33,295 nucleotides of DNA from Spirochaetales bacterium. GTDB lineage: Bacteria; Spirochaetota; Spirochaetia; SZUA-6; JAFGRV01. The position numbers and the translations under genes are program-made. Every line of letters starts with the position of its first letter. Within the stretch, counting starts at the first letter, position 1. The stretch covers positions 1 through 33,295 of the forward strand of contig JAFGHO010000110.1 of the NCBI GenBank assembly GCA_016930085.1, in the 5' to 3' direction. Below the pieces are notes generated by a model. That model saw only the letters and a list, made by a program, of their open reading frames with translations, made no database searches and was not told the DNA's origin. Shown piece after piece: positions 1 to 33,295 of the stretch.

Positions 1-36
1 CACTTAAAAGTATACGAACACTTAAAAGTATATGAA
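1..36. repeat. Two 18-bp direct repeats at window edge
   Basis: Two head-to-tail 18-bp units, at 1-18 and 19-36, differ at one position (tatacgaa versus tatatgaa). Each contains ACTTAAAAGT, whose ends ACTT and AAGT are reverse complements. Short, spaced, partly dyadic units like this suggest a protein-binding site or operator. The array may continue to the left of the window, so its copy number and target gene cannot be judged. Confidence 0.6.
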
Positions 37-78
37 TATAATCTGAAAATACAATAGAATTTCTCTTTTTCGTTTTAT

Positions 79-100
79 GTCGGCTTTCTGTGAAGCCGAC
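79..100. other. Perfect 8-bp stem hairpin
   Basis: GTCGGCTT (79-86) pairs with AAGCCGAC (93-100) around a 6-nt loop, and the stem can extend by a T-G and an A-T pair. No clean T-run follows on either strand, so it is not a textbook intrinsic terminator. It could end transcription arriving from the left of the window or be a structured leader. Confidence 0.5.
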
Positions 101-206
101 GTGTTCCGCATTTTACAGGTTGACGCCGTGAAATCACAGATGACCGATACATACAAGAATAGAAAAGGCCGGATTATCGGTTGTTTTTGAAAACAATTCC
201 CATTTA

Positions 207-235
207 TTGACTATGTGATAGAATTTTGCTACATT
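207..235 (+). promoter_or_regulatory. Predicted sigma-70-type promoter of the CheY-like gene
   Basis: TTGACT (207-212), a 17-bp spacer and TACATT (230-235) match the housekeeping consensus closely. The expected transcription start, near 242, is about 2 nt before the ATG at 244. The transcript would be essentially leaderless. Confidence 0.6.
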
Positions 236-243
236 AAAGTCAG

Positions 244-642
244 ATGAATGATACCTTGACGGGGAAACGGGAACATTCGATAAAAATACTGATTGTCGAT
301 GACTCGGAAGCGACGAGGGCGTCGCTGAAATTCTCACTTTCCATGAAGAAATTCAATGTCACCGGTGCCGCTGATGTCGATGAGGCGATTAATATACTTA
401 ACCGTGACAGGGGAATAAAACTCGTTATCACCGATATGAACATGCCGGGAATGTCCGGCCTGGATCTATTATCGTTTATCCGGGGAAAACCGGAAATGAA
501 GACACTTCCCGTCATCGTTCTCACCACAGCGGAAGACAAGGGAAGGGAAGCCCTGGCCAGAGGGGCGAGTGCTTTTATCATGAAATCGAGCAAGGCCTCG
601 GAAGAAATATACAGCTTCATTACGAGGTATCTCCTTCCGTAA
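244..642 (+). CDS. Single-domain response regulator (CheY-like receiver)
   Basis: A 132-residue stand-alone receiver domain with no output domain, as in CheY. It is expected to be phosphorylated by a histidine kinase and to act through protein-protein contact in the cytoplasm. The acidic pair D19-D20, phosphoacceptor D64 (in VITDMNMPGMSG), T94 and K114 are all present at normal spacing, so it should be active. The first 12 residues are a short non-conserved lead. A strong promoter ends only about 8 bp before the ATG and there is no clear Shine-Dalgarno, suggesting a leaderless mRNA. It converges on the cheR/cheB genes, with 26 bp between its stop and the cheR stop. That supports a chemotaxis or similar signalling role, but no histidine kinase is present to confirm the partner. 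Confidence 0.9.
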   Translation: MNDTLTGKREHSIKILIVDDSEATRASLKFSLSMKKFNVTGAADVDEAINILNRDRGIKLVITDMNMPGMSGLDLLSFIRGKPEMKTLPVIVLTTAEDKGREALARGASAFIMKSSKASEEIYSFITRYLLP

Positions 643-668
643 CGCCGTCCCCCGTTGAGGGACTACCG

Positions 669-2093
669 TCATTTCACGTTCGTTATCGCGTCCATTATAT
701 GCTGTCTTTTTCCTTTGCCGAGCGGGAAAAGGCGGGTCTTGAAGGTGTATTTATTTTCGGCAAGCAGCGATCGCGCCTTGTCCATGCAATGTTCGTACTC
801 CTTGACGTCGCCCATTTTTTTATAGTAGATCCCCGAATAATACCAGGCAAGGATCGAGGTGTTGTTGATATAAATCGAAGTTTTCAATTCGAATTCCGCA
901 TTTTCCAGCATATCCAGTTCGAGATAGATGTACCCCAGCATGATGTGGGCATCCAGCTGATAGGGATTGAGACTGATGGATTTTCTGCACGTGTTCGCCG
1001 CATCGATATACCGCCTTGTATCGATGAGGTATTCGGCCTTGATAACATGAAAATTTTCGTCCGTGCGGATGCTGCTTTTTTCAAGGCAATCCAGAAGTTC
1101 GATACAATTATCGATATTCTGTTCGTCGAAATTTTTTATCAGCAGATACAGGATTTCTTCGTAGGATTTTCTGTCGAGGTTCTTAATATCATTCCGTAAT
1201 TCCGGTTTTTTTTTTAAAAGGTCCGCCGGTATATACAGCTTTTTACCCTTTTCCTCAGGCATCGATTCGTCTTTTTGGTAGGCAAAAGAATCCTGCCACC
1301 ATGAGAGCTTGTAGTTGTGATCGAGAAGGTTGAGGGTTTCAGAATAACCGAGAAAGAGAAATCCCCTGTTCCGCAGTATCGTGTAAAAATTCGAAATAAG
1401 CCGCTGGGTCGATTCCTGGTTAAAATAGATGATGACGTTCTCGCAGAGGATGACATCGACATTCTCGAGGTCGCTCAATTCAAAGGGTTCACGAATCAGG
1501 TTGCACTGCCTGAACTCGATCATGTTTTTTATTACCGGTTTTAACTGATACGCCGTTTCCGGCTTGTTTTTATCGATAATGAAAAATCTGTCAACGTACC
1601 ATTGTTCGATATTTCTCAGTTTGTATTTCGTATAGATTCCATTTCTGGCGTAATCGAGGACATCGGCATTGATATCGGTGCCGATAATTCTTATGTTCCA
1701 TTTCTCGGAACGGGGAATCTGATCGTGGAGAATCATGGCGATCGTATACGGTTCCTCACCCGTGGCACAGCCGGCTGAAAGAATGACGAGTTCCCTGTTC
1801 GATTCCCTTTTTTCGTTTATCAAATCGGGAAATATCTGATATTTCAGGCGGTCGAAATGGGATTTGTTTCTGTAGAAACTCGTCTCCTGGATCGTGAATT
1901 GAGAGGCGAGTAAAATGAGTTCGTTGTAGTTGTTCTGCAGGTATGAAAGATAGGAAACGGGTGTGGTGTTCGTTTTAATGAATCTGCTTTGAAGAACGAT
2001 CTCCAGATCGAAGATCCTTTCTCTGCTCAAAACGATACCTGTTTTGTTTTTGATAATCTCCTGGATCTCCGTTAAAATTACTTCGTTAATCAT
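669..2093 (-). CDS. cheR: CheR-type chemoreceptor methyltransferase with C-terminal TPR-like region
   Basis: CheR uses S-adenosylmethionine to methylate glutamates on chemoreceptors during adaptation. Residues 1-70 form the small helical CheR_N domain. The catalytic domain follows, with ETSFYR near 70, the SAM-binding loop SAGCATGEEPY at 106-116, and ENVIIYF at 218-224 (family form NVLIYF). The protein has 474 residues against about 280-290 for enteric CheR. The extra part, from about residue 310, contains helical repeats resembling TPRs, such as NPYQLDAHIMLGYIYLEL. TPR-extended CheR proteins are known and use the repeats for interaction. Its ATG lies inside the end of cheB (8-bp overlap), so the two are co-translated. 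The partner is expected to be a methyl-accepting receptor; none is encoded here. Confidence 0.93.
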   Translation of the reverse strand: MINEVILTEIQEIIKNKTGIVLSRERIFDLEIVLQSRFIKTNTTPVSYLSYLQNNYNELILLASQFTIQETSFYRNKSHFDRLKYQIFPDLINEKRESNRELVILSAGCATGEEPYTIAMILHDQIPRSEKWNIRIIGTDINADVLDYARNGIYTKYKLRNIEQWYVDRFFIIDKNKPETAYQLKPVIKNMIEFRQCNLIREPFELSDLENVDVILCENVIIYFNQESTQRLISNFYTILRNRGFLFLGYSETLNLLDHNYKLSWWQDSFAYQKDESMPEEKGKKLYIPADLLKKKPELRNDIKNLDRKSYEEILYLLIKNFDEQNIDNCIELLDCLEKSSIRTDENFHVIKAEYLIDTRRYIDAANTCRKSISLNPYQLDAHIMLGYIYLELDMLENAEFELKTSIYINNTSILAWYYSGIYYKKMGDVKEYEHCMDKARSLLAENKYTFKTRLFPLGKGKRQHIMDAITNVK

Positions 2094-3225
2094 TATACTC
2101 TCGCTTCAGGGAATACTCGGCCAGAAATTCGGTTATTTCGGAAACGGAAAGAATTGTATCGACCTGTCCGGAATCGATCGCGGCTTTCGGCATCCCAAAG
2201 AGGATGCAGCTTTCCTCGTTCTGGGCGATGATGAGTCCATTGTTCTGTTTTACAGCGGCGAGGCCTTTTACCCCGTCGTCTCCCATGCCGGTGAGGATAA
2301 CCGCGACCGCCCGCTGTTTGAATGCCTCCGCCAAAGATTCGAACATGATATTTGCCGATGGTCTTATTCCCAATATCGGAGGACGGTCGATATAAATAAA
2401 TCGATTATCCTTGAAACCGAGGTGAAATTCACCCGGAGCGATATAGATACGATGCGGTTTTACGGGTTCTCCGTTTTTCACGATGCCGACCGGAATGGGC
2501 GAATATATTTGCAGCCAGTCGCTGAAGCCCTGTAGAAATCCTTCCGCCATATGCTGGACGATCACGATAGCCGCCTGTATTTTCCGGCAATGAGTATTCT
2601 CGACGAACATCCTTATCGTCTGCGGACCGCCCGTACTCGCGGCGATACCGATGACGGGGAATTCGGTGTCCTCGACGCCCCGGTTTTCTTCCCGGTCTAT
2701 CTGTTCTCCTTTGACAAGGAGTTCCTCGTGCTTTTTCTTGAGCCGTTCTCCGACCGTTTTCAATGCTTCCGATTTGTCGGTCAAGGCGGTTATCGTTGAG
2801 TTTTTTATCCTTCGCATGACCCTGAAATCCGCGAAGGTTTTGATCGTACGGATGAGTTTTTGGCGGATTTGTTGTTTCAGGGATTCGGGATCGGTCGAAA
2901 AAGGCTTTTCGATGATGTCAACGGCACCCATTTCAATCGATTTGAAACTCAGATCGACGATTTCCGCGCTCGCGGAAGAAAAAACGATAATGGGAGTGGG
3001 CTTTTCATTCATAATCTCGGCGATCGCCTGCAGGCCGTCGATGCCCGGCATATTGATGTCCATGATGATCACGTCGGGTGAAAGCTTTTTTGTGTAATCC
3101 ACTCCCTCCCGGCCGTTGTATGCCTGGCCGACGATCTCGATTCCGTCATATTCCTTGATTATTTTTTCGAGAACAAGATGTACGACACTCGAATCGTCAA
3201 CGACAAGAAGTCTTATCGTTTTCAT
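2086..3225 (-). CDS. cheB: CheB-type protein-glutamate methylesterase
   Basis: CheB removes methyl groups from chemoreceptors and deamidates their glutamines when its receiver domain is phosphorylated. Residues 1-120 are the receiver (D10-D11, phosphoacceptor D56, K107). Residues about 125-185 are a charged linker. The methylesterase domain then carries the triad: S197 in GIAASTGGP, H225 in VIVQHM, and the aspartate of TGMGDDG (D316/D317). The 379-residue length is typical once the linker is counted. I chose the ATG at 3225, which gives the usual MKTIRLLVVDDS beginning; a longer frame from TTG at 3261 adds 12 unconserved residues. It overlaps cheR, and a promoter at 3292-3320 probably drives both genes. 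Confidence 0.93.
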   Translation of the reverse strand: MKTIRLLVVDDSSVVHLVLEKIIKEYDGIEIVGQAYNGREGVDYTKKLSPDVIIMDINMPGIDGLQAIAEIMNEKPTPIIVFSSASAEIVDLSFKSIEMGAVDIIEKPFSTDPESLKQQIRQKLIRTIKTFADFRVMRRIKNSTITALTDKSEALKTVGERLKKKHEELLVKGEQIDREENRGVEDTEFPVIGIAASTGGPQTIRMFVENTHCRKIQAAIVIVQHMAEGFLQGFSDWLQIYSPIPVGIVKNGEPVKPHRIYIAPGEFHLGFKDNRFIYIDRPPILGIRPSANIMFESLAEAFKQRAVAVILTGMGDDGVKGLAAVKQNNGLIIAQNEESCILFGMPKAAIDSGQVDTILSVSEITEFLAEYSLKREYND

Positions 3226-3291
3226 GATACCGCTGATTCCATAATGCTTCTTCCTTACCAATAAAAAACGCTTGAAAGCCGATACTTACTA

Positions 3292-3320
3292 AAGATAATA
3301 AAACCCTTTGATGAATGCAA
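3292..3320 (-). promoter_or_regulatory. Predicted promoter of cheB-cheR
   Basis: Reading the minus strand, TTGCAT (3320-3315), a 17-bp spacer and TATCTT (3297-3292) form a reasonable sigma-70-type promoter. The predicted start near 3285 leaves a leader of about 60 nt before the cheB ATG at 3225. Confidence 0.5.
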
Positions 3321-3374
3321 ATCTTTTTTTGGAAGAAAGCGACTCCGGTCAACGTAAAAGCGCTATGGCACTTC

Positions 3375-4586
3375 TCAGAAGAAATCGGCTTCTTCGAAGA
3401 AATCGGCTTCTTCGAAGAAATCGGCTTCTTCAATGACAAACTCGTTATCGCTTCCGGTGAGGAAGCGGTTCAGGAAGGGGGAATAGGTGCGGACGGTGAC
3501 GTTTTTCCCGGCGGGATCAAAGGAAAGAATACGCAGATACCCGTTTCCGCCCCGTTCCAGAATCTGGTAGTTTGCAAGCATCTGATACACCTTGTTGCCG
3601 CCCGGCGACCGGTCGATCCGGAATCCCGTGCCGCCTTTGATTATATGGCCGCAAAAGACAAAGGCGATATTGTCGTGATTCCCGATGCATTTATCCCAGA
3701 TTTCCTGCCCGTTATTGACACTGTCCGGTCCCTTGTTGATGCCATATGAGGCGGGGGTCCACTTGTGGTGCCGCTTTGATCCGTGCAATGTATTGTCATA
3801 GTAAAGATATGAGTGGGTGAGGATGATCACCTTACGGTTGTAGTAGTATGATATGGTCCTGTTTGCCCACCGGAGTACCTCATCGCGCGGTCCGAACTCG
3901 ATAGCGACAACGAGCCAGTCGATTCCTCCGGCGTGAAAGAGGTAACAACTGTTTTCGAGTTTGTCCGGTTCGTAGACACTCCCGAATGAGGGAAGACTCA
4001 CGAAGTCCCGTACGGGGAAGTACCGGTTAAAGCGTGTCGAATCGCGTATGTTGCAAAGCAGTCCTTGAGATCCGATATCGTGATTGCCGATTGTCAGGGC
4101 ATAGGGAACAATACCGTCCAGTATCGCCATGCACGACCGGGCCGCTTCCCATTCACTCTCTCTGTTGTGCTGAACAATATCGCCTTCATGAAGAACAAAG
4201 GCGATATTAAGGGCGTCTTTGTTCTGTGCTATCCAGGCGGTTTGCGCCCTGAATATATGAGGATAATAGGCCGAGTAATATTGAGTGTCCGGAAGGATAA
4301 TGAGGGAGAATGGCCCGTTTCCGGTCGAATGGCCCGACTGATTTCCGTGTTCAGACGATTCTATTTCCGGGTCCCAGGGAGAATGGGAATCGGCATTTCC
4401 CGGCGGGAGAACGTTTGTCTGCATCGCTGTTAGGGATGAGTTTCCGCGGGCCTGTTCGGATTGCAAGGAGTATGAAACCGGATGTGAATCACGCTCCAAA
4501 TACGGGTAATAGACGATAAAATCACATCCCGTCACAAAACCGATACACAAGACCAGTATCCGGAGAATAACGGCTTTTCGAAGCAT
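3375..4586 (-). CDS. Lipoprotein metallophosphoesterase (calcineurin-like)
   Basis: A 403-residue calcineurin-fold phosphohydrolase predicted to be a surface or periplasmic lipoprotein. The N-terminus has a basic start, a hydrophobic stretch and a lipobox ending FVTGC (C21). Residues about 25-90 are a low-complexity linker. The metal-site motifs follow in order: LPDTQ (D100), HEGDIV (D136), GNHDIG (157-162), a later HSYLYY histidine, and CGHIIKGG. The substrate is unknown. The start is firm: GGGAGGG sits about 6 nt before the ATG. The last 18 residues are three exact copies of EEADFF, encoded by three identical 18-bp units running into the stop. The tail looks like recent repeat expansion rather than part of the fold. 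Confidence 0.85.
   Translation of the reverse strand: MLRKAVILRILVLCIGFVTGCDFIVYYPYLERDSHPVSYSLQSEQARGNSSLTAMQTNVLPPGNADSHSPWDPEIESSEHGNQSGHSTGNGPFSLIILPDTQYYSAYYPHIFRAQTAWIAQNKDALNIAFVLHEGDIVQHNRESEWEAARSCMAILDGIVPYALTIGNHDIGSQGLLCNIRDSTRFNRYFPVRDFVSLPSFGSVYEPDKLENSCYLFHAGGIDWLVVAIEFGPRDEVLRWANRTISYYYNRKVIILTHSYLYYDNTLHGSKRHHKWTPASYGINKGPDSVNNGQEIWDKCIGNHDNIAFVFCGHIIKGGTGFRIDRSPGGNKVYQMLANYQILERGGNGYLRILSFDPAGKNVTVRTYSPFLNRFLTGSDNEFVIEEADFFEEADFFEEADFF
3378..3431. repeat. Three exact 18-bp tandem repeats at the gene 3' end
   Basis: Three identical copies of GAAGAAATCGGCTTCTTC lie at 3378-3395, 3396-3413 and 3414-3431, ending 3 bp from the stop of the phosphoesterase gene. On the coding (minus) strand each unit encodes EEADFF. 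The ends of each unit (GAAGAA and TTCTTC) are reverse complements, so each unit can fold into a small hairpin and each junction is the palindrome TTCTTCGAAGAA. The absence of any mismatch implies recent amplification or active homogenisation. Confidence 0.95.
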
Positions 4587-4646
4587 ATATTCCCTCCCTC
4601 ACGGCTCGGCCTTCACCTCTCCCGGTTCGGGCTCCTCAAAATGCAA

Positions 4647-4691
4647 CCGCCACGGTCTATGCAGCCGCTGCGGTCGATGAGGCCGTGGCGG
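4647..4691 (-). other. Stem-loop in the long leader of the phosphoesterase gene
   Basis: CCGCCACGG (4647-4655) and CCGTGGCGG (4683-4691) form a perfect 9-bp GC-rich stem around a 27-nt loop, which itself contains GCAGCCGCTGC. It lies in the 253-bp gap between the ThuA-like gene and the phosphoesterase start. No T-run follows on the minus strand. It could be a leader structure or a processing site; I do not recognise a riboswitch class. Confidence 0.5.
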
Positions 4692-4839
4692 TAATCACCG
4701 GGTGCGGCAGGCGGATGTCCCGCTCCGCCCTTCCACTCATACTTATTGTGATGTGAAGGTTTCTGTGATACCGAATATTGCCCCGATTAATAATATATCA
4801 CTTTTTTTCCGATTTTCTTGAATTTTCGATCGCAGGATA

Positions 4840-5457
4840 TCAGAGGATGCAAGCGGTCCAGCGCGCCGTTCTCCGGATAAGCGCCTTGTAGGCGTGATCG
4901 GTAAAAATTTCCTCTTCATGGCCTGGTGCGAGGTAGGCCACCCTCCCTTTTCCGAACTGTCTGACCCATCCGGCCGGATAAGGGGCAGTTTCGAGAATAA
5001 CGGTAAGCACGGCCAAAGGGCTGAAGATGAATCGGTAGGGCTCTTCGAACAGCCTGAAGGGAAGAAGACCGTCGGTGACGGGATGGGGAATCGGTCCGTA
5101 TGTATAGGTGAGAAGGGTTCGGGGCGGATGCGTGACAAACCGGGCACCGATGAGTTGTGCGAATTCCGGCCTCCCCTGGAATGAAATTCCGTTATGAATG
5201 ACGAGTATTCCGCCGCCGGATGAGACATGGGACATAAGTCCCCCCATCCGGTCATCGGGGAGGGAGCGTTCCCAGTCATCGGCGTAGGAAATTATTAGAT
5301 CGAATTCACCGAGGGATGGAGAAGACAGTATCGAGCGGTCTTCCTTTGTAACGACGGAAAAATCAACGGATAAAATACCGGTCAGGCGCCGGTCGACTCC
5401 GGCGAACGGATGATAGGCTGCATTCGAATAATTACCGAGTATCAGTGCCTTTTTCAT
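4840..5457 (-). CDS. ThuA-like domain protein
   Basis: A 205-residue cytoplasmic protein with the layout of the ThuA (trehalose-utilisation, class I glutamine amidotransferase-like) fold. The start MKKALILGNYSNAAYHPF and the middle strand DLIISYADDW precede a glycine-rich turn GGGILVIHNG near residues 95-105. HPVTDGL follows, then FGKGRVAYLAPGHEEE near the C-terminus, a typical ThuA ending where HP and PGHE histidines line the pocket. The enzymatic role of the family is poorly defined; members often sit with sugar or oxidoreductase genes, which is not the case here. The ATG overlaps the stop of the upstream pseudouridine synthase gene (ATGA), so translation is coupled. No signal peptide is visible. 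Confidence 0.75.
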   Translation of the reverse strand: MKKALILGNYSNAAYHPFAGVDRRLTGILSVDFSVVTKEDRSILSSPSLGEFDLIISYADDWERSLPDDRMGGLMSHVSSGGGILVIHNGISFQGRPEFAQLIGARFVTHPPRTLLTYTYGPIPHPVTDGLLPFRLFEEPYRFIFSPLAVLTVILETAPYPAGWVRQFGKGRVAYLAPGHEEEIFTDHAYKALIRRTARWTACIL

Positions 5458-6458
5458 TGACAGGATCCTTTCTTCATGCAGTTTTGACAGATGGTTCCGA
5501 CAAGCCCCGCGGCTGATGCGAGGGGGGATGTTCCGAAAATCAGCGTGAGTCGCGCGGCCGTCTGCCCGGGGAGGGAAGCGGTGAAAAGGCGGCCGCCGAA
5601 AAGCGGGTGTTCGGGAAAAAAGGACAGGCCGGCTGCATGAAGGATATAGCGGCCGGTCCGTTCCCTGCTTCCGTATTTCCTGTCACAGAAGAGGGGGTGG
5701 CCGTGTATGGCCGCCTGCGACCTGATCTGGTGCGTTACTCCCGTTAGCAGCACACAAACGGCAAGAGTTTTTTCTCCGGCCGCTTTGACGGGGATGATCC
5801 TCGTTACCGCCTTTTTCCCGCGGTCGTGAATACCCGCTTTTGTCGTCATATTCCGGCTGTCCCTGGCCAGGATATCTTCCCAGTATATTTCATTTTCAAT
5901 AATACCTTCAAAACAACCGATGTACACTTTTATGATACGCCCGTTATGAAAGGCTTCGGAGAGGGATCTCGCGCCCCGAATCGATTTTGAAAAGAGGATG
6001 ACACCCGATGTGTTTCTGTCAAGGCGATGGGCGGGGCCGGGTGTAAATGAGAGGGAGGTATCGGTTTCCGAAGCGAAATAAGCGCTCACCCGTTGTTCGA
6101 GTGAATCCGGGCCATGGACGAGAAGCCCGGGGGGTTTATTGATCACAAGGATATGATTGTCTTCGAAAAGGATGAGCGGCCGTAATTCCTCTTTTAGCCG
6201 CTCACCGGTGTTTTCGGATATACACTTACGAGGTTTTTCGTCCCGGTATTTATCGGCAAGGGATTGGTCGAGTGTGAGGATATCACCCTTTGCGGCGATT
6301 TTTCCCGGCTTTGTCTTATGATGATTAAGCGTGATCGAACCCTTTCGTATGAGGCGATAAATCATGCTCAGTGGGAAGGACGGAAACATTTTCCTGACGA
6401 TTCTGTCGACACGCCGGCCTTCATCATTGTCTGTAATAGGGAAATCATTTTGACTCAT
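5454..6458 (-). CDS. RluA-family pseudouridine synthase
   Basis: A 334-residue RluC/RluD-type enzyme that isomerises uridine to pseudouridine in rRNA or tRNA. An S4 RNA-binding domain occupies about residues 14-65 (VDRIVRKMFP through KGDILTL). The catalytic domain begins near residue 95 (LILFEDNHILVINKPPGLLVH) and contains AHRLDRNTSG with catalytic D147. The motif GVTHQIRSQAAIHGHPL is also intact. Which uridine it targets cannot be told from sequence. Odd feature: the last 12 residues, CQNCMKKGSCQ and its lead, are cysteine-rich and not part of the usual fold. The gene overlaps the ThuA-like gene downstream. A TATAAT on the minus strand (6480-6475) about 17 nt before the ATG may be its -10 box, with a poor -35. 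Confidence 0.92.
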   Translation of the reverse strand: MSQNDFPITDNDEGRRVDRIVRKMFPSFPLSMIYRLIRKGSITLNHHKTKPGKIAAKGDILTLDQSLADKYRDEKPRKCISENTGERLKEELRPLILFEDNHILVINKPPGLLVHGPDSLEQRVSAYFASETDTSLSFTPGPAHRLDRNTSGVILFSKSIRGARSLSEAFHNGRIIKVYIGCFEGIIENEIYWEDILARDSRNMTTKAGIHDRGKKAVTRIIPVKAAGEKTLAVCVLLTGVTHQIRSQAAIHGHPLFCDRKYGSRERTGRYILHAAGLSFFPEHPLFGGRLFTASLPGQTAARLTLIFGTSPLASAAGLVGTICQNCMKKGSCQ

Positions 6459-6777
6459 TCGATTATCAGGTAAAATTATATTTTTTAACCCCGGCCTGAT
6501 ATCTATTGTTTGACAGTCACTATCCCCGGTCGACGGTACAACTCACATGCTGCTCCCGTACAGCCCGCGTCACTATATTGAATCACACCGGTAACGGACA
6601 CACCACTCTATCAGAAAACACGAAACATGTAAAGCTGCCGGGTGGTAAGCCGGGATGAGAAAATGAGCGAAAGACCCCATTTTTATATCATATGTATGCT
6701 TTAAAAGTCTTTACAGAGGACACAATAACAGGGTATGCTTGTCAAAAAAAAAGTGACGGTATACCGGGAGTAGAAAC
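6459..6777. other. Divergent intergenic region, no gene seen
   Basis: This 319-bp gap separates the leftward pseudouridine synthase gene from the rightward PAP2/rnf operon. I see no credible ORF. It holds a TATAAT for the leftward gene (6475-6480, minus strand), a moderate promoter for the rightward operon (6710-6739), and a short CCGG-based inverted repeat around 6636-6655 that I could not assign to a known RNA class. Confidence 0.6.
6710..6739 (+). promoter_or_regulatory. Predicted promoter of the PAP2-rnf operon
   Basis: TTTACA (6710-6715), an 18-bp spacer and TATGCT (6734-6739) give a moderate sigma-70-type match. The predicted leader of about 30 nt contains the GGGAG Shine-Dalgarno before the GTG start at 6778. 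Confidence 0.45.
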
Positions 6778-7242
6778 GTGGATATATTATTTTCCTTTTT
6801 TAAGGATCCGATATTTCGAGCGGCATTTTTCAGCTGGTTTATTTCACAGGCAATCAAATCCATTATCGAGATTGTTCGCAACCGCCCGCACTCGGCAAAA
6901 GAGATACTGATGAGTCTGTTCTGGACCACCGGCGGTATGCCCTCGAGTCATTCCGCAGTGGTGAGTGCCCTCGCGACCGCGATCGGGTTTGAAGTGGGCG
7001 CCACATCTCCTATTTTTATCGTGGCCGTATTCTACGCGTTTATCACGGTGCGGGATGCTCTCGGCGTGAGAAGGGCGGCTGGATCCCAGGCCAAGGCGAT
7101 CAACCAGATCATATCAAAATTGGAATCACACAATTCGATGAAAATTAAGCCGGTCAAGGAAATTCACGGACACAGGATTTCGGAAGTTATGATGGGGATT
7201 CTACTCGGATTTTTTATCGCCGTCGCTTTTTGCACCCTGTAA
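6778..7242 (+). CDS. Divergent PAP2-family membrane protein (YuiD/DUF212-like)
   Basis: A 154-residue membrane protein matching the divergent PAP2 (DUF212, B. subtilis YuiD) family in length and motifs. The motif GGMPSSHSAVVSALATA at about residues 52-68 is the PSSHS signature of PAP2-type phosphatases, followed by a conserved VRDALGVRRAAG segment. Three to four hydrophobic helices are visible (about 14-30, 60-75, 80-97, 138-153). It may act on a lipid phosphate, but the family has no firmly known substrate. The start is GTG with GGGAG spaced 7 nt away. It stands 56 bp ahead of the 531-residue membrane protein, probably as first gene of the rnf operon. Confidence 0.85.
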   Translation: MDILFSFFKDPIFRAAFFSWFISQAIKSIIEIVRNRPHSAKEILMSLFWTTGGMPSSHSAVVSALATAIGFEVGATSPIFIVAVFYAFITVRDALGVRRAAGSQAKAINQIISKLESHNSMKIKPVKEIHGHRISEVMMGILLGFFIAVAFCTL

Positions 7243-7298
7243 CGGAAGACCTGATTTTTCTGTGAAACGACGAATATCGGTGGACGAGGAAATGTGTC

Positions 7299-8894
7299 AT
7301 GAAAAAGGAATGGCTGTTTCAAGGCATTATACCGCAGGTTATATCTTTTGTATTCGTTCTCCTCTTTTTAATCGGGATTATTTTTGCCCCGGCCGATGAA
7401 ACCCGTACCCTGTGGAAGGGTTATTATACCCTTGTTCTCGATACACCGGGTGAGATCGCACCCGTCTGCGAACGACTCGCGCGGGTACCGGGGATTACCG
7501 GGGTTGTATCAAAGGACACTTCACGGGTGACGTTCAATAACCTGGAAACCCTTGAGGAAATCACCGTTTCGGAACTCGAAAGCCGCCTCGATCCCCTTGA
7601 TCCGCGTAATGATGCATATATGAAATCACTGCACCGTTATTTCCTAAACAGTGACGGCTGCGGGGTGATCTATGTTAAAACGCGTCTCAACAGGGTGTTG
7701 TTTTCCCTCACGGCGGGCGGAATCGTCAACACACGCTCGATAACGATGTCGAGTCCGGATGTGCGCCTTCATGAACAATTTCTGTATTTCTTTTTCGCCC
7801 TGATTTTTGCCGTGTGTTTTATTTTTTTCAGGGAAAGAAAGTCTCCGCATAAAGCACCCGCGATTTTGGGATTGTTCCCGTGGCTGATGTTCACTTTGTC
7901 CGGGGATATGGTTTCTTTAGTCTGTTTTTTTATTATCTACCCCGCCTGGTTTCGTTTTTACCGGGAGTCCTCTCTCGCCATTGACAACCGTATCCTTTAT
8001 CAATGGGATATGGGGACCAACGGCAGGTTCATAAAAAGCGGACTGATAGCGGGGGGCGCCCTTTTCTCCGCTTTCGTTATCAGGCTTCTGCAAGGGGGCG
8101 GGGCGGGGCTTTTCTCTCTGTTATTCGTTGCTTTCGCGTCGGCTTCCCTTTCGGTTTTTACCCTTCTTTTTCGGTTGCGGAAGGAAACGCAGCGGGAACA
8201 CAGATTATTTACCCCTGTTCGTCTGTTTCCTCTGTCCCGTAAAAGTTTCAATAAAGGCATTACTAACGGCTTCCATTTTCATGGTGAGACGATGGCCGCC
8301 GATGCGGCGCTTCTCGCGATTGTCGCATGCTGTTTTATTCTCATGTATGTCGTGATGGGCGGTTCTTCCGATACCGGCCTGCCGCTTCCCCTCCGGCAAG
8401 ACGGGTCCGATGCCATTTCATATCAGGGGCTTATCGAACTCGAAAAAACGAAGCGGCGTGAGTACCTTCCTGATCTTTCGGATTATGTGTCGCATCGTTT
8501 TTATCAGGAAGGGATAAGCGACGGGGCGGTGTACGGATTTCCGGCGTTGCATGAGGAAATCCTCACCGGTGAATACCGGGAAGAAAGCGGGGACGGGAGT
8601 ATCGTGCAAACCTTGAAAACCAGGCACACGTGCGATGAAGCCTGGCTCGACGCTGTCATTGGTTCGATAAAAGAAAACAGTATCGAGGAACTCCTTTTCC
8701 TTCAACAACGGCCCCTCCATGTCTCGGCCGGATCGGCCGGTGATTATTACCTTGTCGGGTATCCTGTATTTAGTAGTATATTGATATTCAGCATAGTCTA
8801 TTTATTTATATTTTTTGGCGATTTCCATTTGACAGCATCCCGATTGTATGGTACTACAAGTTTTACGGGGAGGAGGACTCAGAAGGCCGCATGA
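7299..8894 (+). CDS. Unrecognised multi-pass membrane protein at the head of the rnf genes
   Basis: I do not recognise this 531-residue protein. A membrane helix at 12-30 is followed by an extracytoplasmic domain of about 130 residues (31-160). Helices follow near 161-177, 188-218 (perhaps two), 247-264, 269-291 and 331-355. A second extracytoplasmic domain (about 356-487, charged, ending near SAGSAGDYYLVGYP) precedes a last helix at 489-507. The two-domain pattern faintly recalls FtsX/MacB-type permeases, but I see no diagnostic motif. The start is supported by GAGG 9 nt before the ATG. Its stop overlaps the rnfC start (ATGA), which ties it to the Rnf complex in expression and perhaps in function, for example as an accessory or assembly factor. 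Confidence 0.75.
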   Translation: MKKEWLFQGIIPQVISFVFVLLFLIGIIFAPADETRTLWKGYYTLVLDTPGEIAPVCERLARVPGITGVVSKDTSRVTFNNLETLEEITVSELESRLDPLDPRNDAYMKSLHRYFLNSDGCGVIYVKTRLNRVLFSLTAGGIVNTRSITMSSPDVRLHEQFLYFFFALIFAVCFIFFRERKSPHKAPAILGLFPWLMFTLSGDMVSLVCFFIIYPAWFRFYRESSLAIDNRILYQWDMGTNGRFIKSGLIAGGALFSAFVIRLLQGGGAGLFSLLFVAFASASLSVFTLLFRLRKETQREHRLFTPVRLFPLSRKSFNKGITNGFHFHGETMAADAALLAIVACCFILMYVVMGGSSDTGLPLPLRQDGSDAISYQGLIELEKTKRREYLPDLSDYVSHRFYQEGISDGAVYGFPALHEEILTGEYREESGDGSIVQTLKTRHTCDEAWLDAVIGSIKENSIEELLFLQQRPLHVSAGSAGDYYLVGYPVFSSILIFSIVYLFIFFGDFHLTASRLYGTTSFTGRRTQKAA

Positions 8895-10216
8895 GTGAGC
8901 TAAAAACCTTTCAGGCGGGAGGGATACATCCTTCAGAATACAAACAGTATACGCAGAAAATACCGATCAAGAATGCCCACGTTCCGTCGACCGCGATTAT
9001 TCCCATGTTGCAGCATATGGGGAAAACGGCCGAATGTCTGGTACGGCCTGGTGATATTCTCAGGGAAGGGATGCCGATCGGCAAGGCGACCGGATATTTT
9101 TCCGCACCCGTTCATTCTTCCATTCCCGGTACCGTAAGGGATATAACCGAGGTCTATCTTCCGACCGGTGTCAGAAGCAAGGCGGTGGTTGCGGATCTTT
9201 CAGGGGAATTCGACCGTTCGGGCAAGGATGTGGCCAAAAGATCGTGGGAGACCCTTTCAGGTGAAGAGCTAATCAATATAATAGCGGAGAATGGGATTGT
9301 CGGACTCGGCGGCGCCACATTTCCCGCCCATATCAAATACACCGTCAAGCGGAACGTGAAACTCGATTACTTTGTGGTCAATGGCGTGGAATGCGAGCCG
9401 TTCCTTACCGCAGATCATAGGCTCATGCTCGAGAAAACGGAAGAAATCATCGAAGGAATCCGCATTATTGAAAAAATTCTTTCTCCCGGCAAGGTCGTTA
9501 TCGGTATAGAAGAAAACAAACCGGATGCGGTCGAGACGGTCGGCCGGGCAGTCGCGGAGTCGCGGCTCGAATACGAGGTCGTGACGCTCAGGACACGGTA
9601 TCCGCAGGGTGATGAAAAACAACTGCTTCAGGCGATAACGGGAAAAGAGGTCCCTTCAGGCGGCCTGCCGCTTGATATCGGGGCGGTCGTATCGAATGTA
9701 GGCACTGTTTTCGCCGTATACGAAGCCGTCGTCTATCGAAAACCGCTTATCGAGAGAATTGTCACGGTAACCGGATCGGTGATTAAAAACCCGGCGAATT
9801 TCAAGGTGAGAATCGGAACAAAAATCGGCGAGCTTATCGAGGAATGCGGCGGTTTTACCGGCAATCCGGCCAAAATCATTGCCGGCGGACCGATGATGGG
9901 TTTTGCGCTCTACGACCTGGATACGCCGGTGACCAAAGGCGTTTCAGGCATTGTCGCGCTTTCAAAAAAGGAGTTGAAAAACCGCAGTGAAACTTCCTGT
10001 ATCCAGTGCGGACGATGTATCCGCGCCTGCCCTCTCTCCCTCAACCCGACATACCTTTTCAAACTCATCGAACACGGTATGTACAAAGACGCACAGGCGG
10101 AAGGACTTATGGATTGCAAGGAATGCGGCTGTTGCGGGTACACCTGTCCCGCCCATCTTCCTCTTGTGCAGGGGATGAAACTGGGGAAACTCATGCTGAG
10201 GAAAAAGGCACAGTAA
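8891..10216 (+). CDS. rnfC: Rnf complex subunit RnfC (NADH-binding, Fe-S)
   Basis: RnfC is the peripheral subunit of the Rnf ferredoxin:NAD+ oxidoreductase that exchanges electrons with NAD(H). Its 441 residues fit the short form of the family. The N-terminal region has the biotinyl/lipoyl-like turn PVHSSIPGTV (about 74-83), the nucleotide/FMN-binding GLGGATFPAH near 138-147, and a later ESC-type region. Two four-cysteine clusters lie at the C-terminus: C370-C373-C376-C380 and C409-C412-C415-C419. The start overlaps the preceding gene (ATGA), and the stop shares one base with the rnfD start (TAATG). Like RnfC of clostridia, it lacks the long alanine-rich tail of proteobacterial RnfC. Confidence 0.95.
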   Translation: MSELKTFQAGGIHPSEYKQYTQKIPIKNAHVPSTAIIPMLQHMGKTAECLVRPGDILREGMPIGKATGYFSAPVHSSIPGTVRDITEVYLPTGVRSKAVVADLSGEFDRSGKDVAKRSWETLSGEELINIIAENGIVGLGGATFPAHIKYTVKRNVKLDYFVVNGVECEPFLTADHRLMLEKTEEIIEGIRIIEKILSPGKVVIGIEENKPDAVETVGRAVAESRLEYEVVTLRTRYPQGDEKQLLQAITGKEVPSGGLPLDIGAVVSNVGTVFAVYEAVVYRKPLIERIVTVTGSVIKNPANFKVRIGTKIGELIEECGGFTGNPAKIIAGGPMMGFALYDLDTPVTKGVSGIVALSKKELKNRSETSCIQCGRCIRACPLSLNPTYLFKLIEHGMYKDAQAEGLMDCKECGCCGYTCPAHLPLVQGMKLGKLMLRKKAQ

Positions 10217-11223
10217 TGGACCATCCGAATCAATTGCGCATAACGTCTTCCCCCCATATTCATGAGGGCGATTCGACGGCACGAATCATGTGGAGTGTCG
10301 TCTTGTGTCTCGTCCCCGCCGGAGCATGGGGCGTTTATAATTTCGGTCCGGGGGCCCTGGCGGTTATCCTGGTGTCGATCGCAGCGGCGGTGCTTACCGA
10401 ACTCGTCGTCGGGGCGGTGAGAAAAAACATTACGGTGTTCGACGGCAGCGCATTTCTCACCGGGCTGCTGGTCGGGTATAACATGCCGCCGTCGGTGCCG
10501 GGATTCATTCCCGTCGCCGCTTCCGTCTTCGCCATTGCTGTCGTCAAACACACCTTTGGCGGTTTGGGCAGGAATTGGATGAACCCGGCGCTCGCCGGCC
10601 GCGTCTTCGCCATGTTCTGCTGGACGGAGGAAATGACCGGGTGGTCGGCCCCCCTGTCGGCGATGGATGCGGCGACGGGTGTCACCCCCGTCGCCGCTTC
10701 CGACGCGGTGACAAGCGCGACCCCCCTCGCCCGGGGTGCCGCTGATTTTCTTCAACACGGCAGCTACCTCGATCTCTTTCTGGGAAGAATATCAGGGTGT
10801 ATCGGGGAGGTGTCGGCCCTGCTTCTCCTCGCGGGGACGATATATCTGTTTATACGAAAAATCATCACGTGGGAGATTCCCGCCGCTTATATCGGGACGT
10901 TTACCCTCCTTGTATGGATCTTCGGGGGTATACCGGCGGGCAGCCGACTTTTTCAGGGAGATGTCCTTTTTCATTTTTTAAGCGGCGGACTCATTCTCGG
11001 CGCGTTCTACATGGCAACTGATATGGTGACGAGTCCGGTAACCCGGAAGGGGATGCTTGTGTTCGGGGCGGGATGCGGTTTTTTCACATTTGTCATCAGG
11101 ATCTTCGGGGGATTCCCCGAAGGGGTATCGCTTGCCATTATCATCATGAATATTTTCGTTCCGTTGATCAACCGGCTGACAAAACCGGTCAAATTCGGTT
11201 ATGTGAAGGAAGAAACGAAATGA
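10216..11223 (+). CDS. rnfD: Rnf complex subunit RnfD (membrane flavoprotein)
   Basis: RnfD is an integral membrane subunit carrying a covalently bound FMN, homologous to NqrB. The 335-residue protein is mostly hydrophobic, with about nine to ten helices. The flavinylation motif DAVTSATPLA places the FMN on T169, with the D at -6 and S/T-x-A-T pattern recognised by ApbE-type transferases. The family motif ATDMVTSPVT and the ending IMNIFVPLINRLTKP are present. I start it at the ATG overlapping the rnfC stop; the same frame stays open further upstream inside rnfC, but those codons do not resemble RnfD. It overlaps rnfG (ATGA). No ApbE gene is in the window, so the flavin transferase must be elsewhere. 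Confidence 0.94.
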   Translation: MDHPNQLRITSSPHIHEGDSTARIMWSVVLCLVPAGAWGVYNFGPGALAVILVSIAAAVLTELVVGAVRKNITVFDGSAFLTGLLVGYNMPPSVPGFIPVAASVFAIAVVKHTFGGLGRNWMNPALAGRVFAMFCWTEEMTGWSAPLSAMDAATGVTPVAASDAVTSATPLARGAADFLQHGSYLDLFLGRISGCIGEVSALLLLAGTIYLFIRKIITWEIPAAYIGTFTLLVWIFGGIPAGSRLFQGDVLFHFLSGGLILGAFYMATDMVTSPVTRKGMLVFGAGCGFFTFVIRIFGGFPEGVSLAIIIMNIFVPLINRLTKPVKFGYVKEETK

Positions 11224-11900
11224 AGGTTTCCGTGTCCGAGATTGCCGTTATCGGCCTCAAGCTTTTCATCATCTGTGCCGCCTCGGCGGTTATTTTAAGC
11301 CTGCTCAATACCCTCACCGCACCCCGCATCGAGAAAAACAGGATAGAGCAGCAAAAAGAAGCGCTGGAGTACCTCGTGACAACAGGGGGCATCGGGGAAA
11401 AACATACGGTCGACGATGAGACGGTGACTTCGGTGTATACGATTACGCAAGGATCGGATGTGACCGGGTATGTTCTCGAACTCCGCGGATACGGTTACGG
11501 TGATCCCATGACGCTGCTCGCGCTGTATGCGACGGACGGGGAATTGAAGGGCGCCAAACTCATGGAGAATACGGAAACGCCCGGTCTGGGGAAAAAGGCC
11601 GAATCGGATGAATACATGAAAAAGTTCATCGGCAAGGGCGGTACCGTGGGGCCGCCGATTCCCACCACCATCGAGCTTCTTAAAGCACAGACGGGGGCGT
11701 CCGGGGCAACGGCGTATTCGGAGGTCGCAGTAACGTCGGTCAACGATGTATTACTGAAAGTTTTCGAATGGTTTTTCGGAAAACCAAAAACGGGCGCTTC
11801 CGATTCGGTAACCGGCGCAACGATCACCTTTCAGGGTGTTTCACGGGCACTCGCCGGGGGATCGGATTACGTAAAGGAAAAGCTGGGAGGAGGGAAATGA
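11220..11900 (+). CDS. rnfG: Rnf complex subunit RnfG (covalent FMN, periplasmic)
   Basis: RnfG is anchored by one N-terminal helix (about 7-30) with its FMN domain outside the membrane, and is homologous to NqrC. The 226-residue protein has ETPGLGKKA at 119-127 and the flavinylation motif DSVTGATIT at 195-203, placing FMN on T201. A second SGAT sequence occurs earlier at 161-164, but it lacks the aspartate six residues before the threonine. The ATG overlaps the rnfD stop (ATGA), and its own stop overlaps the rnfE start the same way. The segment between ETPGLG and the FMN motif, about 70 residues, seems longer than in familiar RnfG proteins. Confidence 0.94.
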   Translation: MKVSVSEIAVIGLKLFIICAASAVILSLLNTLTAPRIEKNRIEQQKEALEYLVTTGGIGEKHTVDDETVTSVYTITQGSDVTGYVLELRGYGYGDPMTLLALYATDGELKGAKLMENTETPGLGKKAESDEYMKKFIGKGGTVGPPIPTTIELLKAQTGASGATAYSEVAVTSVNDVLLKVFEWFFGKPKTGASDSVTGATITFQGVSRALAGGSDYVKEKLGGGK

Positions 11901-12580
11901 TCAAGGAGTTTACCAAGGGTATTATCAGGGAAAATCCGCTTTTTATCATTGTTCTGGGACTTTGTCCGGCCCTGGCCGTCTCGACCCAGGTGGTGAATGC
12001 CCTCGGTATGGGGGCAGGGGTTATCTTTGTGCTTCTGGGATCGAATATCTGTGTTTCGCTTTTAAAGGATTTTATCCCGGAAAAGGTGCGCATCCCGTCT
12101 TATATCGTGATTATCGCGTCATTTGTTACCATTGTCGAGCTGGTCATGAAAGCCTTCACTCCCGGTCTCTACAAGAATCTGGGAATATTCGTTTCCCTTA
12201 TCGTCGTCAACTGTATCATTCTGGGCCGCGCCGAGGCCTTCGCGAGTAAAAACCCGCTGCTGCACTCGGTCCTGGACGCCCTGGGTATGGGAATCGGTTT
12301 TACCCTCGGCCTTCTTCTCATCGCGGTTATCCGCGAGATTTTCGGTTCGGGGACGATTACCCTCTTCCCCATACAGGCGATCGGGTTCGACGGTACCGTG
12401 AAGCTGGGGTGGCTGAATGAGTATCCTGGAAAGGTATGGTCTTATGCCGCGGGTGCCCTGCTCGTGATGGGGTACCTCAAGGCTTTTTTCAACTGGCTTC
12501 AGACCAGGCGACGGATACCCCGTGAATCCAAGGGTGAAGTCGCGCACGCCCCTGAAAGCGAGGTGAAGCAGGTATCATGA
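11897..12580 (+). CDS. rnfE: Rnf complex subunit RnfE
   Basis: RnfE is an integral membrane subunit homologous to NqrD, which with RnfA forms the pseudo-symmetric core holding a membrane [2Fe-2S] cluster. The 227 residues contain six hydrophobic helices. The family signature ENPLFIIVLGLCPALAVST (residues 12-30) includes the conserved cysteine C23, and LIVVNCIILGRAEAFAS carries the second cysteine (near residue 105). The Shine-Dalgarno GGAGG lies 6 nt before the ATG within the rnfG end. The last 25 residues are charged and non-conserved. It overlaps rnfA by ATGA. Confidence 0.94.
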   Translation: MIKEFTKGIIRENPLFIIVLGLCPALAVSTQVVNALGMGAGVIFVLLGSNICVSLLKDFIPEKVRIPSYIVIIASFVTIVELVMKAFTPGLYKNLGIFVSLIVVNCIILGRAEAFASKNPLLHSVLDALGMGIGFTLGLLLIAVIREIFGSGTITLFPIQAIGFDGTVKLGWLNEYPGKVWSYAAGALLVMGYLKAFFNWLQTRRRIPRESKGEVAHAPESEVKQVS

Positions 12581-13176
12581 CATACATCGGAATTCTCATT
12601 ACCTTTGTCCTTATTGAAAACTTCATTCTCACCAAATTTCTGGGGCTCTGTCCCTTTATCGGGGTATCGAAAAAGATGGATTCGGCCATCGGTATGGGAT
12701 TCGCCGTCATTTTCGTCATGTCGATCGCTTCGCTCGTGACCTGGCTGGTATGGAATCTTCTCCTCGTAAAACTGGAACTCAATTTTTTGAAAACAGTCAC
12801 CTTTATCCTCGTGATCGCGGCACTCGTGCAGTTTGTCGAGATGGTGATACAGAAAATTTCACCGCCGCTTTACAAGGCACTCGGTATCTACCTACCCCTT
12901 ATCACGACTAACTGCGCGGTACTGGGTGTCGCGCTGATAGCGGTGGTCGATAAAAAAATGAATGCGATTGAAAGTTTTTTTGCCGGATTTTCCGCCGGGG
13001 CCGGTTTCCTGCTTGCTATCCTGCTTATGTCCTCGTTACGGGAAAAATACGAAACGGAATGGATCCCCAAACCGTTCAGGGGTATCCCGATCGCCTTTGT
13101 CACCGCTGGACTTATGGCATTGGCCTTTATGGCCTTCGACAAGGCGCTGCTGAAAAATCTGTTGGGCGGGGGATGA
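12577..13176 (+). CDS. rnfA: Rnf complex subunit RnfA
   Basis: RnfA is the partner of RnfE, homologous to NqrE. The 199 residues have six membrane helices and the mirror-image signature ENFILTKFLGLCPFIGVS (C25 region), with a second conserved cysteine in PLITTNCAVLGVALI near residue 109. These cysteines are those predicted to hold the intramembrane [2Fe-2S] cluster shared with RnfE. Length and motifs are typical. The start overlaps the rnfE stop. The gap to rnfB is 7 bp, with its Shine-Dalgarno near the rnfA stop. Confidence 0.95.
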   Translation: MTYIGILITFVLIENFILTKFLGLCPFIGVSKKMDSAIGMGFAVIFVMSIASLVTWLVWNLLLVKLELNFLKTVTFILVIAALVQFVEMVIQKISPPLYKALGIYLPLITTNCAVLGVALIAVVDKKMNAIESFFAGFSAGAGFLLAILLMSSLREKYETEWIPKPFRGIPIAFVTAGLMALAFMAFDKALLKNLLGGG

Positions 13177-13183
13177 GAGAAAT

Positions 13184-14011
13184 ATGGTCGAGGTCTTGAT
13201 ACATATAGTGTGGGCATTTCTCGTTGTCGGGGGACTCGGTGTCACCTTCGGTTTGCTGCTGTCGCTGGCTTCGCGGTTGTTCGCCGTCAAAAAGGATATG
13301 AGGACCGCCAGACTCGAAGAGGCGCTTCCCGGACTCAACTGCGGCGCCTGCGGATTCGCGGGTTGTGTTTCGTACGCGGAGGCGATTGTGGGCGGAGAGG
13401 CGGCCCTGACATTGTGCACGGCGGGCGGGAGTCAGACGGCGGAAAAACTCGCCGGAATCATGGGCGTCGATCTGGAGGTTTCATTCGTTAAAAAAGTCGC
13501 GCAGGTGCTTTGCAGGGGAGGAGAAAAAACGGTGAAGTACCGGTTCGAGTACAATGGGATAAAGGACTGTAACGCTCTCTTTGCGTTCTACGACGGAAAC
13601 AAGGTATGTACGTTCGGCTGTCTGGGGCTGGGAAGCTGTATCCGCGTGTGCCCTGTCGCCGCTATCGATTATGATGATGAAAATCTCGTGTGGGTGGACG
13701 GGGAAACATGTATCGGCTGCGGCAAATGCATCGAAGTGTGTCCGACCGGCGTCATGCAGTTTCTCCCTCACGATACGGATTTTTTCGTGGCCTGCCGATC
13801 GACGGATAAAGGCGCCGCGGTGAGAAAATATTGTTCGGTGGGCTGTATCGGCTGCAAAGTGTGTGAAAAACAATCCCCGGAGGGGGGTTTTATTGTCGAA
13901 AACAATCTCGCGCGGATAGATTACCGGATGCGGGGCGACCGGAGTGCCGCCGCCCAAAAATGTCCTCCGAAGTGTATTATAAGGAATACGATTCAGGTTA
14001 CTGAAACATGA
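13184..14011 (+). CDS. rnfB: Rnf complex subunit RnfB (multi Fe-S), degenerate C-terminal ferredoxin part
   Basis: RnfB accepts electrons from ferredoxin. Its 275 residues begin with one membrane helix (about 4-26), then the Fe-S domain motif C53-x2-C56-x4-C61-x16-C78. A ferredoxin pair follows: C142/C146/C152/C156 (FGCLGLGSCIRVCP) and C176-C179-C182-C186. A further clostridial-type segment begins at C217 with C221-C224-C227, but the expected fourth cysteine before proline is S231. The last motif keeps only C260 and C264 (KCPPKC), its three leading cysteines having been replaced by RMRGDRSAAAQ. One or both of the last two clusters are therefore probably absent. The gene ends by overlapping the GH57 gene start. 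Confidence 0.94.
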   Translation: MVEVLIHIVWAFLVVGGLGVTFGLLLSLASRLFAVKKDMRTARLEEALPGLNCGACGFAGCVSYAEAIVGGEAALTLCTAGGSQTAEKLAGIMGVDLEVSFVKKVAQVLCRGGEKTVKYRFEYNGIKDCNALFAFYDGNKVCTFGCLGLGSCIRVCPVAAIDYDDENLVWVDGETCIGCGKCIEVCPTGVMQFLPHDTDFFVACRSTDKGAAVRKYCSVGCIGCKVCEKQSPEGGFIVENNLARIDYRMRGDRSAAAQKCPPKCIIRNTIQVTET

Positions 14012-16035
14012 AAACGATACAAATTATATTCGGTACTCACAACAGCCAACCGGTCGGTAATTTTGAAACCGTGATGGAGGGGATCTATCAGCACGCCTAT
14101 AAGCCCTTTCTCTGCATTCTCAACAAACATCCCGAGTTTCCGGTAACCCTTCACTACAACGGCGTTCTTTTTGAATGGCTGGAAGAAAAGCATCCGGAGT
14201 TTTTGATGCTTCTGGATGAGATGGTGAAACGCAAACAAGTTGAGCTTTTGGGCGGCGGCTATTACGAACCCGTCCTTTCCATGATCCCGAACTCGGATAA
14301 ACTGGGCCAGATCGAACATATGACGACATTCATTCGTTCGCGTTTCGGAAGACGGCCCAGGGGAACATGGGTGACCGAACGCGTCTGGGAACCCAACTAC
14401 GCCTCTATTTTACGGAACAGCGGCATCGAGTATGTTTTCCTCGACGATATACACTTCAAAGCCGCGGGCATCGACGACAAAGATCTTTTTTATCCCTATC
14501 TGACGGAAGACCACGGAAAGATCATCTCCGTATTTCCGATTTCCAAGCCGCTGCGATTCATCATCCCCAACAAGGATCCCGATGAGGTCGTCAATTACAT
14601 AAAAAGCCTGGCGAACGAGGATGGCGACCGGGTGGTGACCATCATAGACGATGGTGAAAAGTTCGGGGAGTGGAAAGGATCGTATGAGCGCTGTTACAAG
14701 ACAAACTGGTTGTCCCGTTTTATGGACCTCATCGCGGACGCTTCGGATTGCATCGTCCCCGTTCATCCAACAAGGTATCTGAGGTCGAACGCGGTCAGGG
14801 ATAAGATATATTTTCCTTCTATGTTGTATGATGAAATGATGGACTGGGTGCTTTCCCCGTCACGGACAAAAAGGCTTTCAGACGTCAGAAGAAAAGTGGC
14901 GGTGAAATCCGGCGAAAACGGATTTCTTCCCGGCGGATTGTTCAAGGGGTTCCTCTGTAAATACCCCGAAAGCAACCTTATGTATTCGAAAATGATGTAC
15001 GTGAATATTTTTGTCAATCAGATCAGGGGTGATAAATACAAAAAAAAGGCGGCAAAAACGGAACTCTGGAAAGGTCAGTGCAATCACGCCTACTGGCATG
15101 GAAAATTCGGTGGCATATACCTGAATCATCTGCGTAAGGAAGTCTACCGCTCGCTTATCGAGGCGGAACTCATGACGCGGGACAAGGGGATGTTTCTTCC
15201 TTCCATCATTACCGCGGATTTCGATATGGACGGGATCGACGAATATCTCTACCAGGGGGACAAGCTGAATGCCTATGTCCACAGAAAGGGCGGTATGCTG
15301 TTCGAGCTCGATTATCTTCCACGCTGCTGGAATTACCTCGATACATTGTCCCGTTCGCTCGAATACTATCACGGATACAGGGAGCGGGAAAACGGGTACG
15401 ACTGGTATATGAGAAAGGCATTTATCGATCATATATTTTCTCCGGCAATCACGCCCGGATCTTTTAAGAAGATGGAGTATGATGAACTCGGTGATTTTAT
15501 CAATCAACCCTATGAGTGCAGCCGGATAGACAAGGAGAACCTCGAACTTGAGTTGAGCCGTCACGGAACGTTTCGCGGTGATAACGAAAACAACGGGTTG
15601 CTGATCGAGAAGAAATATCTCTTCAAAACCTCGTTCATCGAGGTTCACTATACTCTGACCAATACGTCGGAACGCCCGTATGAATTTTTTTTCGGGATCG
15701 AGATCAATCTCGCTTTCTCCTATAATCACCCGGAGGATTTTCGCATCACCATTACCGGGAACGGGAAAACATCGACTCTGGGGAACGGTGATGCCGAAGC
15801 CGGCAATGTCGAATCGTGCGTCATCGATGACCTGCATAACAGTACCGTCATTACCCTGAACTCGACCCGCTCCTTTTCACTTTTCAGCCATCCGGTTGAA
15901 ACGATATCCCAATCGATCGAAACCCTTGACAGGATTTATCAATCGTCCTGTTTCCTCGCCACATGGAATCTCAGTCTTTCGCCGCAGGGAACATGGAACA
16001 ATGTGCTCCGGCTTTCTATAAAAAAGAAAAAATAA
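14008..16035 (+). CDS. GH57 4-alpha-glucanotransferase / alpha-amylase family protein
   Basis: A 675-residue glycoside hydrolase family 57 enzyme acting on alpha-1,4-glucans, close in layout to the Thermococcus litoralis 4-alpha-glucanotransferase (about 660 residues). The catalytic nucleophile is E124 in WVTERVWEP and the acid/base is D214 in IIDDGEKFG, at nearly the same residue numbers as in that enzyme. Other family motifs present are GTHNSQPVGNF (9-19), GGGYYEPVL (82-90) and NHAYWHGKFGGIYL in the middle. The C-terminal half (about residues 440-675) is the beta-sandwich DUF1925/DUF1926-type region. No signal peptide, so it is cytoplasmic and likely works in glycogen or maltodextrin metabolism. 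Its ATG overlaps the rnfB stop (ATGA), an unexpected coupling to the Rnf operon. Confidence 0.92.
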   Translation: MKTIQIIFGTHNSQPVGNFETVMEGIYQHAYKPFLCILNKHPEFPVTLHYNGVLFEWLEEKHPEFLMLLDEMVKRKQVELLGGGYYEPVLSMIPNSDKLGQIEHMTTFIRSRFGRRPRGTWVTERVWEPNYASILRNSGIEYVFLDDIHFKAAGIDDKDLFYPYLTEDHGKIISVFPISKPLRFIIPNKDPDEVVNYIKSLANEDGDRVVTIIDDGEKFGEWKGSYERCYKTNWLSRFMDLIADASDCIVPVHPTRYLRSNAVRDKIYFPSMLYDEMMDWVLSPSRTKRLSDVRRKVAVKSGENGFLPGGLFKGFLCKYPESNLMYSKMMYVNIFVNQIRGDKYKKKAAKTELWKGQCNHAYWHGKFGGIYLNHLRKEVYRSLIEAELMTRDKGMFLPSIITADFDMDGIDEYLYQGDKLNAYVHRKGGMLFELDYLPRCWNYLDTLSRSLEYYHGYRERENGYDWYMRKAFIDHIFSPAITPGSFKKMEYDELGDFINQPYECSRIDKENLELELSRHGTFRGDNENNGLLIEKKYLFKTSFIEVHYTLTNTSERPYEFFFGIEINLAFSYNHPEDFRITITGNGKTSTLGNGDAEAGNVESCVIDDLHNSTVITLNSTRSFSLFSHPVETISQSIETLDRIYQSSCFLATWNLSLSPQGTWNNVLRLSIKKKK

Positions 16036-16120
16036 AGACCGTATCGCCGGTCATCGCGGCTTCGTATGTACGGGCGATTCATCCTGTACGAACGGGAACC
16101 TTTCATGATATAGTGACGTT

Positions 16121-17233
16121 ATGGAAAGAGTGGATTGTGTCATTATCGGGGCCGGGGTGGTCGGTCTCGCTTTAGCGCGAAAACTTTCAGACCGGCTGAA
16201 CGATGTCGTCCTTGTCGAACAGCATGAAAGCTTTGGGAAGGAAACCTCGAGCCGTAACAGCGAAGTGATCCATGCGGGACTTTATTACCCGGAGGGGACA
16301 CTCAAGGCATCCCTGTGTGTCGAGGGAAACCGGCTTTTGTACGATTATTGCAGGGATTATAACATCCCCCACATGAAAACGGGAAAACTCGTTGTCGCCG
16401 TTCATGAAACCGACATTGGTGTTATCGAAACCCTCTTCAAACAGGGAAAAGAAAACGGGGCGGCCGGCCTTTCCCTCATTTCCGGAAGCGCTGCCGCGGG
16501 TTATGAAGCCTCCCTTTCGGTTGCCGGCGCCCTGGTTTCTCCCTCTACCGGTATCCTCGACACACATGCGCTCATGAAGTCGTTTCAGACTTGCGCGGAA
16601 GAAAGGGGGGCGATGTGCGCGTACGGTTGTCAGGTGCGGGGGATCTCCGGAAGCGGAGGGGATGGGTATATCGTCGAAATTCTCGATGCCGATGCTCGCG
16701 TCATGACGCTGGAGACGGAGATACTCATCAACAGCGCCGGACTTTCCTCCGACAGGATAGCTTCGATGGCGGGAATCGATATCGATGATGCCGGTTACCG
16801 GATTCATTATTCAAAGGGCGAATATTTCAGGATTAATGGGTTTCCTCCGTGGACGATGAAGCATCTGGTTTATCCGCCGCCGGGACGTACGAGTTTAGGC
16901 ATCCATACGGTGATCGATCTCCAGGGCCGGCTCAAACTCGGGCCCAATGCCTTCTATGTGAATGATATCGCCTATGACGTCGAGCCTTCGCATCTTGAGG
17001 AGTTTCACGAATCGGTAAAAACATTTCTTCCGTTTATCGAAAAAAAGGATCTCTCACCCGATATGGCGGGAATACGCGCGAAGCTGCAGAAACCGGGTGA
17101 CGGATTCAGGGATTTCGTCATTTGTCATGAAACCGGACGCGGAATGCCCGGTTTTATCAATCTCATCGGTATAGAATCACCCGGCCTGACAAGCTGTCTG
17201 GCTATCGCGGATCATGTGGCGAATATGCTCTGA
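16121..17233 (+). CDS. LhgO-like FAD-dependent L-2-hydroxyglutarate oxidase/dehydrogenase
   Basis: A 370-residue DAO-type flavoprotein resembling LhgO, which oxidises L-2-hydroxyglutarate to 2-oxoglutarate and passes electrons to the membrane quinone pool. The Rossmann motif GAGVVGLALA lies at 10-19 with the acidic end VEQHE near 33. The LhgO-type SSRNSEVIHAGLYYP at about 43-57 is diagnostic, as are INSAGLSSD near 206, HYSKGEYF near 230 and VYPPPG near 250. The ending GIESPGLTSCLAIA closes the FAD site. No convincing Shine-Dalgarno precedes the ATG, and the 85-bp gap after the GH57 gene contains an inverted repeat (TTCGTA...TACGAA), so regulation may be separate. Glycerol-3-phosphate dehydrogenase-like activity is the main alternative. 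Confidence 0.85.
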   Translation: MERVDCVIIGAGVVGLALARKLSDRLNDVVLVEQHESFGKETSSRNSEVIHAGLYYPEGTLKASLCVEGNRLLYDYCRDYNIPHMKTGKLVVAVHETDIGVIETLFKQGKENGAAGLSLISGSAAAGYEASLSVAGALVSPSTGILDTHALMKSFQTCAEERGAMCAYGCQVRGISGSGGDGYIVEILDADARVMTLETEILINSAGLSSDRIASMAGIDIDDAGYRIHYSKGEYFRINGFPPWTMKHLVYPPPGRTSLGIHTVIDLQGRLKLGPNAFYVNDIAYDVEPSHLEEFHESVKTFLPFIEKKDLSPDMAGIRAKLQKPGDGFRDFVICHETGRGMPGFINLIGIESPGLTSCLAIADHVANML

Positions 17234-17237
17234 TGTA

Positions 17238-17266
17238 TTGAATTGCCGGCCGGTATGTCTTATAGT
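17238..17266 (+). promoter_or_regulatory. Predicted promoter of the tandem PilZ gene
   Basis: TTGAAT (17238-17243), a 17-bp spacer and TATAGT (17261-17266) match sigma-70-type promoters. The predicted start near 17273 lies just upstream of a GGGAGG ribosome-binding site (17279-17284). This favours GTG 17292 over ATG 17277 as the start. Confidence 0.5.
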
Positions 17267-17291
17267 TAAGGACAGGATGGGAGGATATGTT

Positions 17292-17936
17292 GTGGAAGAA
17301 AAGAGGCAATATCCACGGGTCGCAGTCAATACGACAATCGATATAAAAGATAATTTCAGGGCGGTCATCAAGGACGTCAGTGAAAACGGAATTCGTATGG
17401 TATTCGATAAAGTACTCCCGGATGAAGATATTCTGCTTTTCGTCCCGCTTTTTAATGAAGAAAGAATATGTATGGAAGCGAAGGTCATCTGGAAAAAGGA
17501 AGCGGTGGAGAACGAGGTCGAATACGGACTCAGTATCGTCTCGATAAGTGACATTGACAAAATCAAATTGAAGCGGTTCATCGATGAAAAGCTTTCGGCG
17601 GGAGATGATTTCGAGGAAAAGAGAAGATGCGGCCGGGCGGATCTCAATATCGTCGTGAATTATGCCATCAAGACCAATGCCGTTACAAAGAATATCAACA
17701 AGAACGGCATCTGCATCATTACAGAAGAAATGCTTCCGGAGGGTGTCATTATCATGCTCATTATTTTTATACCGGAGAAGGTCAGTATAAAGGCCTATGG
17801 GAAGGTCGCCTGGAGCAGGGAGGTGAAATCCGGTAAGTTCGAAAGCGGGATCGAGTTCTGGGAAATTCGCAGAAGCGACAGGGAAGACCTTGAAAAATAT
17901 ATCGAAACGACATCGAATATCGGCAACAAGGTATAG
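17292..17936 (+). CDS. Tandem PilZ-domain protein (putative c-di-GMP receptor)
   Basis: A 214-residue protein made of two PilZ domains, which bind cyclic di-GMP. Domain 1 (about 5-100) has RQYPR (R5, R9) and DVSENG (28-33), the full RxxxR...D/NxSxxG signature. Domain 2 (about 111-205) has RRCGR (R111, R115) but NINKNG (134-139), in which the conserved serine is replaced by asparagine. Domain 1 should bind the nucleotide; domain 2 may be weakened or structural. No output or transmembrane domain is present, so it probably acts by protein contact. GTG at 17292 is chosen because GGGAGG lies 7 nt upstream and the promoter predicts a start near 17273; ATG 17277 would add five residues. Confidence 0.85.
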   Translation: MEEKRQYPRVAVNTTIDIKDNFRAVIKDVSENGIRMVFDKVLPDEDILLFVPLFNEERICMEAKVIWKKEAVENEVEYGLSIVSISDIDKIKLKRFIDEKLSAGDDFEEKRRCGRADLNIVVNYAIKTNAVTKNINKNGICIITEEMLPEGVIIMLIIFIPEKVSIKAYGKVAWSREVKSGKFESGIEFWEIRRSDREDLEKYIETTSNIGNKV

Positions 17937-17952
17937 CGGTCCATCGGTTTAC

Positions 17953-18633
17953 ATGATAATAAAAACAGGCATATTTATATTGGTTTTCGGATTGGGAAGC
18001 CCCATGATAAGCGCCGAAGAAATCCTGACGTACCGGGTCGTCACCGGAAAAAAAGAGGAGTTCGAATCATACCGCATCAAAAAGACGGAACAAGGATATA
18101 CGATTACGTGCGGGGATATTATTTCCCGTTTCGACAACAATTACTCCCAGATTTATTGGAAATATACCGATTCGAAATCGGGACACGATTTTTGCGCCGA
18201 AAGAAGGGGAAAGGTCATTGTCCTTTACGGGATATTCAAGGGAAAACGGATAAAAAAGGAATATACCATCGAAAACGGGCAGTGGACCCAGAGCGCTCAT
18301 TTTTCACTTGATCCTTTCATACGGTCGACGCTCGGCAATACACGATTCTGGTTTATCAGCCCTCACGATCTCGCTATTTTGGAAATCGAGGCAAAAAAAC
18401 TCGAATACGAACAAATGACGATCGGCGATAAAAAAGAAACACTTCTCAACGTGAGGATACGTCCGACCGGTTTTGCCGGTAATTTCTGGCATGGCGATTA
18501 CTGGTTCCGAAAGAAAGACTCCCTCTTTGTCCGATACCGGGCCGTTCACGGACCGCCGGGAACCCCCCCGACGATCAAGGAAATAGAGTCGAATCGATCC
18601 GGGCCGGTTGACAGGATGATCCCCGTCGAATAA
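17953..18633 (+). CDS. Exported protein of unknown function
   Basis: I do not recognise this 226-residue protein. It begins with a signal peptide (about 1-21, ending SPMISA before EE), so it should be periplasmic or exported; there is no lipobox. The mature part is rich in beta-strand-like alternation (YRIKKTEQGYTITC, WKYTDSKSGHDFCAE) and contains HGDYWFRKKDSLFVRY near residue 180. The frame stays open upstream into the PilZ gene, but the ATG at 17953 is the first that gives a signal peptide. It lies 16 bp after the PilZ stop, so the two are probably co-transcribed. No catalytic motif is evident. Confidence 0.75.
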   Translation: MIIKTGIFILVFGLGSPMISAEEILTYRVVTGKKEEFESYRIKKTEQGYTITCGDIISRFDNNYSQIYWKYTDSKSGHDFCAERRGKVIVLYGIFKGKRIKKEYTIENGQWTQSAHFSLDPFIRSTLGNTRFWFISPHDLAILEIEAKKLEYEQMTIGDKKETLLNVRIRPTGFAGNFWHGDYWFRKKDSLFVRYRAVHGPPGTPPTIKEIESNRSGPVDRMIPVE

Positions 18634-18728
18634 AGTAAAAACCTGATACCTTGCTTGCTTGCCGCAATGCCGCCCCGTGATTCCGGAGGTGGGGACGGTT
18701 TTCAATAAAGGCAGGAAGGAAATATCGT

Positions 18729-19892
18729 ATGATGCTGGAAGTGTATCTGGTTGTCGCCGCATTCATCTGCCTCTTTTTTCTTCTGCTTTCACTGAAAAAC
18801 AGCGCGACTCTCAAACAATATTCTTCCTCACCGCATCGCGCTTCAGGGCCTAAAGTGTCGATTATTATCCCGGCCAGGAATGAAGCATCGAATATCGGGC
18901 GATGCCTCGATTCACTGCTTTGCCAGAATTATAAAAACTATGAGGTGCTGGTCATCGATGACAATTCAACGGACGCCACATGGCAGATAATGAAGGTGTA
19001 CCGGAGTAAATCCGATAAAATAAGGATTTACATGGGGTTGCCCCTCGAAGAGGGATGGAACGGCAAGCAGTATGCCTGCCAGCAGCTTGCCGAAAAAGCC
19101 GACGGCGATATACTGGTGTTTACCGACGCCGATACCGTTCATTTTCCTGCGAGTATACGGTGGCTGGTCGATACCATGGAGCATCATCAAGCCGGCTTCA
19201 TGTCAGGCTATCTTTATCATGAAATCGGGTCGATCGGCGAAGCCGTAGTGGTTCCCTCCATGTACATCATGACCGCCCTGCTGATGCCGTTATGGCTGAT
19301 CCCGGAGAAAAACAATCCCGCCCTTTCATTCGGTATCGGGCAGCTTCTGGTCTGCCGAAGGCAATCATTTGATGCGGTCGGAGGATTCGGGCAATGCAGG
19401 GATTCTGTTGTCGAAGACATGTCCCTGGCACGGCTTATGAAAGCACAGGGATATAAATGTGTATTCCTCGACGCGAAAGAATATATTCGCTGCAGAATGT
19501 ACACCTCTTTCGGTTCGGCATTCAGGGGGTTTTCCAAAAACCTGTACGGCGCCCTGCATCAGAACCCGGCCTTTTTTTGCGGTCTTTTTTTCGTTATTGC
19601 CGGTATCGTCGAGTTTCCCTTTCTCCATTTTCTGGATGTGCTTTTGAATGGAAACGGCAATATACTGCTCGCGGGCTTGCCCGTGATATTGTTTTTCTCG
19701 ACATGGCACCTCACCATTACGGACAGGAAACTGAATCCCCTTATTTCACTCCTCTATCCCGTCCTGTTTGTGAATATTATGGCCATTGCGCTGATTTCTT
19801 TTATGAAAACCGGATTGGGAAAGGGAGTCGAATGGAAAGGGCGGCTCGTCGGGTGCCATACAAAAACTTCCGGAGGAGAGAAAAAGCCTTGA
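18729..19892 (+). CDS. Membrane-bound family 2 glycosyltransferase (CrtQ/HpnI-like)
   Basis: A 387-residue GT2 enzyme that transfers a sugar from a nucleotide donor. An N-terminal helix (about 5-22) anchors it. The GT-A domain follows with VSIIIPARNEASNI (43-56), LVIDDNSTDATW (74-85), the metal-binding TDADT (132-136) and VVED (227-230, catalytic base region), then RGFSKN (266-271). Three C-terminal hydrophobic stretches (about 285-305, 318-330, 340-360) give a membrane topology like CrtQ of staphyloxanthin synthesis and hopanoid-type transferases, so a lipid acceptor is likely. AAGGA lies about 9 nt before the ATG. The gene overlaps the acyltransferase gene by TTGA, suggesting that the two enzymes build one glycolipid. 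Confidence 0.85.
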   Translation: MMLEVYLVVAAFICLFFLLLSLKNSATLKQYSSSPHRASGPKVSIIIPARNEASNIGRCLDSLLCQNYKNYEVLVIDDNSTDATWQIMKVYRSKSDKIRIYMGLPLEEGWNGKQYACQQLAEKADGDILVFTDADTVHFPASIRWLVDTMEHHQAGFMSGYLYHEIGSIGEAVVVPSMYIMTALLMPLWLIPEKNNPALSFGIGQLLVCRRQSFDAVGGFGQCRDSVVEDMSLARLMKAQGYKCVFLDAKEYIRCRMYTSFGSAFRGFSKNLYGALHQNPAFFCGLFFVIAGIVEFPFLHFLDVLLNGNGNILLAGLPVILFFSTWHLTITDRKLNPLISLLYPVLFVNIMAIALISFMKTGLGKGVEWKGRLVGCHTKTSGGEKKP

Positions 19893-20578
19893 AAAAGCGT
19901 TTTTATGAACCACGCTTTTCACTATCCTCCCGGTGTATATTCTGGTTTACCCTCTTTGCCGTTATCATCTTTGATATCATTGTCGGCAGGTTCAAGGTGA
20001 GGGGAAGGGAGAACCTCCTGAAAGTACGGCGGGGCGGGGCTTTTCTTGTCTCCAATCACACAATGTATCTGGATCCGGCTTTTATCGCCCATGCGATAGC
20101 CCCGCGCCGGACATGTTTTACGGCAATGGAAGAAACCTTTCGGAGAAAATGCATCGGGCCGTATATCAGAAGCCTGGGGGCCTTTCCCGTCTCGCAGACC
20201 ATGCCTGCCAATCTCCTCATTGATGCCGTCAAGGGTGCATTCGGCCGCAACTGGTTTGTCCATTTTTTCCCCGAAGGGGAACTCGATATTCTCGATCCCT
20301 CGGTAAGAGAATTCAAAAGGGGGGTGTTTTTCCTTGCCGTTCTCCTCGATAAACCGGTGATTCCCGTTGCCGTCATCACGAAACCGAGACGAGCGTTTTC
20401 GGATGTATTGAACATATATTTATCCAGGATCGAAATCGTCATCGGGAAACCACTCTTTCCACGGGCGTTCGGAAAACCCGGCGGAAGCAGAAAAGACCGG
20501 GTCACAATGATGCAACATCATGCGCGGCATTTGATCGAGCATGAAATAAACAGAAGGCGCCGTGAGATGTTCAACTGA
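19889..20578 (+). CDS. PlsC-type 1-acylglycerol-phosphate acyltransferase family protein
   Basis: A 229-residue acyltransferase of the PlsC/LPLAT fold that esterifies an acyl group onto a hydroxyl. The catalytic HX4D motif is NHTMYLD (H57, D62), the substrate motif is FPEGE (127-131), and VIPVAV marks the third block. One N-terminal membrane segment lies at about 16-34. The start is probably TTG at 19889, forming TTGA with the upstream stop and preceded by GGAGGAG ten bases away; ATG at 19832, with a good AAGGGAG, would add 19 residues. Pairing with a CrtQ-like transferase recalls CrtO/CrtQ in staphyloxanthin synthesis, so the acceptor may be a sugar on a lipid rather than lysophosphatidate. 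No carotenoid genes are in the window. Confidence 0.83.
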   Translation: MKKRFYEPRFSLSSRCIFWFTLFAVIIFDIIVGRFKVRGRENLLKVRRGGAFLVSNHTMYLDPAFIAHAIAPRRTCFTAMEETFRRKCIGPYIRSLGAFPVSQTMPANLLIDAVKGAFGRNWFVHFFPEGELDILDPSVREFKRGVFFLAVLLDKPVIPVAVITKPRRAFSDVLNIYLSRIEIVIGKPLFPRAFGKPGGSRKDRVTMMQHHARHLIEHEINRRRREMFN

Positions 20579-20639
20579 CGGATTTTTCGAAGAAACCGCT
20601 GAAGCGGTCGGGAAATCTACCTTAATGTTTGGTCTCGCC

Positions 20640-20667
20640 TTGACAAACCCCGGGTGAGCACTATACT
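20640..20667 (+). promoter_or_regulatory. Strong predicted promoter of the XpaC-like/CXXX-tail/radical SAM cluster
   Basis: TTGACA (20640-20645, perfect -35), a 16-bp spacer and TATACT (20662-20667). The expected start near 20674 leaves a leader of about 8 nt before the ATG at 20682, with no room for a normal Shine-Dalgarno. Confidence 0.65.
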
Positions 20668-20681
20668 TTTTGGTAAGTTAT

Positions 20682-21317
20682 ATGAACAAAAAAAATCTTT
20701 TATTGCTTTACGCGAGATCGAATCTCAATATAGTTCTGTCATTGAGCACTGTTGTTCTCATCGTCGTCTCTATTTCCGTATTTACCGGTTTGTTGAGGAT
20801 TTTCATGCCTTTGATTATTTTCTTTTTTTATATTTTTATCAGTTTTTTTATCCTGCTCGGAAGGCGGGGTGCACAGGAAATTCTTTCCGAAGCGGATGAA
20901 GACAGACGAAGGCATGTCGGGAAGGTAATCACCCGTTACCGGGAAATGCGGGACAGGATTTCCTTTTTGAGAATCGGGAATGAAGAAATCGGCAAGACGC
21001 TCGAGTATTTCCTCCTTGTCTCCGGCAACTACCTGAACAAATGCAGGGAACTCTCGACATATTCGCCGCAAGCCAACGCGAAAATAGAAGAGGTACTCGG
21101 TGTCTGCCAGAATTACCTTGAAGAATATGACCAGCAGTTGACGGGAAAACGGTATGGAATAGAGGATAACGATAATCTTGACGAATACACGGCGAAAACG
21201 GTCGATATCATCAGGAAGGCGGGCGAATGTATCGAGGAAAATATCGAAGAGGAACTCGTCGGACTTACCAGGAAAGAAAAAATGGAAATAATCGAGGAAA
21301 TGAATGACGAGGAGTGA
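20682..21317 (+). CDS. XpaC-like membrane protein (two helices plus helical domain)
   Basis: A 211-residue protein with two adjacent membrane helices (about 17-37 and 40-59), then a charged, all-helical cytoplasmic domain. The domain's order (VGKVITRYREMRDRI, LEYFLLVSGNYLNKCREL, KIEEVLGVCQNYLEEYDQQL, DIIRKAGECIEENIEEE) resembles XpaC, the 5-bromo-4-chloroindolyl phosphate hydrolysis family. The real biochemical function of that family is unclear and members are often near TelA. I see no catalytic motif, and similarity by eye is moderate. The ATG at 20682 is preferred to TTG 20670. It has its own strong promoter and is first in line before the CXXX-tail gene (117-bp gap), so it may belong to the same unit. 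Confidence 0.55.
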   Translation: MNKKNLLLLYARSNLNIVLSLSTVVLIVVSISVFTGLLRIFMPLIIFFFYIFISFFILLGRRGAQEILSEADEDRRRHVGKVITRYREMRDRISFLRIGNEEIGKTLEYFLLVSGNYLNKCRELSTYSPQANAKIEEVLGVCQNYLEEYDQQLTGKRYGIEDNDNLDEYTAKTVDIIRKAGECIEENIEEELVGLTRKEKMEIIEEMNDEE

Positions 21318-21363
21318 TTATTGATCGGGGCTAAATACAGCCGGTTCGGCCGGAAATAGATCA

Positions 21364-21391
21364 AAGGCCGGATCACCGGACAAACGGCCTT
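21364..21391. other. Inverted repeat between the XpaC-like and CXXX-tail genes
   Basis: AAGGCCG (21364-21370) and CGGCCTT (21385-21391) form a 7-bp stem around a 14-nt loop, flanked by further CCGG dyads. There is no T-run. It lies in the 117-bp gap upstream of the CXXX-tail gene and may tune expression between genes. Confidence 0.45.
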
Positions 21392-21434
21392 CCGGCGGTA
21401 CCGGATGAGGCGATATCACCAGGGGGATGTGCTT

Positions 21435-23072
21435 ATGAAAAGAACGGTTGTGATCCTGCTTGCGGCTTTCTGCGTTTGCAATCTCTATTGCCTTCAGGCG
21501 GATCTTGAATCGGTAGAGATAGATTGCGTTATCCGGCCGGACGGCAACGCGGACGTTTTTTACCGCCTGCAGTGGCATGCGAGCGGGGGTGAAATGCACG
21601 GGTTCTATTTTGAGGGCATGGCGGCGGACCCCTATTTTAATATGGATCGCTGTTTCGCGGACCTCGATACCGGCGAACGGGTTCCCCTCGAGATAGACGA
21701 GTTGAGGTCGAGGTATTACGATGTGATCCTGGGAGACGGCAAGGGATTCAGCGGCCGCGCCTATTATTTTATCAATTACGGAGCGGATTTTGCCGGATAT
21801 GGATGTATCGGTTATACCGATTCGGAAGAGTTCGGCAGGCTTTTCTACTTCGACTGGGCGCCGGTCCAGTGGGATGAATCCCTCCTTCACAGAACAGTAA
21901 GAATCGTCCTTCCCGTCATTGTCTCAACCGATGAGGTCGATGACGAGACGATCGGATCGATCAACTTCCGTACCGAACCATTTGTCAACAAACAGAATAA
22001 AATCGATTACTTCGGCGTTCCCGGCGATGACGGAAGACATTATCTTACCGTCCGGTTTCATCAGGACGATGTGCCGGGGATGGCGGCACAGCGGATCCAA
22101 TTCTATATCGATGCCGCGGCCGTCCCGATGGAAGAAGGGGTTCTTTCCGTTCATTCCCCGGAAACAAGCGGCCGGAACGAGGAAGTGGTGACGGAAGATA
22201 TCGAAAGGCAATCCACGGAGTACATCGAGCCCGCCGATGATACGCGTATCATGTTTATCGTGGTGATAGGAGTATCGGTGGCGTTCGCGGTTCTGATCGC
22301 GATCAGAAAATCGGTCGGATTCGAGGGCGTCACAGAAAGGGTCGAAAATATACGGTGGGCGGGGGAAAACTGGATACCGCCGAAACTTATCGTCGGGTCA
22401 TATCAGGTGAAGGGGAAAATCGTCAAGGACCTTCATCCCATCGAGGTCGCCCTGCTGCTGGAGATGCCCCTGCCCAAGATAGTGGCGATTATGCTGGACG
22501 GATTGAAGCGGCAGGGTATCATCGAAATAGACTCCGAAGATCCGCTTCGAATACGTATCGTCTCCGCCCGGAAGGCGGAGCATGAATATGAGGAACTCTT
22601 TCTGCGGGCTTTCGATACGAAAGGGAATGTGCTTTCCGGTGTGCTTTCCGATTTTTTCGAAAAACTCCTCGTAGCGCTTCAGGAAAAAATTTGGGATTGC
22701 GACCTTGAGGCAATGAAAGAATACTACACAAAGAAACTGGAATCGGAATCCGAAACGGAAAAAGGCCTGACCGGCCCCTATTACCATTACTGGTATTCAT
22801 ACTATCACATTTACCACCATACCGATGCCTACAGCCGGCTTCATCTGCCCGCCGGTCTCGATTCGGATTACAGGACGTTTATGGCATCATCTGCGTGCTT
22901 TACCGGGTGTTTTACCCCGCCCGCCGTCGCCGCAGGCGGCGGTGTCGACGCATGCTACTCAGCCTGTCATAATGCCTGTCATTCCGCCTGCCACTCGGCA
23001 TGCCATTCCGCCTGCCACTCCGCCTGCCATTCCGCCTGCCATTCGGCGTGTGTTTCCGGGGGCGCACATTGA
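21435..23072 (+). CDS. DUF2207-like membrane protein with C-terminal CXXX (Cys-His-Ser-Ala) repeat tail
   Basis: A 545-residue protein. Signal peptide (about 1-22), an extracytoplasmic beta-rich domain (23-268), one membrane helix (271-291), then a cytoplasmic part with a winged-helix-like segment (LHPIEVALLLEMPLPKIVAIM, 333-353). This order matches DUF2207 proteins. The tail is unusual: a Tyr/His-rich stretch (449-466), C488 and C492, then eight four-residue units from C507 (CYSA, CHNA, six CHSA) and a last C539. Typical DUF2207 proteins end in a Gly-rich tail instead. Single-pass topology puts the tail in the cytoplasm, where the adjacent radical SAM enzyme could act on it. The ATG has AGGGGG about 9 nt upstream and gives a clean signal peptide. 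Its stop overlaps the radical SAM start. Confidence 0.82.
   Translation: MKRTVVILLAAFCVCNLYCLQADLESVEIDCVIRPDGNADVFYRLQWHASGGEMHGFYFEGMAADPYFNMDRCFADLDTGERVPLEIDELRSRYYDVILGDGKGFSGRAYYFINYGADFAGYGCIGYTDSEEFGRLFYFDWAPVQWDESLLHRTVRIVLPVIVSTDEVDDETIGSINFRTEPFVNKQNKIDYFGVPGDDGRHYLTVRFHQDDVPGMAAQRIQFYIDAAAVPMEEGVLSVHSPETSGRNEEVVTEDIERQSTEYIEPADDTRIMFIVVIGVSVAFAVLIAIRKSVGFEGVTERVENIRWAGENWIPPKLIVGSYQVKGKIVKDLHPIEVALLLEMPLPKIVAIMLDGLKRQGIIEIDSEDPLRIRIVSARKAEHEYEELFLRAFDTKGNVLSGVLSDFFEKLLVALQEKIWDCDLEAMKEYYTKKLESESETEKGLTGPYYHYWYSYYHIYHHTDAYSRLHLPAGLDSDYRTFMASSACFTGCFTPPAVAAGGGVDACYSACHNACHSACHSACHSACHSACHSACHSACVSGGAH
22953..23048 (+). repeat. Eight 12-bp coding repeats (C-x-x-x units)
   Basis: Eight consecutive 12-bp units encode CYSA, CHNA and six CHSA, followed by one more Cys codon at 23049-23051. 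Third positions differ between units (CAT/CAC, TCC/TCG, GCC/GCA/GCG, TGT/TGC), while the Cys, Ser/Asn and Ala identities are kept. Confidence 0.93.
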
Positions 23073-24403
23073 AAAAGGAGAGGCTTTTATGGATAGATTC
23101 GTTTATCGATAATGTCAGGGAGCATCTTTTGCTCAGGGAAGAAGACGATGTTCTCATCATACCGCCGAACAGGGTTTATAAAGTCAACGAATCCGGCAGG
23201 AAATTGCTTCGGTTTCTTCTGGACGGCGGGCGTATCGGGGATGTTACCGATATCACCGACGGCGAGCGGACGGAGCAGGTTCATTGGTTTTTCTGCGATC
23301 TCAGGGCTTTTTTTTCCGGCTGTCCGGAGGCCCCCGAAGCGAGGAGGGCGGTCGAACGAATCAATTTTTCCTTTGATTTCACCCGGCTTCCCGTTCTTGG
23401 AGAAATCGCCGTAACGTACCGGTGCAACAACCGCTGCCTTTTCTGTTATGCGGGGTGCGGCGGCCGGAAAAAAGGAAAAGAACTCGGGACACGCCGGATT
23501 GAACGGATCATCGGAATATTCAAGGAAAAGGCAAAAATACCCTTTTTTTCATTTACCGGCGGCGAACCCCTGCTTCGGGACGATCTCGAACATCTGGTTC
23601 GTTACGCGGTCGCGCGTGGACTCCGCGTAAACCTTATCACAAACGCCACCCTTTTTACCACGCGGCGGGCGCGAGCCCTGTTTCGGGCGGGATTAAGGAC
23701 AGCGCAGGTAAGCGTCGAAAGCCATGACGAAGAGGTTCATGACCGGCTGACCGGTAATCCCGGTTCTTACAGGAAAACACTCGCCGGCATCGAGATGCTT
23801 CAGGAGGCGGGGATATCGGTACAGACGAATACGACACTCAATGGTATCAATGCTTTCGGTATCGAACACCTTCCGGCTTTTCTGTCGGCCCTCTGTATCA
23901 AGCGCTTTTCTCTGAACCTCTTCATCCCCTCGGGCCGGGGTCTCGAGTATAATCAGCTTTTTTTCCCGTATTCGGCTGCCGGCCCGGTTATCGAGACAAT
24001 GCAAAAAGAGGCGCGGAAGCACGGCCTCGTCTTTTACTGGTATTCCCCGGTTCCGCACTGTTTGTTCAATCCGATCGCGCACGGATTGGGAAACAAGTCA
24101 TGCGCCGCGATGGACGGGTTGATATCGGTCTCACCGGAGGGTGACGTTCTTCCCTGTTCCTCCTATCCCGAACCGATGGGAAACCTGTTACTGGAGGAGT
24201 TCGAGGCCGTATGGTTTTCAAAGCGGGCCGCCTTTTTTAAGAACAAATTGTTCGCGCTTCGGGAATGCGAGGGGTGCTCCATGTTTACTGCGTGCCAGTC
24301 CGCCTGTCCCCTCTATTTTCAGTACGCGGGCGCGGATGAAATAAAGGCCGGACGGGCGTCCCTCGAGAAAAGAAAACGAGTATTGGTGGAGGAAAGATCA
24401 TGA
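23069..24403 (+). CDS. Radical SAM/SPASM protein with N-terminal PqqD-like domain (putative peptide maturase)
   Basis: A 444-residue radical SAM enzyme. The N-terminal part (about 26-95), with DDVLIIPPNRVYKVNESG, looks like a PqqD/RRE peptide-binding domain. The [4Fe-4S]-SAM motif C119-x3-C123-x2-C126 (YRCNNRCLFCYAG) and the GGEP motif (164-167) follow. A SPASM-type region near the C-terminus has cysteines in SCAAMDG, LPCSSY and CEGCSMFTACQSACP. PqqD-rSAM-SPASM proteins usually modify ribosomal peptides by thioether or carbon cross-links, and the likely substrate here is the CXXX tail encoded directly upstream. The start is uncertain: TTG 23069 forms TTGA with the upstream stop, but the best Shine-Dalgarno (AAGGAGAGG) precedes ATG 23089 in another frame, which stops after seven codons. 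Confidence 0.88.
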   Translation: MKKERLLWIDSFIDNVREHLLLREEDDVLIIPPNRVYKVNESGRKLLRFLLDGGRIGDVTDITDGERTEQVHWFFCDLRAFFSGCPEAPEARRAVERINFSFDFTRLPVLGEIAVTYRCNNRCLFCYAGCGGRKKGKELGTRRIERIIGIFKEKAKIPFFSFTGGEPLLRDDLEHLVRYAVARGLRVNLITNATLFTTRRARALFRAGLRTAQVSVESHDEEVHDRLTGNPGSYRKTLAGIEMLQEAGISVQTNTTLNGINAFGIEHLPAFLSALCIKRFSLNLFIPSGRGLEYNQLFFPYSAAGPVIETMQKEARKHGLVFYWYSPVPHCLFNPIAHGLGNKSCAAMDGLISVSPEGDVLPCSSYPEPMGNLLLEEFEAVWFSKRAAFFKNKLFALRECEGCSMFTACQSACPLYFQYAGADEIKAGRASLEKRKRVLVEERS

Positions 24404-25311
24404 AAATCAGGTTTCTCGTTATCCCGGCAATGCCATTGATCGTGCGAATTCTACTTTTTGCCGTGTTTGCCGGTACCGGATTGTTCTTTCAACTCCGGCT
24501 GCCCGATGCCGTGCTCCCGGGATTTTTAGTAATGGCGGCGGGGAGCCTTTTATTGTTGGCCCGCCACTACAGGAATAAACCGGTCGATCTGGGTTTCGAG
24601 GACTGGAGACCGGCCTCGAAACGTGAGTTCGAGAGAATAAAGAATAATCTGGCCATGACGAAATCGATCAAATACCCTTTTGTCTTCAAACCGGCCCTGG
24701 GGGTGCTTTTTATCGTCCTTATCGGGATAGCAGGATTTTTCGCCCTGATCGAAGAAGAAGAGGAACTCCTCATCCTGCTTGCGGACGCGGCGATCCTGCT
24801 GCTGCCGGTGAGTTTCAGCGGGCAGGTCAAACTCTGGACACCGCGGGAACTTGATCTCAAAATGGGCCGGCTCGCTGCGGTCATGGACAAAGGGGAATCT
24901 TCACCGCACGGCTTTATCATTACCCCGTATATCAGACTCGACAAAGACAAGGAGGGAAAACAGATTCCCGAAGATATCAGGCTGATGATCGAACCGCGGA
25001 GAAAGCCGGAGGATTTTATCGGCGTACAGGTCCAGGTGGCGATCAACAATGGACCCAATGGCGCGGTGCCGTATATGTATGTGGTATTTCTCTGCCAGGG
25101 GAAAGGGAATACCTTCCGGTATTTGAAGGAAGAAAAATACGGGAGTATGATCAAAGAGCCGGGAGGAGACGAGAAGTACGGGTATATCGTCGTCCGGCAG
25201 CGAACGGGCGGCGGCGGATACCATACGACCGATCGCGACTGTCTCAGACTCTACCGGATCGCCGAAGAAAAGCTCGACACCTTGCAGTCGAAGGCGGCGA
25301 GGGGGGGATAG
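24400..25311 (+). CDS. Four-helix membrane protein of unknown function, radical SAM cassette
   Basis: I do not recognise this 303-residue protein. Hydrophobic helices lie near 10-31, 37-54, 98-116 and 122-139. A soluble, probably cytoplasmic C-terminal domain of about 160 residues (145-303) follows, containing GFIITPYIRLDKDKEGKQ, VQVQVAINNGPNGAVPYMYV and a basic, glycine-rich RQRTGGGGYHTTDRD. No peptidase or transporter motif is visible. Its ATG overlaps the radical SAM stop (ATGA), so it is co-translated and likely works with that system, perhaps as a membrane partner of the CXXX-tail protein. It is the last gene before the tRNA pair on the other strand. Confidence 0.72.
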   Translation: MKIRFLVIPAMPLIVRILLFAVFAGTGLFFQLRLPDAVLPGFLVMAAGSLLLLARHYRNKPVDLGFEDWRPASKREFERIKNNLAMTKSIKYPFVFKPALGVLFIVLIGIAGFFALIEEEEELLILLADAAILLLPVSFSGQVKLWTPRELDLKMGRLAAVMDKGESSPHGFIITPYIRLDKDKEGKQIPEDIRLMIEPRRKPEDFIGVQVQVAINNGPNGAVPYMYVVFLCQGKGNTFRYLKEEKYGSMIKEPGGDEKYGYIVVRQRTGGGGYHTTDRDCLRLYRIAEEKLDTLQSKAARGG

Positions 25312-25333
25312 GTGTCTATTTTCCGGAAATGAT

Positions 25334-25406
25334 TCGGGCTGGGGAGACTTGAACTCCCGCCCTCTCGGTCCCGAACCGAGCGCGCTAGCCACTGCGCTAC
25401 AGCCCG
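25334..25406 (-). tRNA. tRNA-Pro (anticodon CGG)
   Basis: The 73-nt minus-strand sequence folds into a full cloverleaf: acceptor CGGGCTG/CAGCCCG, D-stem GCGC/GCGC, anticodon stem CTCGG/CCGAG and T-stem GGGAG/CTCCC. The loop TTCGGGA gives anticodon CGG, decoding CCG (Pro). The discriminator base is A. The 3' CCA is not encoded. Confidence 0.95.
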
Positions 25407-25417
25407 AAAAAAAAATA

Positions 25418-25491
25418 CGGGAGCGACGGGGATTGAACCCGCGATCTCCGGCTTGACAGGCCGGCGCGATAACCATCTTCGCTACGCCCCC
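25418..25491 (-). tRNA. tRNA-Asp (anticodon GTC)
   Basis: The 74-nt minus-strand cloverleaf has acceptor GGGGGCG/CGCTCCC (one G-T pair), D-stem GCGA/TCGC, anticodon stem CCGGC/GCCGG with loop CTGTCAA (anticodon GTC, Asp), and T-stem GCGGG/CCCGT. The discriminator is G, as expected for tRNA-Asp. CCA is not encoded. It is 11 nt upstream of tRNA-Pro and probably shares its transcript. Confidence 0.96.
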
Positions 25492-25511
25492 GAATCGGTA
25501 AATCGAGTAGT

Positions 25512-25540
25512 AATGTATCTATTTTTCCGTGAAATGTCAA
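25512..25540 (-). promoter_or_regulatory. Strong predicted promoter of the tRNA-Asp/tRNA-Pro unit
   Basis: On the minus strand, TTGACA (25540-25535), a 17-bp spacer and TACATT (25517-25512) lie 20 bp before the tRNA-Asp 5' end. This is a near-perfect sigma-70-type promoter. Confidence 0.75.
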
Positions 25541-25586
25541 GCGCCTTTTAGAATATGTGGAAATTTCCGGGTGTTATTGCCTCCTA

Positions 25587-25615
25587 TTGACATTTTATTT
25601 CAATATTGATAAAGT
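25587..25615 (+). promoter_or_regulatory. Predicted promoter of the foldase gene
   Basis: TTGACA (25587-25592), a 17-bp spacer and TAAAGT (25610-25615). The predicted leader of about 150 nt (25622-25774) is unusually long for this window. It contains GC-rich inverted segments (around 25636-25705) and ends with AAAAGGA before the ATG. Confidence 0.55.
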
Positions 25616-25774
25616 TGTGCCGCTTAAGGTTCAGGTTATTCCGGTTCCGCTTGCGCCCACGGTTCGGCCGGAGTGAAAAGCGGATACGGCCTTAACGTGA
25701 AAGCATATCGCTTTTCGACCGTGATGGTAAGGTCTTAGCGTGCATTATATTTTAACTCGAGAAAAGGAAAAGCC

Positions 25775-27469
25775 ATGCCAACTTCAAGAGAACAGAGACG
25801 AATTCAGCAAAAAAGATCAAAAGAAAAAAAATACGCGGAAGTACAAAAACAAAGGCACCCGATCCTCTATGGTATCAGTATCGTGGTGCTGGTCGTCGTC
25901 GTCGTTACTTTCATCGGTTCGGGAATTGTCGGCGGAATACAGCAGCAGCCGCGTTATGTCTTCGGTACATATAAAGACAAGGAAATAGAGCTTCTGGGAG
26001 GAAGGACCATGTCGGCGCTCAATTATTTTACCCAGCTGTTGTCCAATATTCCGGATGATCTCGAAAGCCCCGACCAGCGGAAACAGTACTGGCAGTATTT
26101 TTACAACGTGGCGGTCACGCACCTCATTATGATTGACGAGGCGGAACGCGGGATGAGTATGGTTTCACAGGACAGGATCGATGAGGAGATCGCGTCAAGC
26201 GGAATTTACAAGAACAAGGACGGTTATTTCGATGAAAAGAAGTATACCGATACGACGGATATGGAAAAAAGCCTGATCCGGAAATATATCCGCGAACAGA
26301 TTATCTATTCCCAGTACGTTCAGGACAAGCTGTTCTCGCAGCTTATGAGTAAGGAAGAGGCATCGTTTTTCAAGAAAATGGCCGGTACCCAGAGAAAATT
26401 TTCCTATGTTTCATTCCGGTATTCCGATTACCCCACCGAGAAGGTTATCGAATACGGTAAAAACAATGTGGACAAATTCCGGAAGATCAGGGTAAGCAGG
26501 ATTTTCCTTTCCGATGCAGCGGAAGAAGAGGCACAGGATTTGTACAACAGCCTGGAAATGAAGGTAAAGAGTTTCGAGGATCTTGCCCGGGAAAAATCAG
26601 AGGACTACTTTGCCTCGAGCGGCGGGGATATGGGCTACAAGTACTCATACGAACTCAGGGGATTCGTCGAAACGGACGAGCAACTCGACCAGATCATGAA
26701 ACTTCGCAAGGACGAGATCAGTCTGCCCATCAAGCGGGGAGAAGACTGGTCGATTTACAAATGCAGCGAAGAAGCGGTCGACCCCGATTTTACCGAGGAA
26801 TCGATGCAGACGATCGTCTATGATTACATAATGCAAAAACAGCGAAACATCATCGAAGACTATACGCTTACTTTTGCGACGGATTTCAAGAAAAAAGCGG
26901 AGGAGACCGGTTTTAATGAGGCTGCCAGGGCGGTGGATCAATATCCCCCCTCTAAAACCGGATATTTCCCCATCAATTACCTCGAAGTATTCGGGAATTT
27001 TCCCGTTAAACCGGAATCGGAAGACTCGCCGACGATCACCGATGCCGCCTACAACAAGGAATTTTTTACCGAGGCCTTCTCCGTTTCTCCCGGCACCGTT
27101 ACGGAACCGATCCTCCTTTCCGACCAGATTCTCGTCATGCAGCCGGAAGACGAAAAGGAATACTCGGAAGAAGACTGGGAGGCCCAAAACACCACCTTTT
27201 CAATAATGATGCAATACAACCAGGAAGATCCTTATTTTCTCCAGCTTTCGAGTACACTCAAGAATATCGCCTCGTCATACGGGATTCCGTATCAGATACT
27301 TCTTCTGCGTCTCAATCAGCAGGCGGATGATGAAGGGATTCCTTATTCGTGGATGTTCAATGTGTTCGAGTACACATATTTCGATCTCGACAGGATGATT
27401 CAAGAAAAACGGGCCGAACATCTCGAGGATCATTTTAACGAAACCTATAAAACGCTGACGGGATATTAG
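25775..27469 (+). CDS. SurA/PpiD-like foldase with parvulin (PpiC) domain
   Basis: A 564-residue membrane-anchored periplasmic chaperone/peptidyl-prolyl isomerase. A basic cytoplasmic N-terminus (1-28) precedes one membrane helix (about 30-53), a PpiD-like topology. A SurA_N-like helical region spans about 75-200 (YFTQLLSNIPDD, DEAERGMSMVSQDRIDEEI). The parvulin domain, about 230-330, runs from KIRVSRIFLSD through EDLAREKSEDYFASSGGDMGYK. A second, degenerate SurA-like helical region follows. Such proteins help fold exported and outer-membrane proteins. The ATG has an AAGGA-type site about 8 nt upstream. The DUF115 gene follows 17 bp later. Confidence 0.85.
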   Translation: MPTSREQRRIQQKRSKEKKYAEVQKQRHPILYGISIVVLVVVVVTFIGSGIVGGIQQQPRYVFGTYKDKEIELLGGRTMSALNYFTQLLSNIPDDLESPDQRKQYWQYFYNVAVTHLIMIDEAERGMSMVSQDRIDEEIASSGIYKNKDGYFDEKKYTDTTDMEKSLIRKYIREQIIYSQYVQDKLFSQLMSKEEASFFKKMAGTQRKFSYVSFRYSDYPTEKVIEYGKNNVDKFRKIRVSRIFLSDAAEEEAQDLYNSLEMKVKSFEDLAREKSEDYFASSGGDMGYKYSYELRGFVETDEQLDQIMKLRKDEISLPIKRGEDWSIYKCSEEAVDPDFTEESMQTIVYDYIMQKQRNIIEDYTLTFATDFKKKAEETGFNEAARAVDQYPPSKTGYFPINYLEVFGNFPVKPESEDSPTITDAAYNKEFFTEAFSVSPGTVTEPILLSDQILVMQPEDEKEYSEEDWEAQNTTFSIMMQYNQEDPYFLQLSSTLKNIASSYGIPYQILLLRLNQQADDEGIPYSWMFNVFEYTYFDLDRMIQEKRAEHLEDHFNETYKTLTGY

Positions 27470-27486
27470 GGCGGTCATATTTTTAC

Positions 27487-29172
27487 ATGGAAACGGATAA
27501 GCCCTTATTGATCGAAACGGGAAGCGGGTTTACCGTTCGCTATAAAGGCAGATATCTTTACTCCTCGCAGCGCCCCCGGGAACTCATCGAGAAACGGGTA
27601 GACGGATTCGAACTGGAGGATCGTACCCTTTATATCGTGCCCTCAATCGGTCTCGGCTACGGCCTCGATATCCTCGAAAGAAAATGTCCCGCTTCTTCGC
27701 ATGTTCTCTGTATCGAAATTGACGAAATACTCATGAAATTATACCTCGAAAAGGGACCGGTCGGGCTTCCGGACACGGACAGGCTTTCAGTCATACGGAC
27801 GGGGAATCCCCTGGAGGTGGTCCGCTATATCAGACGGCTCGGAACGTACCGGTTTCGACGGGTCAGGATGCTGAGTTGTTCGGGAGGTTATCACCTGTAC
27901 GCGGAAACCTACAAAGAGATGGTTCGGCTTCTCGAGGAAGAGATTACCACTTACTGGAAAAACAAGATGACCCTTCTCTATATGGCGCCCCTCTGGATCA
28001 GGCATATCTTCTATAATCTCGTTCGTCTGCACGCGAAGCCCGATATCACGGTGCTCCGCGATATTTCGTCACTCGCCGTCGACCTCCCCGTTCTCGTGAT
28101 CGGTGCCGGGCCGTCGCTTGACGGGACGATCGAAACCATAAAAAGGATACGGAAAAGGGTGGTACTCGTTGCGGTGGATACGGCATACGGTGCCCTGTGC
28201 GAACACGCGATCACACCCGATTTTATCGTTATCCTCGAATCCCAGATCGCGAACCTGAAGGATTTCGTCACCCACAGGGACCCGGGCATACCGGTAATCT
28301 GTGATGTGACCGCCCATCCCGCTACATTACGGTTTTTTAACGGTCCCCTCTACCTTTTTTCATCATCCTTTTTCCCCGTGCGGTTATTGGACAGACTGAA
28401 AGCGGCATGCTTCCTCCCGACGCAGATTCCGGCACTCGGATCGGTGGGGGGCGCGGCGCTTTATGTCGCCATGCGGATGACGGACGGTCCCGTACTGGTG
28501 ACCGGTCTTGATTTCGGATATTCCGATGGCAGAACCCACGCGAAGGGGACGCCGTATCCCCTGCTTCTGAACAATCATACCACGCGGTTTACCCCGCTCG
28601 AGCAGCTTGTCTACGGAGGTATACTGAAAAGGCCCCTCGTCGATGTGGCGGCAAAGGGGGGCGGCAGGCTTTTGAGCGATCTGGTCCTGAGGTCGTACGC
28701 GCTCGAAGTGACATATATAACGGCCGGTAAAACGAATATTTTCGATATCGGGAAGACGGGAATGAACATCGGTTTGCCCCTGCTTAAGGATGACGGGGAG
28801 ATCGACCGGGTCCTTTTTTCCCCTCGGGGGGAAGGAAAGACCGACCGGCCCGAAAGCGGTGTCAGGGGCGGCCGCGTTCATCAGGGGCCGCAATCGGTGT
28901 GCCTTTTTTTGGCGGACGAGAAGGCGTGTCTGGATCGCGCCGAAAAACTCCTGACCGCGCGCCTCGAATCACTCATCGAGTGTGAAAGGGATTTCAGTCA
29001 TGAAGAACGGGATATCCTTGATGCGATCGATTATGCATGGCTTCATTTTCCGGACCCGTTGCCGTTGCCCGTTGCGGAGAAGGGATTTCTCTTCCGGCTG
29101 CTCGTTTCGGTCCGTTATTACAACAGGCTGATGGACCGTGCCCTTCTGCTGCTCGAAAAAAACATGGCTTGA
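27487..29172 (+). CDS. DUF115/MAF-like motility-associated glycosyltransferase family protein
   Basis: A 561-residue cytoplasmic protein of the DUF115 (MptE-like/Maf) family, implicated in flagellin glycosylation in several bacteria and common in spirochaetes. The N-terminal part resembles the Maf N-domain (IVPSIGLGYGLDILERK, then LCIEIDEILMKLYLE). The central Rossmann-like domain carries VLVIGAGPSLDGTIE at about 201-215 and VALVAVDTAYGAL-type strands with TPDFIVILES. VLVTGLDFGYSDGRTHAKG lies near 337-355. No close Shine-Dalgarno is seen before the ATG. Flagellar genes are absent here, so the motility link is by family only. It follows the foldase gene by 17 bp. Confidence 0.85.
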   Translation: METDKPLLIETGSGFTVRYKGRYLYSSQRPRELIEKRVDGFELEDRTLYIVPSIGLGYGLDILERKCPASSHVLCIEIDEILMKLYLEKGPVGLPDTDRLSVIRTGNPLEVVRYIRRLGTYRFRRVRMLSCSGGYHLYAETYKEMVRLLEEEITTYWKNKMTLLYMAPLWIRHIFYNLVRLHAKPDITVLRDISSLAVDLPVLVIGAGPSLDGTIETIKRIRKRVVLVAVDTAYGALCEHAITPDFIVILESQIANLKDFVTHRDPGIPVICDVTAHPATLRFFNGPLYLFSSSFFPVRLLDRLKAACFLPTQIPALGSVGGAALYVAMRMTDGPVLVTGLDFGYSDGRTHAKGTPYPLLLNNHTTRFTPLEQLVYGGILKRPLVDVAAKGGGRLLSDLVLRSYALEVTYITAGKTNIFDIGKTGMNIGLPLLKDDGEIDRVLFSPRGEGKTDRPESGVRGGRVHQGPQSVCLFLADEKACLDRAEKLLTARLESLIECERDFSHEERDILDAIDYAWLHFPDPLPLPVAEKGFLFRLLVSVRYYNRLMDRALLLLEKNMA

Positions 29173-29175
29173 GCT

Positions 29176-29204
29176 TTGACTTTCTTTTTGAGGGGGTGTA
29201 TCTT
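29176..29204 (+). promoter_or_regulatory. Predicted promoter of the thioredoxin-like gene
   Basis: TTGACT (29176-29181), a 17-bp spacer and TATCTT (29199-29204), beginning 4 bp after the DUF115 stop. The predicted leader of about 55 nt contains AAAGGAGAG before two overlapping ATG codons. Confidence 0.55.
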
Positions 29205-29264
29205 TTTGTAACAGCGTGCGGTTGTCGTTATGTAGTGGGTTTGCGAAAGGAGAGAGATGCCAAG

Positions 29265-30095
29265 ATGAAGAAATATCCGTTTTTCCTGACGCTCGTTTTA
29301 TTTTTGTCGTCCGCAGCGCTTTTCGGCGCTGAAGCGATACAGTGGGAAAAAGATCTTTCGGTCGTACTCAAGAACGCGGAGAAAAAAAATTCCCTTATCA
29401 TGATCCATCTGTATACCGACTGGTGCCACTGGTGCAAGGAACTCGACAAACGGACCTACACGCACAAACGTGTCATCGATCTTTCGGAAAAATTTGTCTG
29501 TATCCGCATTAATCCCGAAAAAGACGGCAAGGACAAAGTCGATTTCGTCAAACAGTTCGATATACCCGGTTTCCCGACAATACTTTTTGTGGACAACAGG
29601 GGGGCGCTTTACGGCAAGATCGGGGGGTTCCTCGAAGGAGAAGCCTACGCAAAGGAAATGGAAGCTGTCCTGAAGATCGAAAAGTCGATACGCGACCTTA
29701 TGGAAAAGCATGAGAAGGGGGACAGGAAAAGCACCTACAAGCTTATCGATATCATGTATGAACGTGAGTTGTACGGGGAGGCGATAAAACTCATTCTCGT
29801 CCTGAAAAAAGAGGATGCGATGCCGGACGAACCTGTCTATTATTTCATCCTGGGCAACCACTATTTCGAAAATAAAGCGTACAATGACGCTTATAATTCA
29901 TTCATGCGCATCATGAATAAAAAAGGCGTCGATTCCGAATTATACTACCACGCAGCATACCTCGCTGGATACAGCCTTTATTTCGTCGAGGGGAAAAAAG
30001 AAGCTGTGGCGTTTCTTAAGAAATACAAAAACCACGAAAAGAATCCGTACACGAGTATCTATGCCAGACTGATCCAGTATCTCGAATCGCAATAA
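29265..30095 (+). CDS. Exported thioredoxin-fold protein with helical-repeat C-terminus
   Basis: A 276-residue protein with a signal peptide (about 1-21, ending ALFGA) and a thioredoxin-like domain (25-135). The redox motif is WCHWC (C54, C57), with the cis-proline in GFPTILFVD. The CHWC sequence and YTDWCHWCKEL context resemble DUF255/thioredoxin_7-type periplasmic disulfide proteins, so it probably handles thiol-disulfide exchange outside the cytoplasm. The C-terminal half (about 140-276) looks like TPR/Sel1-type helical repeats (PVYYFILGNHYFENKAYNDAYNSF). The ATG at 29265 overlaps the stop of a three-codon ORF (ATG CCA AGA TGA at 29257-29268) that has the better-spaced AAGGAG. It converges on lepA with a 17-bp gap. 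Confidence 0.85.
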   Translation: MKKYPFFLTLVLFLSSAALFGAEAIQWEKDLSVVLKNAEKKNSLIMIHLYTDWCHWCKELDKRTYTHKRVIDLSEKFVCIRINPEKDGKDKVDFVKQFDIPGFPTILFVDNRGALYGKIGGFLEGEAYAKEMEAVLKIEKSIRDLMEKHEKGDRKSTYKLIDIMYERELYGEAIKLILVLKKEDAMPDEPVYYFILGNHYFENKAYNDAYNSFMRIMNKKGVDSELYYHAAYLAGYSLYFVEGKKEAVAFLKKYKNHEKNPYTSIYARLIQYLESQ

Positions 30096-30112
30096 CACCA
30101 TAGCCGGGACGA

Positions 30113-31915
30113 TCAGTCCGAATCCGTTTTCAGGACGGAGAGAAAGGCACTTTGGGGGAGTTCGACATTACCGACCATCTTCATTCGCTTTTTGCCCGCC
30201 TTCTGTTTTTCGAGCAGTTTCCTCTTTCGCGTGATGTCCCCCCCGTAACATTTCGCCGTGACATCCTTTCTCAGCGCGGAAATCGTTTCGCGGGCGATGA
30301 TCTGGTTCCCGATCGCCCCCTGGATTGGTATCTTGAATTGGTGCCGGGGAATTTCGTCCCGCAGTCTTTTGCATATGTGCCGTGCCTTTTTATACGCGTT
30401 GTCCTTGAAGACGAGCATACAGAGGGCGTCGACGATTTTCCCGTTGATGAGAATATCGAGTTTGACGAGATTCGATTCCTTGTACTCGATAAGCTGATAA
30501 TCGAATGACGCATATCCCTTGCTGATCGACTTGAGACGGTCATAGAAATCAAAGACGACCTCGGCCAGCGGCATGTCGAAGATGACCTCGACGCGCTTTT
30601 CGTCCAGATAGTTGAGGTTTTTCTGTTCTCCCCGTTTTTCGAGACAGAGGGTGAGAATCCCGCCGAGGTAGTCGTCCGGTGTAATGATCGACGCGCGAAT
30701 ATAGGGTTCTTCCGTTTTTGCGATAAAAGCGGGATCCGGGTAATCCTGGGGGTTGTCGACGAACATTTCTTTGCCGTCGGAAAGATATATCCTGTAGCGG
30801 ACGGAGGGTGCGGTAAAAACAATCGAAAGGAAAAACTCGCGTTCGATCCGTTCCTGCACGATCTCGAGGTGAAGCAGTCCGAGAAATCCGCACCTGAAAC
30901 CGAACCCGAGTGCAAGTGAGGAGTCCTTTTCATACACGAGTGAGGCGTCGTTCAATTTCAGTTTCTCCATGGCGGACGAGAGTTCCTCGTAATCGTTCGC
31001 ATCCACGGGATAGATGGAAGAAAAGACGACCGGCCGGACCTCCCTGAAGCCCGGGAGGGGGGCGTCGCAGGGATTTTTATTGTCCGTCACCGTGTCTCCG
31101 GTTTTTGTGTCGGAAACGGTTTTGATTCCCGCGATAAAATAACCGACTTCACCGGCCCCGAGATATGTCGTTTTCTTCAGCTGCAGCCGGAACAACCCGG
31201 TTTCCTCGACTTCATAGACGGTTTTCTGGGACCAGAACCGAATGTGCCGGCCGGGTGTTATTTTTCCGGAGAATATACGTATATGAACGATTACCCCGCG
31301 GTAGGTGTCGTAATGTGAATCGAAGATCAGTGCCTTGAGCGGGGCGTTTTCGTCGCCGGTCGGCGGGGGAATCCGGCGAACGATCGCCTCGAGCAGTTCG
31401 TCGACGCCTTCACCGGTTTTAGCGGAAACAAGCACGGCCGAATCCGGATCGAGTCCAAGGTCATGATCGATCTGTTTCTTTACATCCTCGATATTCGCAC
31501 TTGGAAGATCGATTTTATTGATGACGGGAATAATCGCGAGATCATGCTCGAGGGCCATGAAGAAATTGGAAAGCGTCTGCGCCTCCACACCCTGCGTCGC
31601 GTCGATGAGGAGGAGGGCGCCTTCGCAGGCGTAAATGGTACGGGACACTTCATAGCTGAAATCGACGTGGCCCGGCGTATCGACCAGGTTGAGGAGATAC
31701 TGGCCGTTGTCCACGCCCGTATAGGGAATCGTGATCGCCTGGCTTTTTATCGTGATTCCGCGTTCGCGTTCGATATCCATGGTGTCGAGGATCTGGTTTC
31801 TGAACTCACGGTCGGGAACGATTTTAGCCTTTTGAATAAATCTGTCCGCGAGGGTCGATTTACCGTGATCAATGTGGGCGATGATGCAAAAATTTCGTAT
31901 ATTATGTATATTCAT
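30113..31915 (-). CDS. lepA: Elongation factor 4 (LepA), ribosome back-translocase GTPase
   Basis: A 600-residue translational GTPase, the normal length for LepA/EF4. The G-domain motifs are intact: [10 protein letters not shown] (P-loop), [10 protein letters not shown] (switch I), [15 protein letters not shown] and SAKTGEGV. The C-terminal part carries the LepA-specific region ([25 protein letters not shown]) and ends [17 protein letters not shown]. The ATG at 31915 gives a start close to E. coli LepA; the frame extends to a TTG at 31942, which I reject for lack of conservation. A promoter at 31934-31962 would give a leader of about 12 nt, and no clear Shine-Dalgarno is present. Confidence 0.97.
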
Positions 31916-31933
31916 ATAATAGTACCGGGGAGC

Positions 31934-31962
31934 ATGATACAATACAATCGGTATTTATTCAA
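31934..31962 (-). promoter_or_regulatory. Predicted lepA promoter
   Basis: On the minus strand, TTGAAT (31962-31957), a 17-bp spacer and TATCAT (31939-31934). The predicted start near 31927 is only about 12 nt before the lepA ATG. Confidence 0.5.
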
Positions 31963-31979
31963 TCACCCCCGGCAAAGGT

Positions 31980-32012
31980 ATACGGGGGGAGACCCGGATA
32001 CGGGGAGACCGG
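31980..32012. repeat. Imperfect tandem repeat in the lepA/response-regulator divergent region
   Basis: Two adjacent units, 31980-31997 and 31998-32012, share ATACGGGG...GAGACC.GG and differ by three inserted bases. They lie upstream of the lepA promoter and might be a binding site or slippage-prone sequence. Confidence 0.5.
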
Positions 32013-32081
32013 TGAGAGCGGACGACGGATCGGCCTGGCCGGAGGTGCCGGCAAGGAAAAGGGCGGACGATAATAAAATTA

Positions 32082-32109
32082 TTGCAAATACAATCTATTC
32101 CATTATAAT
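32082..32109 (+). promoter_or_regulatory. Promoter giving a predicted leaderless mRNA
   Basis: TTGCAA (32082-32087), a 16-bp spacer and a perfect TATAAT (32104-32109). The ATG of the downstream gene begins only 8 bp after the -10 box, at 32117, where transcription itself should begin. Confidence 0.6.
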
Positions 32110-32116
32110 GTGAAAT

Positions 32117-33040
32117 ATGTACCGGAAAGGAGAGACGGCCATACAAGCGAACGGGAAAAACAGAATCCTCATTGTCGACGATGAAGACATCCTGAGGAAC
32201 CTGATCGTCAAATTCATGCGCAAGGAAGGATATGAACCGATCGAAGCGGAGGACGGCGAATCAGCGATAGAACTCTACCGGATCACCACTCCGACAATTG
32301 TCCTTTCCGATGTCAGAATGCCGGGAATCGACGGGATCAGATTGCTGAAAGAACTAAAAAAGATCGATCCCCAGGCGGTCATTATCCTGATGACGGGATT
32401 CGGGGACGAACAGACCCTGCTCGAAGCCCTCCGGGGCGGGGCGACCAATTTTTTTAAAAAGCCCTTCAATTTCCGCGAACTGGCGGATGTTATCAATTCG
32501 ATTATCAAGCACAAAATGGATATCGACACCTCCTGTTTTTTTTCCTCGTCGCTTATCGAAGAAACGAAAAAATTCGAACTCCTGACCGCGAACGCGCATA
32601 TTTTCCCCATCATCAACCAGATCGCGATACATCTGAAAATTCTTTTTCCCCCATCGGATATCATAAACCTGAAAATCGGCATCGAGGAAATGATCACCAA
32701 CGCCATCGAGCACGGTAATCTCCATATCACCTTCGACGAAAAAAACAGGGCGATTTCAAAGGGGCAGTTCGGAAAACTGATCAGGGAACGGCTCGAAAAG
32801 AAAAACAATAAATGCAAGAAAGTGTATATCTCTTCCCTTCTCAAGAAAGACATGCTCAAAATCGTCATCAGGGACGAGGGGGACGGTTTCGACTGGCGGT
32901 CGCTTCCCGAACCCGGTTCGAGCAATTTCCTTTCATTCAACGGCAGGGGGATTTTCCTGACAAAGATATTCTATGACGAGGTCATTTTCAATGAAATAGG
33001 GAACGAGGTGACGATCATCAAGTACAAGGAAAATCAGTAG
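32117..33040 (+). CDS. Receiver domain fused to anti-sigma-type (RsbW-like) HATPase
   Basis: A 307-residue signalling protein. Residues 16-130 form a receiver with D21-D22, phosphoacceptor D65 (VLSDVRMPG), T93 and K115. From about 155 to 305 lies a GHKL ATPase domain of the RsbW/SpoIIAB serine-kinase kind: N-box EEMITNAIEHGN (E191, N195), G1 box DEGDGFDW (253-260) and G2 box NGRGIFLT (275-282). No dimerisation or phosphoacceptor histidine is present, so it is not a classic histidine kinase. Phosphorylation likely controls binding or phosphorylation of an anti-sigma antagonist or similar partner. No such partner is in the window. The ATG sits at the predicted transcription start; AAAGGAGAG lies eleven bases inside the frame without a canonical start codon after it. 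Confidence 0.85.
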   Translation: MYRKGETAIQANGKNRILIVDDEDILRNLIVKFMRKEGYEPIEAEDGESAIELYRITTPTIVLSDVRMPGIDGIRLLKELKKIDPQAVIILMTGFGDEQTLLEALRGGATNFFKKPFNFRELADVINSIIKHKMDIDTSCFFSSSLIEETKKFELLTANAHIFPIINQIAIHLKILFPPSDIINLKIGIEEMITNAIEHGNLHITFDEKNRAISKGQFGKLIRERLEKKNNKCKKVYISSLLKKDMLKIVIRDEGDGFDWRSLPEPGSSNFLSFNGRGIFLTKIFYDEVIFNEIGNEVTIIKYKENQ

Positions 33041-33212
33041 AAAAAGTGACCGTTTTTTTCCCGTAGCGCATAATTTCTTTATGGCCGAAAGAGTTCGAGG
33101 AGTACGGGCGCTTACGCAGACGATTTATTTTAATGTATCGCATGCCGTGTACCCCTGTGTATGATGCATGGACAGGTCTATAAAAGCTTACGTCATCTTT
33201 TTAATAACTGCT

Positions 33213-33229
33213 TATTTTAACGTAAAATA
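33213..33229. promoter_or_regulatory. Palindrome upstream of the sigma-54 site (possible activator/operator site)
   Basis: TATTTTA (33213-33219) and TAAAATA (33223-33229) are perfect 7-bp inverted arms around ACG. The centre, 33221, lies about 59 bp before the predicted sigma-54 transcription start. Enhancer-binding activators usually bind farther away but can act at such distances. Confidence 0.5.
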
Positions 33230-33253
33230 GACTGCCGTCTCGATTTCTTTTTC

Positions 33254-33269
33254 CGGCACGGTATTTGCT
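33254..33269 (+). promoter_or_regulatory. Predicted sigma-54 (RpoN) promoter
   Basis: The sequence CGGCACGGTATTTGCT matches the -24/-12 consensus TGGCACGG-N3-TTGCW at all but the first base. GG at 33255-33256 and GC at 33267-33268 are at the required 12-bp spacing. The predicted start is near 33280, and the gene it serves lies beyond the window. Confidence 0.65.
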
Positions 33270-33295
33270 ATACAAAAGGCAGAAAAAAAATATCG

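Follow-up and report, generated by a model that had tools for sequence, protein, structure and literature searches.

A radical SAM/SPASM enzyme paired with a cysteine-tailed, DUF2207-type membrane protein in Spirochaetota: a candidate modification system with a membrane-anchored substrate

The window analysed here, a stretch of 33,295 nucleotides, is one contig of the 5.36-Mb genome of a Spirochaetales bacterium. On its forward strand lie four neighbouring genes, which we call g0, g1, the enzyme gene and g3. Their features are as follows, with coordinates given as positions in the window.

20682..21317, + strand: g0, putative accessory membrane protein with two N-terminal hydrophobic segments, helical thereafter
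21435..23072, + strand: g1, ATG start, 545 aa; DUF2207-type membrane protein with a Cys tail, the proposed substrate
21444..21500, + strand: predicted N-terminal signal segment of g1, aa 4-22 (hydropathy)
22248..22304, + strand: predicted membrane-spanning segment of g1, aa 272-290, with basic residues after it (hydropathy; orientation predicted)
22893..22913, + strand: conserved ACFxGCF-type motif of g1 ahead of the tail, aa 487-493 (alignments)
22953..23069, + strand: CXXX tail of g1, aa 507-545, Ala-Cys-His-x units ending in ACVSGGAH; proposed modification site
23069..24403, + strand: PqqD-like/radical SAM/SPASM enzyme gene, TTG start (profile matches, homologue alignment)
23123..23308, + strand: PqqD-like N-terminal domain of the enzyme, approximately aa 19-80; proposed substrate docking site (Pfam PqqD in homologues)
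23423..23446, + strand: radical SAM CxxxCxxC motif of the enzyme, C119, C123 and C126
24101..24307, + strand: SPASM domain of the enzyme, C345, C363, C400, C403, C409 and C413 (profile and alignment)
24400..25311, + strand: g3, putative accessory membrane protein with four hydrophobic segments and a conserved C-terminal domain; absent from the distant family f57

The stop codon of g1 (TGA, 23070-23072) overlaps the TTG start of the enzyme gene (23069) in the 4-bp junction TTGA, and the enzyme stop codon (24401-24403) overlaps the ATG of g3 (24400) in the 4-bp junction ATGA. A first-pass annotation of this DNA had described three genes joined by such overlaps; both junctions and the order g1-enzyme-g3 stand, but the cassette is larger than it supposed, since it missed g0, a gene of the same orientation that precedes g1 by 117 bp. 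In all same-class cassettes examined except that of genome G059, g0 directly precedes g1, and in several genomes the two overlap by 4 bp. No Pfam family was matched by g0. When public contigs were scanned with the enzyme, one relative was found, Spirochaetales bacterium isolate Zod_Metabat.353; the search patterns were not conserved.

What kind of enzyme is encoded? The window protein matches Radical_SAM (E 1.9e-29; 103.4 bits vs a cut-off of 29.5) and SPASM (E 5.2e-7; 30.3 bits vs a cut-off of 21.5), and the CxxxCxxC cysteines and all six of the SPASM domain are retained without exception across 27 homologues. The PqqD-like and SPASM parts previously read from the translation find support: SPASM lies over its cut-off, while PqqD is a weak match in the window enzyme (E=0.08; 13.7 bits vs a cut-off of 23.4) and is clear in some homologues, with matches in 9 of the 27 (best 1.3e-6) and a score of 27.3 bits, above the cut-off, at locus L076. 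Profile matches in the PDB include SkfB (6efn), PqqE (6c8v) and the radical SAM proteins 5v1q and 5wgg; they span the radical SAM and SPASM regions, and the match to 5wgg begins at N-terminal position 36. None of the curated NCBIfam radical SAM families takes in the window enzyme or any of four diverse homologues. The sole PADLOC match, a viperin-type match to the radical SAM core, was judged to be superfamily noise. Two loci carry damaged enzyme genes. At L139 (G415:C3:7550-8014), a second, partial copy with an in-frame TAG lies apart from the intact cassette of that genome and looks decayed; at L072 in f57 (G236:C66:50000-58448), the enzyme is split into two reading frames and the tail is intact, owing either to an assembly error or to recent decay.

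By hydropathy, g1 begins with a signal segment, continues as an ectodomain and then crosses the membrane once, with basic residues after the crossing. To our knowledge, DUF2207 is a family without a known function. The description of g1 as DUF2207-like holds for its relatives and not for the window protein itself, in which the profile (PF09972/PF20990) was undetected: the N-terminal domain is matched below cut-off in 4 of 19 g1 relatives (best E 0.0025), and distant members, which share the same domain layout, match DUF2207 at 6.5e-4 and DUF2207_C at 1.8e-5, again below cut-off. A further hydrophobic stretch (aa 336-354) sits in a winged-helix-like region equivalent to DUF2207_C of f57 and is unlikely to be a membrane span. 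Because this stretch is not counted and the single transmembrane segment is followed by basic residues, the tail is predicted to be cytoplasmic, the side on which radical SAM enzymes operate. An AlphaFold2 model of g1 from a two-row alignment had a pLDDT of 35 and was discarded.

Residues 507-545 of g1 read CYSACHNACHSACHSACHSACHSACHSACHSACVSGGAH, an (ACHS)n-type tail with Cys at each fourth residue, as the earlier reading had it. Within the tail DNA lies a 12-bp tandem array (22974-23044). Is the tail then a young DNA repeat? In six relatives with 53-63% overall identity to g1, the 39 tail residues are almost identical and the repeat number is constant, and a near-fixed length is retained across other genera and families in which synonymous sites are saturated. 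In 18 comparisons against the window protein, the tail has a pN of 0.048 and a pS of 0.79, compared with 0.37 and 0.78 for the g1 body; tail Ser codons are of both the TCN and AGY types. Since synonymous sites in the tail are as saturated as those in the body and pN is low, a recent repeat expansion is excluded. Judged from these sequence comparisons, it is selection on the protein that maintains the tail. Ala, Cys and His of the unit are kept and the fourth position varies. The Cys spacing is also constant in the upstream motif and in the first and last units, where Phe, Tyr or Val stands in place of His.

Does the tail occur together with the enzyme? Among 393 Spirochaetota genomes, a degenerate tail pattern was found in 22 and the enzyme (E<=1e-60) in an identical list of 22; the g1 body was found in the same genomes and in G276, where the contig stops within the gene. 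Eight more relatives have g1 with an adjacent enzyme, including G010, in which a shortened repeat and fused frames look like an assembly error. The paired set covers nine families, of which f47, f57 and f60 are distant; because the 30 genomes are related, they do not amount to 30 independent events. Protein distances of g1 and the enzyme are correlated (r=0.91). This co-occurrence, established within Spirochaetota, is silent on which part of g1 is modified.

DUF2207 proteins of the usual kind provide a comparison. A family search found members in 30 of 218 genomes, and Gly-rich, Cys-free tails are present at 16 of the 25 readable loci; no enzyme of this kind was found beside any of the 25, within approximately 1.5 kb on each side. 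The two kinds coexist in genome G197, where the Gly-tailed DUF2207 protein (L150) lacks the enzyme and the Cys-tailed protein (L076) is accompanied by it. Thus the enzyme-substrate pairing put forward in the first-pass annotation survives the co-occurrence test proposed there, and tail type tracks the radical SAM gene without exception in the genomes searched. Four long DUF2207-type proteins in f57 and f78 (L161, L163, L164 and L170) have a zinc-ribbon (CPNCG...CGSCGG) near the end of the visible stretch; neither a Cys repeat nor a radical SAM gene was seen with them, and they perhaps represent a third tail type. Tail-pattern matches on viral contigs were rejected, the eight readable ones being short simple-repeat frames with no cassette gene; viral radical SAM matches are distant (E 4e-8 or weaker), and the plasmids searched gave no match.

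The most distant family, f57, indicates which genes form the core. Its g1 is approximately 920 aa long and weakly alignable, with DUF2207 N- and C-terminal matches, and its tail consists of three blocks based on ACHSACHSACHSACV with the end SSF or SNF. Neither g0 nor g3 was detected in f57; instead, at three aligned loci, the enzyme is followed by a 421-aa coiled-coil zinc-ribbon protein and a zinc-ribbon protein with two transmembrane segments. These were rejected as diverged forms of g0 and g3, as no profile match was obtained. Since f57 keeps the tail and the enzyme while the partners are replaced, the tail and the enzyme constitute the universal core. The four-helix membrane partner originally counted in the cassette is real, with four hydrophobic segments by hydropathy, but g3, missing from f57 together with g0, lies outside that core. 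The predicted cytoplasmic domain of g3 was modelled by AlphaFold2 with a pLDDT of approximately 80, and a fold search of the g3 model against the PDB gave nothing at E<=0.001 (best 2plg, 0.03). Below significance, this domain resembles small chaperone-like proteins (2plg, 4h5b and SycT).

How does this arrangement relate to known systems? In the Syntroph_Cxxx family (TIGR04117), a Cys-x-x-x repeat likewise has a radical SAM/SPASM gene nearby. However, window g1 does not match that profile and 7 of 19 relatives match it weakly (best E 0.088), all short of the curated cut-off of 50 bits; moreover, the repeat here forms the end of a DUF2207-type membrane protein of 545-920 aa. Annotations also include a comparable pair, the ACGX system (TIGR04340), but the window enzyme scores 78.7 against rSAM_ACGX, far under the cut-off of 400. 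Known PqqD-like radical SAM/SPASM maturases act mainly on small peptides. PqqE with PqqD, and SkfB (6c8v, 6efn, 5wgg), share with the enzyme the radical SAM and SPASM profile match and the PqqD-like domain, a weak match in the window protein; they differ in their small-peptide substrates, and here no curated NCBIfam maturase family applies.

Two families of membrane proteins also resemble g1. Gly-tailed DUF2207 proteins (PF09972/PF20990) have a signal, an ectodomain, a transmembrane segment, a cytoplasmic winged-helix-like region and a low-complexity end, as g1 does. By contrast, their end is Cys-free, they have no radical SAM neighbour, and window g1 is without their later transmembrane hairpin. 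The TIGR04222 membrane proteins, which have a C-terminal Cys-rich, low-complexity end, are proposed MNIO substrates (PMC12452194). In both cases a Cys-rich membrane-protein end adjoins a modifying enzyme, and Cys-free members occur without the enzyme (PMC12452194). The present system differs in using a radical SAM/SPASM enzyme and not MNIO, in its exact, fixed-length repeat, in a tail predicted to be cytoplasmic and not periplasmic, and in a pairing that is strict here and loose there; the TIGR04222 profile had no match at E<=1 among 19 g1 members. In the open-access literature searched, no description of this system was found, and none joining CXXX, ACGX or DUF2207 with radical SAM.

From the observed gene order, domains, tail constancy and strict co-occurrence, we infer a substrate, a chemistry, a topology and a role. 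The best explanation, which we consider probable, is that the Cys tail of g1, a protein permanently anchored in the membrane, is modified by the enzyme, most likely through Cys thioether cross-links, with g0 and g3 as accessory proteins. The g1 protein would sit in the inner membrane, its C-terminal half extending into the cytoplasm, where Ala-Cys-His units with Cys at every fourth residue would replace the usual Gly-rich end. Translational coupling would bring the enzyme and g1 together; the enzyme may dock on g1 via its PqqD-like domain, and radical chemistry would then alter the tail unit by unit, Cys thioethers being the likeliest product. No protease or transporter, as needed for RiPP leader removal and export, is conserved with the cassette when flanks are compared across genomes; the absence of export and protease genes in the window had been noticed before, and the flanks vary between genomes. 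Because such conservation is absent, the modified tail would remain part of g1 on the inner side of the membrane, and its ordered Cys and His residues could coordinate metal or take part in redox reactions. Both the Cys/His composition and the zinc-ribbon partners seen in f57 make such a metal or redox role plausible. Put in full, radical SAM chemistry would equip the cytoplasmic end of a membrane protein with a Cys/His ladder that is permanent, cross-linked and nearly constant in length and that acts in place on metal or electrons, with no peptide released; we advance this complete picture tentatively, as a possibility.

Could the tail instead be an unmodified, metal-binding Cys/His arm, serving the enzyme at most for docking while another part of g1 or a partner protein is modified? 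Its composition fits metal, the f57 partners are zinc-ribbon proteins, and the ACFxGCF motif is conserved outside the tail. However, the tail is the only g1 feature that is near letter-identical in f57, f47 and f60, and it was never found without the enzyme; as to partners, g0 and g3 are absent from f57 and are therefore not a general substrate. We regard this alternative as unlikely. Still less credible, indeed very improbable, is that the enzyme acts on tetrapyrroles or other small molecules and is a mere neighbour of g1. The top NCBIfam scores of the enzymes do belong to NirJ2 and AhbD, which are heme-synthesis enzymes, but these scores are 114-151 bits vs cut-offs of 500, a PqqD-like domain is present, clearly so in some homologues, and the pairing of g1 with the enzyme persists though all other neighbours change.

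A different question is whether the enzyme acts on the tail and makes a product other than a thioether, such as formylglycine derived from Cys, a carbon-carbon bond to His or an epimerised residue. Radical SAM/SPASM enzymes elsewhere make each of these, and His and Ala in the tail are invariant to the same degree as Cys. A further such chemistry is the cyclopropylglycine that TvgB forms on a repeat peptide (PMC9062424). Against a non-thioether product stands the Cys spacing, which holds in the upstream motif and the terminal units where His gives way. This possibility overlaps with modification of the anchored tail as proposed above, and most of its probability falls inside that proposal; taken by itself, it appears somewhat unlikely.

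If the pairing is true, the substrates of radical SAM maturases widen to membrane-bound proteins, in parallel to the proposed MNIO-TIGR04222 systems and with another enzyme class. The system comes with a natural control, as the same type of protein without the enzyme has a Gly tail. The candidate substrate sequence is named and can be tested, and one branch of DUF2207 would gain a possible role.

Elsewhere in the window, a few kilobases upstream of the cassette (8891-14011, + strand), genes resembling an Rnf-type electron-transport operon (RnfC, D, G, E, A, B) were recognised by eye in the translated sequences. The gene at 3375-4586 (- strand) encodes a phosphoesterase-like protein predicted to be secreted; three exact 18-bp units at 3378-3431 give it a C-terminal EEADFF repeated three times.
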